Origin: a bacterium
GTDB lineage: Bacteria; Vulcanimicrobiota; Vulcanimicrobiia; Vulcanimicrobiales; Vulcanimicrobiaceae
DNA length: 64,000 nucleotides
Reading direction: 5' to 3'
Assembly: GCA_021790935.1 (NCBI GenBank)
Contig: JAJYFL010000006.1
Span: forward strand, 1-64,000
Under the pieces are notes generated by a model that searched no databases, was not told the origin of the DNA, and saw nothing but the letters and a program-made list of their open reading frames with translations. The position numbers and the translations under genes are program-made. Below are positions 1 to 64,000 of this stretch, in pieces. How positions within the stretch are numbered: the first letter of the stretch is position 1; every line of letters begins with the position of its first letter.

Positions 1-130
1 GGCGCTTTCGCGCCGGGAACGTCCGAGCCGACGATGACCCTAGCCGTGGCCTATTTAGAACTGCCCACCGACTACTGGCCGGTTTTCAACTGCCCACAGC
101 TGGCCGGTTTTGGGTGCCCCCCGAGGTACA
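1..130. mobile_element. Right or left end of an IS21-like insertion sequence
   Basis: Two near-identical subterminal repeats lie at 59-86 and 88-111. Each begins AACTGCCCAC and ends CTGGCCGGTTTT, and a weaker third copy of the second half lies at 47-56. IS21-family elements carry multiple such repeats at their ends and terminate in TGT/ACA; an ACA occurs at 128-130, just where homology to a host gene begins. A short open frame ending with TGA at 35-37 could be the tail of istB, but it is too short to identify. The rest of the element lies outside the window, so neither the transposase genes nor a target duplication can be checked. The family assignment is inference. Confidence 0.5.
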
Positions 131-741
131 ACTGCAGCCACGCGGCCGTGATCTGCACGAGCACCTATACGCCTTTGGCGCGTCAACTTGCCGAGCGAAG
201 TAACGTGCAACTAATCGACGGCGCCGCGTACGCGAGCATGGTAAATCAGTTCTCGGAGCCACCGGCGAAGACGTTCGCCTCGCAGTGGATTCCGCGCGGT
301 AAGGCGCTTCTCGCCGAGGCCGGGATGCTCGCAGTAGCAGCAGTGCTTTTCCTCATGCACGTCGCTGCGCCGTTGCACTTCAATGCTAGCGAGCCGAATG
401 GTACTAGCGCGACCGCCGTGCAGCGTGCGTCATTCCGATCGGTGGTCGAAGCGTTCTACGAGGACATAAACGCCAAACGATACTACGACGCCTATTCGCT
501 CTTATCGCCTTCGTTTCAAGCCGAACAATCCTACAACAACTTCATGAGGGGCTATGCGACGACGGTATCAGTAACAGCAACGGTAACACCGACAAGCGAC
601 AGCACGGCTTCGGTCGAACTGGAAGCGCGTGATTCTTCGCCAAGCGGGATCGTGGTCAGTCACTACGTTGGAACGTGGCAAGGCGCTATCGATTCGCAGG
701 GCACGTGGCGGCTCGACAACACTGGGATGAAGCGGACATGA
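130..741 (+). pseudogene. 5'-truncated Mrr-like endonuclease-fold protein with membrane helix and NTF2-like tail
   Basis: The open frame runs from 34 to 741, but its first 32 codons are insertion-sequence DNA. From about 130 the product resembles the C-terminal part of a restriction-endonuclease-like (Mrr_cat) domain: AAVICTSTYTPLARQLAERS followed by VQLIDG matches the family pattern of a beta strand, T-x-FT/YTP, an A-x-x-LA helix and LIDG. A hydrophobic helix (LLAEAGMLAVAAVLFLMHVA) follows, then about 110 residues resembling a SnoaL/NTF2-like fold (VVEAFYEDINAKRYYDAYSLL, then a beta-rich end). The catalytic half of the endonuclease domain is missing, so nuclease activity is unlikely. Membrane-anchored Mrr-like proteins with extra domains are known but their role is unclear. 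The chimeric frame could still be translated from the ATG at 34. Confidence 0.5.
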
Positions 742-778
742 TCGCGCTTTGTAATTTCAATTGACGAGGAGGTAGGTA

Positions 779-1396
779 GTGAACAAGAAAAAGACGGTTG
801 GTGAGAAACCAAAATGCCGGTGGTGTGGCACGACTCTTCGCAAAGAGAAAGTGCCACTCATTTCAGAGCATGTGCGCCAGGGCCTACCTCTGACCCGCTC
901 AAATGATGCGCTAATGACAAACGGGAATTCGCCGCGAGACGGCACGACAGCTAACCGGGTCGTGCGCTTCATGATCGACACGCTGAATCGCCTCTCAGCC
1001 GCGCACGACTCACTTCGAAGAGAGCCAGCCGGTGGCGCAAGTACGGTTCTTCTTACTGGACTTCTCGTCACACTCGCGTCGCTCCGCGAATCCATTCGTA
1101 TTGCAAGAGGATTAGAACCAAATCTACAAAGCGTGATCGACAGATATGAGGAGCGCTTTGAACTGTGGCATCAGATGCGGCACGACGCTGCTCATGCTCC
1201 CGAACGCATTTTTTACGGTCCTCTTCATCCCAGTAATAACAACCCGGCAATTCCGAGCGGCGTGAAAGTTATCGGGTACGATCCACTCAGCGACCACGTC
1301 TCAACCGGAATCAACGTCGGATTCATACTTGGTGACGAGATACTCATCGCTCGCCAAATCATCACTGAATGTAAGCCGGTTGTAGGTCTACCGTAA
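779..1396 (+). CDS. Hypothetical protein with N-terminal CxxC motif
   Basis: This is a 205-residue protein starting at GTG 779. The start is fixed by a strong ribosome-binding site, GAGGAGG at 766-772, six bases upstream. Residues 13-16 read CRWC, a single CxxC that could be half of a zinc ribbon; no second pair is seen. The middle has a helical segment (TVLLTGLLVTLASLRESIRIA) and a region rich in charged residues with ELWHQMRHDAAHAPERI. There is no signal peptide and no recognisable enzyme motif. Base composition is lower in GC than the core genes, and the gene sits between two insertion-sequence remnants, which suggests accessory DNA. I do not recognise the family. Confidence 0.6.
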   Translation: MNKKKTVGEKPKCRWCGTTLRKEKVPLISEHVRQGLPLTRSNDALMTNGNSPRDGTTANRVVRFMIDTLNRLSAAHDSLRREPAGGASTVLLTGLLVTLASLRESIRIARGLEPNLQSVIDRYEERFELWHQMRHDAAHAPERIFYGPLHPSNNNPAIPSGVKVIGYDPLSDHVSTGINVGFILGDEILIARQIITECKPVVGLP

Positions 1397-1534
1397 CCCG
1401 ACTACGCGAGACCTTCAAGAAAAACTCCGGCGCGGGCTCGACGCCCGTCACAACGCACAGCTACGGGACGAGGCGCTTGTACCGATGAACCAGAGGGTGG
1501 GAGTTGCTGAAGCCCTTCCATATTGTCTTACAAC

Positions 1535-1750
1535 GTCGGCTTGCTTGAGCCAGTTGCGGATCGTTTGTGAAGCGACCTTGAACTCTGACGCGAGCTCTTC
1601 GGCGCGGCGGCCGTGCCGGGCAAGATCGATGATGTTCAACCGGATAGGATGGGAAGTGTTTCTTAGCCATGGGTGGACCCTTTCTCCACAATGTGGAAGT
1701 GTCCACGTAGCTGGGTCAACTCCAAGCTGCCGAAATCAGGGCCGGTTCAC
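1535..1750 (-). mobile_element. IS3-family relic: left end and frameshifted orfA start
   Basis: On the minus strand an ORF begins at 1670 with MAKKHFPSYPV, then loses frame. The next frame (1639 down to about 1535) continues LNIIDLARHGRRAEELASEF and then a helix-turn-helix, SQTIRNWLKQAD, as in OrfA transposase subunits of IS3-family elements. After LKQAD the similarity stops, so most of orfA and all of orfB are gone. Upstream, the minus strand beginning near 1750 reads TGAACCGGCCCTGATTTCGG, which looks like an IS3-type terminal inverted repeat. The copy is dead: frameshifted, truncated and lacking its other end. Confidence 0.6.
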
Positions 1751-1759
1751 CAGTCAACT

Positions 1760-2158
1760 TCAATTCTTGGTGATCCGCACACAATACGTTCTTTGCTGAA
1801 GCAGTGCAGCACCGTCTCTTAGAAGTATGACGATGCGATGAACGCCCGGCTGCAAACGCGGCGTCCTCAGTACCAGTCCTTCCGAGCTAAGAGGAGTTAA
1901 CGCGATGCGATCATTGTTGTCTAACCCATATGTCAAACTGAGACCCTCGGCGTGAGAATCCGAAAGATCTGTTGCCCAGCTTGACCCGGCCAGATAGACC
2001 GACACGCTTGTGACGATCGACCGACCTCGAACGGCATTCTTCACAAATACGGTTGGAGCGTCCGTCGTGACATAGTTTGCTTCGTGGCACGCCTGTACGA
2101 GGTTAGGGCCATCTAGTGTAGCTAACAACATCATAGGGATCACAAGCATTCTATTCAT
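1760..2158 (-). CDS. Hypothetical exported protein
   Basis: This is a 132-residue product with start ATG at 2158 preceded on its strand by GGGGA about seven bases upstream. The N-terminus (MNRMLVIPMMLLATLDGPNL) looks like a short Sec signal sequence; one cysteine follows at residue 24 and another near the end (TYCVRITKN), which could form a disulfide outside the cytoplasm. The rest is beta-rich and ends with a motif-like GVHRIVILLRDG. No family is recognised. It lies immediately beside the IS3 relic and is less GC-rich than the core genes, so it may have been acquired. Whether it is expressed is unknown. Confidence 0.5.
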   Translation of the reverse strand: MNRMLVIPMMLLATLDGPNLVQACHEANYVTTDAPTVFVKNAVRGRSIVTSVSVYLAGSSWATDLSDSHAEGLSLTYGLDNNDRIALTPLSSEGLVLRTPRLQPGVHRIVILLRDGAALLQQRTYCVRITKN

Positions 2159-2257
2159 TGGGTATTCCCCATTATGGTCGCACCTTTCGATGCCGGATTG
2201 TCAGCTTCCGGCCTTGCGAGCACGAGCCGCCGGGGTTTGGACCCCGCTTGGGAGGCG

Positions 2258-2490
2258 CGTATAGGCGTCGCACACGCCACCGAGCGTATGGGCGTCGCGC
2301 GTAGGAGGGCCGCGCGCGCGTATGAGCGCATCGCGCACAACTATGCGTGTATAGCCGCCATGCGTATAGGCTCCGCGCACGAGCGCATCGCATATAGGCG
2401 CCACGCGTACGAGCGCATCGCGCACGGCCATGCACGAATGAGCGTCGCGCGTATTGGCGTTGCACGCATAGGCGCCCCGCGGTGGTGCGG
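2258..2490. repeat. Degenerate tandem array of GCGTATRGGCGYCGCGC-like units
   Basis: At least eight diverged copies of two alternating words follow one another: one like GCGTATAGGCGTCGCAC (for example at 2258, 2285, 2363) and one like GAGCGCATCGCGCAC (for example near 2325, 2382, 2412). Unit spacing is irregular, about 17-27 bases. On the reverse strand the units read as repeated RATPIRA / CAMRSYA-like peptides, but there is no start context. Function unknown; it could be a decayed minisatellite or a cluster of binding sites. Confidence 0.6.
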
Positions 2491-2713
2491 CGATCGCGTA
2501 GCGCCGCGAACGGGGGCTACGAACTCGGAGCTCCCGCCACTTTGCCTTCGCCCTCCGCGACGCAACCGCCCCGCCGGCGGTCGCCCTCCCCGGCGACGAC
2601 CCCCGGCACCGCCCTAGGCCGATCGGCGCCGCGCCACCCGAGCACGCGATGCGCCTCCCTGCCGGGCCGAAGGCGCGGGATGCATGCCGATGCACGATGC
2701 ATCCGGCGATGCA

Positions 2714-2979
2714 GCGGAAACCCTTATAGGACGGACGTTTGCGCGACATGCGCCGTTTTGCAAAGCGCGGTTGCAAAAAGTTGCACGACGCGACAAACGA
2801 CGAATTGAAGCATGCGAACACACGAGTGCGGCGGAAACCTTTATGGGACGGGCGTTTGCGCGACATGAGCGAAACGCTGAGAGCACGCCAGCGGGAAACC
2901 CTTACAGGACGGACGTTTGCGCGACATGCGATTTGCGATGCGCCGGAAAGCCTTGCAGGACGGGCGTTTGCGCGACACG
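2714..2979 (-). repeat. Four copies of a 37-bp interspersed repeat
   Basis: Copies lie at 2714-2750, 2831-2867, 2892-2928 and 2943-2979, separated by 80, 24 and 14 bases. On the minus strand each begins with a start codon (ATG, ATG, ATG, GTG) and reads MSRKRPSxKGFR-like, x being Tyr, His, Cys, Cys. Differences between copies are mostly silent in that frame (CGT/CGC, AAG/AAA, TGT/TGC). On the plus strand GCGGAAAC and GTTTGCGC can pair with one mismatch, so each copy can also fold into a hairpin. Copy 4 has a GGGAAG sequence about seven bases before its GTG. Irregular spacers exclude a CRISPR array. Confidence 0.7.
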
Positions 2980-3049
2980 CGTACTTCCCTACGGTCTGCT
3001 TGGCGCCTCGCGCAGGGGGCCCCGTTTTGACCCCGTTCCCCTATTCCCC

Positions 3050-5671
<2,622 letters not shown>

Positions 5672-5693
5672 AGAGTCCTTCTCCTAAAATGCC

Positions 5694-7685
5694 TTACGGT
5701 TGGACCGGCAGAGAGATCGTGAAGGTGCTGCCTTCGTTCTCCTTAGAGACAACCGATATCGTCCCCCCGTGCACCTCGACGATCTTGCGCGCAACGTAAA
5801 GCCCCACGCCCGATCCTCCGATACCCTTGCGGCGAGCATTGGTCGCACGTCCGAAGCGCGCAAAGACCGTCGCGATCTCAGCTTCGGGTATGCCGATGCC
5901 CCGGTCGGTCACTTCGATCGTCGCCCGGTCGCCGTCGCGGGCCAGCCGCACCAGCACCTCGCCGGTCGAGTACTTGAGCGCGTTCTGCAGCAGATTTTCT
6001 AGCACGTGAGCGAAGCGCTGCGGATCGAGCCAAATCGAGATCGGCACTTCGCCCGACTCGACGCGAATGCGCGCCGAGCCGCGGTTGAGCGCGGCGATGT
6101 GTTCCTCGACGAATTCGGTTAAATCGACGGCGGCGCGGTCGAGCGAGAAACCACCGGCCTGCGTCTGCGCGAGCGCCAGCGCGTCTTCGGAGAGCCGCAC
6201 CAGGCGCTGCGTCTGCGCGTAGATCGTCTCGATCTCACCGTGAAACTCCGCGGGCAGCGTCTCCAGCAACAGGTCGCAGTAGCCCAATACCACCGTCAGC
6301 GGACCCTTGTAATCGTGCGCGAGCATCGCCAGCAGATCGTCCTTGAACTCGCTCGACTCGCGCAACGCGCGCGCCAATTGTTGGATGCGCTCGAAGCCAA
6401 GGGCCGTCGTCAGAGAGAGCTCGAGATGCACGCACAGCGAACGGAAAAACTGCCGGGCCTCGTCATCCCAGTACGAAGGCCGCTCGGTGACGTAGAATGC
6501 GATCATCCCCCAGAGATTGCCGTCGATCTGAAGCGGAATCGCTAGGCCCTCGTTCTCGCCGAAGAGCCGCTCGCGGATCGCGAGAGGTAGACTCTCGCCG
6601 GCGATCGTTTCGTCGCGGCGCAAAGCGTCTTCGATCGTGGTAACGTCAACCGCCGAGACGGGCTCGAAATCGCCCGCTTTGCGCACGCGCATCGCTTTGC
6701 GTTCGGCCGTGCCGTTCTCTATGCCGTAAACGGCGCATGCGACCGGCAGCTCGTGCGAGGTCGTTACCGCGAAGACCAGCAGCACCTCATCGACATACTG
6801 CGTGTCGCGCAAGATGCGAACGACGCGTTCGATGAGCTCGGCGCGCCCTCGCCGCATCCGCTCCAACTCGAAGAGGCGCACGTTGGAGAGGGCGAGACCC
6901 ACGTGGAACGCGATCGAGCGCAGCATGACCAGATCCACGTCGTCGAAGGAGTAGGGCCGCGTAAAGTGCAGCGCGAGCGCGCTCTCCACGCGACCGTCGG
7001 AGAAAAACGGCACGACGATGCCGGGTCCGGCGCCGCCGTCGTGCCGAACGGTCGACCCTTCAAACGCGCGGCCGATCTCCGAATCTCCAAGTTCGACGGG
7101 TCCGGGCAGATCGGCATCTACGCCTATGCCGGTGCCGGCGCTGGCCAGCACCAGCGCGTGCTCGGGCCGCGCGGGGTCGCGGCCGTAGATGACGCATGTA
7201 GCGGCCCCAAAGGCGTGGCGCACGTCCTCGACGACCGCATTCAATATCTGCGCGCGGTCGAGCGACTTGCGCATGCGCTCGTTGATCAGCGCCAATAACG
7301 TGCTCTGCTTGGCTTCGCGCTGCGCCGCCTTCGCGGTACGCTCTTGGTGCAGCGACCACGCAGCGATGTCGGCAAAGCCACGCAGGTGCCGCAACTCGGC
7401 GGCGCCGGGCAACTCGTCGGTTTCGATCGCCAGCAACCCCTCGATCGCGTCGGGAACCTCGAGCGGAATGAAGAGCATGCCATGGGAGAGGTGGTACTCC
7501 GTCACGCCCGCGAGCACGCTCGCGCGCTCGCGCGGCACGTAGAATCCACCCTCCACGGGGAAGCGCTCGAGGGCGTGCAGCAAGAGTCGCTGCAACTCCG
7601 GTCTCCGGCCGCGCAGGGAGAACCCTGCGCCCGAAGGCGCGGTCGCCGAGAGCATCTCCTGTTCCGCGAAGACCAGCGCCGTCAC
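5694..7685 (-). CDS. Multi-GAF sensor histidine kinase
   Basis: From GTG 7685 this gives 663 residues. The first ~430 appear to be three GAF-like sensory modules. The dimerisation/phosphoacceptor segment follows with the H-box AMLAHDYKGPLTVVLGY (His at about 457), then a HATPase domain with N-box ENLLQNALKYS, G1 VTDRGIGIP and G2 GIGGSGVGLYVARK. No transmembrane helices are seen, so it is probably a cytosolic sensor. No response regulator is adjacent, making it an orphan kinase. The frame stays open and protein-like above 7685 (ASLERYGSLTRVLGTATLAA, then KAGCLAESLFASGGFAR) up to the stop of the preceding gene, with no ATG/GTG/TTG there. The true start is therefore uncertain; a CTG at 7772 is one option. 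Confidence 0.92.
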   Translation of the reverse strand: MTALVFAEQEMLSATAPSGAGFSLRGRRPELQRLLLHALERFPVEGGFYVPRERASVLAGVTEYHLSHGMLFIPLEVPDAIEGLLAIETDELPGAAELRHLRGFADIAAWSLHQERTAKAAQREAKQSTLLALINERMRKSLDRAQILNAVVEDVRHAFGAATCVIYGRDPARPEHALVLASAGTGIGVDADLPGPVELGDSEIGRAFEGSTVRHDGGAGPGIVVPFFSDGRVESALALHFTRPYSFDDVDLVMLRSIAFHVGLALSNVRLFELERMRRGRAELIERVVRILRDTQYVDEVLLVFAVTTSHELPVACAVYGIENGTAERKAMRVRKAGDFEPVSAVDVTTIEDALRRDETIAGESLPLAIRERLFGENEGLAIPLQIDGNLWGMIAFYVTERPSYWDDEARQFFRSLCVHLELSLTTALGFERIQQLARALRESSEFKDDLLAMLAHDYKGPLTVVLGYCDLLLETLPAEFHGEIETIYAQTQRLVRLSEDALALAQTQAGGFSLDRAAVDLTEFVEEHIAALNRGSARIRVESGEVPISIWLDPQRFAHVLENLLQNALKYSTGEVLVRLARDGDRATIEVTDRGIGIPEAEIATVFARFGRATNARRKGIGGSGVGLYVARKIVEVHGGTISVVSKENEGSTFTISLPVQP

Positions 7686-7813
7686 GCGGGCGAAGCCGCC
7701 CGAAGCGAAGAGGCTCTCCGCCAGGCAACCGGCCTTGGCGGCGAGCGTCGCGGTCCCGAGGACGCGCGTCAGCGATCCGTAACGCTCGAGCGACGCGCCC
7801 GATCGCCCGTCGT

Positions 7814-8926
7814 CTATGGCGAAAGCGCGAGCCCGACGACCGAGCCGGGCGCCGCGACCGTGGCCGTCGGCGCAACGTTCCCGTTGGCGTTCGGTCCGAA
7901 GATCAAGATTGCTCCCGCCCCCGAGTCGGCGACGTAGATGTTGCCGGCAGAATCCACCTTTACGTCCGTCGGATACTTCAGCCCGGTGGCGCTACCCGTG
8001 ATGGTACGGACCGGCGCGACGTTACCGGTCGCACCCGGAGCGAAGACGCGCACGCTGGGCGAGCCCTGATCGGGATCGACGACGTAAATATTGCCGGTCG
8101 AGTCGACGGCGATGCCGGTCGGCGCGGCGAGCCCGGTATTAGAACCCGAGATGTCCTGGATCGGCGCGAGGTTCAGGCCGGCGGCCGGCGTCGGAGACGG
8201 GCTCGGGCTTGCGCTCGGCGAGGGGCTTGGGCTCGGGGAGGCCGAGGGTGAAGGCGAGGGCGACGCGATCGAGGACGGCAGGGCGTAGACCGTTACCGAG
8301 CCGTTGCCGCGATCGGCGACGTAGATGTTGTTGTTCGCGTCGACGGCCACGCCGGTCGGCACGTCGAGCAGCGTATTGCTGCCCGAGATGACGGCCGGAG
8401 AGGCCGCGCCGGTGGCGGAGGACCCGAAGAGCAGGAGCTGGTCGGGGGCCGCGGTGTTCTTGGGATCGGTGTTGGCAACGACGAAGCCGGCAGTCGCGGG
8501 CAAGTAGGCGATGCCGCTCGGCTCCGTGAGCTGGGTCGCGGCGCCGGTGATCTGCGAGAGCGGGAGCACGTTCCCGGTTGCGTAGGTCTGGTAGACCGTT
8601 ACCTGCGCGGCCCCGGTCGCCGCATCGTAGTTGGAGACATAGAGGCGCTTGTGGGGATCGAAGACGGCGTACTGCGGCCCCTCCAAGAGCGTGCTGCTGC
8701 CGCCGATCTCGTAGATCGGCTTCGAGCTGCTCGTGGGATTCGGCGCGTAAATCTCGATCGCGTTCTGCGTGGAATCGACCGCATAGACCGTGTTGGTGGC
8801 GAAATTCGGACCGATCCCGGGTACGCCGCCGCTCGAAAGCGGGGTCGTCCCGGTCGAGGAACTGCACGCAGCGACGGCAACCGCGCAAGCAAGACCGAAG
8901 AATCCGAGGGTTAGGCGTCGCAGCAT
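7814..8926 (-). CDS. NHL/beta-propeller lipoprotein
   Basis: The product is a 370-residue exported lipoprotein. The start ATG 8926 is chosen because AAGGAGAGAGA lies directly before it; an upstream in-frame start at 8992 would add 22 residues without a signal. The signal sequence ends in a lipobox (AVAVAAC, Cys about 20). The body has repeated blade motifs such as GIAVDSTGNIYVVD, GVAVDANNNIYVADRGNG and DVKVDSAGNIYVADSG, typical of NHL six-bladed propellers. A Ser/Pro linker (SPSPSASPSPSPSPSASP) splits the propeller in the middle. Propellers of this type usually bind ligands or partners; no catalytic residues are apparent. It is transcribed directly before the histidine kinase, whose frame runs into its stop codon. 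Confidence 0.85.
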   Translation of the reverse strand: MLRRLTLGFFGLACAVAVAACSSSTGTTPLSSGGVPGIGPNFATNTVYAVDSTQNAIEIYAPNPTSSSKPIYEIGGSSTLLEGPQYAVFDPHKRLYVSNYDAATGAAQVTVYQTYATGNVLPLSQITGAATQLTEPSGIAYLPATAGFVVANTDPKNTAAPDQLLLFGSSATGAASPAVISGSNTLLDVPTGVAVDANNNIYVADRGNGSVTVYALPSSIASPSPSPSASPSPSPSPSASPSPSPTPAAGLNLAPIQDISGSNTGLAAPTGIAVDSTGNIYVVDPDQGSPSVRVFAPGATGNVAPVRTITGSATGLKYPTDVKVDSAGNIYVADSGAGAILIFGPNANGNVAPTATVAAPGSVVGLALSP

Positions 8927-8998
8927 TCTCTCTCCTTGGGTGGCCCGGAGGACTTCGCCGCCGGGGGGACTGGGTTGCCAGGTTACACGCATCGAGAA

Positions 8999-9181
8999 TT
9001 ACTTTCCTTGATATGTGGCCGGCCGGGTTGGGGCATGGGTGCTTGCTCGAACCTCGCGCCACATCTGGTAGCCGATGAAAGCGGCCAGCACGAGGATGAC
9101 GGCGACGGCCGCCCATCGCAGCGCCGTACGCCGCACGTAGGCGGGACGGCTCGAATCCGTATCGATGATCGCTCTCGGCAT
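8999..9181 (-). CDS. Small single-pass membrane protein
   Basis: A 60-residue protein, MPRAIIDTDSSRPAYVRRTA followed by a hydrophobic helix (LRWAAVAVILVLAAFIGYQM) and a short charged tail ending TYQGK. Positive residues before the helix suggest an N-in topology. A longer start at 9232 exists, but it would overlap the end of the deacetylase gene by 38 bases; the ATG at 9181 leaves a 13-base gap. The ribosome-binding site is weak. It sits between the deacetylase and the propeller lipoprotein in the envelope block. No family is recognised. Confidence 0.5.
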   Translation of the reverse strand: MPRAIIDTDSSRPAYVRRTALRWAAVAVILVLAAFIGYQMWREVRASTHAPTRPATYQGK

Positions 9182-9194
9182 ACGTTCGAGGCGC

Positions 9195-10016
9195 CTAGAC
9201 CGGATGCTTTTCGGGATGGTTGATATCGGCAATCGGAACCCGCGTCAGGAGCTGGCTGACCGTCACGAAACGGTAGCCCGCCCTGCGGAACTGCGCGACC
9301 ACGACCGGCAGCATCTCGATGGTCGGCAGCTTCCCGCTGTGGAGCAGCGCGATCTCGGGTGCCGTCGCATGCAGCTCGAGATGCCGCTCGAGCGTGGCCG
9401 GCGTAACCGTGCGCCAGTCACCCGCGTCGTCGGTCCAGAGGATGACGTGGTAGCCAAGCGCTTGCGCGACCTCGATCGTCGTAAGCGTGTAGCGCCCGTG
9501 CGGCGGGCGGAAGAGCGTGCGCACCCCCGGGTCGTGCACCAGGCTCCAGAGCACGTCGCCTCCCTTGAGGATCTCCCCGCGAACCGTTTGCGGCGATTCC
9601 ATGTCGAGATCCGGGTGGGAGTAGGTATGGTCGGCAACTTCGTTCCCGTCGGCCTCGATGCGTCTTGCGAGCCCGGGCCACTGATGCGCGTCGCGGCCGA
9701 TGAGAAAGAAGGTCGCACGAACGTGAAGTTCGCGCAGCTCGCCGAGCAGCAGCGGCGTGAAGATCGGGTACGGACCGTCGTCGAACGTCAGCGCGATCAG
9801 CTTGGGACGCCCCGAACGAGCGTGCGAGACCGGCCGATGCATCAGGCGGTAGACCCGCGTGCCGAGCGACGGCGCGATCGCGTGGCGGGCGTTCATCTTC
9901 GGCGTGACGACCGCAATCTTCAACAGGTGCGTGCTGTCCCGGTACAGGCGAGTTCCGCCATAGGCGAGCACGGCGATCGCGAGGATCGCCGCGAGGATCC
10001 GGAGGCGCGCGTTCAT
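9195..10016 (-). CDS. Membrane-anchored polysaccharide deacetylase (NodB family)
   Basis: The product has 273 residues with an N-terminal anchor helix (RILAAILAIAVLAYG) and a NodB-type deacetylase domain facing the periplasm. Carbohydrate esterase family 4 motifs are complete: TFDDGP (catalytic base and metal Asp), DHTYSHPDL (metal-binding His-x4-His), RPPHGR, a WTDDAGDW motif, and LLHSG with the second catalytic His. It should remove N-acetyl groups from peptidoglycan or another cell-wall glycan; the exact substrate cannot be told from sequence. The ATG at 10016 overlaps the stop of the preceding LCP ligase gene by four bases (ATGA). This indicates translational coupling and a shared cell-wall role. 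Confidence 0.93.
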   Translation of the reverse strand: MNARLRILAAILAIAVLAYGGTRLYRDSTHLLKIAVVTPKMNARHAIAPSLGTRVYRLMHRPVSHARSGRPKLIALTFDDGPYPIFTPLLLGELRELHVRATFFLIGRDAHQWPGLARRIEADGNEVADHTYSHPDLDMESPQTVRGEILKGGDVLWSLVHDPGVRTLFRPPHGRYTLTTIEVAQALGYHVILWTDDAGDWRTVTPATLERHLELHATAPEIALLHSGKLPTIEMLPVVVAQFRRAGYRFVTVSQLLTRVPIADINHPEKHPV

Positions 10017-11398
10017 GGCGTTGGTGTCGCTTTCTTCTGAAGTGCCGCAGCCAGGTCGGCTCCGACGATGACCGTTACGTCGGAGGCATGCGGCTCTGGA
10101 GACGCGCTTGTGGCCGGGTCGACCACGATCTTCGCTTTGGCGGCCGCCGCGCCGAGGGCTTGGCGCACGCGGTACGCGGCAAAGGCGATCGGGGAGTGCT
10201 CGTGCAGCTGCGTCGTCAGCACGCCGGACGAGGATGCGTTCCCGATGCTTCCGATCTCGAAGCCCTGCGCCTTGAGCCGCGCGGCAACTTTCGTGGCCAG
10301 TCCGGCAATCTCGGTACCGTTCTCGACGTCGACGCGGAGAGTCGACGGCGCGATCGCCGCAACCTGCCCGAAGTACGGCGTCGGCTGCGGCTGCGGCGGC
10401 GAGATCAGCATGTTCTGGACGAGCTCTGCCTTCTTGGTCTCGTCTGGGATAATCACGTCGCCCCAGTTGGGCAGTACCTTATCCGCAATGTAGGGGACCT
10501 GCGCCGTGTGAATTTCAGAGGGTGAGATATCCGCGAACGCGGTCGCCAGGCTGAGCTCTTCGGTCGGCGTGAAGTCCGTCTGCACGTCGCGGTTGAAGAC
10601 CGCCAAGAGCTCGTTCAGGTGCAGCAGCGTGTTGAGTTTGTTGCTCTTGAGCTTGTCGGCGATCGCCTTGATGACCTGTTGCTGGCGCATGATCCGGCAC
10701 GGGTCGCTGCACCAGTCGTGGCGGAAGCGCGCGTAACCGACGGCTTGGCTGCCGTTTAGATGCTGGAGCCCCGGCTGTAAGTGAACGTGCAGGTGGCCCC
10801 AGGTATCGTCGTAGTTGATCGGTCCGTTCTTGCCCCGATGGGTGAGCGCGTTGGAGTTCTCAACGTTGACGTCTACGCCGCCGATCGCGTCGATCAGGTC
10901 TTTCGTCGTGTTGATCCGCAACACCACGTAACGGTCGAATCCCGGGATGCCGAGCCACTGCGCTACGACGGCCTCGGATTCGGCTATTCCGCCGTCCGCC
11001 TGCGCTTGGTTGATCTTCGCTTCCACGCCGCCGGGAAGAATCGCCTCCATGTCGCGCGGAATCGAGAGCTCGTAGATGCGGTGGTCGGCAAGATCGAAGT
11101 TCACGGCCATGATCACGTCGCTGCGCGATTGGCTCGAGTACGCTTCGTCGAGATTGTTGTAGTCGTAGTCGAGGCCGACGACGAGCACCAGCAGATGGTC
11201 CTTGCCGAAGAGCTGCTCGGGCGGCGGCACGATCGTCCCGGCGAGTACGGAAAACGGGCTGCGGTGCTGCACCAGCGATACGCCCGCGAGGACGGCGACG
11301 GCAATGGCGACGAGGATGCCCAGCGCGAGCAGAATCGCGCGGCCCAAACCGCGGCGACGGCGCGGCGCTCCCTCGTCCGGCGCGAGATGCTTAGCCAA
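10013..11398 (-). CDS. LytR-CpsA-Psr (LCP) family ligase
   Basis: LCP proteins transfer polyprenyl-linked polymers to the cell wall or other acceptors. After a basic N-terminus (PRRRRGLGR) comes one membrane helix (ILLALGILVAIAVAVLAGV), then the LCP domain with SDVIMAVNFDL, the arginine-bearing SIPRDMEA, IDAIGGVDVNVE and the AVGYARFRHD motif. A C-terminal LytR_C domain follows (RVDVENGTEIAGLATKVAAR). The frame stays open upstream to 11566, inside rimO. I prefer TTG 11398, which overlaps the rimO stop by eight bases, because the added residues would be antisense-like low complexity; no good ribosome-binding site is seen for either. It lies between rimO and the polysaccharide deacetylase. Confidence 0.88.
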   Translation of the reverse strand: MAKHLAPDEGAPRRRRGLGRAILLALGILVAIAVAVLAGVSLVQHRSPFSVLAGTIVPPPEQLFGKDHLLVLVVGLDYDYNNLDEAYSSQSRSDVIMAVNFDLADHRIYELSIPRDMEAILPGGVEAKINQAQADGGIAESEAVVAQWLGIPGFDRYVVLRINTTKDLIDAIGGVDVNVENSNALTHRGKNGPINYDDTWGHLHVHLQPGLQHLNGSQAVGYARFRHDWCSDPCRIMRQQQVIKAIADKLKSNKLNTLLHLNELLAVFNRDVQTDFTPTEELSLATAFADISPSEIHTAQVPYIADKVLPNWGDVIIPDETKKAELVQNMLISPPQPQPTPYFGQVAAIAPSTLRVDVENGTEIAGLATKVAARLKAQGFEIGSIGNASSSGVLTTQLHEHSPIAFAAYRVRQALGAAAAKAKIVVDPATSASPEPHASDVTVIVGADLAAALQKKATPTP

Positions 11399-12749
11399 CG
11401 GCGTGCCCGTAAAAATCGAACGAACCGTGCCCGTCGAGCGCAACCTCGACGAACTCGCCGGCGCGCGCCGCGCCGGTAAAATAGATTCCTCCGTCCACCC
11501 CCGGGGCTTCGCCCATCGATCGCCCGAACCACGCGTGGCCGGCGCCCAGCAGCGCGCGGAGTCCATCGGTCGAACGCAGCGTGCGCCGCTCCTCCGCGAG
11601 GACGCTCACGTTCCGGCCCACGCGAAGCGCCCGCGCTCGCCCGGAGGCCGCGCGCTGCGCTTCACGCAAGCGAACCAAGCGCTTGCGCTTCTCGCGAGCC
11701 GGAACCTGGTTCGGCAGATGCGCGCTCGGCGTCCCCTCTTCGCAGCTGTATTCGAAGAAACCGACGCGATCGAGCTGCGCCCGCCCGATCCATTCCTCCA
11801 GATACGCGACGTGCTCCGCCGTCTCACCGGGGAAACCGACGATGAAGGTCGAGCGCATCGTAATGCCCGGGACGCGCGCTCGCAACTCGTCGAGGATCTC
11901 GAGATACCGCTCGCCGTTCCCGGGGCGGCGCATGGCCCGGAGCACGTCGGGGTGCGCGTGCTGCAACGGCATGTCCATGTAGGTGCACACCTTCGGTAAA
12001 CGCGCCATCGCATCGATGAGTTCGCGCTCTACCGTAGCCGGATAGAGATAGAGCAGCCGTATCCAGGCGATACCGTCGATCTCGGAGAGCCGTTCAAGCA
12101 GCCCGGCTAAACCGCCGCGGCGCAGGCCCCGGTCGCGGCCCCACATCGAGGTGTCCTGTGCGATGAGGATCACCTCTTTGGTGCCGCCGCCGGCGAGCGC
12201 TCGCGCTTCCTTGAGGATCGACTCCTCGCTGCGGCTGCGGAAGCCTCCGCGCAACTGCGGGATGATGCAGAAGGTGCAGGGGTGGTCGCAGCCTTCGGCG
12301 ATCTTCAAATAAGCGGTCGCCTGCCCGGTCGTGACCAGGCGCGGAAGAAAATCGTGCTCGGGTGGAGCGTCGAACTGCAAGCGCACCGGCCGTTGCCCCG
12401 CACGCGCGTCCTCCAGGAGATCCACGATGCCGGCATAGGCGCCGGTGCCGATGACGCCGTCGATCTCGGGGATGAGCGACTGCAGTTGCTCGCCGAACCG
12501 CTGCGCCAAACACCCGGCCACGATCAACTGCTGGCCGGGCTGCTTGAGATCCGCCTGCTCGAGGATCGCCTCGGTCGACTCCGACTTCGCCGGATCGATG
12601 AACGCGCACGTATTGATGACCACCGTGCCGGCCTCGAGCGGATCGGGCGAGAGTTCCCAGCCGGCCGCACCCAACCGCGCGATCATGACCTCGGTGTCGA
12701 CCAGGTTCTTCGCGCATCCGAGCGAGACGAACGATACGCTCTTCTTCAA
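11391..12749 (-). CDS. rimO: Ribosomal protein S12 methylthiotransferase RimO
   Basis: RimO is a radical-SAM enzyme that adds a methylthio group to Asp of ribosomal protein S12. The 452-residue product has the N-terminal UPF0004 domain starting SFVSLGCAKNLVDTE, which is diagnostic of RimO rather than MiaB, with further cluster cysteines in NTCAFI and VAGCLAQR. The radical-SAM motif CDHPCTFC follows, and a TRAM domain closes the protein. The start is TTG 12749, two bases after the yajQ stop; it yields the usual MKKSVSFVSLG beginning although the ribosome-binding site is weak. The gene is probably translated by coupling to yajQ. Confidence 0.96.
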   Translation of the reverse strand: MKKSVSFVSLGCAKNLVDTEVMIARLGAAGWELSPDPLEAGTVVINTCAFIDPAKSESTEAILEQADLKQPGQQLIVAGCLAQRFGEQLQSLIPEIDGVIGTGAYAGIVDLLEDARAGQRPVRLQFDAPPEHDFLPRLVTTGQATAYLKIAEGCDHPCTFCIIPQLRGGFRSRSEESILKEARALAGGGTKEVILIAQDTSMWGRDRGLRRGGLAGLLERLSEIDGIAWIRLLYLYPATVERELIDAMARLPKVCTYMDMPLQHAHPDVLRAMRRPGNGERYLEILDELRARVPGITMRSTFIVGFPGETAEHVAYLEEWIGRAQLDRVGFFEYSCEEGTPSAHLPNQVPAREKRKRLVRLREAQRAASGRARALRVGRNVSVLAEERRTLRSTDGLRALLGAGHAWFGRSMGEAPGVDGGIYFTGAARAGEFVEVALDGHGSFDFYGHAVG

Positions 12750-12751
12750 AG

Positions 12752-13246
12752 CTACCGATAGTTGACGAACTGCAGGGGCAACTCGTAGTCCATGGCTTTG
12801 AGATGTGCGATGACCTTCTGAAGATCGTCGCGGTTCTTCCCCGACACGCGGATCTGCTCGTCCTGATACTGCGCCGTGACTTTGAGTTTGAGGCCTTTGA
12901 TCGCCTCCATCAGCGGTTTGCTCTTGTCTTTCGGGATGCCGCTCTTGAGCTCGATCGTTTGGCGCACGGTATCCTGCGTAGCCGGCTCCACCTTGCCGAA
13001 GGCGAGCGCTTTGATATCGATCCCCCGCTTGATCGCCTTGGAGGAGACGATGTCCATGACGTTCTTCATCTTCAGCTCGTCGTCCGAAAGAACCGTGATG
13101 GTGGTTTTGCCGTCGAAGGCGATCTCGGTCTTCGAGTGCTTGAAATCGAACCGCCCGGCGACCTCTTTGCGCGCCTGGTTTAGGGCGTTGTCGAGTTCCT
13201 GCCGGTCGATTTTCGATACGACGTCGAAAGACGCTTCGCTAGCCAC
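12752..13246 (-). CDS. yajQ: YajQ family nucleotide-binding protein
   Basis: This 164-residue protein matches YajQ/DUF520 over its full length: MASEASFDVVSKIDRQELDN at the start, RFDFKHSKTEI, and the end MDYELPLQFVNYR. YajQ proteins bind nucleotides; one characterised member binds cyclic di-GMP and acts in gene control. The start is GTG 13246 with AAAGGAG six bases upstream. It lies 27 bases after rodZ and two bases before rimO on the same strand. A c-di-GMP link is known only for some members; here it is just a possibility, of interest because a diguanylate cyclase gene lies elsewhere in the window. Confidence 0.95.
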   Translation of the reverse strand: MASEASFDVVSKIDRQELDNALNQARKEVAGRFDFKHSKTEIAFDGKTTITVLSDDELKMKNVMDIVSSKAIKRGIDIKALAFGKVEPATQDTVRQTIELKSGIPKDKSKPLMEAIKGLKLKVTAQYQDEQIRVSGKNRDDLQKVIAHLKAMDYELPLQFVNYR

Positions 13247-13273
13247 GATAACTCCTTTAGAATCGGCGCCCCA

Positions 13274-14110
13274 TCACAGCGTGAACGTACGCTGGACGAC
13301 CGCGCCCATGCCGCCGAGCTTGCCGACCGGCGTGCCGTCGACCGCGATCTGGACGCCGCCGGCATTGCCGACGAGCACCACCGCGGAGTTCCCGTGGAAC
13401 GTCTTGGTCGTCCCGGCCGGGAACGTACCCTCAATACTAACACTCCCGTCAACCGTGACCCGCAGCCAACAGACGGCCGTCAGATGGATCGTCAGCACGT
13501 GGGAGTCGCCGAGTGCCGAGATCGGCGCACACGGTGTCGAAGTCGCCGCGGGTCCGGCCGAGGCGGCCAGCGCCGGTGCGGCCGGCAACGTCGCGCTCGG
13601 ACAGGGCAGCGGAGCTGCCGCGGGCACCCCGGGAGCTGCGGCGAGCGGCAGCGTGCTGGGCAGCGCTGAGGCTCCGGGTGAGAGGGAGGCGGCCGGAGCG
13701 GCGACCGGAGGCGTGGGCACCGGCGAGGGCGCGACCGCCAGGTAGACGACCAGAGCGAGCAGCACGACCGCCACCGCACCGGCGATCCACAGGAGCGGGC
13801 GCAGGCTCTGCGACGGCGCAGAGGGTCCCTGGGCTACGGCCCCGGGTTGCGGGATCTCGGCCGCCGTGGGCGGCGCGGTGCCCGTCGCGGTGTTGAAATC
13901 CGCGACCGCCTCGCTCGGGTCGAGGCCCAAGAACCGCGCATAGGTACGCATGAAACCGCGAATATATACCGGAGCGCCGATGACGCTCCACTTCTCTTCC
14001 TCGAGAGCAGCGAGGTAGACGGATCGAATGCGAATGTGGTCGGCAACGTCCGAGAGCGTCAAGCCGCGAGCTTCCCGCGCGGTGCGAAACCGATCACCAA
14101 GAGCAGGCAT
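13274..14110 (-). CDS. rodZ: RodZ-like cytoskeletal protein (HTH_25 plus DUF4115)
   Basis: RodZ links the MreB cytoskeleton to the envelope. The 278-residue product starts MPALGDRFRTAREARGLTLS, an HTH_25 helix-turn-helix domain with VADHIRIRSVYLAALEE, then a flexible stretch, one membrane helix (LLWIAGAVAVVLLALVVYLA), a long Pro/Ala/Ser-rich periplasmic linker, and a C-terminal DUF4115 beta domain (LTIHLTAVCWLRVTVDG). This is the classic RodZ architecture, here with an especially low-complexity linker. The ATG at 14110 begins the domain; ATG 14134, with AGGATAACAGG before it, is an equally possible start. It heads the minus-strand envelope block and is divergent from mnmA. Confidence 0.87.
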   Translation of the reverse strand: MPALGDRFRTAREARGLTLSDVADHIRIRSVYLAALEEEKWSVIGAPVYIRGFMRTYARFLGLDPSEAVADFNTATGTAPPTAAEIPQPGAVAQGPSAPSQSLRPLLWIAGAVAVVLLALVVYLAVAPSPVPTPPVAAPAASLSPGASALPSTLPLAAAPGVPAAAPLPCPSATLPAAPALAASAGPAATSTPCAPISALGDSHVLTIHLTAVCWLRVTVDGSVSIEGTFPAGTTKTFHGNSAVVLVGNAGGVQIAVDGTPVGKLGGMGAVVQRTFTL

Positions 14111-14158
14111 TGGGGCTTCTGTTAGCGCCCGCATCCTGTTATCCTGTCCGTGCGAACT

Positions 14159-15238
14159 ATGAAGAACGAACGCGTGATTGCCGCAATGAGCGGCGGAGTC
14201 GATTCGGCCGTAGCGGCCGGCTTGCTGGTAGCGGCCGGATACGACGTCGTGGGCGTCACCATGAAGATGTACGAGCCGACGAGCGCGCCGCATGCCAAGA
14301 GTTGCTGCGGCGTCGACGATTTCGACGACGCTCGCCGCAGCGCGGCGGTGCTGGGGATCCCGCATTACGTGCTGAATTTCGAGGAGACGTTTCGGCGTAA
14401 CGTCATCGACCGGTTCGCCGACGACTACGCGAATGGCCGCACCCCGAACCCGTGCGTCGCCTGCAACAACTTCGTGAAGCTCGGCACGCTGCGCCGGTAC
14501 GCCGATACGCTGGGCGCACGCTTCGTCGCTACCGGCCACTACGCACGGATCGAGCATCGCGCCGACGGGCCTCACCTCTTCCGCGGAACGCGCGCCAAAG
14601 ATCAGGCTTACGCGCTGGCGCAGCTCGCGCCCGAACAACTCGCACGCCTGCTGCTGCCGCTGGGCGAGTACGACAAGGCGGCGACGCGAGAGCACGCGCG
14701 AAGGATGGGCCTCCCGGTGCACGACAAGACCGAGTCGCAAGACATCTGCTTCGTCGAAGGCGGCGATTACCGCACCGTGCTCGCGGGAATGCGGCCGGAG
14801 GTGCGCGCCGAAGGCGCGATCGTCACGTCGTCCGGGCAACGCGTCGGCTCCCACGCGGGCATCGCGAATTACACCGTGGGCCAGCGGCAGGGTTTGCCTG
14901 CCGCCGCCGGCGGCGCGCGCTACGTCACGCGCATCGACGCGGCAAGCAACACGATCGTCGTCGGCCGCGAAGACGAACTTGCGGCCGGCGGCCTGATCGC
15001 CGACGAGGTCAACCTCATCCGCCCGGAGCGGTTCGGGCCTTCGGAGGCGGCGGTGCTCGCCGCGATTCGCTACCGCGCTGCGCCAACGCCGGCGACCGCC
15101 GCGTTACGCCGCGACGGTACGCTCGAGGTCCGCTTTGCGTCCCCGCAGCGCGCGGTCTCGCCCGGCCAGCTCGTCGCGCTCTTCGACCAGGGCGGCGAAG
15201 AAGCGCTGGGCGCCGCGACGATTCGCGAAGCGGTCTAG
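14159..15238 (+). CDS. mnmA: tRNA-specific 2-thiouridylase MnmA
   Basis: MnmA forms 2-thiouridine at the wobble position of tRNA (Lys, Glu, Gln). The 359-residue protein begins [20 protein letters not shown], containing the PP-loop SGGVDS that binds ATP. The two catalytic cysteines are in [11 protein letters not shown] and [12 protein letters not shown], and [16 protein letters not shown] and the C-terminal beta barrel are present. A short insertion with CC near residues 44-45 ([15 protein letters not shown]) matches the long form found outside enterics. A GTG at 14150 is in frame, three codons upstream; neither start has a clear ribosome-binding site. Its stop overlaps the convergent mqnC stop by four bases. 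Confidence 0.97.
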
Positions 15239-16317
15239 GCGGTCGCTAGCGCCGCGCCGTCGCGGAGGTTCCAGTAGGTGTCGCGTACCACGGGCGTAAA
15301 CCCGGCACCGGCGACGATCTCTTCCAACTGCTTGCGCGTCGCCTCGTTGGTCGAACCGGCATCGTGCACGACCCGCTCTTCGATGATCGTTCCGCCCATG
15401 TCGTCGCACCCGTAGAAGAGCGCCAACTGCCCCATCTTCAGCCCCGGCGTTAGCCACGAGGCCTGCAGGTGCGGGAAGTTGTCCAAATACAACCGCGAGA
15501 TCGCCAGGACGCGCAGGTATTCCAAACCGCTGGCCTCTTTGCCGCGAAGCGGCGTCTTCCACGGCACGTAATACCACGGGATGAACGCCGTGAAGCCTCC
15601 GGTCTCGTCCTGCAGCTCGCGCAGCACCTGCATGTGTTCGATGCGTTCCGCTGGCGTCTCGATCGAGCCGAACATCATCGTCGCCGTCGTCGGCATCCCC
15701 AGGAGCTGCGCCTCGCGCATGACGCCCAACCAGCGATCGGGCTTGACTTTGCGCGCGCTGATGCGCTTGCGAACGCGTTCGACCAAGATCTCGGCACCGG
15801 CTCCGGGCAGCGATTTCATGCCGGCGTCCTTTAGGCGCGCAAGGATCTCGCGCGTCGGCAGGCCCTCGACCTGCGCCAAGCCGATCACCTCGGAGACCGA
15901 TAGCGAGTGAATGTCGACCCCGGGAAACTCGCCGCGGACGCGGGAGAAGAGCCGCTCGAACCACCCGAGGCGCAGCTCCGGGTTTACGCCGCCTTGGATC
16001 ATGATCTGCGTCGCACCCTGATCCGCCGCGTGTTTCACGCGTGCGAGCACCTGGTCGTGCGACATGGTGTAGCCTTCTTTGTGCTTCTCCGGCCGGAAAA
16101 ACGCGCAAAAGGTGCAGTGCACGTTGCAGATGTTGGTATAGTTGATGGTCGTGTCGACCACGTACGTCACGACGCCGGATGGATAGAGCTGCATCCGGCG
16201 CGCGTGTGCCGCGGAGCCGAGCTCGTGCAGATCGGCCCGCTCGTACAGCCGCACGCCCTCTTCGAAGGTCAAGCGGCCGCCGGTCGCGGCCTTATCGAGA
16301 AGGCGAGTGAGAGACAC
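15235..16317 (-). CDS. mqnC: Cyclic dehypoxanthinyl futalosine synthase MqnC
   Basis: MqnC is a radical-SAM enzyme that cyclises dehypoxanthine futalosine in the futalosine route to menaquinone. The 360-residue product has [13 protein letters not shown], the radical-SAM CxxxCxxC cluster motif, followed by [10 protein letters not shown] and [20 protein letters not shown], typical of this family. GTG 16317 is the start and lies inside the 3' end of mqnA (26-base overlap). With mqnE and mqnA upstream on the same strand, three of the dedicated pathway enzymes form one operon. No homologue of the nucleosidase (mqnB) or of mqnD is in this window. Confidence 0.95.
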
Positions 16318-17137
16318 CGATGGCCTCCGGAACGAACGGCGGCATCGTTTCGATGGCGCCGATGGCGAGCAGCTCGCGGCAGAATGCCGCCAATCCGCGC
16401 TGCGCGGCGGAATGGAACGTAAAGTTCAACTTGGCGTAGTAGCTTTCGTAAAATCCCGGCGGACGTGGCTTGACGCGCTGCGCGCCGGCAACGACGCTAT
16501 CGCGATGGGCGCGCCCCCAAGAATAGGCGTCGGTGAGAGCGTGCATGCACGCGCGAACGGCATCGGGATCTCGCTCGTAGACCGCGCGCCGCGCCGCCCA
16601 GACGGCCGTAACCGACTGCTCGCCGGTCCAGTCGCGCCAAATCTTGCCCAGATCGTAGACGCGGTCGCCGCGCAGCTCGAAGAGCGCGTCGATGGCGGCG
16701 TCGCCGATCAGCATCGCGGGCCGGCCCGCGCGGGCCTGCGCGAGCGGGTCGTCGTCCTCGACGAACTCGGCCCGGACGCCGTAGTGCCGCTCGAGCAGCA
16801 CGCGCAGCAGATTGCGGCCGCTGGCGGATTCACGCGTGGTCGCAATCTTCGCACCGCCCAAGAGTGCAGGCGGCACCGCGGAGACCAGCACCACCGAGAC
16901 GATCTCGTCGCGCGCGCCGATGCAGAGATCCGGCAGGAGCACGTAGCGCTCGAACTCCCGCGCGTACGCAAAGGCGCTGATCGGGCTCACGTCGAGCTCG
17001 CCCGAGCGCATCATCGCGTTGAGGCTTGCGGGGACGTCTGCGTGCAGCGTGCCGGGATAGACGATCGCCCCGGCGTCGAAGGCTGCGTAGACCGGCAGGT
17101 CGTTCGTGTAGACGATCCGGCCGCAGCGTAGCGCCAT
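16292..17137 (-). CDS. mqnA: Chorismate dehydratase MqnA
   Basis: MqnA dehydrates chorismate to 3-enolpyruvoyl-benzoate, the first step of the futalosine pathway. The 281-residue product has the periplasmic-binding-protein-like fold of the MqnA/MqnD family: LRCGRIVYTNDLPVYAAFDA at the start, ELDVSPISAFAYAREF, and LLIGDAAI-like AMLIGDAAIDALFEL in the middle. The start ATG 17137 shares one base with the mqnE stop (TGATG), indicating coupled translation; a longer frame to 17194 would lie wholly within mqnE. Given its neighbours, MqnA is more likely than MqnD. Confidence 0.93.
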   Translation of the reverse strand: MALRCGRIVYTNDLPVYAAFDAGAIVYPGTLHADVPASLNAMMRSGELDVSPISAFAYAREFERYVLLPDLCIGARDEIVSVVLVSAVPPALLGGAKIATTRESASGRNLLRVLLERHYGVRAEFVEDDDPLAQARAGRPAMLIGDAAIDALFELRGDRVYDLGKIWRDWTGEQSVTAVWAARRAVYERDPDAVRACMHALTDAYSWGRAHRDSVVAGAQRVKPRPPGFYESYYAKLNFTFHSAAQRGLAAFCRELLAIGAIETMPPFVPEAIGVSHSPSR

Positions 17138-18303
17138 CAGCGCGCGCCGACGGCCTCTCCCACGGCTTCGCGGTCGGCCGACGGCGGGGCCCAATCGTGC
17201 GGGAAGGTGTCGTAGGTGCTGTTGCGGCGGACGGGGACGAACCCGGCCTCTTCGATCAAGCGGCGGAACTCGCGGTCGTCGACGTACTGCCCCGACTGCG
17301 TCCCGGCGCTGTGGTAGATCATCTCTTCGTCGGTCGAGCCGTGCGTGCCGTCCATATCGTCCGCCCCGAAGTGCAGCGCGACCTGGCAGACTTTCAGGCC
17401 TTGAATCATCCAGTATGCCTTGACGTGGTCGAAGTTGTGCAGCATCAGCCGCGCGACCGCGAAGGTGCGGACGTCGTCCAGCCCCGTCGTCGGGCCGCAG
17501 TCGTTGAGCTCGTTGCCGTCGGGATGAAAGGCCAGCGGAATGAAGGCGTTATACCCGGGCGAGCGGTCCTGCGATTCGCGTAGGCGCACGAGATGATCGA
17601 CGCGGTCCTCGAGCGATTCGACGTGCCCGTAGAGCATCGTCGCGTTGCTCGCGATCCCTTGACGGTGCAGCTCCTCGTGGATGGCAAGCCAGCTCTCGGA
17701 ACTCACTTTGTTCGGGCAGATCTTCTTGCGCGTCTCCTCCGCAAATATCTCGGCGCCGCCGCCGTTGACGTTATCCAAGCCCGCCGCCTTGAGTTCCGCG
17801 ACGATCTGCGGAAAAGACAGGCGATGGCGCTTGGCCATGTACTCGAGCTCCGCTGCCGTGAAGAGCGAGAGCTGCACGTGCGGCAACTCTTCTTTAAAGC
17901 GGCGCATCAGCGGAACCCAATAGTCGAGCGAGAGCTGGCGCGGGTCGTGCCCGCCCACGATGTGGAGCTGATTGAAGTTGGTTCCGGTCGCGATCGCCTG
18001 CGCGAAGACGTGATCGGCGGTCATGCGCACGACGTGCTCCCGGTCCTTGAACTCGTCAACCGCGAACGAGCAGAACTTGCACCCCGCGTAGCACACGTTG
18101 GTGGAGTTGATATAGCGGTTCAGAACGTAGTAGACGTTCTTGCCGGTCTTGCGTTCCTTGGCCGCACGCGCGATGCGCCCGAGGTTATGAATATCGGGCG
18201 TGCGGTACAGCGTCAGCCCGTCCTCGATCGTTAGAGGAACGTCCTCCTCGACTTTTCGCTCGATCGGCCGCAGAGCCGCATCCATCGTGTACGCCACAGT
18301 CAC
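17137..18303 (-). CDS. mqnE: Aminodeoxyfutalosine synthase MqnE
   Basis: MqnE is a radical-SAM enzyme that joins the MqnA product to S-adenosylmethionine to form aminodeoxyfutalosine. The 388-residue product carries CYAGCKFCSFAV (CxxxCxxC) and family segments such as NRYINSTNVCYAGC, HIVGGHDPRQLSLDYW and DNVNGGGAEIFAEETRKKIC. The GTG at 18303 is the start (VAYTMDAAL follows). As the first gene of mqnE-mqnA-mqnC it should set expression of the pathway. The genes are ordered here as the first two steps followed by a later one. Confidence 0.95.
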   Translation of the reverse strand: MTVAYTMDAALRPIERKVEEDVPLTIEDGLTLYRTPDIHNLGRIARAAKERKTGKNVYYVLNRYINSTNVCYAGCKFCSFAVDEFKDREHVVRMTADHVFAQAIATGTNFNQLHIVGGHDPRQLSLDYWVPLMRRFKEELPHVQLSLFTAAELEYMAKRHRLSFPQIVAELKAAGLDNVNGGGAEIFAEETRKKICPNKVSSESWLAIHEELHRQGIASNATMLYGHVESLEDRVDHLVRLRESQDRSPGYNAFIPLAFHPDGNELNDCGPTTGLDDVRTFAVARLMLHNFDHVKAYWMIQGLKVCQVALHFGADDMDGTHGSTDEEMIYHSAGTQSGQYVDDREFRRLIEEAGFVPVRRNSTYDTFPHDWAPPSADREAVGEAVGAR

Positions 18304-18507
18304 CTTTCTTTATGGTATCGCCAGAGCGACTCTGCTTCGTACTCTACGGGGACGTCCCTGGTGCGGCAAAGACTTTTAGCACGACGGCACCGCCCGTGAC
18401 GGTGGCCCCGGCCAGGACCAGGGCAAGGCGCGCCCACAAATCGCGAGCGTGAGAGCCGTCAGCACACCTGCAGGCCTGCCGGCGAACCGCAGCGCGTTCA
18501 CGGCGCT

Positions 18508-18717
18508 CTATGCCACTTCGGCGAACGCTACTGCTGAAGGCGGCGGAATGGACAGCCCGTCCTCGCGCATGCCTTCCAAATGCAAAGCGATTGCTTCTTG
18601 GATGTTGCGTTGCGCTTCTTCGAGCGTTGCCCCAGTCGAAACACATCCCGGCAAATCGGGAACATACGCGGAGAAGTTCCGTTCGCCGCGCTCGATGATG
18701 ATGGGGTATTTCTTCAT
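18508..18717 (-). CDS. hicB: HicB family antitoxin (short form)
   Basis: The 69-residue protein MKKYPIIIERGERNFSAYVP continues DLPGCVSTGATLEEAQRNIQ and EAIALHLEGMREDG, the RNase H-like fold of HicB antitoxins that sequesters HicA. There is no C-terminal ribbon-helix-helix or HTH domain, so it belongs to the short class and may not repress its own promoter directly. The ATG at 18717 overlaps the hicA stop (ATGA), giving the usual toxin-first order. A longer frame to 18858 is antisense-like and was not used. Confidence 0.9.
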   Translation of the reverse strand: MKKYPIIIERGERNFSAYVPDLPGCVSTGATLEEAQRNIQEAIALHLEGMREDGLSIPPPSAVAFAEVA

Positions 18718-18899
18718 TTCCAACCTGCCTGACGTTGAATTGATCTCCATGTCCCCCCCTGAAGGTCGTCGCCCTCGCGGCCGGGCACGGTGACGCGACC
18801 TGGCTTGGTCGGGTGCTTGAATTGACGGTGGCTCCCACGGGTGACGACGAGCACCCACCCGTCCTCGTGCAGCCTTCGCAGCGCGTCGCGTACCTTCAT
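18714..18899 (-). CDS. hicA: HicA family mRNA interferase toxin
   Basis: HicA toxins are small double-stranded-RNA-binding-fold ribonucleases that cleave mRNA. The 61-residue protein begins MKVRDALRRLHEDGWVLVVT and has RGSHRQFKHPTKPGRVTVPG with the catalytic His of the GSHxxF/Y motif, then SIQRQAGWK. It appears complete. The ATG at 18899 lies three bases after the ftsK stop with no clear ribosome-binding site, so it may be read through from ftsK. The cognate antitoxin gene follows with a four-base overlap. Confidence 0.9.
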   Translation of the reverse strand: MKVRDALRRLHEDGWVLVVTRGSHRQFKHPTKPGRVTVPGREGDDLQGGTWRSIQRQAGWK

Positions 18900-18902
18900 C
18901 GG

Positions 18903-21065
18903 TTAGGAGCCCATCGCGAAGAGATCCTGCTGCCCGCCGTCGCGCCCGAGGCGCGAGGCGAGCTGTTCCAGCTCGCCGAGGCCGATCAGGATGCGGCGAG
19001 GCTTCGTGCCCTCGTGCGGGCCGACGACTTTGGCCTCTTCCAACTGCTTCATCACGCGCACCGCGCGTGGATGGCCGATCGAGAACTGCGACTGCAGCGC
19101 CGCCGTCGACGCGTAGCTGCTTTCAATGATGAACTTCGCTGCCTCGTAGCAGAGCGGATCCAGATCCCTCGTGACGTCGTCGTCGGAGATCGGCACCACC
19201 TCGACGTCGAGCAGGTTCTCCGGACGCCCTTGCCGGGCCCAGAACTCGACGAGGCGATTCACCTCGTGCCCCGTGATCAGCGCGCCCTGGCAGCGCACGG
19301 GTTTGGGCGCGTCGATCGGGAGATAGAGCATATCGCCGCGCCCGAGCAGGCGCTCCGCTCCCGCCTGATCGAGAATCGTGCGCGAGTCGACCTGGGAGCT
19401 CACGGCAAACGCGACCCGCGAGGGAATGTTGGCTTTGATGAGGCCCGTGATCACGTCGACCGACGGGCGCTGGGTTGCGACGACGAGATGGATGCCGACC
19501 GCCCGCGCGAGCTGCGCGATGCGCATGATCGTCGTCTCTACTCTCGCCGGAGCGACGAGCATCAGATCGGCGAGTTCGTCGATGATCACGACGACGTACG
19601 GAAGACTCTCGTCGGGGTACTTCGCGTTGTACTCCTCGATCTTGCGCACGCCAGCTTTCGCAAAACGCTCGTAGCGTGCGTCCATCTCTTTGGTCATCTC
19701 GTAGAGCGCCCCGGCAGCCATGCGCGCGTCGGTGATCACGTCTTTGATGAGGTGCGGAATCCCGTTGTAGACGGTGAGCTCGACGCGCTTGGGATCGATC
19801 ATCAGGAGTTGCACCTGATCGGGCGTCGCGCTCACGAGCAGCGAGGCGATGATCGTATTGAGGCAGACCGATTTGCCGGAGCCGGTCGCGCCCGCGACCA
19901 GAAGATGCGGCATCTTACCGAGATCGCCGAAGACCGGCCGGCCGGTTATATCCTTGCCCAGCGCCATCCACAGCGGCGGCACTTGCCCGCGATTCGGCAG
20001 CGCCTCCAATATCTCGCGAATCGCGACCACCGATATGGTCGCGTTCGGCACCTCGATTCCGACGGCGGATTTACCGGGAATCGGCGCTTCTATGCGTACG
20101 CTGGTGGCGGCCAGCGCGAGCGCGATGTCGTCTGCGAGCGACGCGATGCGCGAGATCTTGACGCCGCGTTCGGGCCTGAGCTCGTAGCGCGTGATCGACG
20201 GACCTCGCTCGATGTGCACCACCTTCGCCCCGACGCCGAACGACGCCAGCGTATCCTCGAGCACGTGCGAGCGGCTCGAGTCGTCCACGACGAGCGCTTG
20301 CGGCGGGTCGAAGAGCGCGAGATCGGGCAGCCGGTAGCTGCGCTCGCCCGCCGCGGCGGCCGCCGCCGGTTCGTATTCGCCGACAACCGGCGCCGCTAGC
20401 ATCTCGTCGTCCTCGAGCAGAACCCGCACGGGCGGCACGGGCGGCACGACCGCCGGCAGGACGGCCGCGGGCGCCACCGGCTCGACCACCTCGCGCGGCA
20501 AGCGCAGCGGGAGTTCGCTCGGGCCGCGGAGGCGCATCTTCGGCAACCGCATGCGGCTGCCGAGCATCACGAGCCAGCCGATGACCTTCTTCAGCGACGC
20601 GTTGGTGATCCATAGGGTCAGCACGAGGGCCATGACCGCGAGGACGATCCGCGCCCCGGGTACGCCGACCAAGGCCGCCAGCGCCGACCAGATGTCCGAA
20701 CCGACGATGCCGCCGCGGCGCCCGAAGGCTGCATCGACGACGAAGAAATACCCGAGCGCCGCCAAACCCAGCGTCGCCATCATGCGCGGGACGTTGATCT
20801 CTAAGAAGACGATCGCTCCGAAGAGCGCGACCAAGACCGGGAAAAGTGCGGCGGCCCCTCCAAAGAGGAGGTGCACGGCGTGCGCCGTCGCCGAGCCGGC
20901 GATGCCGGCGCGCGAGGGCGGTACGACGAGCGCCATCCCCAACAGGACGGCGAGACCGAGCGCGGCAATCCCCGCAATCTCGAAGTTCAGTCGCGCCTTC
21001 GCGGTCGCCTTACGGCGTACGCGTGCCATTGCATCGTTTCTTTCGTCGCCATCGTAGGAGTTCAT
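18903..21065 (-). CDS. ftsK: DNA translocase FtsK/SpoIIIE
   Basis: FtsK pumps chromosome ends across the closing septum and activates XerCD. The 720-residue protein has several N-terminal membrane helices (residues ~25-170), a short Pro/Ala linker, then the RecA-like motor with Walker A VAGATGSGKS and Walker B VVVIIDELADLM, plus ATQRPSVDVITGLIKANIPSR. A C-terminal gamma winged helix (AKFIIESSYASTAALQSQFS) for KOPS binding is present. ATG 21065 is preceded by GAGG on its strand; a later ATG at 21029 is also possible. The gene is divergent from the dehydrogenase homologue with essentially no gap, so its promoter must lie inside that gene. Confidence 0.97.
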   Translation of the reverse strand: MNSYDGDERNDAMARVRRKATAKARLNFEIAGIAALGLAVLLGMALVVPPSRAGIAGSATAHAVHLLFGGAAALFPVLVALFGAIVFLEINVPRMMATLGLAALGYFFVVDAAFGRRGGIVGSDIWSALAALVGVPGARIVLAVMALVLTLWITNASLKKVIGWLVMLGSRMRLPKMRLRGPSELPLRLPREVVEPVAPAAVLPAVVPPVPPVRVLLEDDEMLAAPVVGEYEPAAAAAAGERSYRLPDLALFDPPQALVVDDSSRSHVLEDTLASFGVGAKVVHIERGPSITRYELRPERGVKISRIASLADDIALALAATSVRIEAPIPGKSAVGIEVPNATISVVAIREILEALPNRGQVPPLWMALGKDITGRPVFGDLGKMPHLLVAGATGSGKSVCLNTIIASLLVSATPDQVQLLMIDPKRVELTVYNGIPHLIKDVITDARMAAGALYEMTKEMDARYERFAKAGVRKIEEYNAKYPDESLPYVVVIIDELADLMLVAPARVETTIMRIAQLARAVGIHLVVATQRPSVDVITGLIKANIPSRVAFAVSSQVDSRTILDQAGAERLLGRGDMLYLPIDAPKPVRCQGALITGHEVNRLVEFWARQGRPENLLDVEVVPISDDDVTRDLDPLCYEAAKFIIESSYASTAALQSQFSIGHPRAVRVMKQLEEAKVVGPHEGTKPRRILIGLGELEQLASRLGRDGGQQDLFAMGS

Positions 21066-22166
21066 TTGACCTCGCCAACCATCGTCGTCTTAGAGGGCGA
21101 CCAGACCGGCCAGGAGCTGCTGCTCGAATCGCTGCGCGTACTCGACAGATCGGTCGTCGACGTCGAGCTCGCGTTCGAGCGCTACGATCTTTCGCTCGAG
21201 AACCGCCGCGCTACCGAAAACGCGGTCGTGCGCGAAGCTGCGGCCGCCATCTGCCGCGCAAAGTTCGGCCTGAAGGCCGCCACCATCACCCCCGAACGCG
21301 CGGGCGACGTCGGCTCGCCCAACGCCGTCTTACGTAAGGCCGTCGGCGGCCAAGTCATCGTGCGTACCGGCCGCAAACTGCCGCGCGTCCGGCCCGTCGC
21401 CGGCATCCACGCGCCGATCTCGGTGGTGCGCATGGCCGTTGGCGATGCCTACGGCGCCAAGGAGTGGCGCGAAGGCGAGGGTGCCGGCGAGATCGCTTGC
21501 CGCACCGAGACGATCTCGCGCGGCGTCTGCCGCGTCGTAGCCGAATACGCGTTCGTTCACGCGGCGAAGATGGGCGCTACGGTCTTCGGCGGGCCGAAGT
21601 ACACCGTCAGCCCCGTCTACGAAGGCATGCTCAAAGAAGAGATGGACGCCGCCGCCGCGCGCCACCCCGCGATCCCCTACGACCCGCAGCTGATCGATGC
21701 GACCTACGCCTTGCTGCTGAGCAACGCCGGCGACAATCCGCTGGTGATTCCGTCGCTCAACCGCGACGGCGACTGCCTCTCCGATCTCGTGATGCAACTC
21801 TTCGGCTCGATCGCCGGCGCCGAGTCCGTGCTGCTCGCCTTCGCCACGCCGGTGGAGGCGGATGCGGCGTTCGCACTCACGCCCACGGTCGTCATGGCCG
21901 AGGCGCCGCACGGGACCGCGCCGCGCCTCTTCGGCAAGAACGTCGCCAACCCCATGGCGATGATCCTGGCCTCCGCGGCACTGCTCTCGTACATGGAAGA
22001 CCGCCGGGCAAAGAACGCCTCGCGCGCGATCTACGAATCAACCCTCGAGGCCGTGCATGCCGGGCTCGCTACCGCCGACCTCGGCGGCAGCGCCTCCACG
22101 AGCGAGTTCACGGACGCCGTGATCGAAGGGACCAAGCGCAAGCTCGAGGTCTGGTCGACCCTGTAA
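21066..22166 (+). CDS. Isocitrate/isopropylmalate dehydrogenase family protein (divergent)
   Basis: The 366-residue protein starts at TTG 21066, with TAGGAG at 21055-21060 five bases upstream. It has the fold of NAD(P)-dependent beta-decarboxylating dehydrogenases: VVLEGDQTGQELL at the N-terminus, the substrate-loop SPNAVLRK, the lysine segment GGPKYTVSPVYEGML, the metal-binding NRDGDCLSD and the cofactor motif EAPHGTAPRLFGKNVANPMA. However, the usual RENxEDxYxGxEW segment is replaced by VRMAVGDAYGAKEW and the substrate loop is followed by VIVRTGRKLPRVRPVAG. It is therefore a distinct branch whose substrate I would not assign. Oxidative decarboxylation of a 2-hydroxyacid such as isocitrate is the likeliest reaction. 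Confidence 0.85.
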   Translation: MTSPTIVVLEGDQTGQELLLESLRVLDRSVVDVELAFERYDLSLENRRATENAVVREAAAAICRAKFGLKAATITPERAGDVGSPNAVLRKAVGGQVIVRTGRKLPRVRPVAGIHAPISVVRMAVGDAYGAKEWREGEGAGEIACRTETISRGVCRVVAEYAFVHAAKMGATVFGGPKYTVSPVYEGMLKEEMDAAAARHPAIPYDPQLIDATYALLLSNAGDNPLVIPSLNRDGDCLSDLVMQLFGSIAGAESVLLAFATPVEADAAFALTPTVVMAEAPHGTAPRLFGKNVANPMAMILASAALLSYMEDRRAKNASRAIYESTLEAVHAGLATADLGGSASTSEFTDAVIEGTKRKLEVWSTL

Positions 22167-22303
22167 TCACCACGGCATGCCATAGTATTGGCACGAGGGA
22201 ATCGCCCTCCCAGGGGCGGAAAAAAATCCCCAGCCCCGGTGTGGCGTTCTGCGCCTGCGCCGGCGTGCATTAAACTCATCTTCAAGGTAACAAGGAGACT
22301 TGG

Positions 22304-25300
22304 ATGGGCTATTACCGCGCGTGGAGGCCGGCAGTAGGTATCGTTCGCACGATCGCCGCCGCCTCTTTTGCCCTGCTCCTCGTCGTTCTATCGGTTTCGA
22401 CCGCATTTGCCGGCACCACCGGCGTCATCAGCGGCAAGGTCACCGATTCATCGACCGGAGCGCCCCTCGCCGACGTCGCCGTAACGGCAGCTTCCCCATC
22501 GGGGAACTATACCGCGACGACGAACGCTCGCGGGTTCTACTCTATGGCAGGTGTGTACGCGGATACGTACACCCTCTCGTTCCAACATCCCGGCTACGAG
22601 CCGCAATCCGAAGCCGGAGTCTCGGTCTTCGCCGATCAGGTCGCGACGATTAGCGTCACGATGCTGAAATCGCTGAAGACCATCGCGAGGGTCGTCGCGC
22701 ATAGCGAGGCCAGCGCCTATCAACCCTCCCAGACGACAGACACCTACACGGTGAATGCCCAGCAGGTACAAAACTTCCAAGGCTCTTCGTTTAACGGAAG
22801 CGAGACGCAACTGCTTACCTCGCTGCCCGGCGCGATGGCCGACTCCTCCGGCTACCCGGTCATCCACGGCGGCCGCGAGTACGAGGAAGGCTTCCAGTTC
22901 GAAGGCATCCCATACACCGACGCCTACTCGAACCAGTTCACCAACAGCCTCGGGATGCCGACCGCCGGCGTCCAATCCGTGCAGCTGACCCCCGGCGCGG
23001 GCAACGCGACGCAATCCGGCGGCGGCACGGGTACCTTCAACATCGTCGCCAAGCGCGGCACCTATCCGGGCTACGGCGATTTCGGCGTGGCCATCGGCGG
23101 AGGCGCCGGCTTCGACCATCGCCTCAACACCGACTTCAGTTGGGCGCTCCCCAACGGCCGCATGTCGGATTTCGCGTCGTTCGCGGGCTCCGACTATGGG
23201 TTCGCCTACGGCAACGGCAGCACGCCGCTCGCGCAGCTCGGCGCCTACTACAGGCAGCGTTACCAGAGCAATCGCGAGTTTCTCAACAACTTCGTGTGGC
23301 GCTTCGGCCGCAACAACAACCAATCGCTGCAGTTCTTCGTCGACATCGCGCAGCACGATTTCTATCTCGGCGCGGGCGGCCTGCAAGGCCTCTGCTTCGC
23401 CAGCTGCGATGCGGTCTACGACGGAACGTGGAGCAGCATCTACGGCTTCACGACCCCAGAGATACAAGGGATCTCGGCGCTCTATCCCGGCCAGTCCCGG
23501 GCAACCGAGACGCTCGCGGAGGCCTCTAACCGTGCGCCGGCCACCTACTTCCAGCCGAACCAGGCGATGAAGCTCGAATACACCAACAACCTCAACTCTT
23601 CGACCTTCTTCTCCGCGAAGTTCTACCGGGTGAACTCCGTCACCGCGTTCGACTTCCCCGGAACGTTCGGAAACTTCTACGGCGACTCGTACGTGCTGCA
23701 GGGTGGGCAAACCACCGGCCTCACGCTCTCGCTTCAGAAACAATTGAACGACCGGAACCTCTTCCAAGTCGGCATGGACTACAACCTCGCCCATCCGATC
23801 GATTCGTACCGTTCCGATTCGTTCGGCCTCTACGGTGCGGTCATCGGTTTCTTCAGCGGCGCTCCGGATATCGGCGCAACGCCCTGGGCCTTCGTCAACC
23901 CGAACTCTTATTGCCCCATCGGCCCCGGCGGATGCGGCTACGCATACGGAACGGGCCCCGTCTCGCCGACGGCGCAGCTAACCTACCCGCAGTTCAACCA
24001 GGTCTCGACGGTCAATCGGCAGGACTACTCGCTCTACGCCAACGACAAGGCCGACATCGGCAACAAACTCAAGGCCGAAATCGGCGTGCGCCTCGACATG
24101 GCGACCTATCGTCTGCCGACGCCGGGCGTCGATCCCACCTATTGCACGTCGCTCTACCTGCCGTCAACCTGGACGGTCAATCCCAACTACAATGCGGCGA
24201 ACCCGATGGGCGGCGCAAACTGCCCGTATAACGCAACCTATAACTTCACGAGCGGCCAGACGAAACCGAAAGTTCTGCAGCCGCGCATCGGCCTCTCCTA
24301 CGAGTTCACGCCGACCACGGCGGTGCGCGTGACCTACGACCGGGCCGTACAGTTCGTTCCGATCGCCTCGGTCGACTTCGGAGAAGTCACCCCAGGCTAT
24401 TACATGAACCAGCCCTACGGTGCGTACCCGGCCGTCAACCTGTTCACCGGACAAACCGGCGGGCCTGGAACCAACTGCGGCTTCTACGGCGCGACACCCC
24501 AGGGGGTTCCGTACACGGTGCCTTGCAAGACGTTCGGCGAGCAGCTCTACTGGGCGGCGCAGAACTTCGACGGCATCGCCTACCAGCCGGCCTACCCGAT
24601 GACCTCGGATAACTACCAGGTAACGCTGCAGCACCAGTTCACCAAGGGCATCCTCAACGGCATCGCCTTTAGCATCGCTCCCTGGTACCGCTTCCAGCAC
24701 AACACGACCGCCAACGAAGCCTCGCCGGTCATCGGGCCCAATGGGCTTCCAGAGGTCGTCAACGGTTCGATCCTCACCTACCCGCCGGTGTTAAGCAACG
24801 CCGGCAAGGAGTTCGCGTCGGGCGTCGACGTGAACGTCACCCGCCAGATCGCCTATGGGCTCAGCGGGCAGTTCACGGCCTCGTACATCAACGAGTTCTC
24901 AAGCGTCATCCCAACGAGCGCGTCGGAAGACTTCTATCCGAACATCGTCCCCGCATCGCTGCTCGCCGGAAATATCTACCGCGTCGGCTTCGTGTCGCCG
25001 TTCCAGACGACGCTCGGCCTCACGTATCAGACCCGCAGCGGCTGGCGCATCAACCCGCGCATCTCCTACGACATCGGCTATCCGACCGGCCTCGGAACGC
25101 TGGCGCCCGCCATCATCAACGGCAAGGCGCTCAACCTTCCCAACACCAACACGCTGGTCGGCAACGCTCCGAACGGCCCGGCCTACTTCGTCGACCCGAT
25201 GAACCCGGGCTCGGTCTTCAGCCCCAACATCGTCGCCGGGCGCGGAAACGCCGAAGCGGCCTCTCCGGGCGGCAAGCTCGGCCCGCCGAATACGTATGCG

Positions 25301-25591
25301 GCTATCACGCTCGAATACGATCCGCGCGGTTCGAAGCTCAGCTACGGCGTGGACGTAGAGAACCTGTTCAACGAGACCTACGACGGCGCGCTCTTCAACG
25401 CTCGCTATCAACCGATCGCGACCGGTATCACCGGACCGTTGACGGGCTACTCGACGAACGGCGTCAACTTCTCCAACTATCCCTCGGCCTGGCCGCAATA
25501 CGGGAACTTCATACGCGGCAAGGACGTCTACGTGAACATCCCGGGCAATCCGGGCCGTTCCTTCTACTTCTACATCCAAGCGAGGCTGTAA
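22304..25591 (+). CDS. TonB-dependent receptor with carboxypeptidase-regulatory-like domain
   Basis: The product is a 1095-residue outer-membrane protein. A Sec signal (LLLVVLSVSTAFA) is followed by a CarboxypepD_reg-like beta sandwich (TGVISGKVTDSSTGAPLADV, about residues 40-120), a plug domain (for example VIHGGREYEEGFQFEGIPYTD in two parts, about 150-250) and a long beta barrel rich in Tyr, Asn and Gly that ends in aromatic residues (SFYFYIQARL). This is the architecture of large receptors for oligosaccharides, peptides or other bulky nutrients. The ligand is not evident. ATG 22304 has AAGGAGA at 22291-22297. A lipoprotein gene begins one base after its stop, so the two probably work together at the cell surface. 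No TonB or ExbBD genes are in the window. Confidence 0.9.
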   Translation: MGYYRAWRPAVGIVRTIAAASFALLLVVLSVSTAFAGTTGVISGKVTDSSTGAPLADVAVTAASPSGNYTATTNARGFYSMAGVYADTYTLSFQHPGYEPQSEAGVSVFADQVATISVTMLKSLKTIARVVAHSEASAYQPSQTTDTYTVNAQQVQNFQGSSFNGSETQLLTSLPGAMADSSGYPVIHGGREYEEGFQFEGIPYTDAYSNQFTNSLGMPTAGVQSVQLTPGAGNATQSGGGTGTFNIVAKRGTYPGYGDFGVAIGGGAGFDHRLNTDFSWALPNGRMSDFASFAGSDYGFAYGNGSTPLAQLGAYYRQRYQSNREFLNNFVWRFGRNNNQSLQFFVDIAQHDFYLGAGGLQGLCFASCDAVYDGTWSSIYGFTTPEIQGISALYPGQSRATETLAEASNRAPATYFQPNQAMKLEYTNNLNSSTFFSAKFYRVNSVTAFDFPGTFGNFYGDSYVLQGGQTTGLTLSLQKQLNDRNLFQVGMDYNLAHPIDSYRSDSFGLYGAVIGFFSGAPDIGATPWAFVNPNSYCPIGPGGCGYAYGTGPVSPTAQLTYPQFNQVSTVNRQDYSLYANDKADIGNKLKAEIGVRLDMATYRLPTPGVDPTYCTSLYLPSTWTVNPNYNAANPMGGANCPYNATYNFTSGQTKPKVLQPRIGLSYEFTPTTAVRVTYDRAVQFVPIASVDFGEVTPGYYMNQPYGAYPAVNLFTGQTGGPGTNCGFYGATPQGVPYTVPCKTFGEQLYWAAQNFDGIAYQPAYPMTSDNYQVTLQHQFTKGILNGIAFSIAPWYRFQHNTTANEASPVIGPNGLPEVVNGSILTYPPVLSNAGKEFASGVDVNVTRQIAYGLSGQFTASYINEFSSVIPTSASEDFYPNIVPASLLAGNIYRVGFVSPFQTTLGLTYQTRSGWRINPRISYDIGYPTGLGTLAPAIINGKALNLPNTNTLVGNAPNGPAYFVDPMNPGSVFSPNIVAGRGNAEAASPGGKLGPPNTYAAITLEYDPRGSKLSYGVDVENLFNETYDGALFNARYQPIATGITGPLTGYSTNGVNFSNYPSAWPQYGNFIRGKDVYVNIPGNPGRSFYFYIQARL

Positions 25592-25592
25592 C

Positions 25593-26798
25593 GTGCGCAA
25601 CGTGAAAACACTATACCGGACGCTCGGTCTCGCGGTCGCGTCGGCGCTCTTGGCGGCATGCGCCACCAACGGTACCGCGACGATCCCGGGTACGACTCAA
25701 GCGAATCTCAACTCCAATACCCTGCAGTTCGCCGTCGGTACGGCGACGATCGGGCAGGACAACACGGTCGGCGTGAACTTCGTCGCAACGCTGCGCCAGC
25801 CCAACGGGCTGAGCGGCGTCCTCGCCGATACGCCGACGATCACCGGGCCTGGGGGCTTCCTCGTCCCGGCCAACGCGGCCGGCGCGTACACCGGCGCGGG
25901 TCCGAACGCGGACGCCGGCACCGCTCACATGAGCGGCTCGGTGCAGGTCCCACTCAACAACGCCGGGCTCACCAACTCGACGTTCGGAACCTTCACCGGC
26001 GTCTTCTCCTACGGCTTCGGCCCGTTCAACTCGGACCAGAGCATCACGAGCGGCGCCTACTACCCAGGTAACCCGAATAACTCCGGCGGCAACGGCTTCA
26101 CCTCGTCGAACTACTACGGCACCGGCATGGTCGCCGCAGCAATGGCGACTGGTGACCCAACGCAGCCGGTGCCGTTTCTCTCGGCCGATCCGATGGATTA
26201 TCTCGTAGGCCCGCCGGCCGTGCCGTTCTTCAACGACGGCACGTTCCCGACGAACTTCGCGGGATACCCCACCGGCTTCACCCCGGTCGAGATCGCCCCG
26301 ATCGCCGGCACCTACACGCTCAGCGTGAACGTCCCGGCACAGAACGCCTCTCCGATCACCTACTCCAAGACCGCGACGCTCACTTCGACGACGCCGCTGC
26401 CAGCGATGGCGGCACCGACGTTCACGAGCGACACCACGGGCGGGGGTAGCGGCACGGTGACGGTACCCGCCGGAGTCACGGAGACGATGGTCTACATCGT
26501 CGACGCGAACGCCGGCCTCTACTATGCGGTGGGCCCGATCGCGGGTACCGGCGCACAGCCCTACACGCTGCCCGACCATCTCGGCCGGTGCAGCACACCG
26601 GGCGCCAACTGCGAAAACGGCGCGAACGCCGGCAACAGCATCACGGCCGGCGATACGTACTTCGTCTCGGCGGTCGGATACGATTATCCGGCCTTCGAAG
26701 CGGGCCCGCCGGGCAACAAGCAGCAGAATCCGGCGATCGTCGGCGCAAACGGACAGGCCGACATCACGATGTCGCCCGTCGCAACGGGCACCTACTAG
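25593..26798 (+). CDS. Hypothetical lipoprotein paired with TonB receptor
   Basis: A 401-residue protein starting at GTG 25593. The signal ends in a lipobox (LLAAC, Cys about 22). The mature part is rich in Gly, Thr, Pro and Asn and looks like beta-sandwich repeats, with segments such as GTYTLSVNVPAQNASP and GTVTVPAGVTETMVYIVDAN near the C-terminus. No SusD-like helices or enzyme motifs are visible. Its position one base after the receptor gene and before a strong terminator suggests a two-gene operon, and a surface or periplasmic partner function for the receptor. The family is not recognised. Confidence 0.75.
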   Translation: MRNVKTLYRTLGLAVASALLAACATNGTATIPGTTQANLNSNTLQFAVGTATIGQDNTVGVNFVATLRQPNGLSGVLADTPTITGPGGFLVPANAAGAYTGAGPNADAGTAHMSGSVQVPLNNAGLTNSTFGTFTGVFSYGFGPFNSDQSITSGAYYPGNPNNSGGNGFTSSNYYGTGMVAAAMATGDPTQPVPFLSADPMDYLVGPPAVPFFNDGTFPTNFAGYPTGFTPVEIAPIAGTYTLSVNVPAQNASPITYSKTATLTSTTPLPAMAAPTFTSDTTGGGSGTVTVPAGVTETMVYIVDANAGLYYAVGPIAGTGAQPYTLPDHLGRCSTPGANCENGANAGNSITAGDTYFVSAVGYDYPAFEAGPPGNKQQNPAIVGANGQADITMSPVATGTY

Positions 26799-26821
26799 TC
26801 CGAACTCCCCGCCGAATCGGG

Positions 26822-26859
26822 AAGAGGGGTGCGGCTTCGGCCGCGCCCCTCTTATTTTT
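26822..26859 (+). terminator. Rho-independent terminator after receptor/lipoprotein operon
   Basis: AAGAGGGG at 26822-26829 pairs with CCCCTCTT, and an inner GCGGC pairs with GCCGC around a TTCG tetraloop, followed by ATTTTT at 26854-26859. It may also serve the convergent transporter gene ending at 26867, whose transcript would see an A-rich tract turned to T's on the other side only weakly. Confidence 0.93.
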
Positions 26860-26866
26860 GCCGGCG

Positions 26867-27682
26867 CTACCAGGCGATCAGCACGACGCCGGCGAGCGCG
26901 CAGAGCGCGCCGATCTTCTGCACGAACTGCAGGCGTTCGTGAAGCACGATGCGCGCGAGGAAGACGGTGCTCGCCGGATACAGCGAGGTCAGCACCGCCG
27001 CAATGGAGAGATATCCGGCGAAGGTGGCGAGGACGTAAAGTGCGTTGGCCGTCATGTCGAGCGCCCCGGCGAGCACGATCAACGGCAGCACCGCGCGCGA
27101 CGGCCTGAACGTACGCCCCAGCAGCAGCGCCGTCAGCAGCAGGAATCCGATCGAGCCCACGCGCGCGGCCACAAGCGGATAGAGGCCGGCCTGCGTTCCG
27201 CCGAGCGCGAGCAGCGTGTAGAATCCGCCCAGCGCGATGCCCGACGCAATCGCTTCCTTCACGCCCGCAGTCGCGAACTCGCGCGTCCCACTCTCCTCCC
27301 TCGATATCGAGATGAGAACGACCGCGATCAGCGCGACCGCGATGCCGCCCGCCTGATAGGCCGAGAGATGCTCCCCACGCACGAAGCCGACGAATACCGG
27401 CAGCGCGGCCGCCAGCACCGCGGTAATGGGCGAGACGACGCCCATCTTGCCGACCGACAGCGCGTGGTAGAGCAGCGCCAGGCCGCCGCCGCCGCAGATT
27501 CCCGCGAGCAAACCCCACGCAAGATCCGCAGCGGTCGGATGGCCCGGAAAGAACGGCAATGCGAAGAGCACGAGCGCAAGCCCGACCGCTTGCGAAACGA
27601 CGGTGACGGCGAAGATCGAGGTGCGCTTGGTCGCAAGGCCGCCGCAAAAATCCGCCGAGCCATAGAACGCCGCGGCGAACAA
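26867..27682 (-). CDS. EamA/DMT-family transporter
   Basis: This is an integral membrane protein of about 272 residues with roughly ten helices in two EamA repeats. It begins in LFAAAFYGSADFCGGLATKR and ends SLYPASTVFLARIVLHERLQ with a last helix (IGALCALAGVVLIAW). DMT family members export metabolites or amino acids; the substrate cannot be read from sequence. The reading frame stays open far upstream inside the amidase gene, but no ATG, GTG or TTG is found near the amidase stop. TTG 27682 cuts the first helix slightly short, so a non-standard start a few codons earlier (for example near 27709-27730) is plausible. Boundary uncertain, identity good. Confidence 0.82.
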   Translation of the reverse strand: MFAAAFYGSADFCGGLATKRTSIFAVTVVSQAVGLALVLFALPFFPGHPTAADLAWGLLAGICGGGGLALLYHALSVGKMGVVSPITAVLAAALPVFVGFVRGEHLSAYQAGGIAVALIAVVLISISREESGTREFATAGVKEAIASGIALGGFYTLLALGGTQAGLYPLVAARVGSIGFLLLTALLLGRTFRPSRAVLPLIVLAGALDMTANALYVLATFAGYLSIAAVLTSLYPASTVFLARIVLHERLQFVQKIGALCALAGVVLIAW

Positions 27683-27726
27683 CCCAAACGCGATTGCCGC
27701 TATGGCCGGCGCTCCGCGCGCATCGG

Positions 27727-29133
27727 TTAGGCGGTCACGAGCTCGGGGTGGCGCTCGTGGAAGCGCGTGCGCCGCTGATAGCCCTTGGCGATCTGCGTCA
27801 GCTGCGCCTCGCCCCAGATGCGGCCCATCAACGCAAGCCCCGTCGGAAGCCCGTGCTCGCCGAAGCCGTCCGGCACGCTCATCGCCGGCAGCCCGGCGAG
27901 ATTTCCGGGCGTGCCGAGATCGACGCTGCCCGGGTACTTCTCGTAAGCCTTGTCGAACGGCACGCCCACGGGATAGGCAACCGTCGGGAGCGTCGGATAG
28001 ACGATGGCGTCGTAGGGTGCGAAGGCGCGCTTGACGGCGGCATCGATCTTCGTCCGCTGGCGCATCGCATCGATATAATCGACCGCCAGGGTCGCGTACT
28101 GCTGGTATCCGCCGATGCGATCCTCCTTCGACTGAAGCTCGCGCGAGCGCCCGCTTTCGATGAGACCGCGAAACGCCGAAGCGCACTCGCCGTTGAGCAG
28201 CGCGCCGAAGACCGCGCCGTAGGGATGGCCCTTCGGCAGTTCGACGTCCTCGACCACATCGCAATACTCGCGTAAGACGCCGAGCGCGCTATTGAAGTTC
28301 TTGACCACCGCAGGCTGCGATCTCTTGGTTGCATCCGCGATGACGCCGACCTTCGGGCGACGCCCACGAATCTGGGGGAATGGCTCGCTCATCGAGGTGC
28401 GGTCGCTCGGATCGTGGCCGGCGATCGCGCGCAGCACCAACTCCGCATCGCGCGCCGAACGGCAGAGCGGACCGAGTTTGTCGGAGGTCCACATGAGCGC
28501 CATCGCGCCGTGACGGCTCACGCGCCCGTAGGTCGGGCGCAGCCCCGAGACCCCGCAGAACGAGGACGGTACGAGGATCGAGCCGTTGGTCTCCGAGCCG
28601 ATCGCGAAGCCGACCAGCCCCGCTGCGACCGCAGCTCCCGGACCGCTGGAGGATCCGCCGCTCCAGTACGCGCGGTTCCAAGGCGTGCGGCCGGGCCCCG
28701 TAAACGACGCATCGGCCTCGTTGTAACCGAAGCCGCCGGCGAGCTCGACCATGGCGAGTTTCGCGCACAGCACGGCTCCGGCGTCGTGCAAGCGCTTTAC
28801 GGCGGTCGCATCGAAATCGAAGCGCTGGTTGCGGAACGGCGCCGCGCCCCAGGTCGTGTTCGCACCGACCGCCGCCAGCAGATCCTTGACGCCGTAGGGA
28901 ACGCCGTGCAGCGGCCCGCGCGAGCGGCCCGCCGCCAGTTCCTTATCGGCGGCCTTGGCTTCGCGCAGCGCCCGCTCGTGCATGATGGTTACGACGGCGC
29001 CGTACGCCGCACCGTACTTCTCCAAGCGATCTAGGTACAGCGTGGCGAGCTCGACCGACGAGATCTTACGCTTGCGGATCAGGGCTGCCAGATCCGTCGC
29101 ATCGAGAAAGGCGACCTGCTCCCCAGTCATCAC
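27727..29133 (-). CDS. Amidase signature family hydrolase
   Basis: A 468-residue enzyme of the amidase signature family. The Ser-cisSer-Lys triad is visible: Lys in GVPYGVKDLL, the cis-Ser in YWSGGSSSGPG and the nucleophile in SETNGSILVPSSF. The family hydrolyses amides, or acts as GatA in Gln-tRNA amidation; the lack of gatB/gatC beside it argues for a stand-alone amidase. Substrate unknown. GTG 29133 or ATG 29130 is the start; both overlap the stop of the small exported protein gene upstream (TGATG), so the two are translationally coupled. Confidence 0.92.
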   Translation of the reverse strand: MMTGEQVAFLDATDLAALIRKRKISSVELATLYLDRLEKYGAAYGAVVTIMHERALREAKAADKELAAGRSRGPLHGVPYGVKDLLAAVGANTTWGAAPFRNQRFDFDATAVKRLHDAGAVLCAKLAMVELAGGFGYNEADASFTGPGRTPWNRAYWSGGSSSGPGAAVAAGLVGFAIGSETNGSILVPSSFCGVSGLRPTYGRVSRHGAMALMWTSDKLGPLCRSARDAELVLRAIAGHDPSDRTSMSEPFPQIRGRRPKVGVIADATKRSQPAVVKNFNSALGVLREYCDVVEDVELPKGHPYGAVFGALLNGECASAFRGLIESGRSRELQSKEDRIGGYQQYATLAVDYIDAMRQRTKIDAAVKRAFAPYDAIVYPTLPTVAYPVGVPFDKAYEKYPGSVDLGTPGNLAGLPAMSVPDGFGEHGLPTGLALMGRIWGEAQLTQIAKGYQRRTRFHERHPELVTA

Positions 29134-29447
29134 GAGACCTCGAAGATCGTCGCGGGCTCGTCGGAGTTGCGCAACGCCTCTCCCCGCGGATTGATGCGCG
29201 CGCCGAGCGCGAGCCCCTCGTCGACGCCGGCGGCGATGCGGGCGATCTCCTCGTCCGCGAGCTTCGGATCGAACGCGCGCATCTTCTCGGCGAAGGCGCG
29301 CGCGAGTTCGGAGACCTTGGGGCTAGGTTTCGGGGATGGTGACGGCATCGGCGTAGCCTTTGCGGCCGCCTTCGCGATCGGCGTTACCGCGGCGCAAATG
29401 GCTCCGAGCGACCCAACCGCTGTAATGAACGCTTTACGAGTCTTCAT
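29130..29447 (-). CDS. Small exported protein upstream of amidase
   Basis: A 105-residue protein starting MKTRKAFITAVGSLGAICAA, a basic signal sequence without a full twin-arginine pair, then a Pro/Ser linker (TPMPSPSPKPSPK) and a helical domain (ELARAFAEKMRAFDPKLADE). The start ATG 29447 lies four bases after the RNase J stop. Its stop overlaps the amidase start. Such small proteins encoded beside amidases are common in related genomes, but I do not know a role; the helical domain could bind the amidase or the envelope. Confidence 0.7.
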   Translation of the reverse strand: MKTRKAFITAVGSLGAICAAVTPIAKAAAKATPMPSPSPKPSPKVSELARAFAEKMRAFDPKLADEEIARIAAGVDEGLALGARINPRGEALRNSDEPATIFEVS

Positions 29448-29451
29448 GCTC

Positions 29452-31143
29452 TCAGACTTCCATGACGACGGGGATGATGATCGGGCGGCGCTTCGAGCGG
29501 CCGTAGATCGCTTTCGATAAGCCGCTGCGGATGTGCTCCTTGACGCTGTTGACATCTCGCATGCTCTCGACCGAACAGCCCGCAATGATGCGCACGAGTT
29601 CCGCTCGCAGCTCGTCGAGCACCCCGCCGGCCTCCGGTAAGTAGAAGACGCCGCGCGAAACGATGTCGGGGCCGGCGATCACGCGCGCCTCCTCGCTGTC
29701 GATCGTGACGACCACCATGATGATGCCGTCACCCGCCAGCAGCTTGCGGTCGCGCAAGATCGCATCGCCGACATCCCCGACGCCGGATCCGTCGACCAGA
29801 ACGTTGCCCCCGTACGTCTTGCCGATCTTGTCGCCGTATTCGCCTGTAAACTCGAGCACGTCGCCGTTCTCGACGACGAAGAAGTTCTGCGAATCGACGC
29901 CCGTCTGCACGGCGAGTTTCGCGTGCTGCACCAGCATTCGGTACTCGCCGTGTACCGGGATGAAAAACTCGGGCCGGATCAAGTTGAGCATGAGCAGGAG
30001 CTCTTCTTGCGATGCGTGGCCGGAGACGTGGGAACGCCCGTCGGTCCCGTGAACGACGATCGCGCCGAGTTTATAGAGATTATTGACGGTCTTGTAGACG
30101 CTCTTCTCGTTGCCCGGAATCGGCGTCGCGCTGATGACGACCGTGTCGCCGGGAACGATCTTGAACTTCGCGTGGTCGCGCACCGACATGCGCGTGAGCG
30201 CCGACATCGGTTCGCCCTGGGAACCCGTCGTCATCACCACGACCTCTTCGGGCGGATATCCCTCGACCTCTTCGATCCGGATCGCCTGATTCGGCGGGAT
30301 CTTCAGGTAGCCGAGCTCCGAGGCGAAGTGCACTACGTTGGTGAGCGAGCGCCCGAGAAAGGCGATGCGGCGCTTGAACTGCACGGCGTGGTCCACGACT
30401 TGCTGTATGCGCGGGACGTTACTCGCGAACGAGGCGACGATGATGCGGCCCTTCGCGCGCGTGAAGATGTTCGTGAACGCCTCGCCGACGATGCGCTCCG
30501 AGAGCGTGTGGCCGGGCCGTTCGGCGTTGGTGCTGTCGGCCAGCATGCAGAGCACGCCCTCCTCGCCGATGCGCGCGATCGCCGCAAAATCGGCCGGCTT
30601 CCCGTCGATGGGCGTTTGGTCGAATTTGAAGTCGCCGGTGTGGAAGAGCGTCCCGACCGGCGTGCGCAGCGCGAGCGCGCAGGCGCCCGCCACGGAGTGG
30701 TTGACGTGCACGAACTCCGCTTCGATGCTGCCGTAGCGCACGCGGTCCCCCGGCTGCACGGTAGCGAACTCTACCTCGCCCATCTTGTGCTCGCGCGATT
30801 TTGCTTTGATCAGCGCGAGCGTCAGCGCCGTGCCGACGACCGGCACCGAAAATTCGCGCAGCAGATACGGGATGCCGCCGATGTGATCTTCGTGGCCGTG
30901 GGTGACGAGCACGGCGCGGAATTTGCCGGCCCGCTCGCGGATATAGGTGAAATCGTTGATGACGATGTCGACACCGTACATCTCGTCGTCGGGGAACATG
31001 AGGCCGCAGTCGACCGCCACCATATCGTCGTTGGTCTCGATCAGCGTCATGTTGCGGCCGATCTCGCCGCAGCCGCCGAGGGGAATGACTCGAACGTACG
31101 GCTCGGACGGGGGGGCGGGAACGGTCAGGGTATCAACGTTCAC
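29452..31143 (-). CDS. rnj: Ribonuclease J
   Basis: RNase J is a metallo-beta-lactamase/beta-CASP ribonuclease with 5' exonuclease and endonuclease activity in mRNA turnover and rRNA maturation. The 563-residue protein has VTHGHEDHIGGIPYL (metal site), HVNHSVAGACAL, FHTGDFKFDQ, the beta-CASP segment LADSTNAERPGHTLSE, TTGSQGEPMSAL, and HVSGHASQEELL followed by FIPVHGEYRML. A C-terminal domain completes the protein. GTG 31143 is the start (VNVDTLTVP). The presence of RNase J suggests an RNA-decay system unlike that of enterics. Confidence 0.96.
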   Translation of the reverse strand: MNVDTLTVPAPPSEPYVRVIPLGGCGEIGRNMTLIETNDDMVAVDCGLMFPDDEMYGVDIVINDFTYIRERAGKFRAVLVTHGHEDHIGGIPYLLREFSVPVVGTALTLALIKAKSREHKMGEVEFATVQPGDRVRYGSIEAEFVHVNHSVAGACALALRTPVGTLFHTGDFKFDQTPIDGKPADFAAIARIGEEGVLCMLADSTNAERPGHTLSERIVGEAFTNIFTRAKGRIIVASFASNVPRIQQVVDHAVQFKRRIAFLGRSLTNVVHFASELGYLKIPPNQAIRIEEVEGYPPEEVVVMTTGSQGEPMSALTRMSVRDHAKFKIVPGDTVVISATPIPGNEKSVYKTVNNLYKLGAIVVHGTDGRSHVSGHASQEELLLMLNLIRPEFFIPVHGEYRMLVQHAKLAVQTGVDSQNFFVVENGDVLEFTGEYGDKIGKTYGGNVLVDGSGVGDVGDAILRDRKLLAGDGIIMVVVTIDSEEARVIAGPDIVSRGVFYLPEAGGVLDELRAELVRIIAGCSVESMRDVNSVKEHIRSGLSKAIYGRSKRRPIIIPVVMEV

Positions 31144-31196
31144 AGGTTCGTCTTTACAAGCGAGCTCGAAAGCGTGAAGGAGGCTCGGAGGAGCCT

Positions 31197-31550
31197 ATGC
31201 CTATTCGATACCGCGTCGCCCTAGCCGTAACCTCGCTCTCCCTGCTGGCCGTGCCCGCTTGGGGCCAGCCGAGCGCCACCCAGGCCCGGCATCGGGGACG
31301 CCCCGCCGCGGCGGTGCCGGCTCGCGCCCGGAGCACCGCCCCCGAGCAACTCTACTCGCGCCGCGCGCTGCGCCGTGCCCGCATCATCGTGCAGATGCGG
31401 CTCTTCGAGCTTCGCGAGGAGCGCCTCGAGCGCGTCGAACGCGCGATCGAGCGCCGGTTGCCGGCGTCGGATATCCTTCGCAGCGCGCTGCCGCCGTTGC
31501 GCGCGGCGAAGTGCCACCGCAGAGGCACTCGCTGCGCCCACTTTCGGTAA
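31197..31550 (+). CDS. Hypothetical small basic exported protein
   Basis: A 117-residue protein with a Sec signal (YRVALAVTSLSLLAVPAWGQ). The mature part is strongly basic (many Arg) and has a helical segment, MRLFELREERLERVERAIER, then RLPASDILRSALPPLRAAK and two late cysteines. ATG 31197 is preceded by GGAGGAG at 31187-31193, a little close but strong. It is divergent from RNase J. No family is recognised. Codon use is like the neighbours, which supports it being a gene. Confidence 0.55.
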   Translation: MPIRYRVALAVTSLSLLAVPAWGQPSATQARHRGRPAAAVPARARSTAPEQLYSRRALRRARIIVQMRLFELREERLERVERAIERRLPASDILRSALPPLRAAKCHRRGTRCAHFR

Positions 31551-31646
31551 GCAACAGGTGAGATCGCGCCCTGCAAAAAACTGCCCTTGAGATCAACGGC
31601 CGATCGTTCGTTGGCGGTTTCTTCTTTTAGTCGAGAGAGGTGTGTT

Positions 31647-32399
31647 ATGGGTGTCGAGTCTCCGGCTGCTCCGAAGGCGAGCGGTCTCTCCACGGTCGCC
31701 GACGTCGTGGTCTCCCCGAAAGACGCTTTCGAACGCTTGCGCGAAGCCCCGACGTGGGGCTGGGCCTTCCTGATCGCATTCGCGCTCGCGATCGTGGGCG
31801 CGGTGCTGGCGGCGCCGGCAACGCACCATGCGACGGTAGCCTACCTGCAGCAGCAGATCGCAACCAACCCGCTCTTTGCGGGGATGCCGGAGACCACCAA
31901 GCAGCAGATGCTGGCAAACGCGCAGCATCCGCCGCTCTATCAGGAGATCCTCGGCTGGGTAACGGTCGGCGCGACGTTATTGATCGCCGCCTTGCTGAAC
32001 GCGGCGATCCTCCTGGTGGGTAACGTTGTCGGCCGCGGACAGACGGATTTCAAGCGGCTCTGGTGCGGATCGATGAACGTGGCGGTGCCGTCGTTCGGCC
32101 TCATGCAACTCGTGGTCGGCATCATCGCGACCGTGCGCGGCCCCGATGCCTTCGGCTCCGTGCAGGACATCATGCGCGCCGCACCGGGCCTCGGATTGCT
32201 CGTTCCCCACGCGAGCGTTGCGCTCGCAAGCTTCCTGGCCTCCCTCAATATTTTCACGATTTGGGGCCTTCTGCTCAACGTCACGATGATGCTCGTTCTG
32301 GCGCGAACGAGTAAGGTGATCGCCTGGGCGTTCCCGATCATCATCTTCGTGGGCTATGCGGTGATGCAATCCGGCCTCGCCGGCGCATTGCACATGTAG
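31647..32399 (+). CDS. Yip1-domain membrane protein
   Basis: A 250-residue integral membrane protein. A short N-terminal segment (VADVVVSPKDAFERLREAPT) is the typical Yip1-family lead, followed by about five or six helices, including WGWAFLIAFALAIVGAVLAA, ATLLIAALLNAAILLVGNVV and ASLNIFTIWGLLLNVTMMLV. Bacterial Yip1 proteins have no settled function. The start ATG 31647 has GAGAGG upstream; an in-frame extension to 31587 lacks such a site. It lies 26 bases before the TolC-like gene and may be co-transcribed with the efflux operon. Confidence 0.8.
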   Translation: MGVESPAAPKASGLSTVADVVVSPKDAFERLREAPTWGWAFLIAFALAIVGAVLAAPATHHATVAYLQQQIATNPLFAGMPETTKQQMLANAQHPPLYQEILGWVTVGATLLIAALLNAAILLVGNVVGRGQTDFKRLWCGSMNVAVPSFGLMQLVVGIIATVRGPDAFGSVQDIMRAAPGLGLLVPHASVALASFLASLNIFTIWGLLLNVTMMLVLARTSKVIAWAFPIIIFVGYAVMQSGLAGALHM

Positions 32400-32425
32400 C
32401 CCTTCTGCAGGCAGAATACGGTCCG

Positions 32426-33922
32426 GTGAAACATACCGTACCGCACCGCAGTAGCACGAGAGTGAGTTTCTTGTTTCGCATCTTACGCGCACGGTATCTC
32501 GCCTCCGCGGTGCTCGTTTGCTGCGCGGCGGCGGCACCGGCACGCGCCGCAGCCGCTGCGCTGACGCTCTCGGACGCGGTGCGTTTTGCGCTACTGCACA
32601 GCCCGTCGGTCGCCCAGCAGCGCTCCGCCGTCGCGCAGGCCGACCTGGCGTACGTCAAACAGCGCTCTTCGGGCTTGCCGAACGTGAACGGATCGCTGCA
32701 AAACGTCGCTCAAAAATCGAGCAACCTGCAGGGCGCCTACGCCGTCGTCGGGCTCTCGCAGGAGAACGTGTTCAGCCAGAACACCGCGCAGATCGGCACG
32801 AACTACACGCTCTACACCGGGGGCCTCAGCCATCTGCAGACGCTCGCCGCAAGGGAACAGTTCGAACAAGCGCGCGCGACGTTAAGGAAGACCAAGAACC
32901 AGATCGCGAGCGACGTAACCAGCGCCTTCTACGCAATCGCCACGAATGACGAAGCGGTCCGCCTCGACCGCGCCGATCTCGCCTACCAACGCGTGCTCGT
33001 CGAAGTTGCCAAGGCGAAAGAGAACGCGGGCGTTGCCGCCGGCGTCGACGTCCTGCAAGCCAAAGCATCCGAAGAGAAGAGCCGCTCCGCGCTCGTCGCG
33101 GCGCAAGCCGCCGCGGTCGACGCGCGTGAGTCGCTCGCGCAGACGATCGGCGCGCCGCTCCGCACGGCTTTCGCCGTACCGGAACGCATCGTGCAGCCAC
33201 GGTTGCCGGCGCAAGCCCTGAGCCGCCTCATCGCGATCGCACAAGCCAACCGCCCGGAGGTCGCCTCCGCACAAGCCGCGCTCCGCGTCGCGCAAGATAA
33301 CCGGCGCACCCTCAACGTCGATCTCTTCCCGCAGGTTCAGCTCTCGGGCTCCTTCGGCAACCAGTTTTCGCCGACGTCGGTCGTCTTCGGGCAGCTGCAG
33401 ATCGACCGGCAGTTCGCGGCGCAGAACGCGTACAACGCCGCGCACGGGCTGCCCCTCGTCCCGCTGGCCGATAAGCCGATTCTGCCGCGCGGGTCGCCGG
33501 GGTTTTGGCAGATCCAAGCCGTTACGACGTTCTCGCTGCCGCTGGTCGATTACGGGGTGCGCCACGCAACGCGCCTGGACGACGACAAACAGGTCGCGGC
33601 GGCGCAGGTGGCCTTGGACTCGGCCAAGTCGCAGGTGGCGCTGGACGTCCGGCAGGACTACCGCCAAGCGCAGACCGCACTCGCGCAGATCCGGTACGCC
33701 CGCGAGGAGGCCCGCTACGGCGTGGAATCGGCCCGCATCGCGAAGCTGCAGTACCAGAGCGGCATCGTCGCGCTAACGAGCGTGCTCGAAGCCGAGCAGA
33801 CCGCACGATCGGCACAGATCGATCTCTTCAACGCGCGCGTCGGCTACGTCGACGCCATCGTAAAACTCCGCGTTGCTCTGGGCATCTACGACGCACAGAG
33901 CGCCGTCGCCGACTTAAGGTAA
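32426..33922 (+). CDS. TolC-family outer membrane efflux protein
   Basis: A 498-residue outer-membrane channel subunit. After a signal sequence (ASAVLVCCAAAAPARAAAAA) come two OEP repeats with long helices, beginning LTLSDAVRFALLHSPSVAQQ and VDVLQAKASEEKSRSALVAA, and a second copy starting LSRLIAIAQANRPEVASAQA. The C-terminal helix includes YQSGIVALTSVLEAEQTARS. TolC trimers form the exit duct of tripartite pumps. GTG 32426 is the listed start; GTG 32462 (VSFLFRIL) is an alternative giving a more usual signal. The adaptor gene follows three bases after the stop, so this is the first gene of the ABC efflux operon. Confidence 0.92.
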   Translation: MKHTVPHRSSTRVSFLFRILRARYLASAVLVCCAAAAPARAAAAALTLSDAVRFALLHSPSVAQQRSAVAQADLAYVKQRSSGLPNVNGSLQNVAQKSSNLQGAYAVVGLSQENVFSQNTAQIGTNYTLYTGGLSHLQTLAAREQFEQARATLRKTKNQIASDVTSAFYAIATNDEAVRLDRADLAYQRVLVEVAKAKENAGVAAGVDVLQAKASEEKSRSALVAAQAAAVDARESLAQTIGAPLRTAFAVPERIVQPRLPAQALSRLIAIAQANRPEVASAQAALRVAQDNRRTLNVDLFPQVQLSGSFGNQFSPTSVVFGQLQIDRQFAAQNAYNAAHGLPLVPLADKPILPRGSPGFWQIQAVTTFSLPLVDYGVRHATRLDDDKQVAAAQVALDSAKSQVALDVRQDYRQAQTALAQIRYAREEARYGVESARIAKLQYQSGIVALTSVLEAEQTARSAQIDLFNARVGYVDAIVKLRVALGIYDAQSAVADLR

Positions 33923-33925
33923 CGA

Positions 33926-35221
33926 ATGAAACGTCTACGCAACCTCCTCTTCATCGTCGCCGGCCTCGCCGTCGTCGTCGTCATCGCGATCTTTGCATCG
34001 CATCGCAGCGCCGAGGCAATCACCGCGCGCGTGCAGACGCTCAAGTACGTCGCCTTTCAGACGAAATTGCCGGAGAACGGAATCGTCCAGCATCCGCACA
34101 CCGTGACGATTCCCACGCTCGTCTCGGGGAATCTCGGCGCGGTGTACGTGCGGCCCGGGCAGGAGATCTACGCCGGCGAGTTGCTTGCGACGGTCGATAA
34201 CCCGACCCTCGAGACCAACGCCGCTACCGCACGAGCCGGCTACCAGTCGTCGCTCGCGCAGGTCAGCCAGGCGCATGTCGACCAGCAGAACCAGCACGTC
34301 ACCTACGACGCGCAGGTCGCGACCGCCAAGAGTTCCTACGACGAAGCCGCGCGGGTCTACAACGCCGACCTTCAGCTCTACAAGAACAAGGCGATCCCGC
34401 GCAACCAGCTCGACACCGATCGGGCGAAGATGGAACAGGCGCGCGTCGCCTACCAGCAGGCGCTCCAACAACTTCGCTTGGGTGCGGTGAACGGTTACGG
34501 CCAAAACAGCATCGAGGTCGCTCAGGCGCAAGCTCGGCAGGCCGCAATATCGCAGCAGTCGGCGCAACAGCAACTCGCCTTCACAGCAATCAGGGCTCCC
34601 TTCGCGGGCATCGTGCAAACGATTGCAACGCAACCCAACGATCCGTTGCGCCCGCTGCAGCCGGGCGACGCCGTCCAGCAGGGCCAGCAGCTCTTCACGA
34701 TCGCGGCGGGCGACCGTTACATCGTCAAAGCGCAAGTCGACGAACAAGACATCATCAACGTGCGGCCGGGCCAGGAAGTGCTTATCTCGGGGCAAGATTT
34801 CCCCGGTAAGACGATCGTCGGGCACGTCGCGCAGATCGCGCCCGTGGCGATCAAATCGACCGACGCATCGAGCACCGCACGCCAAGTTCTCACCACCGTC
34901 CGGCTCGATAGTTCGCCGCCGTACTTGAAAGACGGCATGACCGTCGACGTCGACATCGTGACGCGGAGCGTCCCGCACGCCATCGTCGTCCCCAACGATG
35001 CGATCGTAAACAAGAAGGGCAAGAAGTACGTCTACGTCGTCACCAAGGGGATCGCGCACGAGCGCCTCGTCAAGACCGGCAGCACCAACGACACGAGCAC
35101 GCTGATCGCCTCGGGCCTGGCCCCCGGCGAGGAGATCGTCGCCGCGCGCAACCCGCTGCTGCACGACGGCGCCCGCGTCAAGCCGGCTCCTTCGCCCTCG
35201 CCGCTTCCGTCCGGTCCGTGA
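33926..35221 (+). CDS. MacA/HlyD-type periplasmic adaptor
   Basis: A 431-residue membrane fusion protein. It has one N-terminal membrane helix (LLFIVAGLAVVVVIAIFA), a lipoyl/barrel-sandwich half (GAVYVRPGQEIYAGELLATV), a long alpha hairpin (residues ~90-220), the return half (IRAPFAGIVQTIATQPNDPL), and beta-barrel and membrane-proximal domains (TVDVDIVTRSVPHAIVVPND). It bridges the inner-membrane ABC transporter and the TolC-like channel. Its stop overlaps the start of the first permease gene by four bases (GTGA), so translation is coupled. Confidence 0.92.
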   Translation: MKRLRNLLFIVAGLAVVVVIAIFASHRSAEAITARVQTLKYVAFQTKLPENGIVQHPHTVTIPTLVSGNLGAVYVRPGQEIYAGELLATVDNPTLETNAATARAGYQSSLAQVSQAHVDQQNQHVTYDAQVATAKSSYDEAARVYNADLQLYKNKAIPRNQLDTDRAKMEQARVAYQQALQQLRLGAVNGYGQNSIEVAQAQARQAAISQQSAQQQLAFTAIRAPFAGIVQTIATQPNDPLRPLQPGDAVQQGQQLFTIAAGDRYIVKAQVDEQDIINVRPGQEVLISGQDFPGKTIVGHVAQIAPVAIKSTDASSTARQVLTTVRLDSSPPYLKDGMTVDVDIVTRSVPHAIVVPNDAIVNKKGKKYVYVVTKGIAHERLVKTGSTNDTSTLIASGLAPGEEIVAARNPLLHDGARVKPAPSPSPLPSGP

Positions 35222-36411
35222 CGCGAATCCTCGCCTACGTGGGAGAGGCCGCCGCATCGCTGTGGCGTAACCGCGCGCGGTCGCTGCTCACGATCTTGGG
35301 CATGGTCATCGGCACCTCGTCGATCATCGCCGTCTTCGGCATCAGCAAGGCGACGACGAGCGGCATCTCCGCGACGTTCGCATCGTTCGGTTCCCTCGGC
35401 ATCAGCGTGCTCGTCGACAACACGCAGAACTACCCCGACCAAGCGCAGATTCAGTACCGCGACGCCGCGACCGTTGCGACGGCGCTCGGCAGCCTAGCCG
35501 AGGAGGTCATGCCGTTTTGGCAGCGGACCTACCCCGTCGCCATCGGCAATCTCCGGCAGTACGTCCCGGTCGTCTCCAACGGCGGCTTTCATCCCGACAA
35601 GCTCGTGATGAGCGAGGGGCGGAAGATCGACCGGCGCGACGTGGCCTCGGCCGCGCGCGTGTGCGTGATGACGGCCGGGCTAGCGAAGAAGCTCTTCGGA
35701 GATAGCCCGGCGCTCGGGCGCGTTCTACGCATCAACGGTAACCGCTTCACCGTCGTCGGCGTCTACGCCGACATGAAGGGGTCGTTCTTCAACTCCCTTA
35801 TCGGCAGCGACTCGCTGGAGATCCCATATACGGCGTTCCACACGATGAACCCAGGCCCGGCGGACCAACTCTTCATCTACCCCGCTCCCTCGGCGAACCC
35901 AGTCGAAGTCATCCGCATCGCGAAGGCCACGCTACAGCATATCCACGGGCCTCGCGCCAAATACATCACGCAAGACAACTCCGCCGCCTTGGGAACCTTT
36001 GAGAACGTGCTCAATATCGTCGGAACCGGCCTTTCGGCGATCGGCGGCGTCGCGCTCGTCGTCGCCGGCATCGGGATCATGAACATCATGCTCGTCTCGG
36101 TTACCGAGCGCACGCGCGAGATCGGCATCCGCAAGTCGATCGGGGCCAGCCGCAGCGACATTACCCTGCAGTTTCTCATGGAAGCGCTGCTGCTCTCGCT
36201 CGTCGGCGGCGGCATCGGCATGGCTCTGGGTTTGGGAATCACGATCGGCGCCGCCTCGGTCATCAGCCAGAAGCTCGGCGAGATTCTCATCCCTTATCTG
36301 TTGATCGTAAGCATCGCGATCACGTTCTCGATCGCCGTAGGCATGGTCTTCGGCATGTATCCCGCGGTGCGAGCGGCCAAAATGGACCCGATCGAGGCGC
36401 TGCGATCGTGA
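35218..36411 (+). CDS. ABC transporter permease, MacB/FtsX type (first)
   Basis: A 397-residue permease with the MacB topology: one N-terminal helix (ARSLLTILGMVIGTSSIIAV), a large periplasmic MacB_PCD domain (residues ~45-265), and three C-terminal helices of the FtsX domain ([20 protein letters not shown] between them). It ends PAVRAAKMDPIEALRS, the usual close of this family. Unlike MacB, it has no fused ATPase. The start is GTG 35218. A second, different permease gene follows 13 bases later, so the transporter core is probably a heterodimer. Confidence 0.93.
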   Translation: MTRILAYVGEAAASLWRNRARSLLTILGMVIGTSSIIAVFGISKATTSGISATFASFGSLGISVLVDNTQNYPDQAQIQYRDAATVATALGSLAEEVMPFWQRTYPVAIGNLRQYVPVVSNGGFHPDKLVMSEGRKIDRRDVASAARVCVMTAGLAKKLFGDSPALGRVLRINGNRFTVVGVYADMKGSFFNSLIGSDSLEIPYTAFHTMNPGPADQLFIYPAPSANPVEVIRIAKATLQHIHGPRAKYITQDNSAALGTFENVLNIVGTGLSAIGGVALVVAGIGIMNIMLVSVTERTREIGIRKSIGASRSDITLQFLMEALLLSLVGGGIGMALGLGITIGAASVISQKLGEILIPYLLIVSIAITFSIAVGMVFGMYPAVRAAKMDPIEALRS

Positions 36412-36424
36412 GCGCGTACCGCCC

Positions 36425-37624
36425 GTGATCTATTTCGAAGAAGCGCTGCGCGTGCTCTTTGCCAACAAAGTGCGATCGCTCTTGACGATGACCGGGCTCA
36501 TCATCGGCGTCGGCGCCGTGATCGCGATCCAAGTACTCGGCAGCAGCATGGCCGGCGCGGTCAACGGTGCCCTCGGCAACATGGCCGACAACTCGTTCAT
36601 CGTCGCGCCGAACGGCGTGCAGGGGAACTTTCGCCGGGCGGCCATCAAGCTCACCGACATCACCGCGATCGAGCAGGACGTGCCGAATATCGAGCAAGGC
36701 ATACCGCTCGGCGGACAGAATTTCTTGATTCAGAACGGGCACCACCAAGCGCGCTATTTTCTGACTCCCGACTCCAGCCAGCCGTTCAACGACTCGCCGC
36801 TACTCTACGGCCGCCGTTTTACTTCGAGCGATATCGCCGACGCGACCAACGTAGCCGTCATCTCGTACCGGTCGTACCAGAAGCTCTTTCCGCACGGCGG
36901 CGATCCCACCGGGCGCAGCATCTACGCGGGCATACACCGCTACGTCGTCGTGGGCGTGCTGGCAGCGCCGAAGCGCGGGTTCATAAACGCCCAGTTCGGC
37001 GGCGACATCACGATCCCGTATACCACGTACGTCAATCAATACGTACACGACGGCGTAGCCGGCGCCGCGCGCTTCATCGTCGCCGACGCGTCGCGCATGA
37101 ATCTTACCGAGATCGCCGTGATGAAACAGTTGAAGGTTCTGCACGGAAACCAAAAGGGCTTGCAATACCAAACGTTCGACAAATCCCAACTCACTAAGGG
37201 CATCAACGGTATTTTCGGCGTCCTGACCATCGTCGTCGCTTTGATCGGCGCGGTCTCGCTCGTCGTCGCCGGAATCGGAGTTATGAATATCATGCTCGTC
37301 TCGGTCACCGAGCGCACGCGAGAGATAGGCGTACGCAAGGCCATCGGCGCCCGCCGCGGGCAGATACTCGCGCAGTTCTTCATCGAGGCGCTGCTGCTCT
37401 GCGGCTTCGGCTGCGGCATGGGTCTCGCGATCGGGCTCTCCATCGGATGGATCGTCAACCAGTTCGCAATCGTCAAAGTCACGGGGTACGTCGCGCCGCT
37501 GCCTTGGGTCGAATCGCTGCTGATCGCGGGCGCGTTCACTATCGTCGTCACGCTGGCGTTCGGCACCTATCCGGCGTACCGTGCGGCGCGTTTGGATCCG
37601 ATCGAAGCGTTACGCTATGAATAA
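36425..37624 (+). CDS. ABC transporter permease, MacB/FtsX type (second)
   Basis: A 399-residue paralogue of the preceding permease with the same layout: [20 protein letters not shown] at the N-terminus, a periplasmic domain and [20 protein letters not shown] in the FtsX domain, ending [17 protein letters not shown]. The periplasmic domains differ, which suggests they contact different faces of the substrate or adaptor. GTG 36425 is the start. Its last codons overlap the ATPase start (ATGAATAA), so ATPase synthesis is coupled to it. Confidence 0.93.
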
Positions 37625-38321
37625 CCAAACGCCGTTGGCGATCGACGTCCGGGACGTCACCAAGACCTACTCGATGGGCTCCCTCGAAGTCCAGGCCTTG
37701 AGCGGCGTCACTTTTACCATCGCAAGGGGCGAGTACGTCGCGGTCATGGGGCCGTCCGGCTCGGGCAAATCGACGCTCATGAACGTGCTCGGCTGCCTCG
37801 ACCGGGCGACGACCGGCAGCTACCGGCTCGACGGGGTCGATGTCTCGGAGCTCGACGACAACCGCCTGGCCGAGATCCGCCTGCGGAAGCTCGGCTTCGT
37901 CTTTCAGGGCTTCAACCTGCTGGCGCGTACCGACGCGCTCAAGAACGTCGCCCTGCCGCTCTTCTACGCAGGCGTGCCGGGACGCGAGCGCACGGCGGCG
38001 GCCCAGAGGCAGCTGGCCGAGGTAGGACTGGGCGACCGCGCCCACCACAAGCCCAACGAACTCTCCGGGGGCCAGCAGCAGCGGGTCGCCATCGCTCGTG
38101 CGCTAGTCAATGACCCGGCGGTGCTCCTCGCAGACGAACCGACCGGCAACTTGGATTCCAAGACGAGCGAGGAGATCATGGCGCTCTTCGCCACCCTGAA
38201 CGCCAGGGGGCGCACGATCATCCTGGTCTCGCACGACGAAGGGGTCGCCAACCACGCTCAACGGATCATCCGCCTGCGGGACGGCCTCATCGTTTCGGAC
38301 GGGCCGCCGGCCGGCCGGTAA
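37617..38321 (+). CDS. ABC transporter ATP-binding protein, MacB/LolD type
   Basis: A 234-residue ATPase with Walker [11 protein letters not shown]-loop VFQGFNLL, signature LSGGQQQR, Walker [14 protein letters not shown] and H-loop LVSHDE. It is of the MacB/LolD/FtsE mechanotransmission class that powers FtsX-type permeases. ATG 37617 was chosen because it overlaps the preceding stop and begins the domain; the frame extends to 37581 inside the permease gene. The operon TolC-adaptor-permease-permease-ATPase should export a peptide, drug, lipid or polymer; the cargo is unknown. Confidence 0.95.
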
Positions 38322-38396
38322 CCCTCGCGCTACTTTCTGTCGTTATCGGGGTAGAACGGTCCGTGACTCCCCCTCCGCTTGAATCGTAAGAGAGGC

Positions 38397-39587
38397 ATGT
38401 TGAAAAACCGCGTTCTGCCTACCGTCATCGTCGCACTCGTAGGCGCGATCATCGGCTCCTTCGTGATGATGCTCTACGCGAGCACCCATTTTGCCGGCGT
38501 GGCCGGGCCAAACCACACGCCGCCCGCGGTCAGCGCCGCTCCACTCGCGGCCGTTAGCGACCAGCAGCTCATCGTCGACGCGGTGAAGCGCACGCTCCCC
38601 TCCGTCGTCGCGATCGACGTCACGATCAGCGGCGTCCGGCAGGTCCCGGTCGATCCCTTTGGACAGTTCTACCAGAACGTTCCCTACAAGGAGCCCGCCT
38701 CCGGATCGGGCTTCGTCATCTCGTCCAAGGGTCTGATCGTCACCAACGCCCACGTCGTGACCGGCCCGAACGGGAAGCCTGATAGCAAGGTCGTCGTCGT
38801 CTTCAAGAACGGCGACCGCATCAAGGGCACCGTCTACGCCGTCAACCCAGCCGTCGACGTCGCGCTCGTCAAAGTAAACAACTACCCAAAACTTCCGCCG
38901 CCGCTGCAACTGGGTGACAGTTCCAAGCTGCAGCTCGGGCAGTGGGCGATCGCCATCGGCGAGCCGCTCGAACTGCAGAACACCGTGACGGTTGGGGTCG
39001 TCTCGGGCTTCAACCGGACCGAGGTGGCCGGCGGGCAGGATACGACCGCTCGCCGGTTCACGGGCCTGCTCCAAACCTCCGCACCCATCAACCCGGGTAA
39101 CTCGGGCGGCCCGCTCATCGACATGAACGGCAACGTCATCGGCATCAACCAGCTGACGGCCACGCAGGCCCAAAACATCGGCTTCGCCATCCCGATCGAC
39201 CTGGTGAAACAGGTCGTGGCCTCGCTCGAACACCATCCCGGCGAGTACAACGGGCCGAACGTGACCTACCTGGGCGTCTACTACCAGAGCATCACCAACA
39301 ACCTGCGCCGCCAGTTGAACTACCTCGGTGACGGGGTGGTCATCGCCGCGGTCGCCCAGGGCTCGCCGGCCGCCAAGGCCAAGCTCCAAGCCGGCGACGT
39401 CATCCAATCCGTGGACGGGGCCCGCATCACCTCGTCATCCCAGTTCCAGAAGATCATAAAGAGCCACAAGCCCGGTGACACGCTGCACCTGCGCGTCTGG
39501 AGCCAGGGGGAGGTCAAGCAGGTCGCCGTCGCCCTCGGGTCGATCGCCTCGGGCAATCTGAACATCGTACCGGGGAACACCCCCTAG
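38397..39587 (+). CDS. HtrA/DegP-like membrane-anchored serine protease
   Basis: A 396-residue envelope protease. A single N-terminal anchor (PTVIVALVGAIIGSFVMMLY) precedes a trypsin-like domain with the triad His in VTNAHVVTG, Asp in NPAVDVALVKV and Ser in NPGNSGGPLID. One PDZ domain follows (residues ~300-380; LQAGDVIQSVDGARITSS). It should degrade or refold damaged periplasmic proteins, like DegS/HtrA. ATG 38397 gives a normal anchor; TTG 38379, six codons earlier, is an alternative. It sits just upstream of the dnaK chaperone genes with a terminator between. Confidence 0.93.
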   Translation: MLKNRVLPTVIVALVGAIIGSFVMMLYASTHFAGVAGPNHTPPAVSAAPLAAVSDQQLIVDAVKRTLPSVVAIDVTISGVRQVPVDPFGQFYQNVPYKEPASGSGFVISSKGLIVTNAHVVTGPNGKPDSKVVVVFKNGDRIKGTVYAVNPAVDVALVKVNNYPKLPPPLQLGDSSKLQLGQWAIAIGEPLELQNTVTVGVVSGFNRTEVAGGQDTTARRFTGLLQTSAPINPGNSGGPLIDMNGNVIGINQLTATQAQNIGFAIPIDLVKQVVASLEHHPGEYNGPNVTYLGVYYQSITNNLRRQLNYLGDGVVIAAVAQGSPAAKAKLQAGDVIQSVDGARITSSSQFQKIIKSHKPGDTLHLRVWSQGEVKQVAVALGSIASGNLNIVPGNTP

Positions 39588-39610
39588 CACCGCCTCGCCG
39601 TCCTCCGCAA

Positions 39611-39648
39611 GAAAGGGCCGTCCTGCAACCGCCGGACGGTCTTTTCTG
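39611..39648 (+). terminator. Rho-independent terminator after htrA-like gene
   Basis: CCGTCC at 39618-39623 pairs with GGACGG at 39634-39639, with a ten-base loop, followed by TCTTTTCTGT. It separates the protease gene from the dnaK promoter region. Confidence 0.75.
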
Positions 39649-39668
39649 TCTAAAGTGCTGGAACATGA

Positions 39669-39699
39669 GCGTGCCGATAGCGTATGATACGTGGCACGC
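39669..39699 (+). promoter_or_regulatory. Inverted repeat upstream of dnaK (candidate operator)
   Basis: Outer arms GCGTGCC (39669-39675) and GGCACGC (39693-39699) are perfect complements, and inside them CGTAT (39681-39685) pairs with ATACG (39687-39691). It lies about 80 bases before the dnaK start. It is neither a CIRCE element nor a HAIR (HspR) site. An operator for a heat-shock regulator is a reasonable guess only. Confidence 0.45.
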
Positions 39700-39780
39700 A
39701 ACGATCCTTGAGCGCCGTAAGCGGCAAGACCTAGCACGTGCGACGGTTGGTCCAGGACGCTCGGAAAGAGGTATTACTTC

Positions 39781-41643
39781 ATGGCTAAAGTGGTCGGCAT
39801 CGACCTGGGCACGACGAACTCCGTCGTCGCCGTGATGGAGGGCTCGACGCCCACCGTCATCGCCAACGCCGAGGGCTCGCGTACGACGCCGTCGGTGGTG
39901 GCGTTCACCAAGACCGGCGAACGGCTCGTCGGGCAACTCGCGAAACGTCAGGCGATCACCAACCCCGACCGCACGATCAGCTCGATCAAGCGGCGCATGG
40001 GTGAGGGAGATTACCGCGTCAAGATCGACGGCAAGGACTACACCCCGCAAGAGATCTCCGCGATGATCCTGCAAAAGCTCGTCAACGACGCGAGCAACTA
40101 TTTGGGCGAACGGGTGACCCGCGCGGTCATCACGGTGCCCGCGTATTTCAACGACGCGCAACGGCAGGCGACCAAGGATGCCGGTAAGATCGCCGGCCTC
40201 GAGGTCCTGCGCATCATCAACGAACCGACGGCGGCGGCGCTCGCCTATGGCCTCGATAAGAAGGGCAACGAGACGATCCTCGTATGGGATCTCGGCGGCG
40301 GCACTTTCGACGTTTCGATTCTGGAGGTCGGCGACGGCGTCTTCGAAGTGAAATCGACCAACGGAGACACTCGTCTCGGCGGCGACGATTACGATCATCG
40401 TATCGTGGAATGGCTCGTCAACGAGTTTCGCCGAGACCAGGGCATCGATCTCTCCGGCGACAAACAGGCGATGCAACGCCTTACGGAGGCAGCTGAGAAG
40501 GCGAAGATCGAGCTCAGCTCGGTCGTGCAGACGAGCATCAACCTGCCGTTCGTCACCGCCGATCAGAACGGTCCCAAGCATCTCGACATCTCGCTCACCC
40601 GCGCGAAATTTGAAGAGCTCACGGCGGATCTCACCGATCGCTGCGTGCAGCCGTTCAAGAACGCTCTGGCCGACGCGAAGATTGACGTCTCGCAGATCAA
40701 CGAGATCGTGATGGTCGGCGGCTCGACGCGCATGCCCGTCATCCAGGGACTCGTGCGCAAGCTCACCGGCAAGGACCCGAACCTCACCGTCAACCCGGAT
40801 GAGGTGGTCGCCGTCGGCGCGGCCATTCAGGCGGGCGTGCTCTCCGGCGAAGTGCGCGACGTAGTCTTGCTCGACGTGACCCCGCTCTCGCTCGGCCTCG
40901 AGACGCTCGGTGGCGTCATGACGAGGCTCATCGAGCGCAACACGACGATCCCGACGCGGAAATCGCAGATCTTCACGACCGCAGAGGACGGCCAGACCTC
41001 CGTCGACATCCACGTACTGCAGGGCGAACGCCCCATGGCCCCAGATAACAAGACGCTCGGGCGTTTTCGCTTGGAGGGCATGCCGGCAGCGCCTCGCGGC
41101 GTTCCGCAGATCGAAGTCACCTTCAACATCGACGCCAACGGCATCGTGAACGTGGGCGCCAAAGATCTGGGAACCGGCAAGGAACAGCAGATAACGATCA
41201 CCGCATCGACCAATCTCAACAAAGACGAGGTCGAACGCATGGTGCGCGATGCCGAAGCCTCCGCTGCCGACGACAAACGCAAGAAGGAAGAGGCCGAGGT
41301 CCGCAATCAGGCGTCCAGCCTGATCTACTCCACCGAGAAATCGCTCAAAGAAGTCGGGGAGAAACTCGATGCGGGCGCCCGCGGTGAAGTCGAGGCCGCG
41401 CTCTCCGAACTGCGCCGAATCAGCGAGAACGCCACGATCGAAGAGATCAAACCCGCAATCGAGAAGCTGCAGCAGGCCAGCTACAAGATGGCCGAGTTGC
41501 TGTATCAAAAGACGACGGCGGGAGCCGATGGCGCATCCGCCAACGGCGCCTCCGGCGACGCAGCCTCGGAAAACGGTGCTCCCGAAGAAGGCGCGCCGCC
41601 CACCGAAGACGTCATCGACGCGGAGTTCAAAGAAGCTAAATAA
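39781..41643 (+). CDS. dnaK: Molecular chaperone DnaK (Hsp70)
   Basis: DnaK binds and releases unfolded segments driven by ATP. The 620-residue protein shows [18 protein letters not shown] at the N-terminus, [17 protein letters not shown], the ATPase core [33 protein letters not shown], the linker [18 protein letters not shown] and a substrate domain and lid ending with a DVIDAEFKE motif. It is full length. ATG 39781 is the start. grpE and dnaJ follow on the same strand; a 67-bp palindrome lies between dnaK and grpE and may lower read-through. Confidence 0.98.
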
Positions 41644-41650
41644 GCACGCA

Positions 41651-41717
41651 CCACCCGACGTACCGATCTTGTCACCCTGAGCCTGTCGAAGGGTGACATA
41701 ATCGGTACGTCGGGTGG
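41651..41717. repeat. Nested palindrome with a widespread REP-like core
   Basis: CCACCCGACGTACCGAT at 41651-41667 is perfectly complementary to 41701-41717, and inside it GTCACCC (41671-41677) pairs with GGGTGAC (41691-41697). The core reads GTCACCCTGAGCCTGTCGAA, a word seen between genes in many unrelated bacterial genomes. It could act as a terminator or mRNA-stabilising hairpin between dnaK and grpE. Confidence 0.8.
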
Positions 41718-41744
41718 CCGCTTGTTCGCTCAATGTGAGAATAT

Positions 41745-42266
41745 ATGCAGGAAGATCACCTCAAGCATAGCGCCGAAGCGACGGTCGCCGAGGACGGCAT
41801 GCAAGCCGAAACCGAGGCGCAGCTTGCCGCCGAGCGGGCGCGCGCCGACGAGAACTACAGTAAGTTTCTCTTGGCGATGGCCGATTTCGAAAACTACAAG
41901 AAGCGCATCGAGCGCCAGTTTTCGGATATCGCGATCGCCGGCCGTAAGAAGCTGCTCGCACAGTTCCTGCCGGTGCTCGACAACCTGGAGCGTGCGCTCG
42001 CGTACGACGGCGAGAACACCGACGGCCTGCGCGACGGCGTGCAGCAGACTCTCAAGGGGTTCGAGGCGGTGCTCGCTTCGGAGGGCGTGCGTGCGATCTC
42101 AATCAAGGGCCTGCCTTTCGACCCAAATATCGCCGAAGCGATCGGCACCTACGACGTTGCCGGCGTCGCCGACGATGTCGTCGTTGAAGAGGCCCAGAAG
42201 GGCTACATGCTCGGGAGCGAGTTGCTGCGCCCCGCGAAAGTGATCGTCGCCAAATCCGGCGGATAG
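41745..42266 (+). CDS. grpE: Nucleotide exchange factor GrpE
   Basis: GrpE releases ADP from DnaK. The 173-residue protein begins with a charged, helical N-terminus (about residues 1-50), then the family core NYSKFLLAMADFENYKKRIE and KKLLAQFLPVLDNLERALAY, and the beta domain ending EEAQKGYMLGSELLRPAKVI. ATG 41745 is the start; the stop directly abuts the dnaJ ATG with no spacer, so the two are translated together. Confidence 0.96.
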   Translation: MQEDHLKHSAEATVAEDGMQAETEAQLAAERARADENYSKFLLAMADFENYKKRIERQFSDIAIAGRKKLLAQFLPVLDNLERALAYDGENTDGLRDGVQQTLKGFEAVLASEGVRAISIKGLPFDPNIAEAIGTYDVAGVADDVVVEEAQKGYMLGSELLRPAKVIVAKSGG

Positions 42267-43271
42267 ATGAACTACAAAGATTACTATCAGATCCTTGGGG
42301 TTCCGAAGAACGCGCCGGAGAAAGATATCAAGTCGGCGTATCGCCGGCTCGCGCGCAAGTGGCACCCGGATGCGAACCCCGAGAGTCAAAAGGACGCCGA
42401 AGAGAAGTTCAAGGACATCCAAGAGGCCTACGAGGTCCTGGGCGACCCGGAGAAACGGCGCAAGTACGACGTTCTAGGACCGAACTGGCAAAAGGCCGCG
42501 CAACAGGCCGATCAGCAGCGCCGCTACCGTAACGCCCAGCAAGAGACGTTCTTCGACTTCGGCAACGGCGAAGGCGCCGGACCGAGCGGGTTTTCCGATT
42601 TCTTCGATATGTTTTTCTCGGGCGTCGGCCGCCGCCAGACGCCGCAGCAGACCGGCTTCGCGCAGCGTGGGCAAGACCTCGAAACGACGATCGAACTAAC
42701 CCTGGGCGATGCCTACAAGGGCGGGAAGAAATCGGTCTCCCTGCAGCTCGAGGATATCTGCCCGCGCTGTCACGGAACCGGCACCAATCGCGGCTCGCTC
42801 TGCCCCCAATGCCACGGAACGGGGCGCCTCGTGACCACCAAGAAATTTGAAGTAACGATCCCGAAGGGCATCTCGGAGGGGCAGCGCATACGCCTGGCCG
42901 GGCAAGGCGGCAGCGGCATCAACGGTGCGCCCAATGGCGATCTCTTTCTAATCGTCAAACTCGTGGAAGACCCTGCCTTCAAGCGCAAGGGCGACGATCT
43001 GTACGTCGACCTGCCGGTAAGCATCTACGAACTCGTCCTCGGCAGCGACGTCAAGGTGCCGACGATGGCCGGAGAAGTAACGATGACGATCCCGGCCGGC
43101 ACGCAAAACAACCGGCTCCTGCGCCTCACGGGCAAGGGCATGCCGAAAGTGCGCAACGGCGGCAACGGCGATCAGTACGTGCGCTTGATCGGCCAGCTGC
43201 CTGCGGATCTCACGGATAAAGAGAAGAAACTCTTCAAAGAACTGAGCGCGCTTCGCAACGGTAAAAAGTAG
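42267..43271 (+). CDS. dnaJ: DnaJ-family co-chaperone with shortened zinc region
   Basis: DnaJ stimulates DnaK ATPase and delivers substrates. The 334-residue protein has an N-terminal J domain ([23 protein letters not shown] at 33-35), a Gly/Phe-rich linker (residues ~95-130) and the C-terminal substrate domains. Only two CxxCxGxG motifs are present, CPRCHGTG and CPQCHGTG at about residues 165-186, instead of the usual four. It therefore probably holds one zinc ion rather than two. The C-terminus ([20 protein letters not shown]) is otherwise standard. Its start codon touches the grpE stop. Confidence 0.93.
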
Positions 43272-43295
43272 TCCGCCGATAGGAAACGCCGTCGG

Positions 43296-43643
43296 TCACG
43301 CCGAGCGCAGAGCCCGCCGCAACGCTTTAGGCTCACGCGAAATCGCGAAGAGGAGAATGCGAGCCGCCTCGGATGGCGTTTTGCGCTCTTGCTCCCACTC
43401 CTGAACCGTCCGCAGCGAGAGGCGATACGTCGCGGCAAACGCTTCTTGCGAGAGGCCGAGCTGCGCGCGAATCTCTCGCACGTTCACCGCTGGCACTGCG
43501 CGCGCGCGAGACCCAACCTCGTACTCGCCGTACCCCTCCTGCCGCCTCCACGCTTGAATCTGCGTTTCTGTTGTGGCACGCACTCGCGCGTGATCGATGC
43601 GACCCCGCTTAATCTCCGTCTTCTTCTTTCGGATAGTACTCAC
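43296..43643 (-). CDS. XRE-type helix-turn-helix antitoxin
   Basis: A 115-residue protein starting at GTG 43643, which overlaps the end of the toxin gene by 35 bases. The N-terminal half is basic (VSTIRKKKTEIKRGR); the C-terminal half is an XRE HTH domain, NVREIRAQLGLSQEAFAATY followed by SLRTVQEWEQERKTPSEAAR. Fusion of a toxin-neutralising N-terminus with an HTH DNA-binding domain is typical of autoregulating antitoxins. Usual BrnA antitoxins have a ribbon-helix-helix instead, so this pairing is a variant. It is convergent with dnaJ. Confidence 0.78.
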   Translation of the reverse strand: MSTIRKKKTEIKRGRIDHARVRATTETQIQAWRRQEGYGEYEVGSRARAVPAVNVREIRAQLGLSQEAFAATYRLSLRTVQEWEQERKTPSEAARILLFAISREPKALRRALRSA

Positions 43644-43917
43644 GATATTTCCGCCTTTCTTGATTCGATGACGGCCACGCAGCGACAATGCGTCTCCTGC
43701 CACTGCGTGGTGTCCATACGACCGTGATCGGCACGCCTTCTATCTCGCCGATCATAACGTAGCGCGGTTCTCCATAGGCCAGCCGCCGGTCTTCGTCCTC
43801 GACGTAGTCGCCATCGAAGACGTGCGAGGCAAACTCGAAATCGATGCCGCGCTCCTCGAATGTGTGCTCACTCTTATCGTCGTCCCACTCGCAACCTTCG
43901 AGGTCGCCGGTCGCCAC
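43609..43917 (-). CDS. brnT: BrnT-family toxin
   Basis: The 102-residue product fits the BrnT ribonuclease toxin family: CEWDDDKSEHTFEERGIDFE matches the family W-D-x-x-K-x-x-x-x-x-x-H/RGIxF pattern, followed by FASHVFDGDYVEDEDRR, YVMIGEIEGVPITVVWT and RRIVAAWPSSNQERRKYREY. BrnT toxins have an RNase-like alpha/beta fold and inhibit translation. The asparagine-lysine-histidine region is partly altered here. GTG 43917 is the start, with a weak ribosome-binding site. Toxin-first order with an overlapping antitoxin is usual. Confidence 0.82.
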   Translation of the reverse strand: MATGDLEGCEWDDDKSEHTFEERGIDFEFASHVFDGDYVEDEDRRLAYGEPRYVMIGEIEGVPITVVWTPRSGRRRIVAAWPSSNQERRKYREYYPKEEDGD

Positions 43918-44261
43918 GCTCTTATGTTACTACGCCAGAAGCGTATCCGTCAAAGGCGTATTCCGGCGTCCGTCCGCAAGGGGGCTCTGCGAACGCTCGG
44001 CGCCGTCGGCCGCGATCCGCTGTCGCGAACGACCTTGAGCCTCCCGGACCGCTCTTCATTCTCGTTCCTTCGCCAGGGCGCCGGGGGAGGTCCAGGGCCT
44101 CAAGCGCCATTGCCGCTGGCGCAACCCTAGATCGCTCTACAGCGCTCTATCGCTACGCGGCCACGGGATAGTTAGTGTCGTGCGCCCGGCCGCATCGCCC
44201 TAGAGACGGGAACGTACTCGGGTGAAAAGCACTCTTGCGCACATGTGTGGAAGTGGGGATC
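43918..44261. other. Intergenic region without identified gene
   Basis: About 340 bases between the toxin-antitoxin pair and the VOC gene. Short frames are present on both strands but none has a ribosome-binding site or family features. One hairpin, GCGCCA with TGGCGC near 44107-44125, lacks a following T-run. No tRNA fold was found by eye. Confidence 0.5.
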
Positions 44262-44630
44262 ATGGTTAAAGATATCGCCTTTACGGCATACCCGGCGGCC
44301 GACGTTGAGGCCTTAATGTCGTTCTATACGGACGCTCTCGGGCTGCGCTTCGCCGACCCGTATAGCGAGGACGGCGTTGCCAAATACGCGGAGGCTCACG
44401 TCGGCAACGGGTATTTCAGCTTGATGACGCCGGAATGGATGGACGTCGCCCCCGGCAGCGCCGCCGGCATCGTCTTCGAGGTCGGCGACATCGAAAGCGC
44501 CCTCTCGTATCTCTCCGGGAAGGGCATACAGACCGAGGCTATCCACGACACGCCGGTCTGCCGGCTCTCCTCGTTTCACGACCCCGAAGGCAATAAGGTG
44601 ACGCTCCATCAAGCAACCGCCACAAATTAG
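44262..44630 (+). CDS. VOC (glyoxalase/bleomycin-resistance) family protein
   Basis: A 122-residue vicinal-oxygen-chelate fold protein: MVKDIAFTAYPAADVEALMS, FYTDALGLRF, then a second beta-alpha repeat ending SSFHDPEGNKVTLHQ. The late Asp-Pro-x-Gly-Asn motif with a Glu is typical of the family, which includes glyoxalases, dioxygenases and drug-binding proteins. The exact reaction cannot be assigned. ATG 44262 has GTGGGGA just before it; an in-frame GTG/ATG at 44235 is possible but lacks support. Confidence 0.85.
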   Translation: MVKDIAFTAYPAADVEALMSFYTDALGLRFADPYSEDGVAKYAEAHVGNGYFSLMTPEWMDVAPGSAAGIVFEVGDIESALSYLSGKGIQTEAIHDTPVCRLSSFHDPEGNKVTLHQATATN

Positions 44631-44635
44631 CCCAC

Positions 44636-44656
44636 AGCACGGAGCACGGAGCACGG
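44636..44656 (+). repeat. Three tandem heptamers AGCACGG
   Basis: AGCACGG is repeated three times directly upstream of the ABC exporter start. It could be a slippage-prone tract in the 5' leader; no known element matches. Confidence 0.6.
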
Positions 44657-44671
44657 AGCGCCGGTAAAGTA

Positions 44672-46480
44672 ATGCACGGGCTGATGTGGTCCTCCATGTA
44701 CCGCCCCGACAAACCGCAGGCACCGCGCCACGTGGACTGGCGGCGAATCGGCACACTCTTCCGCCCCTACTGGCGGCAAGAGATCGTCGTGCTCGCCGCC
44801 ATCGTCTTGGCGGCCGTGCTCGGCCTGATTCCCGGGTACATGACCGCGCGGATCGTCGACTCGGCCATACCGCATCGCGACGCCCATCAACTCGTCGCCG
44901 ACGTCCTGCTGATCGTCGCGGCGGCTTCGGCCGCCGCGCTCATCGGCGTCGGTCAGGGGTATTTGAACTCCATCGTCGGCGAAGGAATCATGCGCGACAT
45001 TCGGACCAGCCTGGTCGCGCATCTTCACAAGATGCCGCTCGCCTTCTTCACCAACACGAAGACCGGCGAGATCATGAACCGCGTCTCGAACGACGTCGAC
45101 AACATCGACAACGTGGTCACGGGGACCCTCACGACGATCGTTACGAACGTGGTCGTCATCGCTACGACGGTCGTCGCTATGTTTCTGTGGGACTGGAGAC
45201 TCGCGCTTATATCGATCGCGGTCGTCCCGCTGATGATTCTGCCGCTCTCTCCGGTGGGACGCCGCATGTACGAGATTCGCAAACTCACGCGGCAAAAACG
45301 CGACGAGATCGAGTCGATCACGCAAGAGACGCTCTCGATATCCGGCATCACGCTGATCAAATCGTTCGTTCGGGAAAAGTACGAGCGCAGCCGCTTCTAC
45401 AAAGCCGGAACCGATTTGATGCGGCTCGAAATCGGCCTCGCGATGGTCGGGCGGTGGTTCCTCGCTTCGATCGGCGCGATGGTCATCGTCGGCCCCGCCA
45501 TCGTATGGTTCGGCGGAGGCTGGCTCGCCATCGCGGGGAGCCTCAAGGTCGGCGTCATCTTTGCCTTCATCATCTACATCCAGGGCCGGCTCTACGGGCC
45601 GGCCGCCGCGCTAGCCGGCATCCAAGTGCAGATCGTCAGCGCGCTCGCCGTCTTCGAGCGCATCTTCGATTACCTCGATCTCGAGACCGAGGAGTACGCT
45701 CGCCCGGACTCCGTGGCGTTGCCGTCGCTCCGCGGCGACGTCTGCTTCGAAGACGTTACGTTCTCCTACGGCGGTGGCCGCGATACGCTCGCCGGCGTGA
45801 GCCTGCACGTCGCACCGGGGCAAATCGCCGCATTCGTCGGCCCGTCCGGTGCCGGCAAGACGACGATCACGCAGTTGGTTCCGCGCTTCTACGATCCCCA
45901 GCGCGGCCGCGTCCTCATCGACGGGCGCGACGTTCGTTCGCTCACGCTCGAGTCGCTGCGCCGCGATATCGGCATCGTGACCCAAGAGACGTACCTCTTT
46001 CACGACACGATCGCGAACAATCTGCGCTACGCAAAGCCGGAGGCGACCGACGACGAGTTGCGTGATGCCGCTCGCGCCGCGAACATCGACGATTTTATCG
46101 CGAAACTCCCGGACGGATACGCGACGGTCGTCGGGGAGCGCGGGCACAAGCTCTCCGGCGGGGAGCGCCAGCGGCTCGCCATCGCGCGCGTGCTGCTGAA
46201 AAACCCGCACGTCTTGATTCTCGACGAAGCGACCAGTTCGCTCGATTCGCACAACGAGGCTGCGATCCAAACCGCACTCGAGCACGTGATGCGCGGCCGC
46301 ACGAGCATGGTTATCGCGCACCGGCTTTCGACGATCCGCTCCGCCGACGTTATCTTCGTCGTAGAGAGCGGGAAGATCGTCGAGAGCGGCACCCACGAAA
46401 CGCTGCTGGCGCGCAACGGCGCGTACGCGCGGCTGTACCACAAGCAGTTTCGCGACGACCCCACCACGACAGCCTCCTGA
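44672..46480 (+). CDS. ABC exporter half-transporter (MsbA/multidrug type)
   Basis: A 602-residue fused permease-ATPase. The N-terminal six-helix ABC_membrane domain (residues ~30-310) contains the coupling region YKAGTDLMRL, and the nucleotide-binding domain has Walker A VGPSGAGKTT, signature KLSGGERQRLA, Walker B VLILDEATSSLD and H-loop IAHRLS. It should work as a homodimer, exporting lipids, drugs or peptides. ATG 44672 is listed; internal ATGs at residues 5 and 9 could also be used. An MFS transporter gene starts five bases after the stop. Confidence 0.95.
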   Translation: MHGLMWSSMYRPDKPQAPRHVDWRRIGTLFRPYWRQEIVVLAAIVLAAVLGLIPGYMTARIVDSAIPHRDAHQLVADVLLIVAAASAAALIGVGQGYLNSIVGEGIMRDIRTSLVAHLHKMPLAFFTNTKTGEIMNRVSNDVDNIDNVVTGTLTTIVTNVVVIATTVVAMFLWDWRLALISIAVVPLMILPLSPVGRRMYEIRKLTRQKRDEIESITQETLSISGITLIKSFVREKYERSRFYKAGTDLMRLEIGLAMVGRWFLASIGAMVIVGPAIVWFGGGWLAIAGSLKVGVIFAFIIYIQGRLYGPAAALAGIQVQIVSALAVFERIFDYLDLETEEYARPDSVALPSLRGDVCFEDVTFSYGGGRDTLAGVSLHVAPGQIAAFVGPSGAGKTTITQLVPRFYDPQRGRVLIDGRDVRSLTLESLRRDIGIVTQETYLFHDTIANNLRYAKPEATDDELRDAARAANIDDFIAKLPDGYATVVGERGHKLSGGERQRLAIARVLLKNPHVLILDEATSSLDSHNEAAIQTALEHVMRGRTSMVIAHRLSTIRSADVIFVVESGKIVESGTHETLLARNGAYARLYHKQFRDDPTTTAS

Positions 46481-46485
46481 GCCTC

Positions 46486-47622
46486 GTGAAAAGCCGCCCA
46501 TTCCTTTGGCTCGTCGTCGCAACGCTGCTGACCGAGTTTCCCGCCAACCTGCCGATCGGGGCGATGCCGCTCGCCCTGCTGCGCGATCGCGCGCTGCCGA
46601 GCGAGATCGCACTCGCCATGGGCGGCGGATTGTTCGCGCAGTTGTTCGGAAGCATCCCGGTCGGTGCGCTGGTCGACCGCGTGGGCCGGCTCGTGACGAT
46701 CCGCGCGGCCGTCGTGCTGATGGCGCTCGCGAGCTTCGGTATGGCCGCGCTGCACGGCGCGCTCTGGGGCGGGCTGCTGATGGCGCTGCGTGGCTTCTCG
46801 ATGATGAGCTACGTCACCGCGGAGTTCGCGTACGCAAGCGAAATCGTACCGCCGGACCGGACGGTCTCGGCGATATCCACCCTGGGTTTGATTGCGAACG
46901 TCGTCTTCGCATTCTCGCCGGCCGTCGGGGTCTGGCTATGGCAGTCCGGCCTGCAGCGCGAGCAGTTCGCCATCGGGGGGCTGCTGACGCTCGTCGGCGG
47001 CTCCGTACTCTGGTTTCTTCCGGCAAAACACGACGTCCGCGGACCGCGGCGTTCGCGCCTCATCTTAATGCGTTCCGCATGGCTTCCGGCGATGATCTTT
47101 CTCGTCGCCGTGACGATGCAGAGCGGCGTGAACGGGACGCTGGCAGTGTTGACGTTCACGCAACGCGGAATCGCCAACGGGGCGCTGATCTTCACCTCGA
47201 TGGCCCTCGTAACCGCCGCGCTGCGGTATCCGGCGGGGCGCTTCGTCGATCGCTACGGACCGCGCCTCATCGCCATCCCCGTAGCCGTCGCGGAGATTGC
47301 CGGCTGCCTGCTGGCCGCACGCGCGGACGCACCGGGCCAAGTCCTGCTGGCAGGAGCGCTCCTCGGCGTAGCGTGGTCGGCGGTGGTGCCGGTCGGAGTG
47401 GCGCTCTTTCTCGAGCACAGCAGCCGCGGAACTCGCGGCATCGCGATGGGTGCCTACAACCTTTCGTTCGCGATCGGGACCTCGTCCGGAGCCTTGCTCG
47501 CCGCGTTGCTCGTAAAGCTCGGCGTCGGTTACGAGGGCGCGATCGCCGCCTGCGCCATCGCACCGGCGATCGCCGTCCCCTGGGTCGTCTTCACGATGCG
47601 CAAGACGCCTCGCGCGGCTTAG
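46486..47622 (+). CDS. MFS transporter
   Basis: A 378-residue membrane protein with about twelve helices. MFS features include the A-motif-like GALVDRVGRLVTIRAAVVLM after helix 2 and a matching PAGRFVDRYGPRLIAIPVAV in the second half. No substrate can be assigned; similar proteins are drug or sugar efflux carriers. GTG 46486 is the start, close behind the ABC exporter, so they probably form one transcript. The gene is convergent with scoB. Confidence 0.9.
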   Translation: MKSRPFLWLVVATLLTEFPANLPIGAMPLALLRDRALPSEIALAMGGGLFAQLFGSIPVGALVDRVGRLVTIRAAVVLMALASFGMAALHGALWGGLLMALRGFSMMSYVTAEFAYASEIVPPDRTVSAISTLGLIANVVFAFSPAVGVWLWQSGLQREQFAIGGLLTLVGGSVLWFLPAKHDVRGPRRSRLILMRSAWLPAMIFLVAVTMQSGVNGTLAVLTFTQRGIANGALIFTSMALVTAALRYPAGRFVDRYGPRLIAIPVAVAEIAGCLLAARADAPGQVLLAGALLGVAWSAVVPVGVALFLEHSSRGTRGIAMGAYNLSFAIGTSSGALLAALLVKLGVGYEGAIAACAIAPAIAVPWVVFTMRKTPRAA

Positions 47623-47637
47623 CGCGGCGACGGCGCT

Positions 47638-48309
47638 TCAAGCAAGGCCGGCCGGAATCGCCATGGTCGCCAGCTCGGATGGCACGAGCAGACGCGCGCC
47701 GGTCGCCTGGCGCACCTCGTCGACGCTCACACCGGGCGCAACCTCGCGCAGCACCAACCCCTCGCCGGTCACATCCATCGCCGCCATATCGGTTACGATC
47801 TTCTGCACGACGCCACGCCCGGTGTAGGGCAGCGTGCAGTTCGCCAGGATCTTGTGCTCGCCGCCCTTCGCAACGTGCTCCATCATGACGACCAGGCGCT
47901 TCGCGCCGTGCACGAGATCCATCGCGCCGCCCATGCCCTTGACCATCTTCCCCGGAATCATCCAGTTCGCAAGATCGCCGCGTTCGGAGACCTGCATGGC
48001 ACCGAGCACCGCAAGATCGATATGGCCGCCGCGAATCATGCCGAACGAGAGCGACGAGTCGAAGAACGACGCGCCCGGCAGGACCGTCACCGTCTCTTTC
48101 CCCGCGTTGATCAGGTCGGGATCTTCCTGGCCTTGGTAGGGATACGGCCCCATGCCGAGGATGCCGTTCTCGCTCTGCAGCACGACGGAGATGCCCGCAG
48201 GAACGTAGTTCGGAATCAGCGTCGGCAAACCGATTCCTAGATTGACGTACCAGCCGTCGCGCAGCTCCTGTGCGACGCGCGCGGCGAGTTGCGTGCGAGT
48301 CAGCGCCAT
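47638..48309 (-). CDS. scoB: 3-oxoacid CoA-transferase subunit B
   Basis: The 223-residue beta subunit of a class I CoA transferase. The catalytic glutamate lies in the motif [11 protein letters not shown]. Other family parts are [35 protein letters not shown] and [13 protein letters not shown]. With ScoA it moves CoA between succinyl-CoA and acetoacetate, or another short 3-oxoacid. The gene begins one base after the scoA stop region on the same strand. Close relatives act on other acids (for example 3-oxoadipate), so substrate is an inference. Confidence 0.94.
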
Positions 48310-48310
48310 C

Positions 48311-49093
48311 TCAGTTCTCCCCTCTCGACGAATCGCCGGTAGCGGGCGCGGGGCGTGTCGTCACGCGCTCGATGCGTTTCCCTTCCGGCGAAACGCGCAC
48401 GACTCGCTGCACGAAGATGCCCGGCAGATGCACCTGCTCCGGGTCGATCTCGCCCGGCTCGACGAGGCGCTCGACTTCGGCGATCGTGATCCTCCCCGCC
48501 ATCGCACATAGCGGGTTGAAGTTGCGCGTTGCCTTGTGAAAGACGAGGTTCCCGGCGCGGTCTCCGACGCTCGCGCGCACGAGCGCAAAGTCGCAGACGA
48601 TCCCTTCTTCCATCACGTACTCGCGCCCGTCGAACGCCCGCGTCTCTTTCTTGGGCGACGTCTTCGCAATCGTACCGTCGGGATTATAACGCCACGGCAA
48701 TCCACCGTCCGCGACCTGCGTCCCGACGCCGGCCGGCGTGTAGAACGCCGGGATGCCGCAACCGCCCGCGCGCAATCGTTCCGCAAGCGTACCCTGCGGT
48801 ACGAGTTCCACCTCGAGCTCGCCGCTCAGATACTGCCGTTCGAACTCCTTGTTCTCGCCGACGTACGAACCGGTGGTCCGGCGGATGCGCTTGGCATCGA
48901 GCAAGACGCCCAGCCCCCAGCCGTCGACGCCGCAGTTGTTCGAGACGGTTACGAGATCGGTCGCACCTTGTTCGAGCAATGCCTGGATGAGATTGTGTGG
49001 AATGCCGTTGAGCCCGAAGCCGCCGACGGCCAGCGTCGCGCCGCTGGGGATATCCCGAACGGCCTCCGCGCACGATGCAAATACTTTCTCCAT
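48311..49093 (-). CDS. scoA: 3-oxoacid CoA-transferase subunit A
   Basis: The 260-residue alpha subunit of the same enzyme: [20 protein letters not shown] at the start, [36 protein letters not shown] and [16 protein letters not shown]. The C-terminus is a charged tail ([18 protein letters not shown]). ATG 49093 is the start. It is divergent from the acyl-CoA dehydrogenase gene with 153 bases between, which suggests shared control of short-chain acyl-CoA or ketone-body use. Confidence 0.94.
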
Positions 49094-49246
49094 ACAACGC
49101 CATCTATGCTAGGGAGACCCTCCGGGGTCCCGCTTCGCGCTCCGTCGTGTGGGCGCGCGGCAGCGGTTTTGGCGCGAAGCGCCGAAACCGACGAGGAATG
49201 CCAAGCGCCGTACAACGTGCGGCGCGCTCAAGAAGGAGCCCCTCCC

Positions 49247-50437
49247 ATGGCCGCTGCCACGCCGCACGACGCATCCTCCGAGGAAGAGGCGCTGATCCTC
49301 GAAGTGGTACGCGATATCGTTGCCAAAAAAGTCGCACCCCGTGCCGCCGAGATCGACACGCGCGCCGAGTATCCGCAAGATCTGCGGGAGCTCTTCGCGC
49401 AGAACGACCTGCTCGGAATCCCGATCCCCGTCGAGTATGGCGGCCTCGGCGGCTCCTTCGTTACCTACGTCAAGGTCGTCGAGGAGATCGCCAAGGCCTG
49501 CGCGTCGAGCTCGCTGATCGTCGCCGTCCAGGAGCTGGGCATGCTTCCGATTTTGATCGGCGGCAGCGAAGCGCAGAAGCAGCGTTATCTCCCTAACGTC
49601 GCGTCGGGGAAGTGGATCGCGGCCTACGCACTGACCGAATCAGGCAGCGGCTCCGACGCCGCCGGCTCGATGCGCACTCGCGCCGAGAAGAAAGGCGACG
49701 CCTACCTCTTGAACGGGCAGAAGATTTGGATCACCAACGGCAGCGTGGCGGACGTCGTCTGCGTCTTCGCCGTTACCGATCCGGCCAAAGGCGCGAACGG
49801 CATCAGCGCGTTCATCGTCGAGAAGACCTTTCCGGGCTTCGTCGTCGGCAAGCACGAAAAGAAGATGGGCATTCGCGGTTCGCCGACGGTCGAATTGATC
49901 TTCGACAACTGCGAGGTCCCTGCGGAGAACCTGCTCGGCAACGAAGGCGAAGGCTTCAAGATCGCCATGAAGGTGCTCGACAAATCGCGTCCCGGGATCG
50001 CGGCGCAGGCGCTCGGTATCGCGCAAGGCGCGCTCGACTACGCTGCCGCCTACGCGCAGGAGCGCATCGCGTTCGGCAAACCCATCGGACACCAGCAGGG
50101 CGTCGGTTTCATGCTCGCCGACATGAAAACCGAAGTCGAATCGGCCCGCCTGCTGCTCTACGAAGCCGCACGCAAATGCGACGCAGGCGCGGCGGACGTG
50201 ACGCTCTGGGCGGCGATGGCGAAATTGAAGTGCGGCGACGTTGCCATGAGCGTCACAACCGATGCCGTGCAGGTTCTAGGCGGGTACGGCTACTCGGCCG
50301 AGTACCCGCTAGAGCGAATGATGCGCGACGCCAAGATCACGCAGATCTACGAAGGCACCCAGCAGATCCAGCGCCTGGTTATCTCCCGCGCGTTGGTCGG
50401 CAAGGGGAGAACGGGCAAAGCTGCGCCCAATACGTAG
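49247..50437 (+). CDS. Acyl-CoA dehydrogenase
   Basis: A 396-residue FAD-dependent enzyme that introduces a trans-2 double bond in acyl-CoA. The N-terminal helical domain, the flavin-contacting segment AYALTESGSGSDAAGSMRTR, IWITNGSVADVVCVFAV, and the catalytic-glutamate motif QIYEGTQQIQRLVISRALVG are present. VLGGYGYSAEYPLERMMRDA is typical of short- or branched-chain enzymes. The start ATG 49247 was chosen because AAGGAG lies at 49233-49238; the frame continues far upstream as antisense of scoA. Acyl chain length is not predicted. Confidence 0.96.
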   Translation: MAAATPHDASSEEEALILEVVRDIVAKKVAPRAAEIDTRAEYPQDLRELFAQNDLLGIPIPVEYGGLGGSFVTYVKVVEEIAKACASSSLIVAVQELGMLPILIGGSEAQKQRYLPNVASGKWIAAYALTESGSGSDAAGSMRTRAEKKGDAYLLNGQKIWITNGSVADVVCVFAVTDPAKGANGISAFIVEKTFPGFVVGKHEKKMGIRGSPTVELIFDNCEVPAENLLGNEGEGFKIAMKVLDKSRPGIAAQALGIAQGALDYAAAYAQERIAFGKPIGHQQGVGFMLADMKTEVESARLLLYEAARKCDAGAADVTLWAAMAKLKCGDVAMSVTTDAVQVLGGYGYSAEYPLERMMRDAKITQIYEGTQQIQRLVISRALVGKGRTGKAAPNT

Positions 50438-50532
50438 GAACGCATTCCCGCCGCCCTTCGGTTCCCAAAGAGGGGGACGCGCCACCCGGTCGAACTTTTT
50501 GGCCTCACGTTCCGTTCTGGAACTGTGACGAA

Positions 50533-50554
50533 CGCCCGGTCTACGGTCCGGGCG
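50533..50554 (+). promoter_or_regulatory. Hairpin in the leader of the Lys/Thr-rich gene
   Basis: CGCCCGG at 50533-50539 pairs perfectly with CCGGGCG at 50548-50554 around an eight-base loop, just upstream of the AAAGGAGG ribosome-binding site. It could be an mRNA-stabilising or terminating hairpin; no poly-T follows. Confidence 0.5.
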
Positions 50555-50584
50555 CTACTCTTATATGAAAGGAGGAATACTCGC

Positions 50585-50863
50585 ATGAAGAAGCTTCTCG
50601 CATCGCTCGTCGCCGCATCGTTCTTGTTGGCGGCTCCGGTCATGGCTGCAACCAGCCATGCCAAGACCACGACGCACGCGGTCTCGAAATCCGCCAAACA
50701 TACCAAGACGACCAAGCACACCAAGTCAACCAAGTCAACCAAAGCGACCAAGAAGACCAAATCGCCGAAGAACGGCAAGTCTTCGAAGAAGACCACCAAC
50801 GCCAAGAAGACCAAATCGACCAAGGGCACCAAGTCGACTAAGGGCACCAAGGTCAAGCACTAG
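50585..50863 (+). CDS. Exported Lys/Thr/Ser-rich low-complexity protein
   Basis: A 92-residue protein with a clear Sec signal (MKKLLASLVAASFLLAAPVM, cut after ATMAA-like residues), then a mature part made almost only of Lys, Thr and Ser in TK-rich steps such as KHTKTTKHTKSTKSTKATKK, ending TKGTKVKH. It should be highly positively charged and disordered. Basic repeats like this can bind nucleic acid, anionic polysaccharide or lipids, but no function is known. The ATG at 50585 has an ideal AAAGGAGG site about nine bases upstream. A strong terminator follows, so it is a single-gene unit. Confidence 0.8.
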   Translation: MKKLLASLVAASFLLAAPVMAATSHAKTTTHAVSKSAKHTKTTKHTKSTKSTKATKKTKSPKNGKSSKKTTNAKKTKSTKGTKSTKGTKVKH

Positions 50864-50894
50864 TCCCCCGTTATATTCTTTCGCGTTTATCCCG

Positions 50895-50926
50895 AAAAGC
50901 GCGGTGGCAACACCGCGCTTTTCTTT
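50895..50926. terminator. Bidirectional Rho-independent terminator
   Basis: AAAAGCGCGGTG at 50895-50906 pairs with CACCGCGCTTTT at 50911-50922 around a GCAA tetraloop, with CTTT beyond. A-run and T-run on both sides let it stop the plus-strand gene and the convergent VIT-family gene. Confidence 0.93.
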
Positions 50927-51728
50927 AACCGCCAAGGCCCATCGGCGTATATCCGAAGAGCGGCGGGATGTAATGCCCGGCCAAGAACGATATGACGAAG
51001 ACGACGGTTCCGTACATCGCAATCTCGAGGCCACGCAGCCACGGATTGCGCCCTCCCATGCGCCCGGCTACCGCGCCGATGCCGAAGAGCCCGCACAGAG
51101 CGAATATCCCGCTGGCGAAGACCGCGTGCGCGAGCGGAACCCCGACGAAGTACGGGACGATCGGAATCACCGAACCCAGCGCATACGAGCCGGCCATCGC
51201 GAAAGCCGGGAACAGACCCGACTGTTCGGCGACGCGCGGATCGATACCGAACTCATCGCGCATCATTTCATAAAGATATATCTCGGGGTTTTTCGTCAGC
51301 CGGGTTACGATCATCTGCGCCTCTTCCGAGCTGAAACCTTTGACTTTATAGTAAGCGACTTGTTCGGCGAACTCTTCTTGCGGATGCGCTTCCATCTCGC
51401 CGCGCTCCACATCGACGCTGGCCTGCACTACCTCGCGCTCCGATTTGGAACCCTGGTATTCGCCGACGCCCATCGAGAGCGCGCCCGCGATGAGCGCCAG
51501 CAGCCCGCTGATGATGACGGTCAGGCGCCCGCCCGACGCGATGCCGATGCCCGTAAGGATGCCCATCGTCGTGAGAATGCCGTCCTTAGCCCCAAAGACG
51601 AAGTTCCGCACGGATCGCTGGCGCTCGAGTTGCCGGCGTTGCGGCGTGTCGGGGATGCGCGGCTGCACGTGCCTCCAGTCGGCCGCATCCACGTTCGGGC
51701 GATTCGGCAAATTCGGTTCGTACCTCAA
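50925..51728 (-). CDS. VIT1/CCC1-family iron/manganese transporter
   Basis: A membrane protein of about 267 residues. After a polar N-terminus come helices and loops matching the family: RNFVFGAKDGILTTMGILTG, LLALIAGALSMGVGEYQGSK, then a cytosolic metal-binding segment with Glu-rich helices (VERGEMEAHPQEEFAEQVAY), and two or three C-terminal helices (GTVVFVISFLAGHYIPPLFG). Family members move Fe2+ or Mn2+ out of the cytosol. The start is uncertain: the frame is open to 51812. TTG 51728 is chosen because the residues before it look non-native; a GTG further inside is also possible. Confidence 0.85.
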   Translation of the reverse strand: MRYEPNLPNRPNVDAADWRHVQPRIPDTPQRRQLERQRSVRNFVFGAKDGILTTMGILTGIGIASGGRLTVIISGLLALIAGALSMGVGEYQGSKSEREVVQASVDVERGEMEAHPQEEFAEQVAYYKVKGFSSEEAQMIVTRLTKNPEIYLYEMMRDEFGIDPRVAEQSGLFPAFAMAGSYALGSVIPIVPYFVGVPLAHAVFASGIFALCGLFGIGAVAGRMGGRNPWLRGLEIAMYGTVVFVISFLAGHYIPPLFGYTPMGLGG

Positions 51729-51860
51729 GCAGCCGAGCCTTGCGGCGCGTGACGCCGAGAGCCCCACAAGAGACGTTCGACCCACGGCTGGCGACTGGCA
51801 CAGACGCAGCATAACATGATTGGGCGGAGTTCACCGCGGCGCATCGCGAATACTTGCCCC

Positions 51861-52379
51861 ATGGCCAACCCGTTCGACGAAGCGTTCACCCAGAGCAATC
51901 CCATCGTAGCCGCCGCCACGCGCATCCGCGCCCGGCGCGAGGCCGACGCGGCGGTCGACGGCGACGCGTCCCCGGCCCCCCAGCGTTTTGAGGATGCCGA
52001 GGCCGCGCTTGCGGCCTTCGCGGAACAACTCCGATCGGGCGTCAAGCGCTTGAACGCTATCCTCGGAGAGCGCACCGGCGTCACCTACGTGAGGCTGCTC
52101 CGCCCTCTCCGTGTGCGCCTGCGCTTTCGCGGCAAGCGGGTCGGGCTCGACTTGGACGAGATGCGCCAGCTGGTCCGCATCAGCGGAGGCAATCTTGACG
52201 GGGAGTGGCAGTTCGATCCGAACGCCGAGACGCCGTCGCTGATCAATCTTTCGAAGCTCTCGACGGAGAGCGGTTATGGAGAGCCGCTGACGGCGCCGAA
52301 CCTCCTCAGACTCGTCGCGCAGGACGCAGAGTTGCCGCGGCCGCCCCACCTCGACGCACCCGGCCCTTTGCGGTTTTGA
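51861..52379 (+). CDS. Hypothetical protein
   Basis: A 172-residue protein beginning MANPFDEAFTQSNPIVAAAT. It has an Ala-rich helical N-terminal half (AEAALAAFAEQLRSGVKRLN) and a more compact C-terminal half with VRLRFRGKRVGLDLDEMRQL and NLDGEWQFDP. There is no signal sequence or membrane helix. I do not recognise a family. ATG 51861 is preferred over ATG 51816 because the leading residues look random. Its last 74 bases overlap the 3' end of nth on the other strand, so one of the two ends could be over-extended, but both frames look sound. Confidence 0.65.
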   Translation: MANPFDEAFTQSNPIVAAATRIRARREADAAVDGDASPAPQRFEDAEAALAAFAEQLRSGVKRLNAILGERTGVTYVRLLRPLRVRLRFRGKRVGLDLDEMRQLVRISGGNLDGEWQFDPNAETPSLINLSKLSTESGYGEPLTAPNLLRLVAQDAELPRPPHLDAPGPLRF

Positions 52380-53004
52380 GGAGCTTCGGCGTCGGACAGA
52401 TCCCATTCACCGGGCACTGCCCACAGAGCGGCGCCCGAGCCTTGCAGATTCGGCGCCCGTGGAGGATCATCCAGTGGTGAGCGTGACGCCACTTCTCGCG
52501 CGGTAGGAGAGCGGTCACGTCTTTCTCAACCTGAAGCGGCGTCTTGCCGAGGGTTAAACCCAGGCGGTGCGCGACGCGAAAAACGTGGGTGTCGACGGCA
52601 AACGCCGCCTCGCCGAACGCTACCGACATAACCACGCTGGCCGTTTTTCGCCCGACGCCGGCCAGCGACTCGAGGGCTTGCCGTTCGCGCGGAACCTCGC
52701 CGCCGAATCTCTCGGCGATCTCGCGCGCGGCTCGAACGATATTCTTGGCTTTCATGCGATAGAAACCGCAGGACTTGATCAGGTGCGCAACGTCGAGCTC
52801 GTTCGCCTTCGCCAGTTGCCGTGCCGTTGGGTACCGTGCGAACAATGCGGGCGTCGTCAGGTTCACTCGCACGTCGGTGCATTGTGCCGAAAGAATTACG
52901 GCGACGAGCAGCTCGTATGGGTTTCGGTACTCCAGAGCCGTGGCCGCGTGCGGATACGTACGTTCGAGAATCGCGAGTTCCTCGAGCGCGACGGCTTTGG
53001 ACAC
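52306..53004 (-). CDS. nth: Endonuclease III (Nth) DNA glycosylase/AP lyase
   Basis: Nth removes oxidised pyrimidines. The product has the LLVAVILSAQCTDVRVN segment, the helix-hairpin-helix LAGVGRKTASVV with the Lys nucleophile in GRKT, the catalytic Asp in FAVDTHVFRV, and the 4Fe-4S motif C-x6-C-x2-C-x5-C (ICKARAPLCGQCPVNGIC). GTG 53004 is the start, six bases after the preceding stop. The C-terminal tail (KLLKTAKGRVRRGGAAAATL) runs into the convergent hypothetical gene. It is the last gene of a minus-strand unit containing mutY and a GGDEF-STAND protein. Confidence 0.95.
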   Translation of the reverse strand: MSKAVALEELAILERTYPHAATALEYRNPYELLVAVILSAQCTDVRVNLTTPALFARYPTARQLAKANELDVAHLIKSCGFYRMKAKNIVRAAREIAERFGGEVPRERQALESLAGVGRKTASVVMSVAFGEAAFAVDTHVFRVAHRLGLTLGKTPLQVEKDVTALLPREKWRHAHHWMILHGRRICKARAPLCGQCPVNGICPTPKLLKTAKGRVRRGGAAAATLRPARRV

Positions 53005-53009
53005 CTTGC

Positions 53010-56000
53010 CTACAGCAGCACGCACTCGCGCAACATCGCGATCAAAGTCGTCGAGGCACCGCGCGCGCGCCTGCGTTCGAACTCGGCCGCGCCGATTCCG
53101 CCGCACACGCGGTTTCGAATCCCATCGTACTCCGCCACATCGGCCGTGGCCAGCACGGCGGCGTTGCGGCTACGGTAGCGTTCTGCGAACCCCGTCAACT
53201 CGGCAGCCATCGTATCCTTGCCGGTCGCGTTCGCAAACCACGCACAGGTCTCCAAGAAGTACGCGACGTAGTGCGGGGGTTCGGAGGAGGCGTAGACTCC
53301 TGCGGCGCCGCGGACCGCGTCGCGCGCCGCTCCTACCTCCCCAAGCCGCAAGCGGCAGCGAGCCAAGATGGAGAGTGCCAGCGCCAGCAGCGGATGGCCG
53401 ATCCGCTCGAAGATCGCGCAGGCTTCTTCCATATCCCGTACGGCGGCCTGCGTTTCATCGATCCGGTACTTGATCTGCCCGCGCGTCAGCAGCGACGAAC
53501 CGAGTTTGTACCCAAGATCGATGCGGCGGCAGATATCGACGGCTTCGTCCGCGTACGCGAGCGCTACGGCGTGGTTGCAGTAGCCATCCGTCTCGACGGC
53601 ACCGAGGTTCGCAACGACCGCCGCGATCGCATGCGGGTTCTTCGCACGGCGGAAGATCTCGAGGCAGCGCCCGTAGATATCGCGCGCCTCGCCGAAATTA
53701 CCGCGCATGTAGTAGGAACTACCGATCGTCTGCAGACAGCGCGCCGCATTGAGTTCGTCCCCCGCGCGCTCGAACGCAGCGAGCGCGTCGCGCGCCGCGC
53801 GCTCCGCCGTCGCAGGATCGGCTTGACCGTAGGCGAGCACTGCCAAGCAACGGTGGAGGCGCCCGCGGGTGGCGTCGTCGAGCGACTCTTCATGCCGCAA
53901 GCCCAGCCGCGCCAAGCGGCGGCCTTCGGCGTGGCGCCCGGTGCGCCCGAGGAAACCGGCGAGATTCGCGAGCAGATCGGCACCGCCGCTCGGGTCGAGA
54001 TGTTCGGGCAGCAGCCGGCGCAGCGCCAGAACGTAGTTGTCGATCTCAACCCGGTCGGCGATGAGCGACACCTGGTACTCCGGATCGCCGCCGTCTACCA
54101 GCAGCCGCTTCGATGCCTTGGCGTAGTAGCGCGCGAAGCGGTTCCGCAGCGACTCGGCGTCATCGTCCTCTTGCAGGCGCTGCAACGCATACGCCGCGGT
54201 CGATTGGAGCATTCGAAAGCGCGTACCCCCATTCTCCGTCGCGACGAGCGACTTACGCTCGAGCGATCCCAGGAGCGTCTCGGTTTCACCGGGCGGCATC
54301 TCGGCAGATTGGCACACCTCGCGAACCGCCTCGACGCGACCGCCCAGCGCGAAGACCGAAAGACGCCGAAACAAGCGGCGCTCCTGCTCGGAGAGCAGCC
54401 GATAACTCCAATCGAACGCATGATAAAGGCTCTCTTGCCGGGGGTGAGGCGCCCGCGCCGAGAGCGAGAGCACCCGCGCCGCGTCCCCCGGCTCCAAGAT
54501 CTCGCGCACGTGCCCCGCCACCAACTCGAGGGCGAGCGGCAGGCGATCGAGTTTACGGCAGATGGCATCGAGCGATTCCGAGTCCAGCGGCAAGTCGCTA
54601 TTCCCGCCAGCCCGCCTCGCTCGTTCCAGAAAGAGCTGCCGCGCATCCTCGGGCGGCAAACCGCCGACGTGGACGACGCACTCGCCGGCAATCGAGAACG
54701 GCTCGCGGCTGGTCGCGAGCACCCGGATCCGCGGAGCGGCGAGCAGCAGCCGCGCAATCGTCGAAGCAGAGTCGCCCAGGAGATGTTCGCAGGTGTCCAA
54801 GAGCACCAGCGCCTCGACGTCGCGTAGATCGCGGAGCAACGCTTCGAAGGCTCCCTCGCCGGTCGCCTCCCGGATACCGAAAACATTCGCCAAGGCCGAG
54901 ATGAGTTGCGCCGAATCGTGAAGCGATGCAAGTTCGACCAACCGCGCACCATCCTGGCAGCAGCAGGCATACCGCTCCGCAAAACGCGTTGCCAGGCGAG
55001 TCTTACCGGCACCCGGCGGGCCCACGAGGGTGGCCAGCCGGGCGCTCCGGAAGGTTCGCTCCAACTTCGCTAGCTCTGCCTCTCGCCCGACGAAGGTGGT
55101 GATGTAGCTCGGCATGTTGTGGCGTGCGTCGAAGCGTTCGTGGTTGGCGGGCGTATCCGAGCGGTGCCCTTGCGCGACGTACCGGTTGCGTCCCGCATTC
55201 TTGGCTTCGTAAAGCTGGTGGTCCGCGAGTTCGACCAGGCTCGTCGGATCGCGATCGGGCACCGCGACGCCGGCGGCTACGCCCAAGCTCACCGTAATAC
55301 GCTCGAGCGTCGTGCTCGCGTGGTCGAGCGCGAGATCCGAGACGCTAACGAGAACGCGTCTCGCAGCCTCGCAGGCGGCCCGTTCGTCGGCACCGGGAAG
55401 CAGCATCACGAACTCCTCGCCGCCGTAACGAGCAACGAGGTCCAGCGGGCGCGGCGCGCACGCGGCGATCCCGCGCGCGATCTTCTGCAAGCACAGATCG
55501 CCCGCAACGTGCCCGTAACGCGCGTTGTAGGCATGGAAGTAGTCGACGTCGACGAGGATCAGAGCCAGGCTCTGCGCGGAGTGCGCCGCGCGGTTCCATT
55601 CGGAGGCTAAGCGGGCGTCGAAGGCGCGCCGGTTCGCGAGTTGCGTTAACGCGTCGCGCGTGGCCAGCTCCGCCAAACGCCGGTTCGCCAGGAACGCCGC
55701 CAAGTATAGCGCCGCCGTCTCGAGCGTTGCGAGGATCGCTTCACCGATGCCGGCGCCTTCGCTCTGTAAGGCGATCGCCCCGATCGAGTCGCTTCCGGCG
55801 CGCAGCGGGAAGGCAGCGGTGGCATAGCCGCCGTCATCGCCACGAACCATCGTCCCGGCCTCGACTGCGCGCAGCAGCGACGGCCACGATGTCGGGAGCT
55901 CGCCGGCGCCCGACTCGGCGTCTTTGGTATGGGAGTAGACCGGCCTAAGGCCGTCGCCCAGATCGATCACCGCCGCAAAGGAGCGAAGCGACGTGGCGTC

Positions 56001-56096
56001 GGCAGAGCCGGCGCGCAGCGTTTCAAAGACCTCCTCGAGCGGAGGATCGCGCGCGAGCACTCGCGCCAGATCACCCAGCAGATCGCGCGTCATCAC
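53010..56096 (-). CDS. Diguanylate cyclase fused to STAND ATPase and TPR repeats
   Basis: A 1028-residue soluble signalling protein. Residues ~1-135 are GAF-like. A GGDEF domain follows (~146-310) with the start DALTQLANRRAFDAR, the substrate segment VDVDYFHAYNARYGHVAGD and the active site GGEEF at 225-229; RPLD at 216-219 is an inhibitory I-site, so the cyclase should be active and feedback-inhibited by c-di-GMP. Then comes a STAND/NB-ARC ATPase (~334-640) with FVGREAEL, the P-loop GPPGAGKT at 359-366 and Walker B LVLLDTCEH, and about ten TPR-like helical repeats (~690-990). STAND proteins switch on by ATP-driven self-assembly. It lies between mutY and nth with near-zero gaps. Physiological signal unknown. 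Confidence 0.9.
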   Translation of the reverse strand: MMTRDLLGDLARVLARDPPLEEVFETLRAGSADATSLRSFAAVIDLGDGLRPVYSHTKDAESGAGELPTSWPSLLRAVEAGTMVRGDDGGYATAAFPLRAGSDSIGAIALQSEGAGIGEAILATLETAALYLAAFLANRRLAELATRDALTQLANRRAFDARLASEWNRAAHSAQSLALILVDVDYFHAYNARYGHVAGDLCLQKIARGIAACAPRPLDLVARYGGEEFVMLLPGADERAACEAARRVLVSVSDLALDHASTTLERITVSLGVAAGVAVPDRDPTSLVELADHQLYEAKNAGRNRYVAQGHRSDTPANHERFDARHNMPSYITTFVGREAELAKLERTFRSARLATLVGPPGAGKTRLATRFAERYACCCQDGARLVELASLHDSAQLISALANVFGIREATGEGAFEALLRDLRDVEALVLLDTCEHLLGDSASTIARLLLAAPRIRVLATSREPFSIAGECVVHVGGLPPEDARQLFLERARRAGGNSDLPLDSESLDAICRKLDRLPLALELVAGHVREILEPGDAARVLSLSARAPHPRQESLYHAFDWSYRLLSEQERRLFRRLSVFALGGRVEAVREVCQSAEMPPGETETLLGSLERKSLVATENGGTRFRMLQSTAAYALQRLQEDDDAESLRNRFARYYAKASKRLLVDGGDPEYQVSLIADRVEIDNYVLALRRLLPEHLDPSGGADLLANLAGFLGRTGRHAEGRRLARLGLRHEESLDDATRGRLHRCLAVLAYGQADPATAERAARDALAAFERAGDELNAARCLQTIGSSYYMRGNFGEARDIYGRCLEIFRRAKNPHAIAAVVANLGAVETDGYCNHAVALAYADEAVDICRRIDLGYKLGSSLLTRGQIKYRIDETQAAVRDMEEACAIFERIGHPLLALALSILARCRLRLGEVGAARDAVRGAAGVYASSEPPHYVAYFLETCAWFANATGKDTMAAELTGFAERYRSRNAAVLATADVAEYDGIRNRVCGGIGAAEFERRRARGASTTLIAMLRECVLL

Positions 56097-56144
56097 GAAC
56101 CGTTCCCATGAGCGGGTCTTTTCTTCGCGCTCTCGCGCGGCACC

Positions 56145-57062
56145 TCAGTCGCGTAACGCAAGGCCGGCGCCCGATTTGGCGACGAGTCCGTCGCGCACCA
56201 GCGATTCGACCACGATACCGAACTCGCCGATGCTTCGCTCGCCGAGCTGCGGCTCCAACTCGCGGTGAAGATCGAGCAGGCTCACGCGTTTCCCCGGCGG
56301 CAGCGCTCGCAGACGGTCGACGATGCGCCCGCGTACGTAACGGGTGCTCCGCTCGAACGGAACGATCTCTTGCGGTGCGCGCCTGCGCGGATGGCGGCGC
56401 CGCGCCGCATCGAGGCTTGCGGCGTCGATCGGGGCGGCGGCACAGGCCGTTCGAATCGGGCAGATCGAGCACTTCGGCGCGCGCGCCGTGCAGATCGCCG
56501 CACCCAGGTCCATCAGACCCGAATTCCAGGCGTGTCCTCGCCCCTTCGGCACGAGCGCGCGTGCATCGGCATCGAGCGTTCGCGCGCTAGCGCTCGGCGG
56601 ATGCTCGAGGCCATACAGCCAGCGGTGGACGACGCGGCGAACGTTCGTATCGATCGCGGCATCGTCGAGATCGAAGGCAAACGCGCGGACGGCGGCGGCG
56701 GTATACGGTCCGACTCCGGGCAAGGATCGCAGCGACGCCTCGTCGGATGGCACCGCCCCGCCGAATCGTTCCATCAGCGTCCGGGCCAGCAGTTTGAGAC
56801 GAACGGCACGCGCATTGTAGCCGAGCCCCTTCCACATGCGCACCACGTCCGCGGTACTGGCCGTTGCCAGCGATTCCAAACTCGGGAACCGCTGCACGAA
56901 CGCTTCGAACGCCAGTAGCGCGCGGTCGACCTGCGTCTGCTGGAGCATGAACTCGCTCACCAGCACGCGATATGGATCGCGCGTCTTGCGCCACGGCAGG
57001 TGCGCGCGGCCGCATCGGCCGTACCAGGCCAGGAGCAGCCGATGCAACCGCCTGTGGCTCAC
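56145..57062 (-). CDS. mutY: A/G-specific adenine glycosylase MutY (short form)
   Basis: MutY removes adenine mispaired with 8-oxoguanine. The 305-residue protein shows WYGRCGRAHLPWRKTRDPYR, SEFMLQQTQVDRALLAFEAF with the catalytic Glu, the helix-hairpin-helix LPGVGPYTAAAVRAFAFD, the catalytic Asp in DDAAIDTNVRRVVHRWL and 4Fe-4S cysteines C-x6-C-x2-C-x5-C (CTARAPKCSICPIRTAC). The C-terminal MutT-like 8-oxoG-recognition domain is replaced by a short winged-helix-like end (SLLDLHRELEPQLGERSIGE), as in actinobacterial MutY. GTG 57062 overlaps the MocR stop by four bases. Confidence 0.93.
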   Translation of the reverse strand: MSHRRLHRLLLAWYGRCGRAHLPWRKTRDPYRVLVSEFMLQQTQVDRALLAFEAFVQRFPSLESLATASTADVVRMWKGLGYNARAVRLKLLARTLMERFGGAVPSDEASLRSLPGVGPYTAAAVRAFAFDLDDAAIDTNVRRVVHRWLYGLEHPPSASARTLDADARALVPKGRGHAWNSGLMDLGAAICTARAPKCSICPIRTACAAAPIDAASLDAARRRHPRRRAPQEIVPFERSTRYVRGRIVDRLRALPPGKRVSLLDLHRELEPQLGERSIGEFGIVVESLVRDGLVAKSGAGLALRD

Positions 57063-58528
57063 GAACGAACGCGCGCGATCGCCACGCCGATGCGGCGGAT
57101 GCCTTCGGCGATCTCGTCGCGGGGCACCGCCGTGAGCGCAAGCCTGAGGTTGTGGTCGCCGCCGGAGTTCGCGTAGAACGCCTCGCCGAAGAGAAACGAG
57201 GCGCCTTGCCGTTCCGACGCATCGAGCAGCGGCCGCGCGCGGATCTCGCGTGGCGTCGTTACCCACAAGTAGAATCCTCCGCCAGCTTTGCTCGTCCGAA
57301 AGGTCGCCGGCCAGTGCGCGGCAATCGCTTCGTCGGCGATGGCGCGCCGCGCGAAGAGTTCCTCCCGCAGCTGCGCGACGTGAGCGTCGTATCCCGACTG
57401 CAGGTAGTCGCGGATGGCCGCCTGCACGTAGAGGCTCGTGGCCATGTCGTGCGCCTGTTTGCGCAGCAGCAGCCGCTCGAGAATCGTCCGCGGCGCAGAG
57501 AGCCAGCCGACGCGCAGGCTCGGCGCGATCGTCTTGCTGAAGGTGCTTAAATAGACGACGTAGTCGGGAGCCAATCCGACGAGCGGCGGGTTTCCGTTTT
57601 TCGCAAGTTCGCCGTAGGGGTCGTCCTCGATGATCGGGATCCCAGCACGCCGCGCCACGGTCACCAGCCGTTCGCGCCGGTCGGCGTTCATCGTGACATT
57701 CGTAGGATTGTGGATCGACGGCATCGTGTAGATGAAGCGCGGGCGGCGCGTGCGCAGGATCGCCTCCACGTGATCGACACGCATGCCGTCGTCGTCGAGC
57801 GGCACCGGAATGGCTCTGAGCCCGCATATCTGAAAAATTTGCAGCGCGCCCGGATAACTAGGCGTCTCGACGATAATCTCGTCGCCCGGCTCGGCGAGGC
57901 TCTGTGCGACGATCATGATGCCCTGCGTCGAGCCGGTCAACACGATCACGTCCTTGGCTTGCGTGCGCGCCCCGCGATCCGTCATGCGATGCGCGATCGC
58001 CGCGCGCAGCGGTTCGTACCCCTCCGAATCGCCGTACGAGAGCACGATGCGCGGATCGGCAGCGACGCGCGAGAAACACTTCGCGAGTTCGGGGAGCGGC
58101 GACGGTTCGTCGGGCGCTACGCCCTGCACGAACGAGATGCGCCCAGGCTCCTGCTTGGCGGCGAGCTCGCCAAGCACCATGGGAAACTCGCCCACGCGCC
58201 AGGGCGGCAGCGTCACCCACCAGGGAACTGCAGCCGAGCGCTCCGGCTGCCCGGTTCGCAGCGTCGGCACGACCCGCGAACCCGACCCGACCCTCTGCTC
58301 GATCAAGCCGTCGGCCACCAGCTCGCGATAGGCGCGCACGACGGTGCTCCGGTTGACGCCGAGCCGGATCGCCAGCGTACGCTCGGGCGGCAGGCGCGTC
58401 GATTCGGGAAGCGTCCCTGCGAGGATCGACTCGCGCAGACCTTCGTAGATCTGCCGGTAGATGGGAACGATGCTGTTCCGGTCGATCGGCGGAAGCGCCC
58501 CAGGCCATCCAATTTTAGACATTCCCAC
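57059..58528 (-). CDS. MocR-type GntR/aminotransferase regulator
   Basis: A 489-residue fusion of an N-terminal GntR winged helix (PIYRQIYEGLRESILAGTLP, LAIRLGVNRSTVVRAYRELV) and a class I PLP-aminotransferase domain. The Schiff-base Lys sits in YVVYLSTFSKTIAPSLRVGW, and NPTNVTMNADRRERL contributes to PLP binding. MocR proteins usually control vitamin B6 or amino-acid genes, often divergently transcribed; here the divergent gene is lpdA. GTG 58528 is listed; ATG 58522 is an alternative. It is the first gene of the mutY-GGDEF-nth unit. Confidence 0.93.
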   Translation of the reverse strand: MGMSKIGWPGALPPIDRNSIVPIYRQIYEGLRESILAGTLPESTRLPPERTLAIRLGVNRSTVVRAYRELVADGLIEQRVGSGSRVVPTLRTGQPERSAAVPWWVTLPPWRVGEFPMVLGELAAKQEPGRISFVQGVAPDEPSPLPELAKCFSRVAADPRIVLSYGDSEGYEPLRAAIAHRMTDRGARTQAKDVIVLTGSTQGIMIVAQSLAEPGDEIIVETPSYPGALQIFQICGLRAIPVPLDDDGMRVDHVEAILRTRRPRFIYTMPSIHNPTNVTMNADRRERLVTVARRAGIPIIEDDPYGELAKNGNPPLVGLAPDYVVYLSTFSKTIAPSLRVGWLSAPRTILERLLLRKQAHDMATSLYVQAAIRDYLQSGYDAHVAQLREELFARRAIADEAIAAHWPATFRTSKAGGGFYLWVTTPREIRARPLLDASERQGASFLFGEAFYANSGGDHNLRLALTAVPRDEIAEGIRRIGVAIARVRS

Positions 58529-58662
58529 CCAATTTCGCCGGATTGGCTGGTTTCACCCCTACTTTGGTCCGCTTCACAACGCATGCGGATTGCTAAGATG
58601 AACGTGGATTGGAGTGCCGAACGATGCGCGCAGTGCATCGTCGTCGCAGTAAGGAGCGGACA

Positions 58663-60108
58663 TTGGCTGAACAACAGGTTGACGCGGTCGTCATCGGCGC
58701 CGGACCCGGCGGATACCATGCGGCGATTCGTCTGGGACAACTCGGCAAGAGCGTCATCTGCGTCGACCGCGACGAGGTCGGCGGCGTATGCCTCAATTGG
58801 GGCTGCATCCCGACGAAGGCGCTGCTCCACGTCGGCGAAATCGCACGGCAGATCTCGCATGCCGGCGCGCTCGGCCTCAAGGTCGCAGGCCTGCAAATCG
58901 ACCGGGCAGGCGTCGCCGCGTTCAAGGCCGGCGTCGTCGAAGCGAATGTCGGCGGCGTCAAGATGCTCTTCAAAGCCAATAACGTGCAGTTCGTGTACGG
59001 CGAAGCGTCCTTCAAGAGCGCGACCGAGATCCTCGTCAAGAAACGCGGCGGCGGCGAGACGACGATCGCCGCGCAGTACGTCGCGATCGCAACGGGATCG
59101 GCTCCGGTCGACGTGAAGGCGTGGCCGCGCGACGGAGAGGTGATTTTGAACTCCGACGATGCGGTTCAGATGAAGCGCATCCCCAAGAATCTCCTCGTTA
59201 TCGGCGGCGGCGTCATCGGCCTCGAGTTCGCGACCGCGTACACGCGTCTGGGCGCGAAGACGCTGGTGATCGAGGCGCTGCCTGCGATCCTTACCGGCAT
59301 CGACGCCGAGATCGGCAAGACGCTCGGACGCATCCTCAAGAAGCAGGGCGTGGAGATCCTGCTCGATACCAAGGTCGGCACCGTCGACAAGAGCGGTAAG
59401 ACCGCGAAGGTCACCTTCAACGGTGCCGGTACCGGCGGTAAGGACGAGACGCGCGAGTTCGATATGGTGCTCGTCGCGGTCGGGCGGCGCCCGGTAACCG
59501 ATGGGCTGAATCTCGCCGCCGCGGGTCTCTCTACGAACGAGAAAGGCTTCATCGACGTCGATGCGCAGCGGCGCACGAAGGTCGCCAACATATTCGCGAT
59601 CGGCGACGTAACGGGCGCTCCGATGCTCGCTCACAAAGGCATGAAAGAAGGCGTCGTCGCGGCAGAGGTGATCGGCGGCAACGGATCCGCCGCCTTCGAC
59701 CCGATTGCGATTCCGAACTGCGTCTACACCGACCCGGAAGTTGCGACCGTGGGCCTATCCGAAGAAGAGGCACGAGCGCAAGGGCACGAGCTGCGCATCG
59801 GCAAGTTCCCACTTGCCGCGAGCGGCCGCGCGCGCACGATGAACGAGACCGACGGTATGATCAAACTCGTCGGTGACGCAAAGACCGATCTTTTGCTCGG
59901 CATGCACGTCGTAGCACCGCAGGCGGAATCGCTCATCGGCGAAGGCGTGATCGCACTCGAGATGGGCGCAACGCTCGAAGACATCGGCCTCTCGATCCAC
60001 CCGCACCCAACCCTGACGGAAGGCATCATGGACGCGGCCGAAGCCGCGCATGGCAAAGCGATCCACATCGTAAACGCAAAGCCCAAAGCCCCGCCCCCGA
60101 CACGTTAG
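58663..60108 (+). CDS. lpdA: Dihydrolipoyl dehydrogenase (E3)
   Basis: Lpd reoxidises dihydrolipoyl groups of 2-oxoacid dehydrogenases and the glycine-cleavage system. The 481-residue flavoprotein has the FAD motif VVIGAGPGGYHAAIRLGQLG, the redox-active disulfide in GGVCLNWGCIPTKALLH, a second dinucleotide fold (LLVIGGGVIGLEFATAYTRL), FAIGDVTGAPMLAHKGMKEG and the C-terminal His-Glu pair in HPHPTLTEGIMDAAEAAHGK. TTG 58663 is the start, with AAGGAG at 58651-58656 six bases upstream; an in-frame ATG at 58609 lacks a site. lipB and lipA follow, so this is a lipoate-metabolism cluster. Confidence 0.97.
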   Translation: MAEQQVDAVVIGAGPGGYHAAIRLGQLGKSVICVDRDEVGGVCLNWGCIPTKALLHVGEIARQISHAGALGLKVAGLQIDRAGVAAFKAGVVEANVGGVKMLFKANNVQFVYGEASFKSATEILVKKRGGGETTIAAQYVAIATGSAPVDVKAWPRDGEVILNSDDAVQMKRIPKNLLVIGGGVIGLEFATAYTRLGAKTLVIEALPAILTGIDAEIGKTLGRILKKQGVEILLDTKVGTVDKSGKTAKVTFNGAGTGGKDETREFDMVLVAVGRRPVTDGLNLAAAGLSTNEKGFIDVDAQRRTKVANIFAIGDVTGAPMLAHKGMKEGVVAAEVIGGNGSAAFDPIAIPNCVYTDPEVATVGLSEEEARAQGHELRIGKFPLAASGRARTMNETDGMIKLVGDAKTDLLLGMHVVAPQAESLIGEGVIALEMGATLEDIGLSIHPHPTLTEGIMDAAEAAHGKAIHIVNAKPKAPPPTR

Positions 60109-60122
60109 CACGTATCATGACT

Positions 60123-60276
60123 CTATCGGTTGGGCGGCAGGTTCCCCTATGCGCGGGGCTCTGAGAATCGCCCGGAGCCAGGATGGCGGAAGGGCGATTT
60201 CAGGCAGTAGCCTTTTCCCACGGATGGGAAAAGGCGGGCGTCCCGCGCATCGGGGAACCTGCCGCCCAACCGATAG
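60123..60276. repeat. 154-nt nested inverted-repeat element
   Basis: The outer arms are 60123-60147 and 60252-60276, 25 bases and perfectly complementary. The stem continues after one mismatch with ATGCGCGGG (60149-60157) against CCCGCGCAT (60242-60250), about 35 bp in all. Inside are two further hairpins: AATCGCCC (60166-60173) with GGGCGATT (60192-60199), and GCCTTTTCCCA (60210-60220) with TGGGAAAAGGC (60225-60235) around a CGGA loop. Together this gives a multi-branch fold. No coding capacity is visible. It could be a MITE-like element, a structured RNA, or a 5' leader structure of lipB, which starts 24 bases later. No target-site duplication is evident. Confidence 0.85.
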
Positions 60277-60300
60277 CGCGAGCAACCGGGCCCAGGGACG

Positions 60301-60981
60301 ATGACAATGAATGAAACGAAACGGTCCCGGTTGTTGGATCTAGGATTGCGCCCATACCGCGAGGTGTGGGACCTACAGCGTGCCATCCACGAACGCGTTT
60401 CGCGCGGTGAGGACCCCGATACGTGGATCTTCGTCGAACACGCGCCGGTGATAACGCTCGGCCGCAAGGCGAACCGCGGGAACGTCTTGGCATCGCCGGA
60501 ACTCTTGGCCGCGCGCGGCGTGGATCTCGTCGAGATCGAACGTGGCGGCGATGTGACCTACCACGGCCCGGGGCAGATCGTCGTCTATCCGATCCTCAAA
60601 CTCGCGCGGTTTCGGGAGGTCGTTCCGCTGGTGCGCGCGCTCGAAGGCGCGGCGATCGGCGCCTGCGCGTCGTTCGGCGTTACGGCCGAGCGCTGGAGCG
60701 AGCACGCCGGCGTGTGGGTTGGCCGCGATCAGATCTGCGCGATCGGCTTAGCCGTGAAAAAGATGACGACGCTGCACGGGATCGCGCTGAACGCGTGTAC
60801 GTCCCTGGATTACGACAGGCTCATCACTCCGTGTGGCCTGGCCGAGCGCGGGATCACGAGTCTGACGCGCGAAACCGGAAGAACCGTGAGCGTGCGCGAA
60901 GCGAAGGCGGCTCTGCTCGCTTCGCTCTCCACCACATTCAACGTACGATTCGAGCCGCTCGCAGAGGTTGCGTGCGCGTGA
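60301..60981 (+). CDS. lipB: Octanoyl-[ACP]:protein N-octanoyltransferase LipB
   Basis: LipB moves an octanoyl group from ACP to lipoyl domains. The 226-residue product has RGGDVTYHGPGQIVVYPILK, the catalytic Lys region AIGLAVKKMTTLHGIALN and the acyl-enzyme Cys in LITPCGLAERGITSL. The start ATG 60301 follows the structured element closely; MNETKRSR two codons later is also possible. Its stop overlaps the lipA start (GTGA), so octanoylation and sulfur insertion are made together. Confidence 0.96.
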   Translation: MTMNETKRSRLLDLGLRPYREVWDLQRAIHERVSRGEDPDTWIFVEHAPVITLGRKANRGNVLASPELLAARGVDLVEIERGGDVTYHGPGQIVVYPILKLARFREVVPLVRALEGAAIGACASFGVTAERWSEHAGVWVGRDQICAIGLAVKKMTTLHGIALNACTSLDYDRLITPCGLAERGITSLTRETGRTVSVREAKAALLASLSTTFNVRFEPLAEVACA

Positions 60982-61859
60982 CGAGATTAGAGCCCGCCAC
61001 CGAACGCATTCCGAAACCGCACTGGTTGAAGGTGCCGCTGCCTCATGGCGACGAGTACGAACGCGTCAAGGCAAAGGTTAACGCCCTCGCACTCAACACC
61101 GTCTGCAAAGAGGCGAGGTGCCCGAACCTCGCCGAATGCTGGGGCGCGGGGACCGCGACCATCATGATTCTCGGAGATACCTGTACGCGCGGTTGCCGCT
61201 TTTGTAACGTGAAGACCGGCAATCCGAAGGGCTTCGTCGACTGGCTCGAACCGGCGCGCGTCGCGAACGCAGTGCGCGATCTCGGCTGGAAGTATCTGGT
61301 CGTGACGGCCGTGGACCGCGACGATCTTGCGGACGGGGGCGCGCTTATCTTCGCGAATACGGTGCGGGCGATTCGCGAACGCGCCCCGGAAAGTAAGGTA
61401 GAGATCCTCACCGGCGACTACCGCGGCGATCTCGCGGCGCTCGACATCGTGCTCGATGCGGCGCCGGACGTTTTCGCGCACAACCTGGAGACGGTGCGCC
61501 GGCTGACGCCTCGCGTGCGGGACAAGCGCGCGAATTACGATCAGTCCCTGCGCGTGCTCGCCCATGCGAAAAAACGCACGCCCGCCGGCTTCACGAAGAC
61601 GTCCCTCATGATCGGCCTCTCCGAGACCGACGAAGAGATCGAGGCTGCCATGGAGGACGCACGCGGCGTAGGCGTCGACATCCTCACCATGGGCCAGTAC
61701 CTGCAGCCGACCAAGAAGCACCTCGCCGTGCATGAGTTCGTAACGCCGGAGAGGTTCCACCGCCTCGGGGCTCTGGCGAAGTCCAAAGGCTTCCACCAAG
61801 TCGTTTCGAGCCCGCTCTCGCGTAGTTCGTACCACGCCGAACAAGCCTTCCGCGCCTAG
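60978..61859 (+). CDS. lipA: Lipoyl synthase LipA
   Basis: LipA is a radical-SAM enzyme that inserts two sulfurs into octanoyl-lipoyl domains. The 293-residue protein has the auxiliary cluster cysteines CKEARCPNLAEC and the radical-SAM motif CTRGCRFCNV, then TAVDRDDLADGGALIFANTV, TILTGD-like VEILTGDYRGD, and the closing RSSYHAEQAF with the conserved serine ligand. GTG 60978 overlaps the lipB stop. The open frame further upstream is antisense-like within lipB and is not used. Confidence 0.96.
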   Translation: MTRLEPATERIPKPHWLKVPLPHGDEYERVKAKVNALALNTVCKEARCPNLAECWGAGTATIMILGDTCTRGCRFCNVKTGNPKGFVDWLEPARVANAVRDLGWKYLVVTAVDRDDLADGGALIFANTVRAIRERAPESKVEILTGDYRGDLAALDIVLDAAPDVFAHNLETVRRLTPRVRDKRANYDQSLRVLAHAKKRTPAGFTKTSLMIGLSETDEEIEAAMEDARGVGVDILTMGQYLQPTKKHLAVHEFVTPERFHRLGALAKSKGFHQVVSSPLSRSSYHAEQAFRA

Positions 61860-61867
61860 GCTCCTAG

Positions 61868-64000
61868 ATGACCGGATTTTTTCTTCGGCGGCCGATCTTT
61901 GCAGCCGTATGCTCCCTCGTAATCCTGATCGCCGGTCTGATCGCCATCCCGACCCTGCCGGTCGCCCAATACCCGCAGATCGCCCCGCCGACGGTGACGG
62001 TAACCGCAAACTACATCGGCGCGAGCCCCGAAGCCGTCGAGACTTCCGTAACGACGCCGCTCGAGGAGGCCATCAACGGCGTCCAGGGACTGCGCTACAT
62101 CTCGTCGACGAGCGCGCAAGGCGTCTCGACGATCACCTGCACGTTCGATCTGGGCCGGAACCTGGATATAGCGGCGACCGACGTGCAGAATGCCGTGCAA
62201 ACGGCGCTGGGCCGCCTTCCCAACGAGGTGAAGCAGACCGGCATCACCGTCAGCAAGAACTCCGGAACCTTCACGATGGGCCTGGCGCTCACATCGAGCA
62301 ACGCCAAGTACGATACGCTCTTTCTCAGCAACTATGCCGAGTTGAACATCGTCAACGTCCTCAAACGCGTGACCGGCGTGAGCGACGTGAGGATTTTCGG
62401 GCAACGCCGCTATGCGATGCGCATCTGGCTCGACCCGCATGCGCTGGCGGCACGCGGTCTAACGGCCGGAGACGTGGTAACCGCCCTCCAGCAGCAAAAC
62501 GTCCAAGTGGCGGCGGGCAGCATCGGCTCGGCCCCCGAGCCCCGCACGCAGTCCTACACGCTTACGATCAACGCCGCCGGGCAACTGACCGACCCCAAAC
62601 AATTCCGAAACATCATCCTGCGCAGCAACCCCTACGGGGGCTTCACGCGCCTGCGTGACGTAGCCCGCATACAACTCGGAGCGGAGGATTACTCGTCGTT
62701 CATACGGTTCGACGGCAATAACAACGTCGTCGGGCTCGGCGTTCTGCAACTGCCCACCGCGAACGCGCTCACGGTTTCCAAGAGCGTGCTGGCGAAGATG
62801 GCGGAGCTCTCGAAGAGCTTCCCGGCCGGCGTCCACTATCAAGTCGCGTTCGACTCCACGTCGTTCGTGCGCGAGTCGATTAAAGAAGTCGTCACCACGC
62901 TCGTGCTCTCGATCGTACTCGTCGTGCTCGTCATCTTCTTGTTTCTCCAGGACGCGCGCTCGACGCTCATCCCCGCGGCGACGATTCCCGTATCGCTCGT
63001 CGGCACGTTTTTCGTGATGAAACTTTTCGGCTTCACGATCAACACGATCACGCTCTTCGGCTTGACGCTCGCAACGGGGCTCGTCGTCGACGATGCCATC
63101 GTCGTCATAGAGAACATCGCGCGTTTCGTTCAGGAGAAGAATCTGCGCGGCATCGAGGGCGCGGGCGCGGCGATGCGCGAGATTCAGAGCGCGGTCGTGG
63201 CGTCGTCGCTCGTACTGCTCGCGGTTTTCATTCCGGTCGCCTTCTTCCCGGGCACGACCGGCCAGCTCTACAAGCAGTTCGCGCTGACGATCGCCGCGTC
63301 GATCACGATCTCGCTCTTCGCGGCGCTGACGCTCGCGCCGGTGCTTTCCGCGCGGCTGCTCCGGCCGCGCGCGGAGTCCGAGCACGGCTTCTTCGGTTGG
63401 TTCAACCGCGGGTTGCACGGCTTCCGCCGTATGTACGGCATCCTGCTTCCCAAGTTCTTCAAGCGGCGCTGGGCCGTCTTCGGAGTCTTCGCCATCGCGC
63501 TGCTGGCGACCGGATGGCTCTTCGAAACGACGCCGACCGGGTTCATCCCCAGCGAAGATCAGGGCTACTTCATCGTTCTGGTACAGGCTCCCGAAGGAAG
63601 CTCGCTCGCAGACGAGCGCCGCATCGCCATTCGGGCGGAACGTATCGTTCGCCGCACCCCCGGCGTAAGCCACGTCTTCGACATTGGCGGTTTCAGCTTC
63701 GCGGGAGCTGGACCCAATCGCGGCATGATGTTCGTCAGGTTGAAGCCCTGGTCGCAGCGAAAGAGCTTCGCCGAATCGATGACGGGCATTCTCTATGCGG
63801 GTCCGCACGCATTGATGCCGCGCTTCCAAAAGGAGATTCCCGGCGCGCAAGTCCTCGCGTTCAACCCTCCGGCGATCAACGGCGTCGGGAGTTTCGGAGG
63901 CTTCCAATTCGAGTTGGAAGACCGGGGGAACGTGGGCCTGCCGGCACTGATGAAGACGGCCTCCGAATACATGGCGCTCGGGAACCGCCCCGGTACGCCG
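61868..64000 (+). CDS. RND (HAE1/AcrB-type) efflux pump, 3' end beyond window
   Basis: The first 711 codons of an inner-membrane RND efflux protein. It starts MTGFFLRRPIFAAVCSLVIL (first helix), then PTLPVAQYPQIAPPTVTVTA, the typical periplasmic porter domain with VQTALGRLPNEVKQTGI, the TM2-TM6 block with LFGLTLATGLVVDDAIVVIE (the Asp-Asp proton-relay pair), GTTGQLYKQFALTIAASITI and a second porter repeat at the edge (ETTPTGFIPSEDQGYFIVLV). Hydrophobe/drug efflux is the usual role. ATG 61868 lies eight bases after the lipA stop. The gene continues past 64000. Confidence 0.96.
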   Translation, partial: MTGFFLRRPIFAAVCSLVILIAGLIAIPTLPVAQYPQIAPPTVTVTANYIGASPEAVETSVTTPLEEAINGVQGLRYISSTSAQGVSTITCTFDLGRNLDIAATDVQNAVQTALGRLPNEVKQTGITVSKNSGTFTMGLALTSSNAKYDTLFLSNYAELNIVNVLKRVTGVSDVRIFGQRRYAMRIWLDPHALAARGLTAGDVVTALQQQNVQVAAGSIGSAPEPRTQSYTLTINAAGQLTDPKQFRNIILRSNPYGGFTRLRDVARIQLGAEDYSSFIRFDGNNNVVGLGVLQLPTANALTVSKSVLAKMAELSKSFPAGVHYQVAFDSTSFVRESIKEVVTTLVLSIVLVVLVIFLFLQDARSTLIPAATIPVSLVGTFFVMKLFGFTINTITLFGLTLATGLVVDDAIVVIENIARFVQEKNLRGIEGAGAAMREIQSAVVASSLVLLAVFIPVAFFPGTTGQLYKQFALTIAASITISLFAALTLAPVLSARLLRPRAESEHGFFGWFNRGLHGFRRMYGILLPKFFKRRWAVFGVFAIALLATGWLFETTPTGFIPSEDQGYFIVLVQAPEGSSLADERRIAIRAERIVRRTPGVSHVFDIGGFSFAGAGPNRGMMFVRLKPWSQRKSFAESMTGILYAGPHALMPRFQKEIPGAQVLAFNPPAINGVGSFGGFQFELEDRGNVGLPALMKTASEYMALGNRPGTP

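Follow-up and report, generated by a model that had tools for sequence, protein, structure and literature searches.

A folded element between lpdA and lipB

The window, that is, the whole 64-kb stretch of DNA analysed, carries a 154-nt folded element in the gap between lpdA and lipB (60123-60276). The stop codon of lpdA (60106-60108) lies 14 nt ahead of it. An earlier note, made from the sequence alone, had described an inverted repeat in this gap, 24 nt before lipB; both its structure and its position were confirmed, and NCBIfam matches bear out the identities of the two flanking genes. The features of the locus are as follows.

58609..60108 (ORF extent as listed), + strand: lpdA, dihydrolipoyl dehydrogenase (NCBIfam)
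60123..60157, + strand: 5' arm of the outer stem, pairing kept but letters locus-specific
60151..60249, + strand: match to covariance model R1 (111 bits), comprising the core and the 7 bp of the outer stem nearest to it
60158..60205, + strand: helix P2, with swaps between GC and CG across copies
60177..60187, + strand: apical hairpin of P2, GCCA-GGA-UGGC, with the GGA loop in nearly all copies
60210..60235, + strand: helix P3, the hairpin GCCTTTTCCCA-CGGA-TGGGAAAAGGC, with AGTA before and GGGCGTCCC after
60242..60276, + strand: 3' arm of the outer stem
60301..60981, + strand: lipB, lipoyl(octanoyl) transferase (NCBIfam), starting 24 nt past the element

The two 35-nt arms are 97% complementary at a spacing of 84 nt and form the strongest inverted repeat of the window. 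No mismatch interrupts their outermost 25 pairs (CTATCGGTTGGGCGGCAGGTTCCCC with its complement), and a single T.C mismatch lies deeper in the stem. The inner hairpins of the note are present as well, one with an 8-bp stem (AATCGCCC/GGGCGATT, 60166-60173 pairing with 60192-60199), the other with 11 bp (GCCTTTTCCCA/TGGGAAAAGGC, 60210-60220 pairing with 60225-60235). P2 begins with covarying pairs of 60158-60159 with 60204-60205, continues with a bulged U, and then pairs CUGAGA-A-UCGCCC with GGGCGAUUUCAG. The RNA fold of the 174 nt around the element reaches -124.9 kcal/mol (z = -12.1). Dinucleotide shuffles, 200 in all, are far less stable, averaging -69.35 (sd 4.58), and none of them equalled the native fold. 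The note had found no resemblance to a known RNA, and an Rfam search of the whole window agrees: there was no match at the gathering score, and a permissive threshold brought up only generic hairpins, mostly of miRNA type, far under the cut-off.

A further hairpin of the window, at 41651-41717, has 28 bp (93% complementary) and an 11-nt loop, lies about 7 nt past a stop codon, and resembles CTTCGACAAGCTCAGGGTGACA-type palindromes of other loci.

Copies and distribution

A nucleotide search of the window's own genome (G000) revealed three further copies: two follow nuoK and atpG, respectively, and the third, at C33:337.6 kb, is split by an insert of about 210 bp. The covariance model yields nine matches in this genome at E-values up to 0.1, and these fall into two subfamilies. 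The second subfamily has another core in an equal layout, CTGTGACCGACGAGCGAAGCCAGGATGGCGAGAGC...GGAGCGCAGCCAGGATGGCGGAGC on long locus-specific arms; its copies (L200 and L202-L205) lie at C10:180572, 192249 and 192388, C9:241609 and C15:21832, two of them in tandem. Across the window's family, nucleotide searches detected copies in 25 of 99 genomes. With the covariance model, which was trained on the copies of one family and gives rough E-values, copies were found in 77 of 149 Eremiobacterota genomes from three families, with up to 18 per genome; because the model was built from one family, those in distant families are probably undercounted. Since most assemblies are metagenome bins, many of them fragmented, a copy or gene missing from any one of them is weak evidence.

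Searching 84,980 species genomes with a pattern of the core gave matches on 19 contigs. Those whose titles name a phylum are all from Eremiobacterota/Eremiobacteria, and the remainder belong to three bins titled "bacterium" that match G050, G051 and G066 of the window's family. Searches of collections of viruses, phages and plasmids yielded no match, and a source of these kinds was rejected; the literature searched describes no such repeat for Eremiobacterota. As far as tested, this is a non-coding dispersed repeat family confined to Eremiobacterota, and apparently one that has so far gone undescribed.

Several observations concern individual copies or other repeats. Divergent pairs of copies, their members a few hundred bases apart, occur at L024, L040, L041, L042, L046 and L048, and the short ORF between the L041 pair looks PemK/MazF-like by eye. 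In L015 (G066:C70:98-192), which lies where a contig ends, the arms pair at 88 of 90 positions; this may be a fold-back made by the assembly. A different hairpin element, in which 23 bp of stem enclose some 80 nt of loop and the ends are like TAGGAGGCTGTCGGAGTTAAGC, is found in G000 at C33:264773-264898 and C22:71028-71155; judged by eye, the insert that splits the copy at C33:337.6 kb (L004/L010) is similar to it. The left flank of L002 and many places in G050 and G051 carry an abundant dispersed repeat, CGCATCCGCGCTGCGCGC...GGCAAAGCCGCCGGGG. Finally, a perfect 50-bp palindrome with 25-bp arms and no loop (G000 C22:67948-67997) sits between convergent genes, 11-12 nt from both stops.

A conserved core that covaries

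At the centre of each copy is a core of about 84 nt, a three-way junction with two capped hairpins. At the base of P2, two pairs alternate between GC and CG ahead of the bulged U, and the tip of the helix is the hairpin whose loop reads GGA; the 11-bp hairpin P3 has a loop of NGGA, GGA or CGA. An alignment of 61 copies leads to a consensus structure of 33 pairs, for which 94.4% of cells are paired. Double changes at paired cells number 413, as against 127 +/- 8 after shuffling and 47-86 when partners were slid. The core is conserved and covaries strongly.

Position relative to genes

By our gene calls, which used a simple codon model of our own, the median distance to the nearest stop codon is 15 nt, and 70 of 94 copies lie within 30 nt of one. 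Only 1 of 91 copies is located between divergent genes, against an expectation of 16-20% taken from a single 370-kb contig of G000. In unidirectional contexts, it is preferentially the 3' arm that adjoins the stop (46 vs 23). The neighbours, of which lpdA, lipB and nuoK were identified by family search and the others by eye from their protein sequences, include atpG/atpD, nuoF/nuoG, infB/rbfA, nusG/rplK, tuf/rpsJ, guaA/purD and nuoK.

This distribution bears on the proposal that the element is a leader controlling lipoate genes. A cis-regulatory leader or riboswitch of lipB would fit the short distance between the element and the lipB start. However, the roughly 100 copies stand beside mostly unrelated genes (atpG, nuoK, infB, tuf, nusG and guaA among them) and favour 3' over 5' ends, and at lpdA-lipB itself the copy has the opposite orientation in other genera and has lost its 5' half in G050. 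A lipoate-specific element is refuted by the distribution of the copies, and we consider a role as lipB leader hardly credible.

Strand preference of the fold

In the outer stems of 100 copies, read on the core strand, G.U pairs outnumber A.C pairs by 164 to 45, counts that include related copies, so that the sites are not independent. The excess recurs in every gene context, with G.U to A.C ratios of 81:28 where the core strand is antisense ("--"), 36:7 where genes run along it and 36:9 between convergent genes, which argues that the fold of the core strand is favoured, either as RNA or as single-stranded DNA. Plain folding of mRNA fails to explain this, since in the 46 "--" cases the operon mRNA is the other strand. 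Overall, the folded strand is antisense to the adjoining operon in about half of the copies. The suggestion of a structured non-coding RNA is supported, as far as structure goes, by the strong covariation and the strand-specific tolerance of G.U, but with so many antisense copies a role as RNA is only a candidate one.

The same antisense placement speaks against an element that binds CsrA, either titrating or recruiting it. Nearly every copy has GGA in its P2 loop, the hairpins with CAGGAUG-type loops may resemble CsrB repeats, and CsrA is encoded in G000 and in 50 of 61 family genomes. The P3 loop, on the other hand, is often CGA, G024 has nine copies and no CsrA match (in an assembly that is 93% complete), and G010, G023 and G052 have CsrA but no copies. 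CsrA and the repeat do not consistently occur together, and we judge this explanation very improbable.

Arms that change but stay paired

The outer stem measures 30-37 bp across copies. Conservation is highest in the centre of the element and lowest in the arms, whose letters vary by locus while their pairing persists. In G054, however, the arms are alike between copies at different loci, as if the whole unit had moved, and in G000 those of the lipB and nuoK copies can be aligned by eye. Judged from these likenesses, the arms probably share an origin and change fast, and are probably not unrelated sequences.

Orthologous copies illustrate how the arms change. In 13 orthologous pairs of copies, 27 pair positions are altered on both sides with pairing retained, 15 by transition-type and 12 by transversion-type changes, and single changes lead to or from G.U in 22 cases, A.C in 6 and other mismatches in 9; these counts stop at the first gap, and as some pairs share a genome, not all are independent. 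L071 and L180 have matched indels in both arms, so that each stem remains ungapped, while their flanks are 90-95% and their cores 99% identical; L037 and L050 show matched arm indels as well. Templated copying of one arm from the other would readily yield the pattern of L071 and L180, which independent compensation rarely would.

History at individual sites

Sites that differ between related genomes are informative about movement. The nuoK site of G051 is free of the element and of any arm remnant; no target-site duplication is recognizable there, and insertion and precise deletion look alike at this site. Among the congeners of G064, G066 has no element at guaA-purD and G065 none at the L188 site. 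Partial forms occur too: at atpG, G050 retains no more than a short hairpin with the core missing, and in G066 the L014 site has a long hairpin without core. The atpG-atpD and nuoK-nuoL junctions, like lpdA-lipB, have copies in opposite orientations in different genera. Taken together, the empty nuoK site, the opposite orientations and the half-deleted lipB copy suggest an element that is, or once was, mobile. Movement would be rare or past, because many sites are common to congeners.

The origin of the arms can be considered in the same light. That they are an inverted duplication derived from the target was rejected, since both arms are missing from the empty nuoK site and the G054 arms are alike. 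The same two observations weigh against the idea that the core is a separate insertion into the apex of pre-existing terminator hairpins, with the arms as host sequence, even though arms that differ per locus and abut stop codons, and long core-less hairpins at two orthologous sites, are what such insertions would leave. Long hairpins are moreover rare (8 with a score of at least 16 in 455 kb, known elements included), which disfavours long terminators as general hosts of the core, and the core-less forms fit deletion between short direct repeats (CCGCC; GGGCGTC). We regard apex insertion as improbable.

As to the means of movement, no mobilizing gene was found in a transposase search that covered Y1_Tnp (PF01797) only. 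RAYT/Y1 transposase (PF01797) is encoded in only 4 of the 99 family genomes, and in none of the copy-rich G054, G056, G064 and G066; given its absence from nearly all carriers, it was rejected as the mobilizer. The PF01797 matches of G000 are short or broken, one partial (C14:20243-20470) and one split in two (C11:165349-165566).

A model for spread and maintenance

On balance, we lean towards a model in which the repeat spread in trans as a REP/MITE-like non-autonomous element and was then kept as a hairpin, partly by arm-to-arm copying. Movement is suggested by the polymorphism of the sites. A putative enzyme acting in trans would move the element; it would recognize the core strand by its fold, much as REP and IS200/IS605-type elements are recognized as hairpins, and would not depend on fixed sequences at the ends. 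After placement, one arm would be recopied from the other in a hairpin-templated process, by template switching at inverted repeats, and selection for the fold of the core strand may also help to keep the arms complementary. When transcribed along with the neighbouring genes, the long hairpin probably forms a 3'-end or intercistronic barrier, and it may be tolerated or even useful behind housekeeping genes. The full form of the mechanism is doubtful: a class of mobile palindrome recognized by fold and not by terminal sequence, whose inverted repeats keep only their pairing because one arm is copied anew from the other time and again, with a putative enzyme that acts on the single-stranded branched form.

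Strong maintenance in situ could equally mean a host function, and a serious rival is therefore a domesticated host RNA, whose transcript hairpin serves operon junctions or 3' ends as an mRNA stabilizer, RNase III site or transcription barrier, and for which mobility is ancient and irrelevant. The compensated changes in orthologous copies speak for it, as does the position just past the stops of the housekeeping genes atp, nuo, infB, tuf and nusG. Against it stand the tolerance of G.U by the core strand even when antisense to the operon, the losses in G050 of half of the lipB copy and of the core at atpG, and the core-less L014 site of G066. The window copy, inspected by eye on both strands, also lacks the T run that follows the hairpin of an intrinsic terminator. 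We consider a domesticated RNA possible, and clearly less probable than spread followed by upkeep of the hairpin.

The repeat adds a copy-rich family to a phylum of which few genomes have been studied, and in its orthologous copies the compensatory evolution of a whole stem is unusually clear. As the arms tend to outdiverge the core yet stay paired, it offers a natural test of whether selection on the fold or template switching keeps long palindromes perfect, and of whether conserved ends are needed for a repeat to spread.

Comparison with known repeats

REPINs (PMC3116915) and the Eremiobacterota repeat are alike as short non-autonomous repeats that form a long hairpin. In a REPIN, one REP is present twice in inverted order, whereas the Eremiobacterota repeat has two hairpins of the same orientation within one outer stem. 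Reports on inverted repeats homogenized by template switching (for example PMC8604942 and PMC7202029) describe arms made alike by templated copying; the cases there are mutation events at single loci, whereas here the process would act on a whole repeat family.

Of the readings in the earlier note, a MITE without a nearby transposase comes closest. As expected of one, the repeat has many dispersed copies, none of them with a transposase, but the letters of its ends vary, and conserved ends were the note's own mark of a mobile element and are a defining trait of MITEs. MITEs such as Correia/NEMIS, ERIC, YPAL and EFAR (PMC2229807) are non-coding intergenic elements of about 100-200 bp without a transposase of their own, and the Eremiobacterota repeat resembles them in these properties, in arms reminiscent of terminal inverted repeats and in its strong RNA fold. 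It also falls within the usual bounds of a MITE, being dispersed, 70-300 bp long and devoid of coding capacity. However, MITE copies have terminal repeats common to the family (PMC2229807), whereas the arms of the Eremiobacterota repeat differ by locus, save within G054.

REPs are 20-40 bp long with stems of 6-13 bp. For those tagged by GTAG or CGTC, Di Nocera et al. (2013; PMC3733652) describe positions between ORFs that are unidirectional or convergent, in most cases no more than 20 bp from a stop codon. As dispersed extragenic palindromes close behind stops, copies of the Eremiobacterota repeat have the same distribution (PMC3733652). Its core also carries an AG(T/C)AG + hairpin + GGGCGTC motif, with AGTAG (or AGCAG) before P3 and GGGCGTC after it, but this places the tag within the element, where some of it may be base-paired. 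The differences are its size of about 150 bp, its branched form and its outer stem of 30-37 bp; moreover, GTAG REPs are linked to RAYTs, which are missing from nearly all Eremiobacterota carriers. Since it departs from REPs in length and RAYT association, and from MITEs in the conservation of its termini, we assign it to neither group and regard it as a REP/MITE-like palindromic repeat outside both families.
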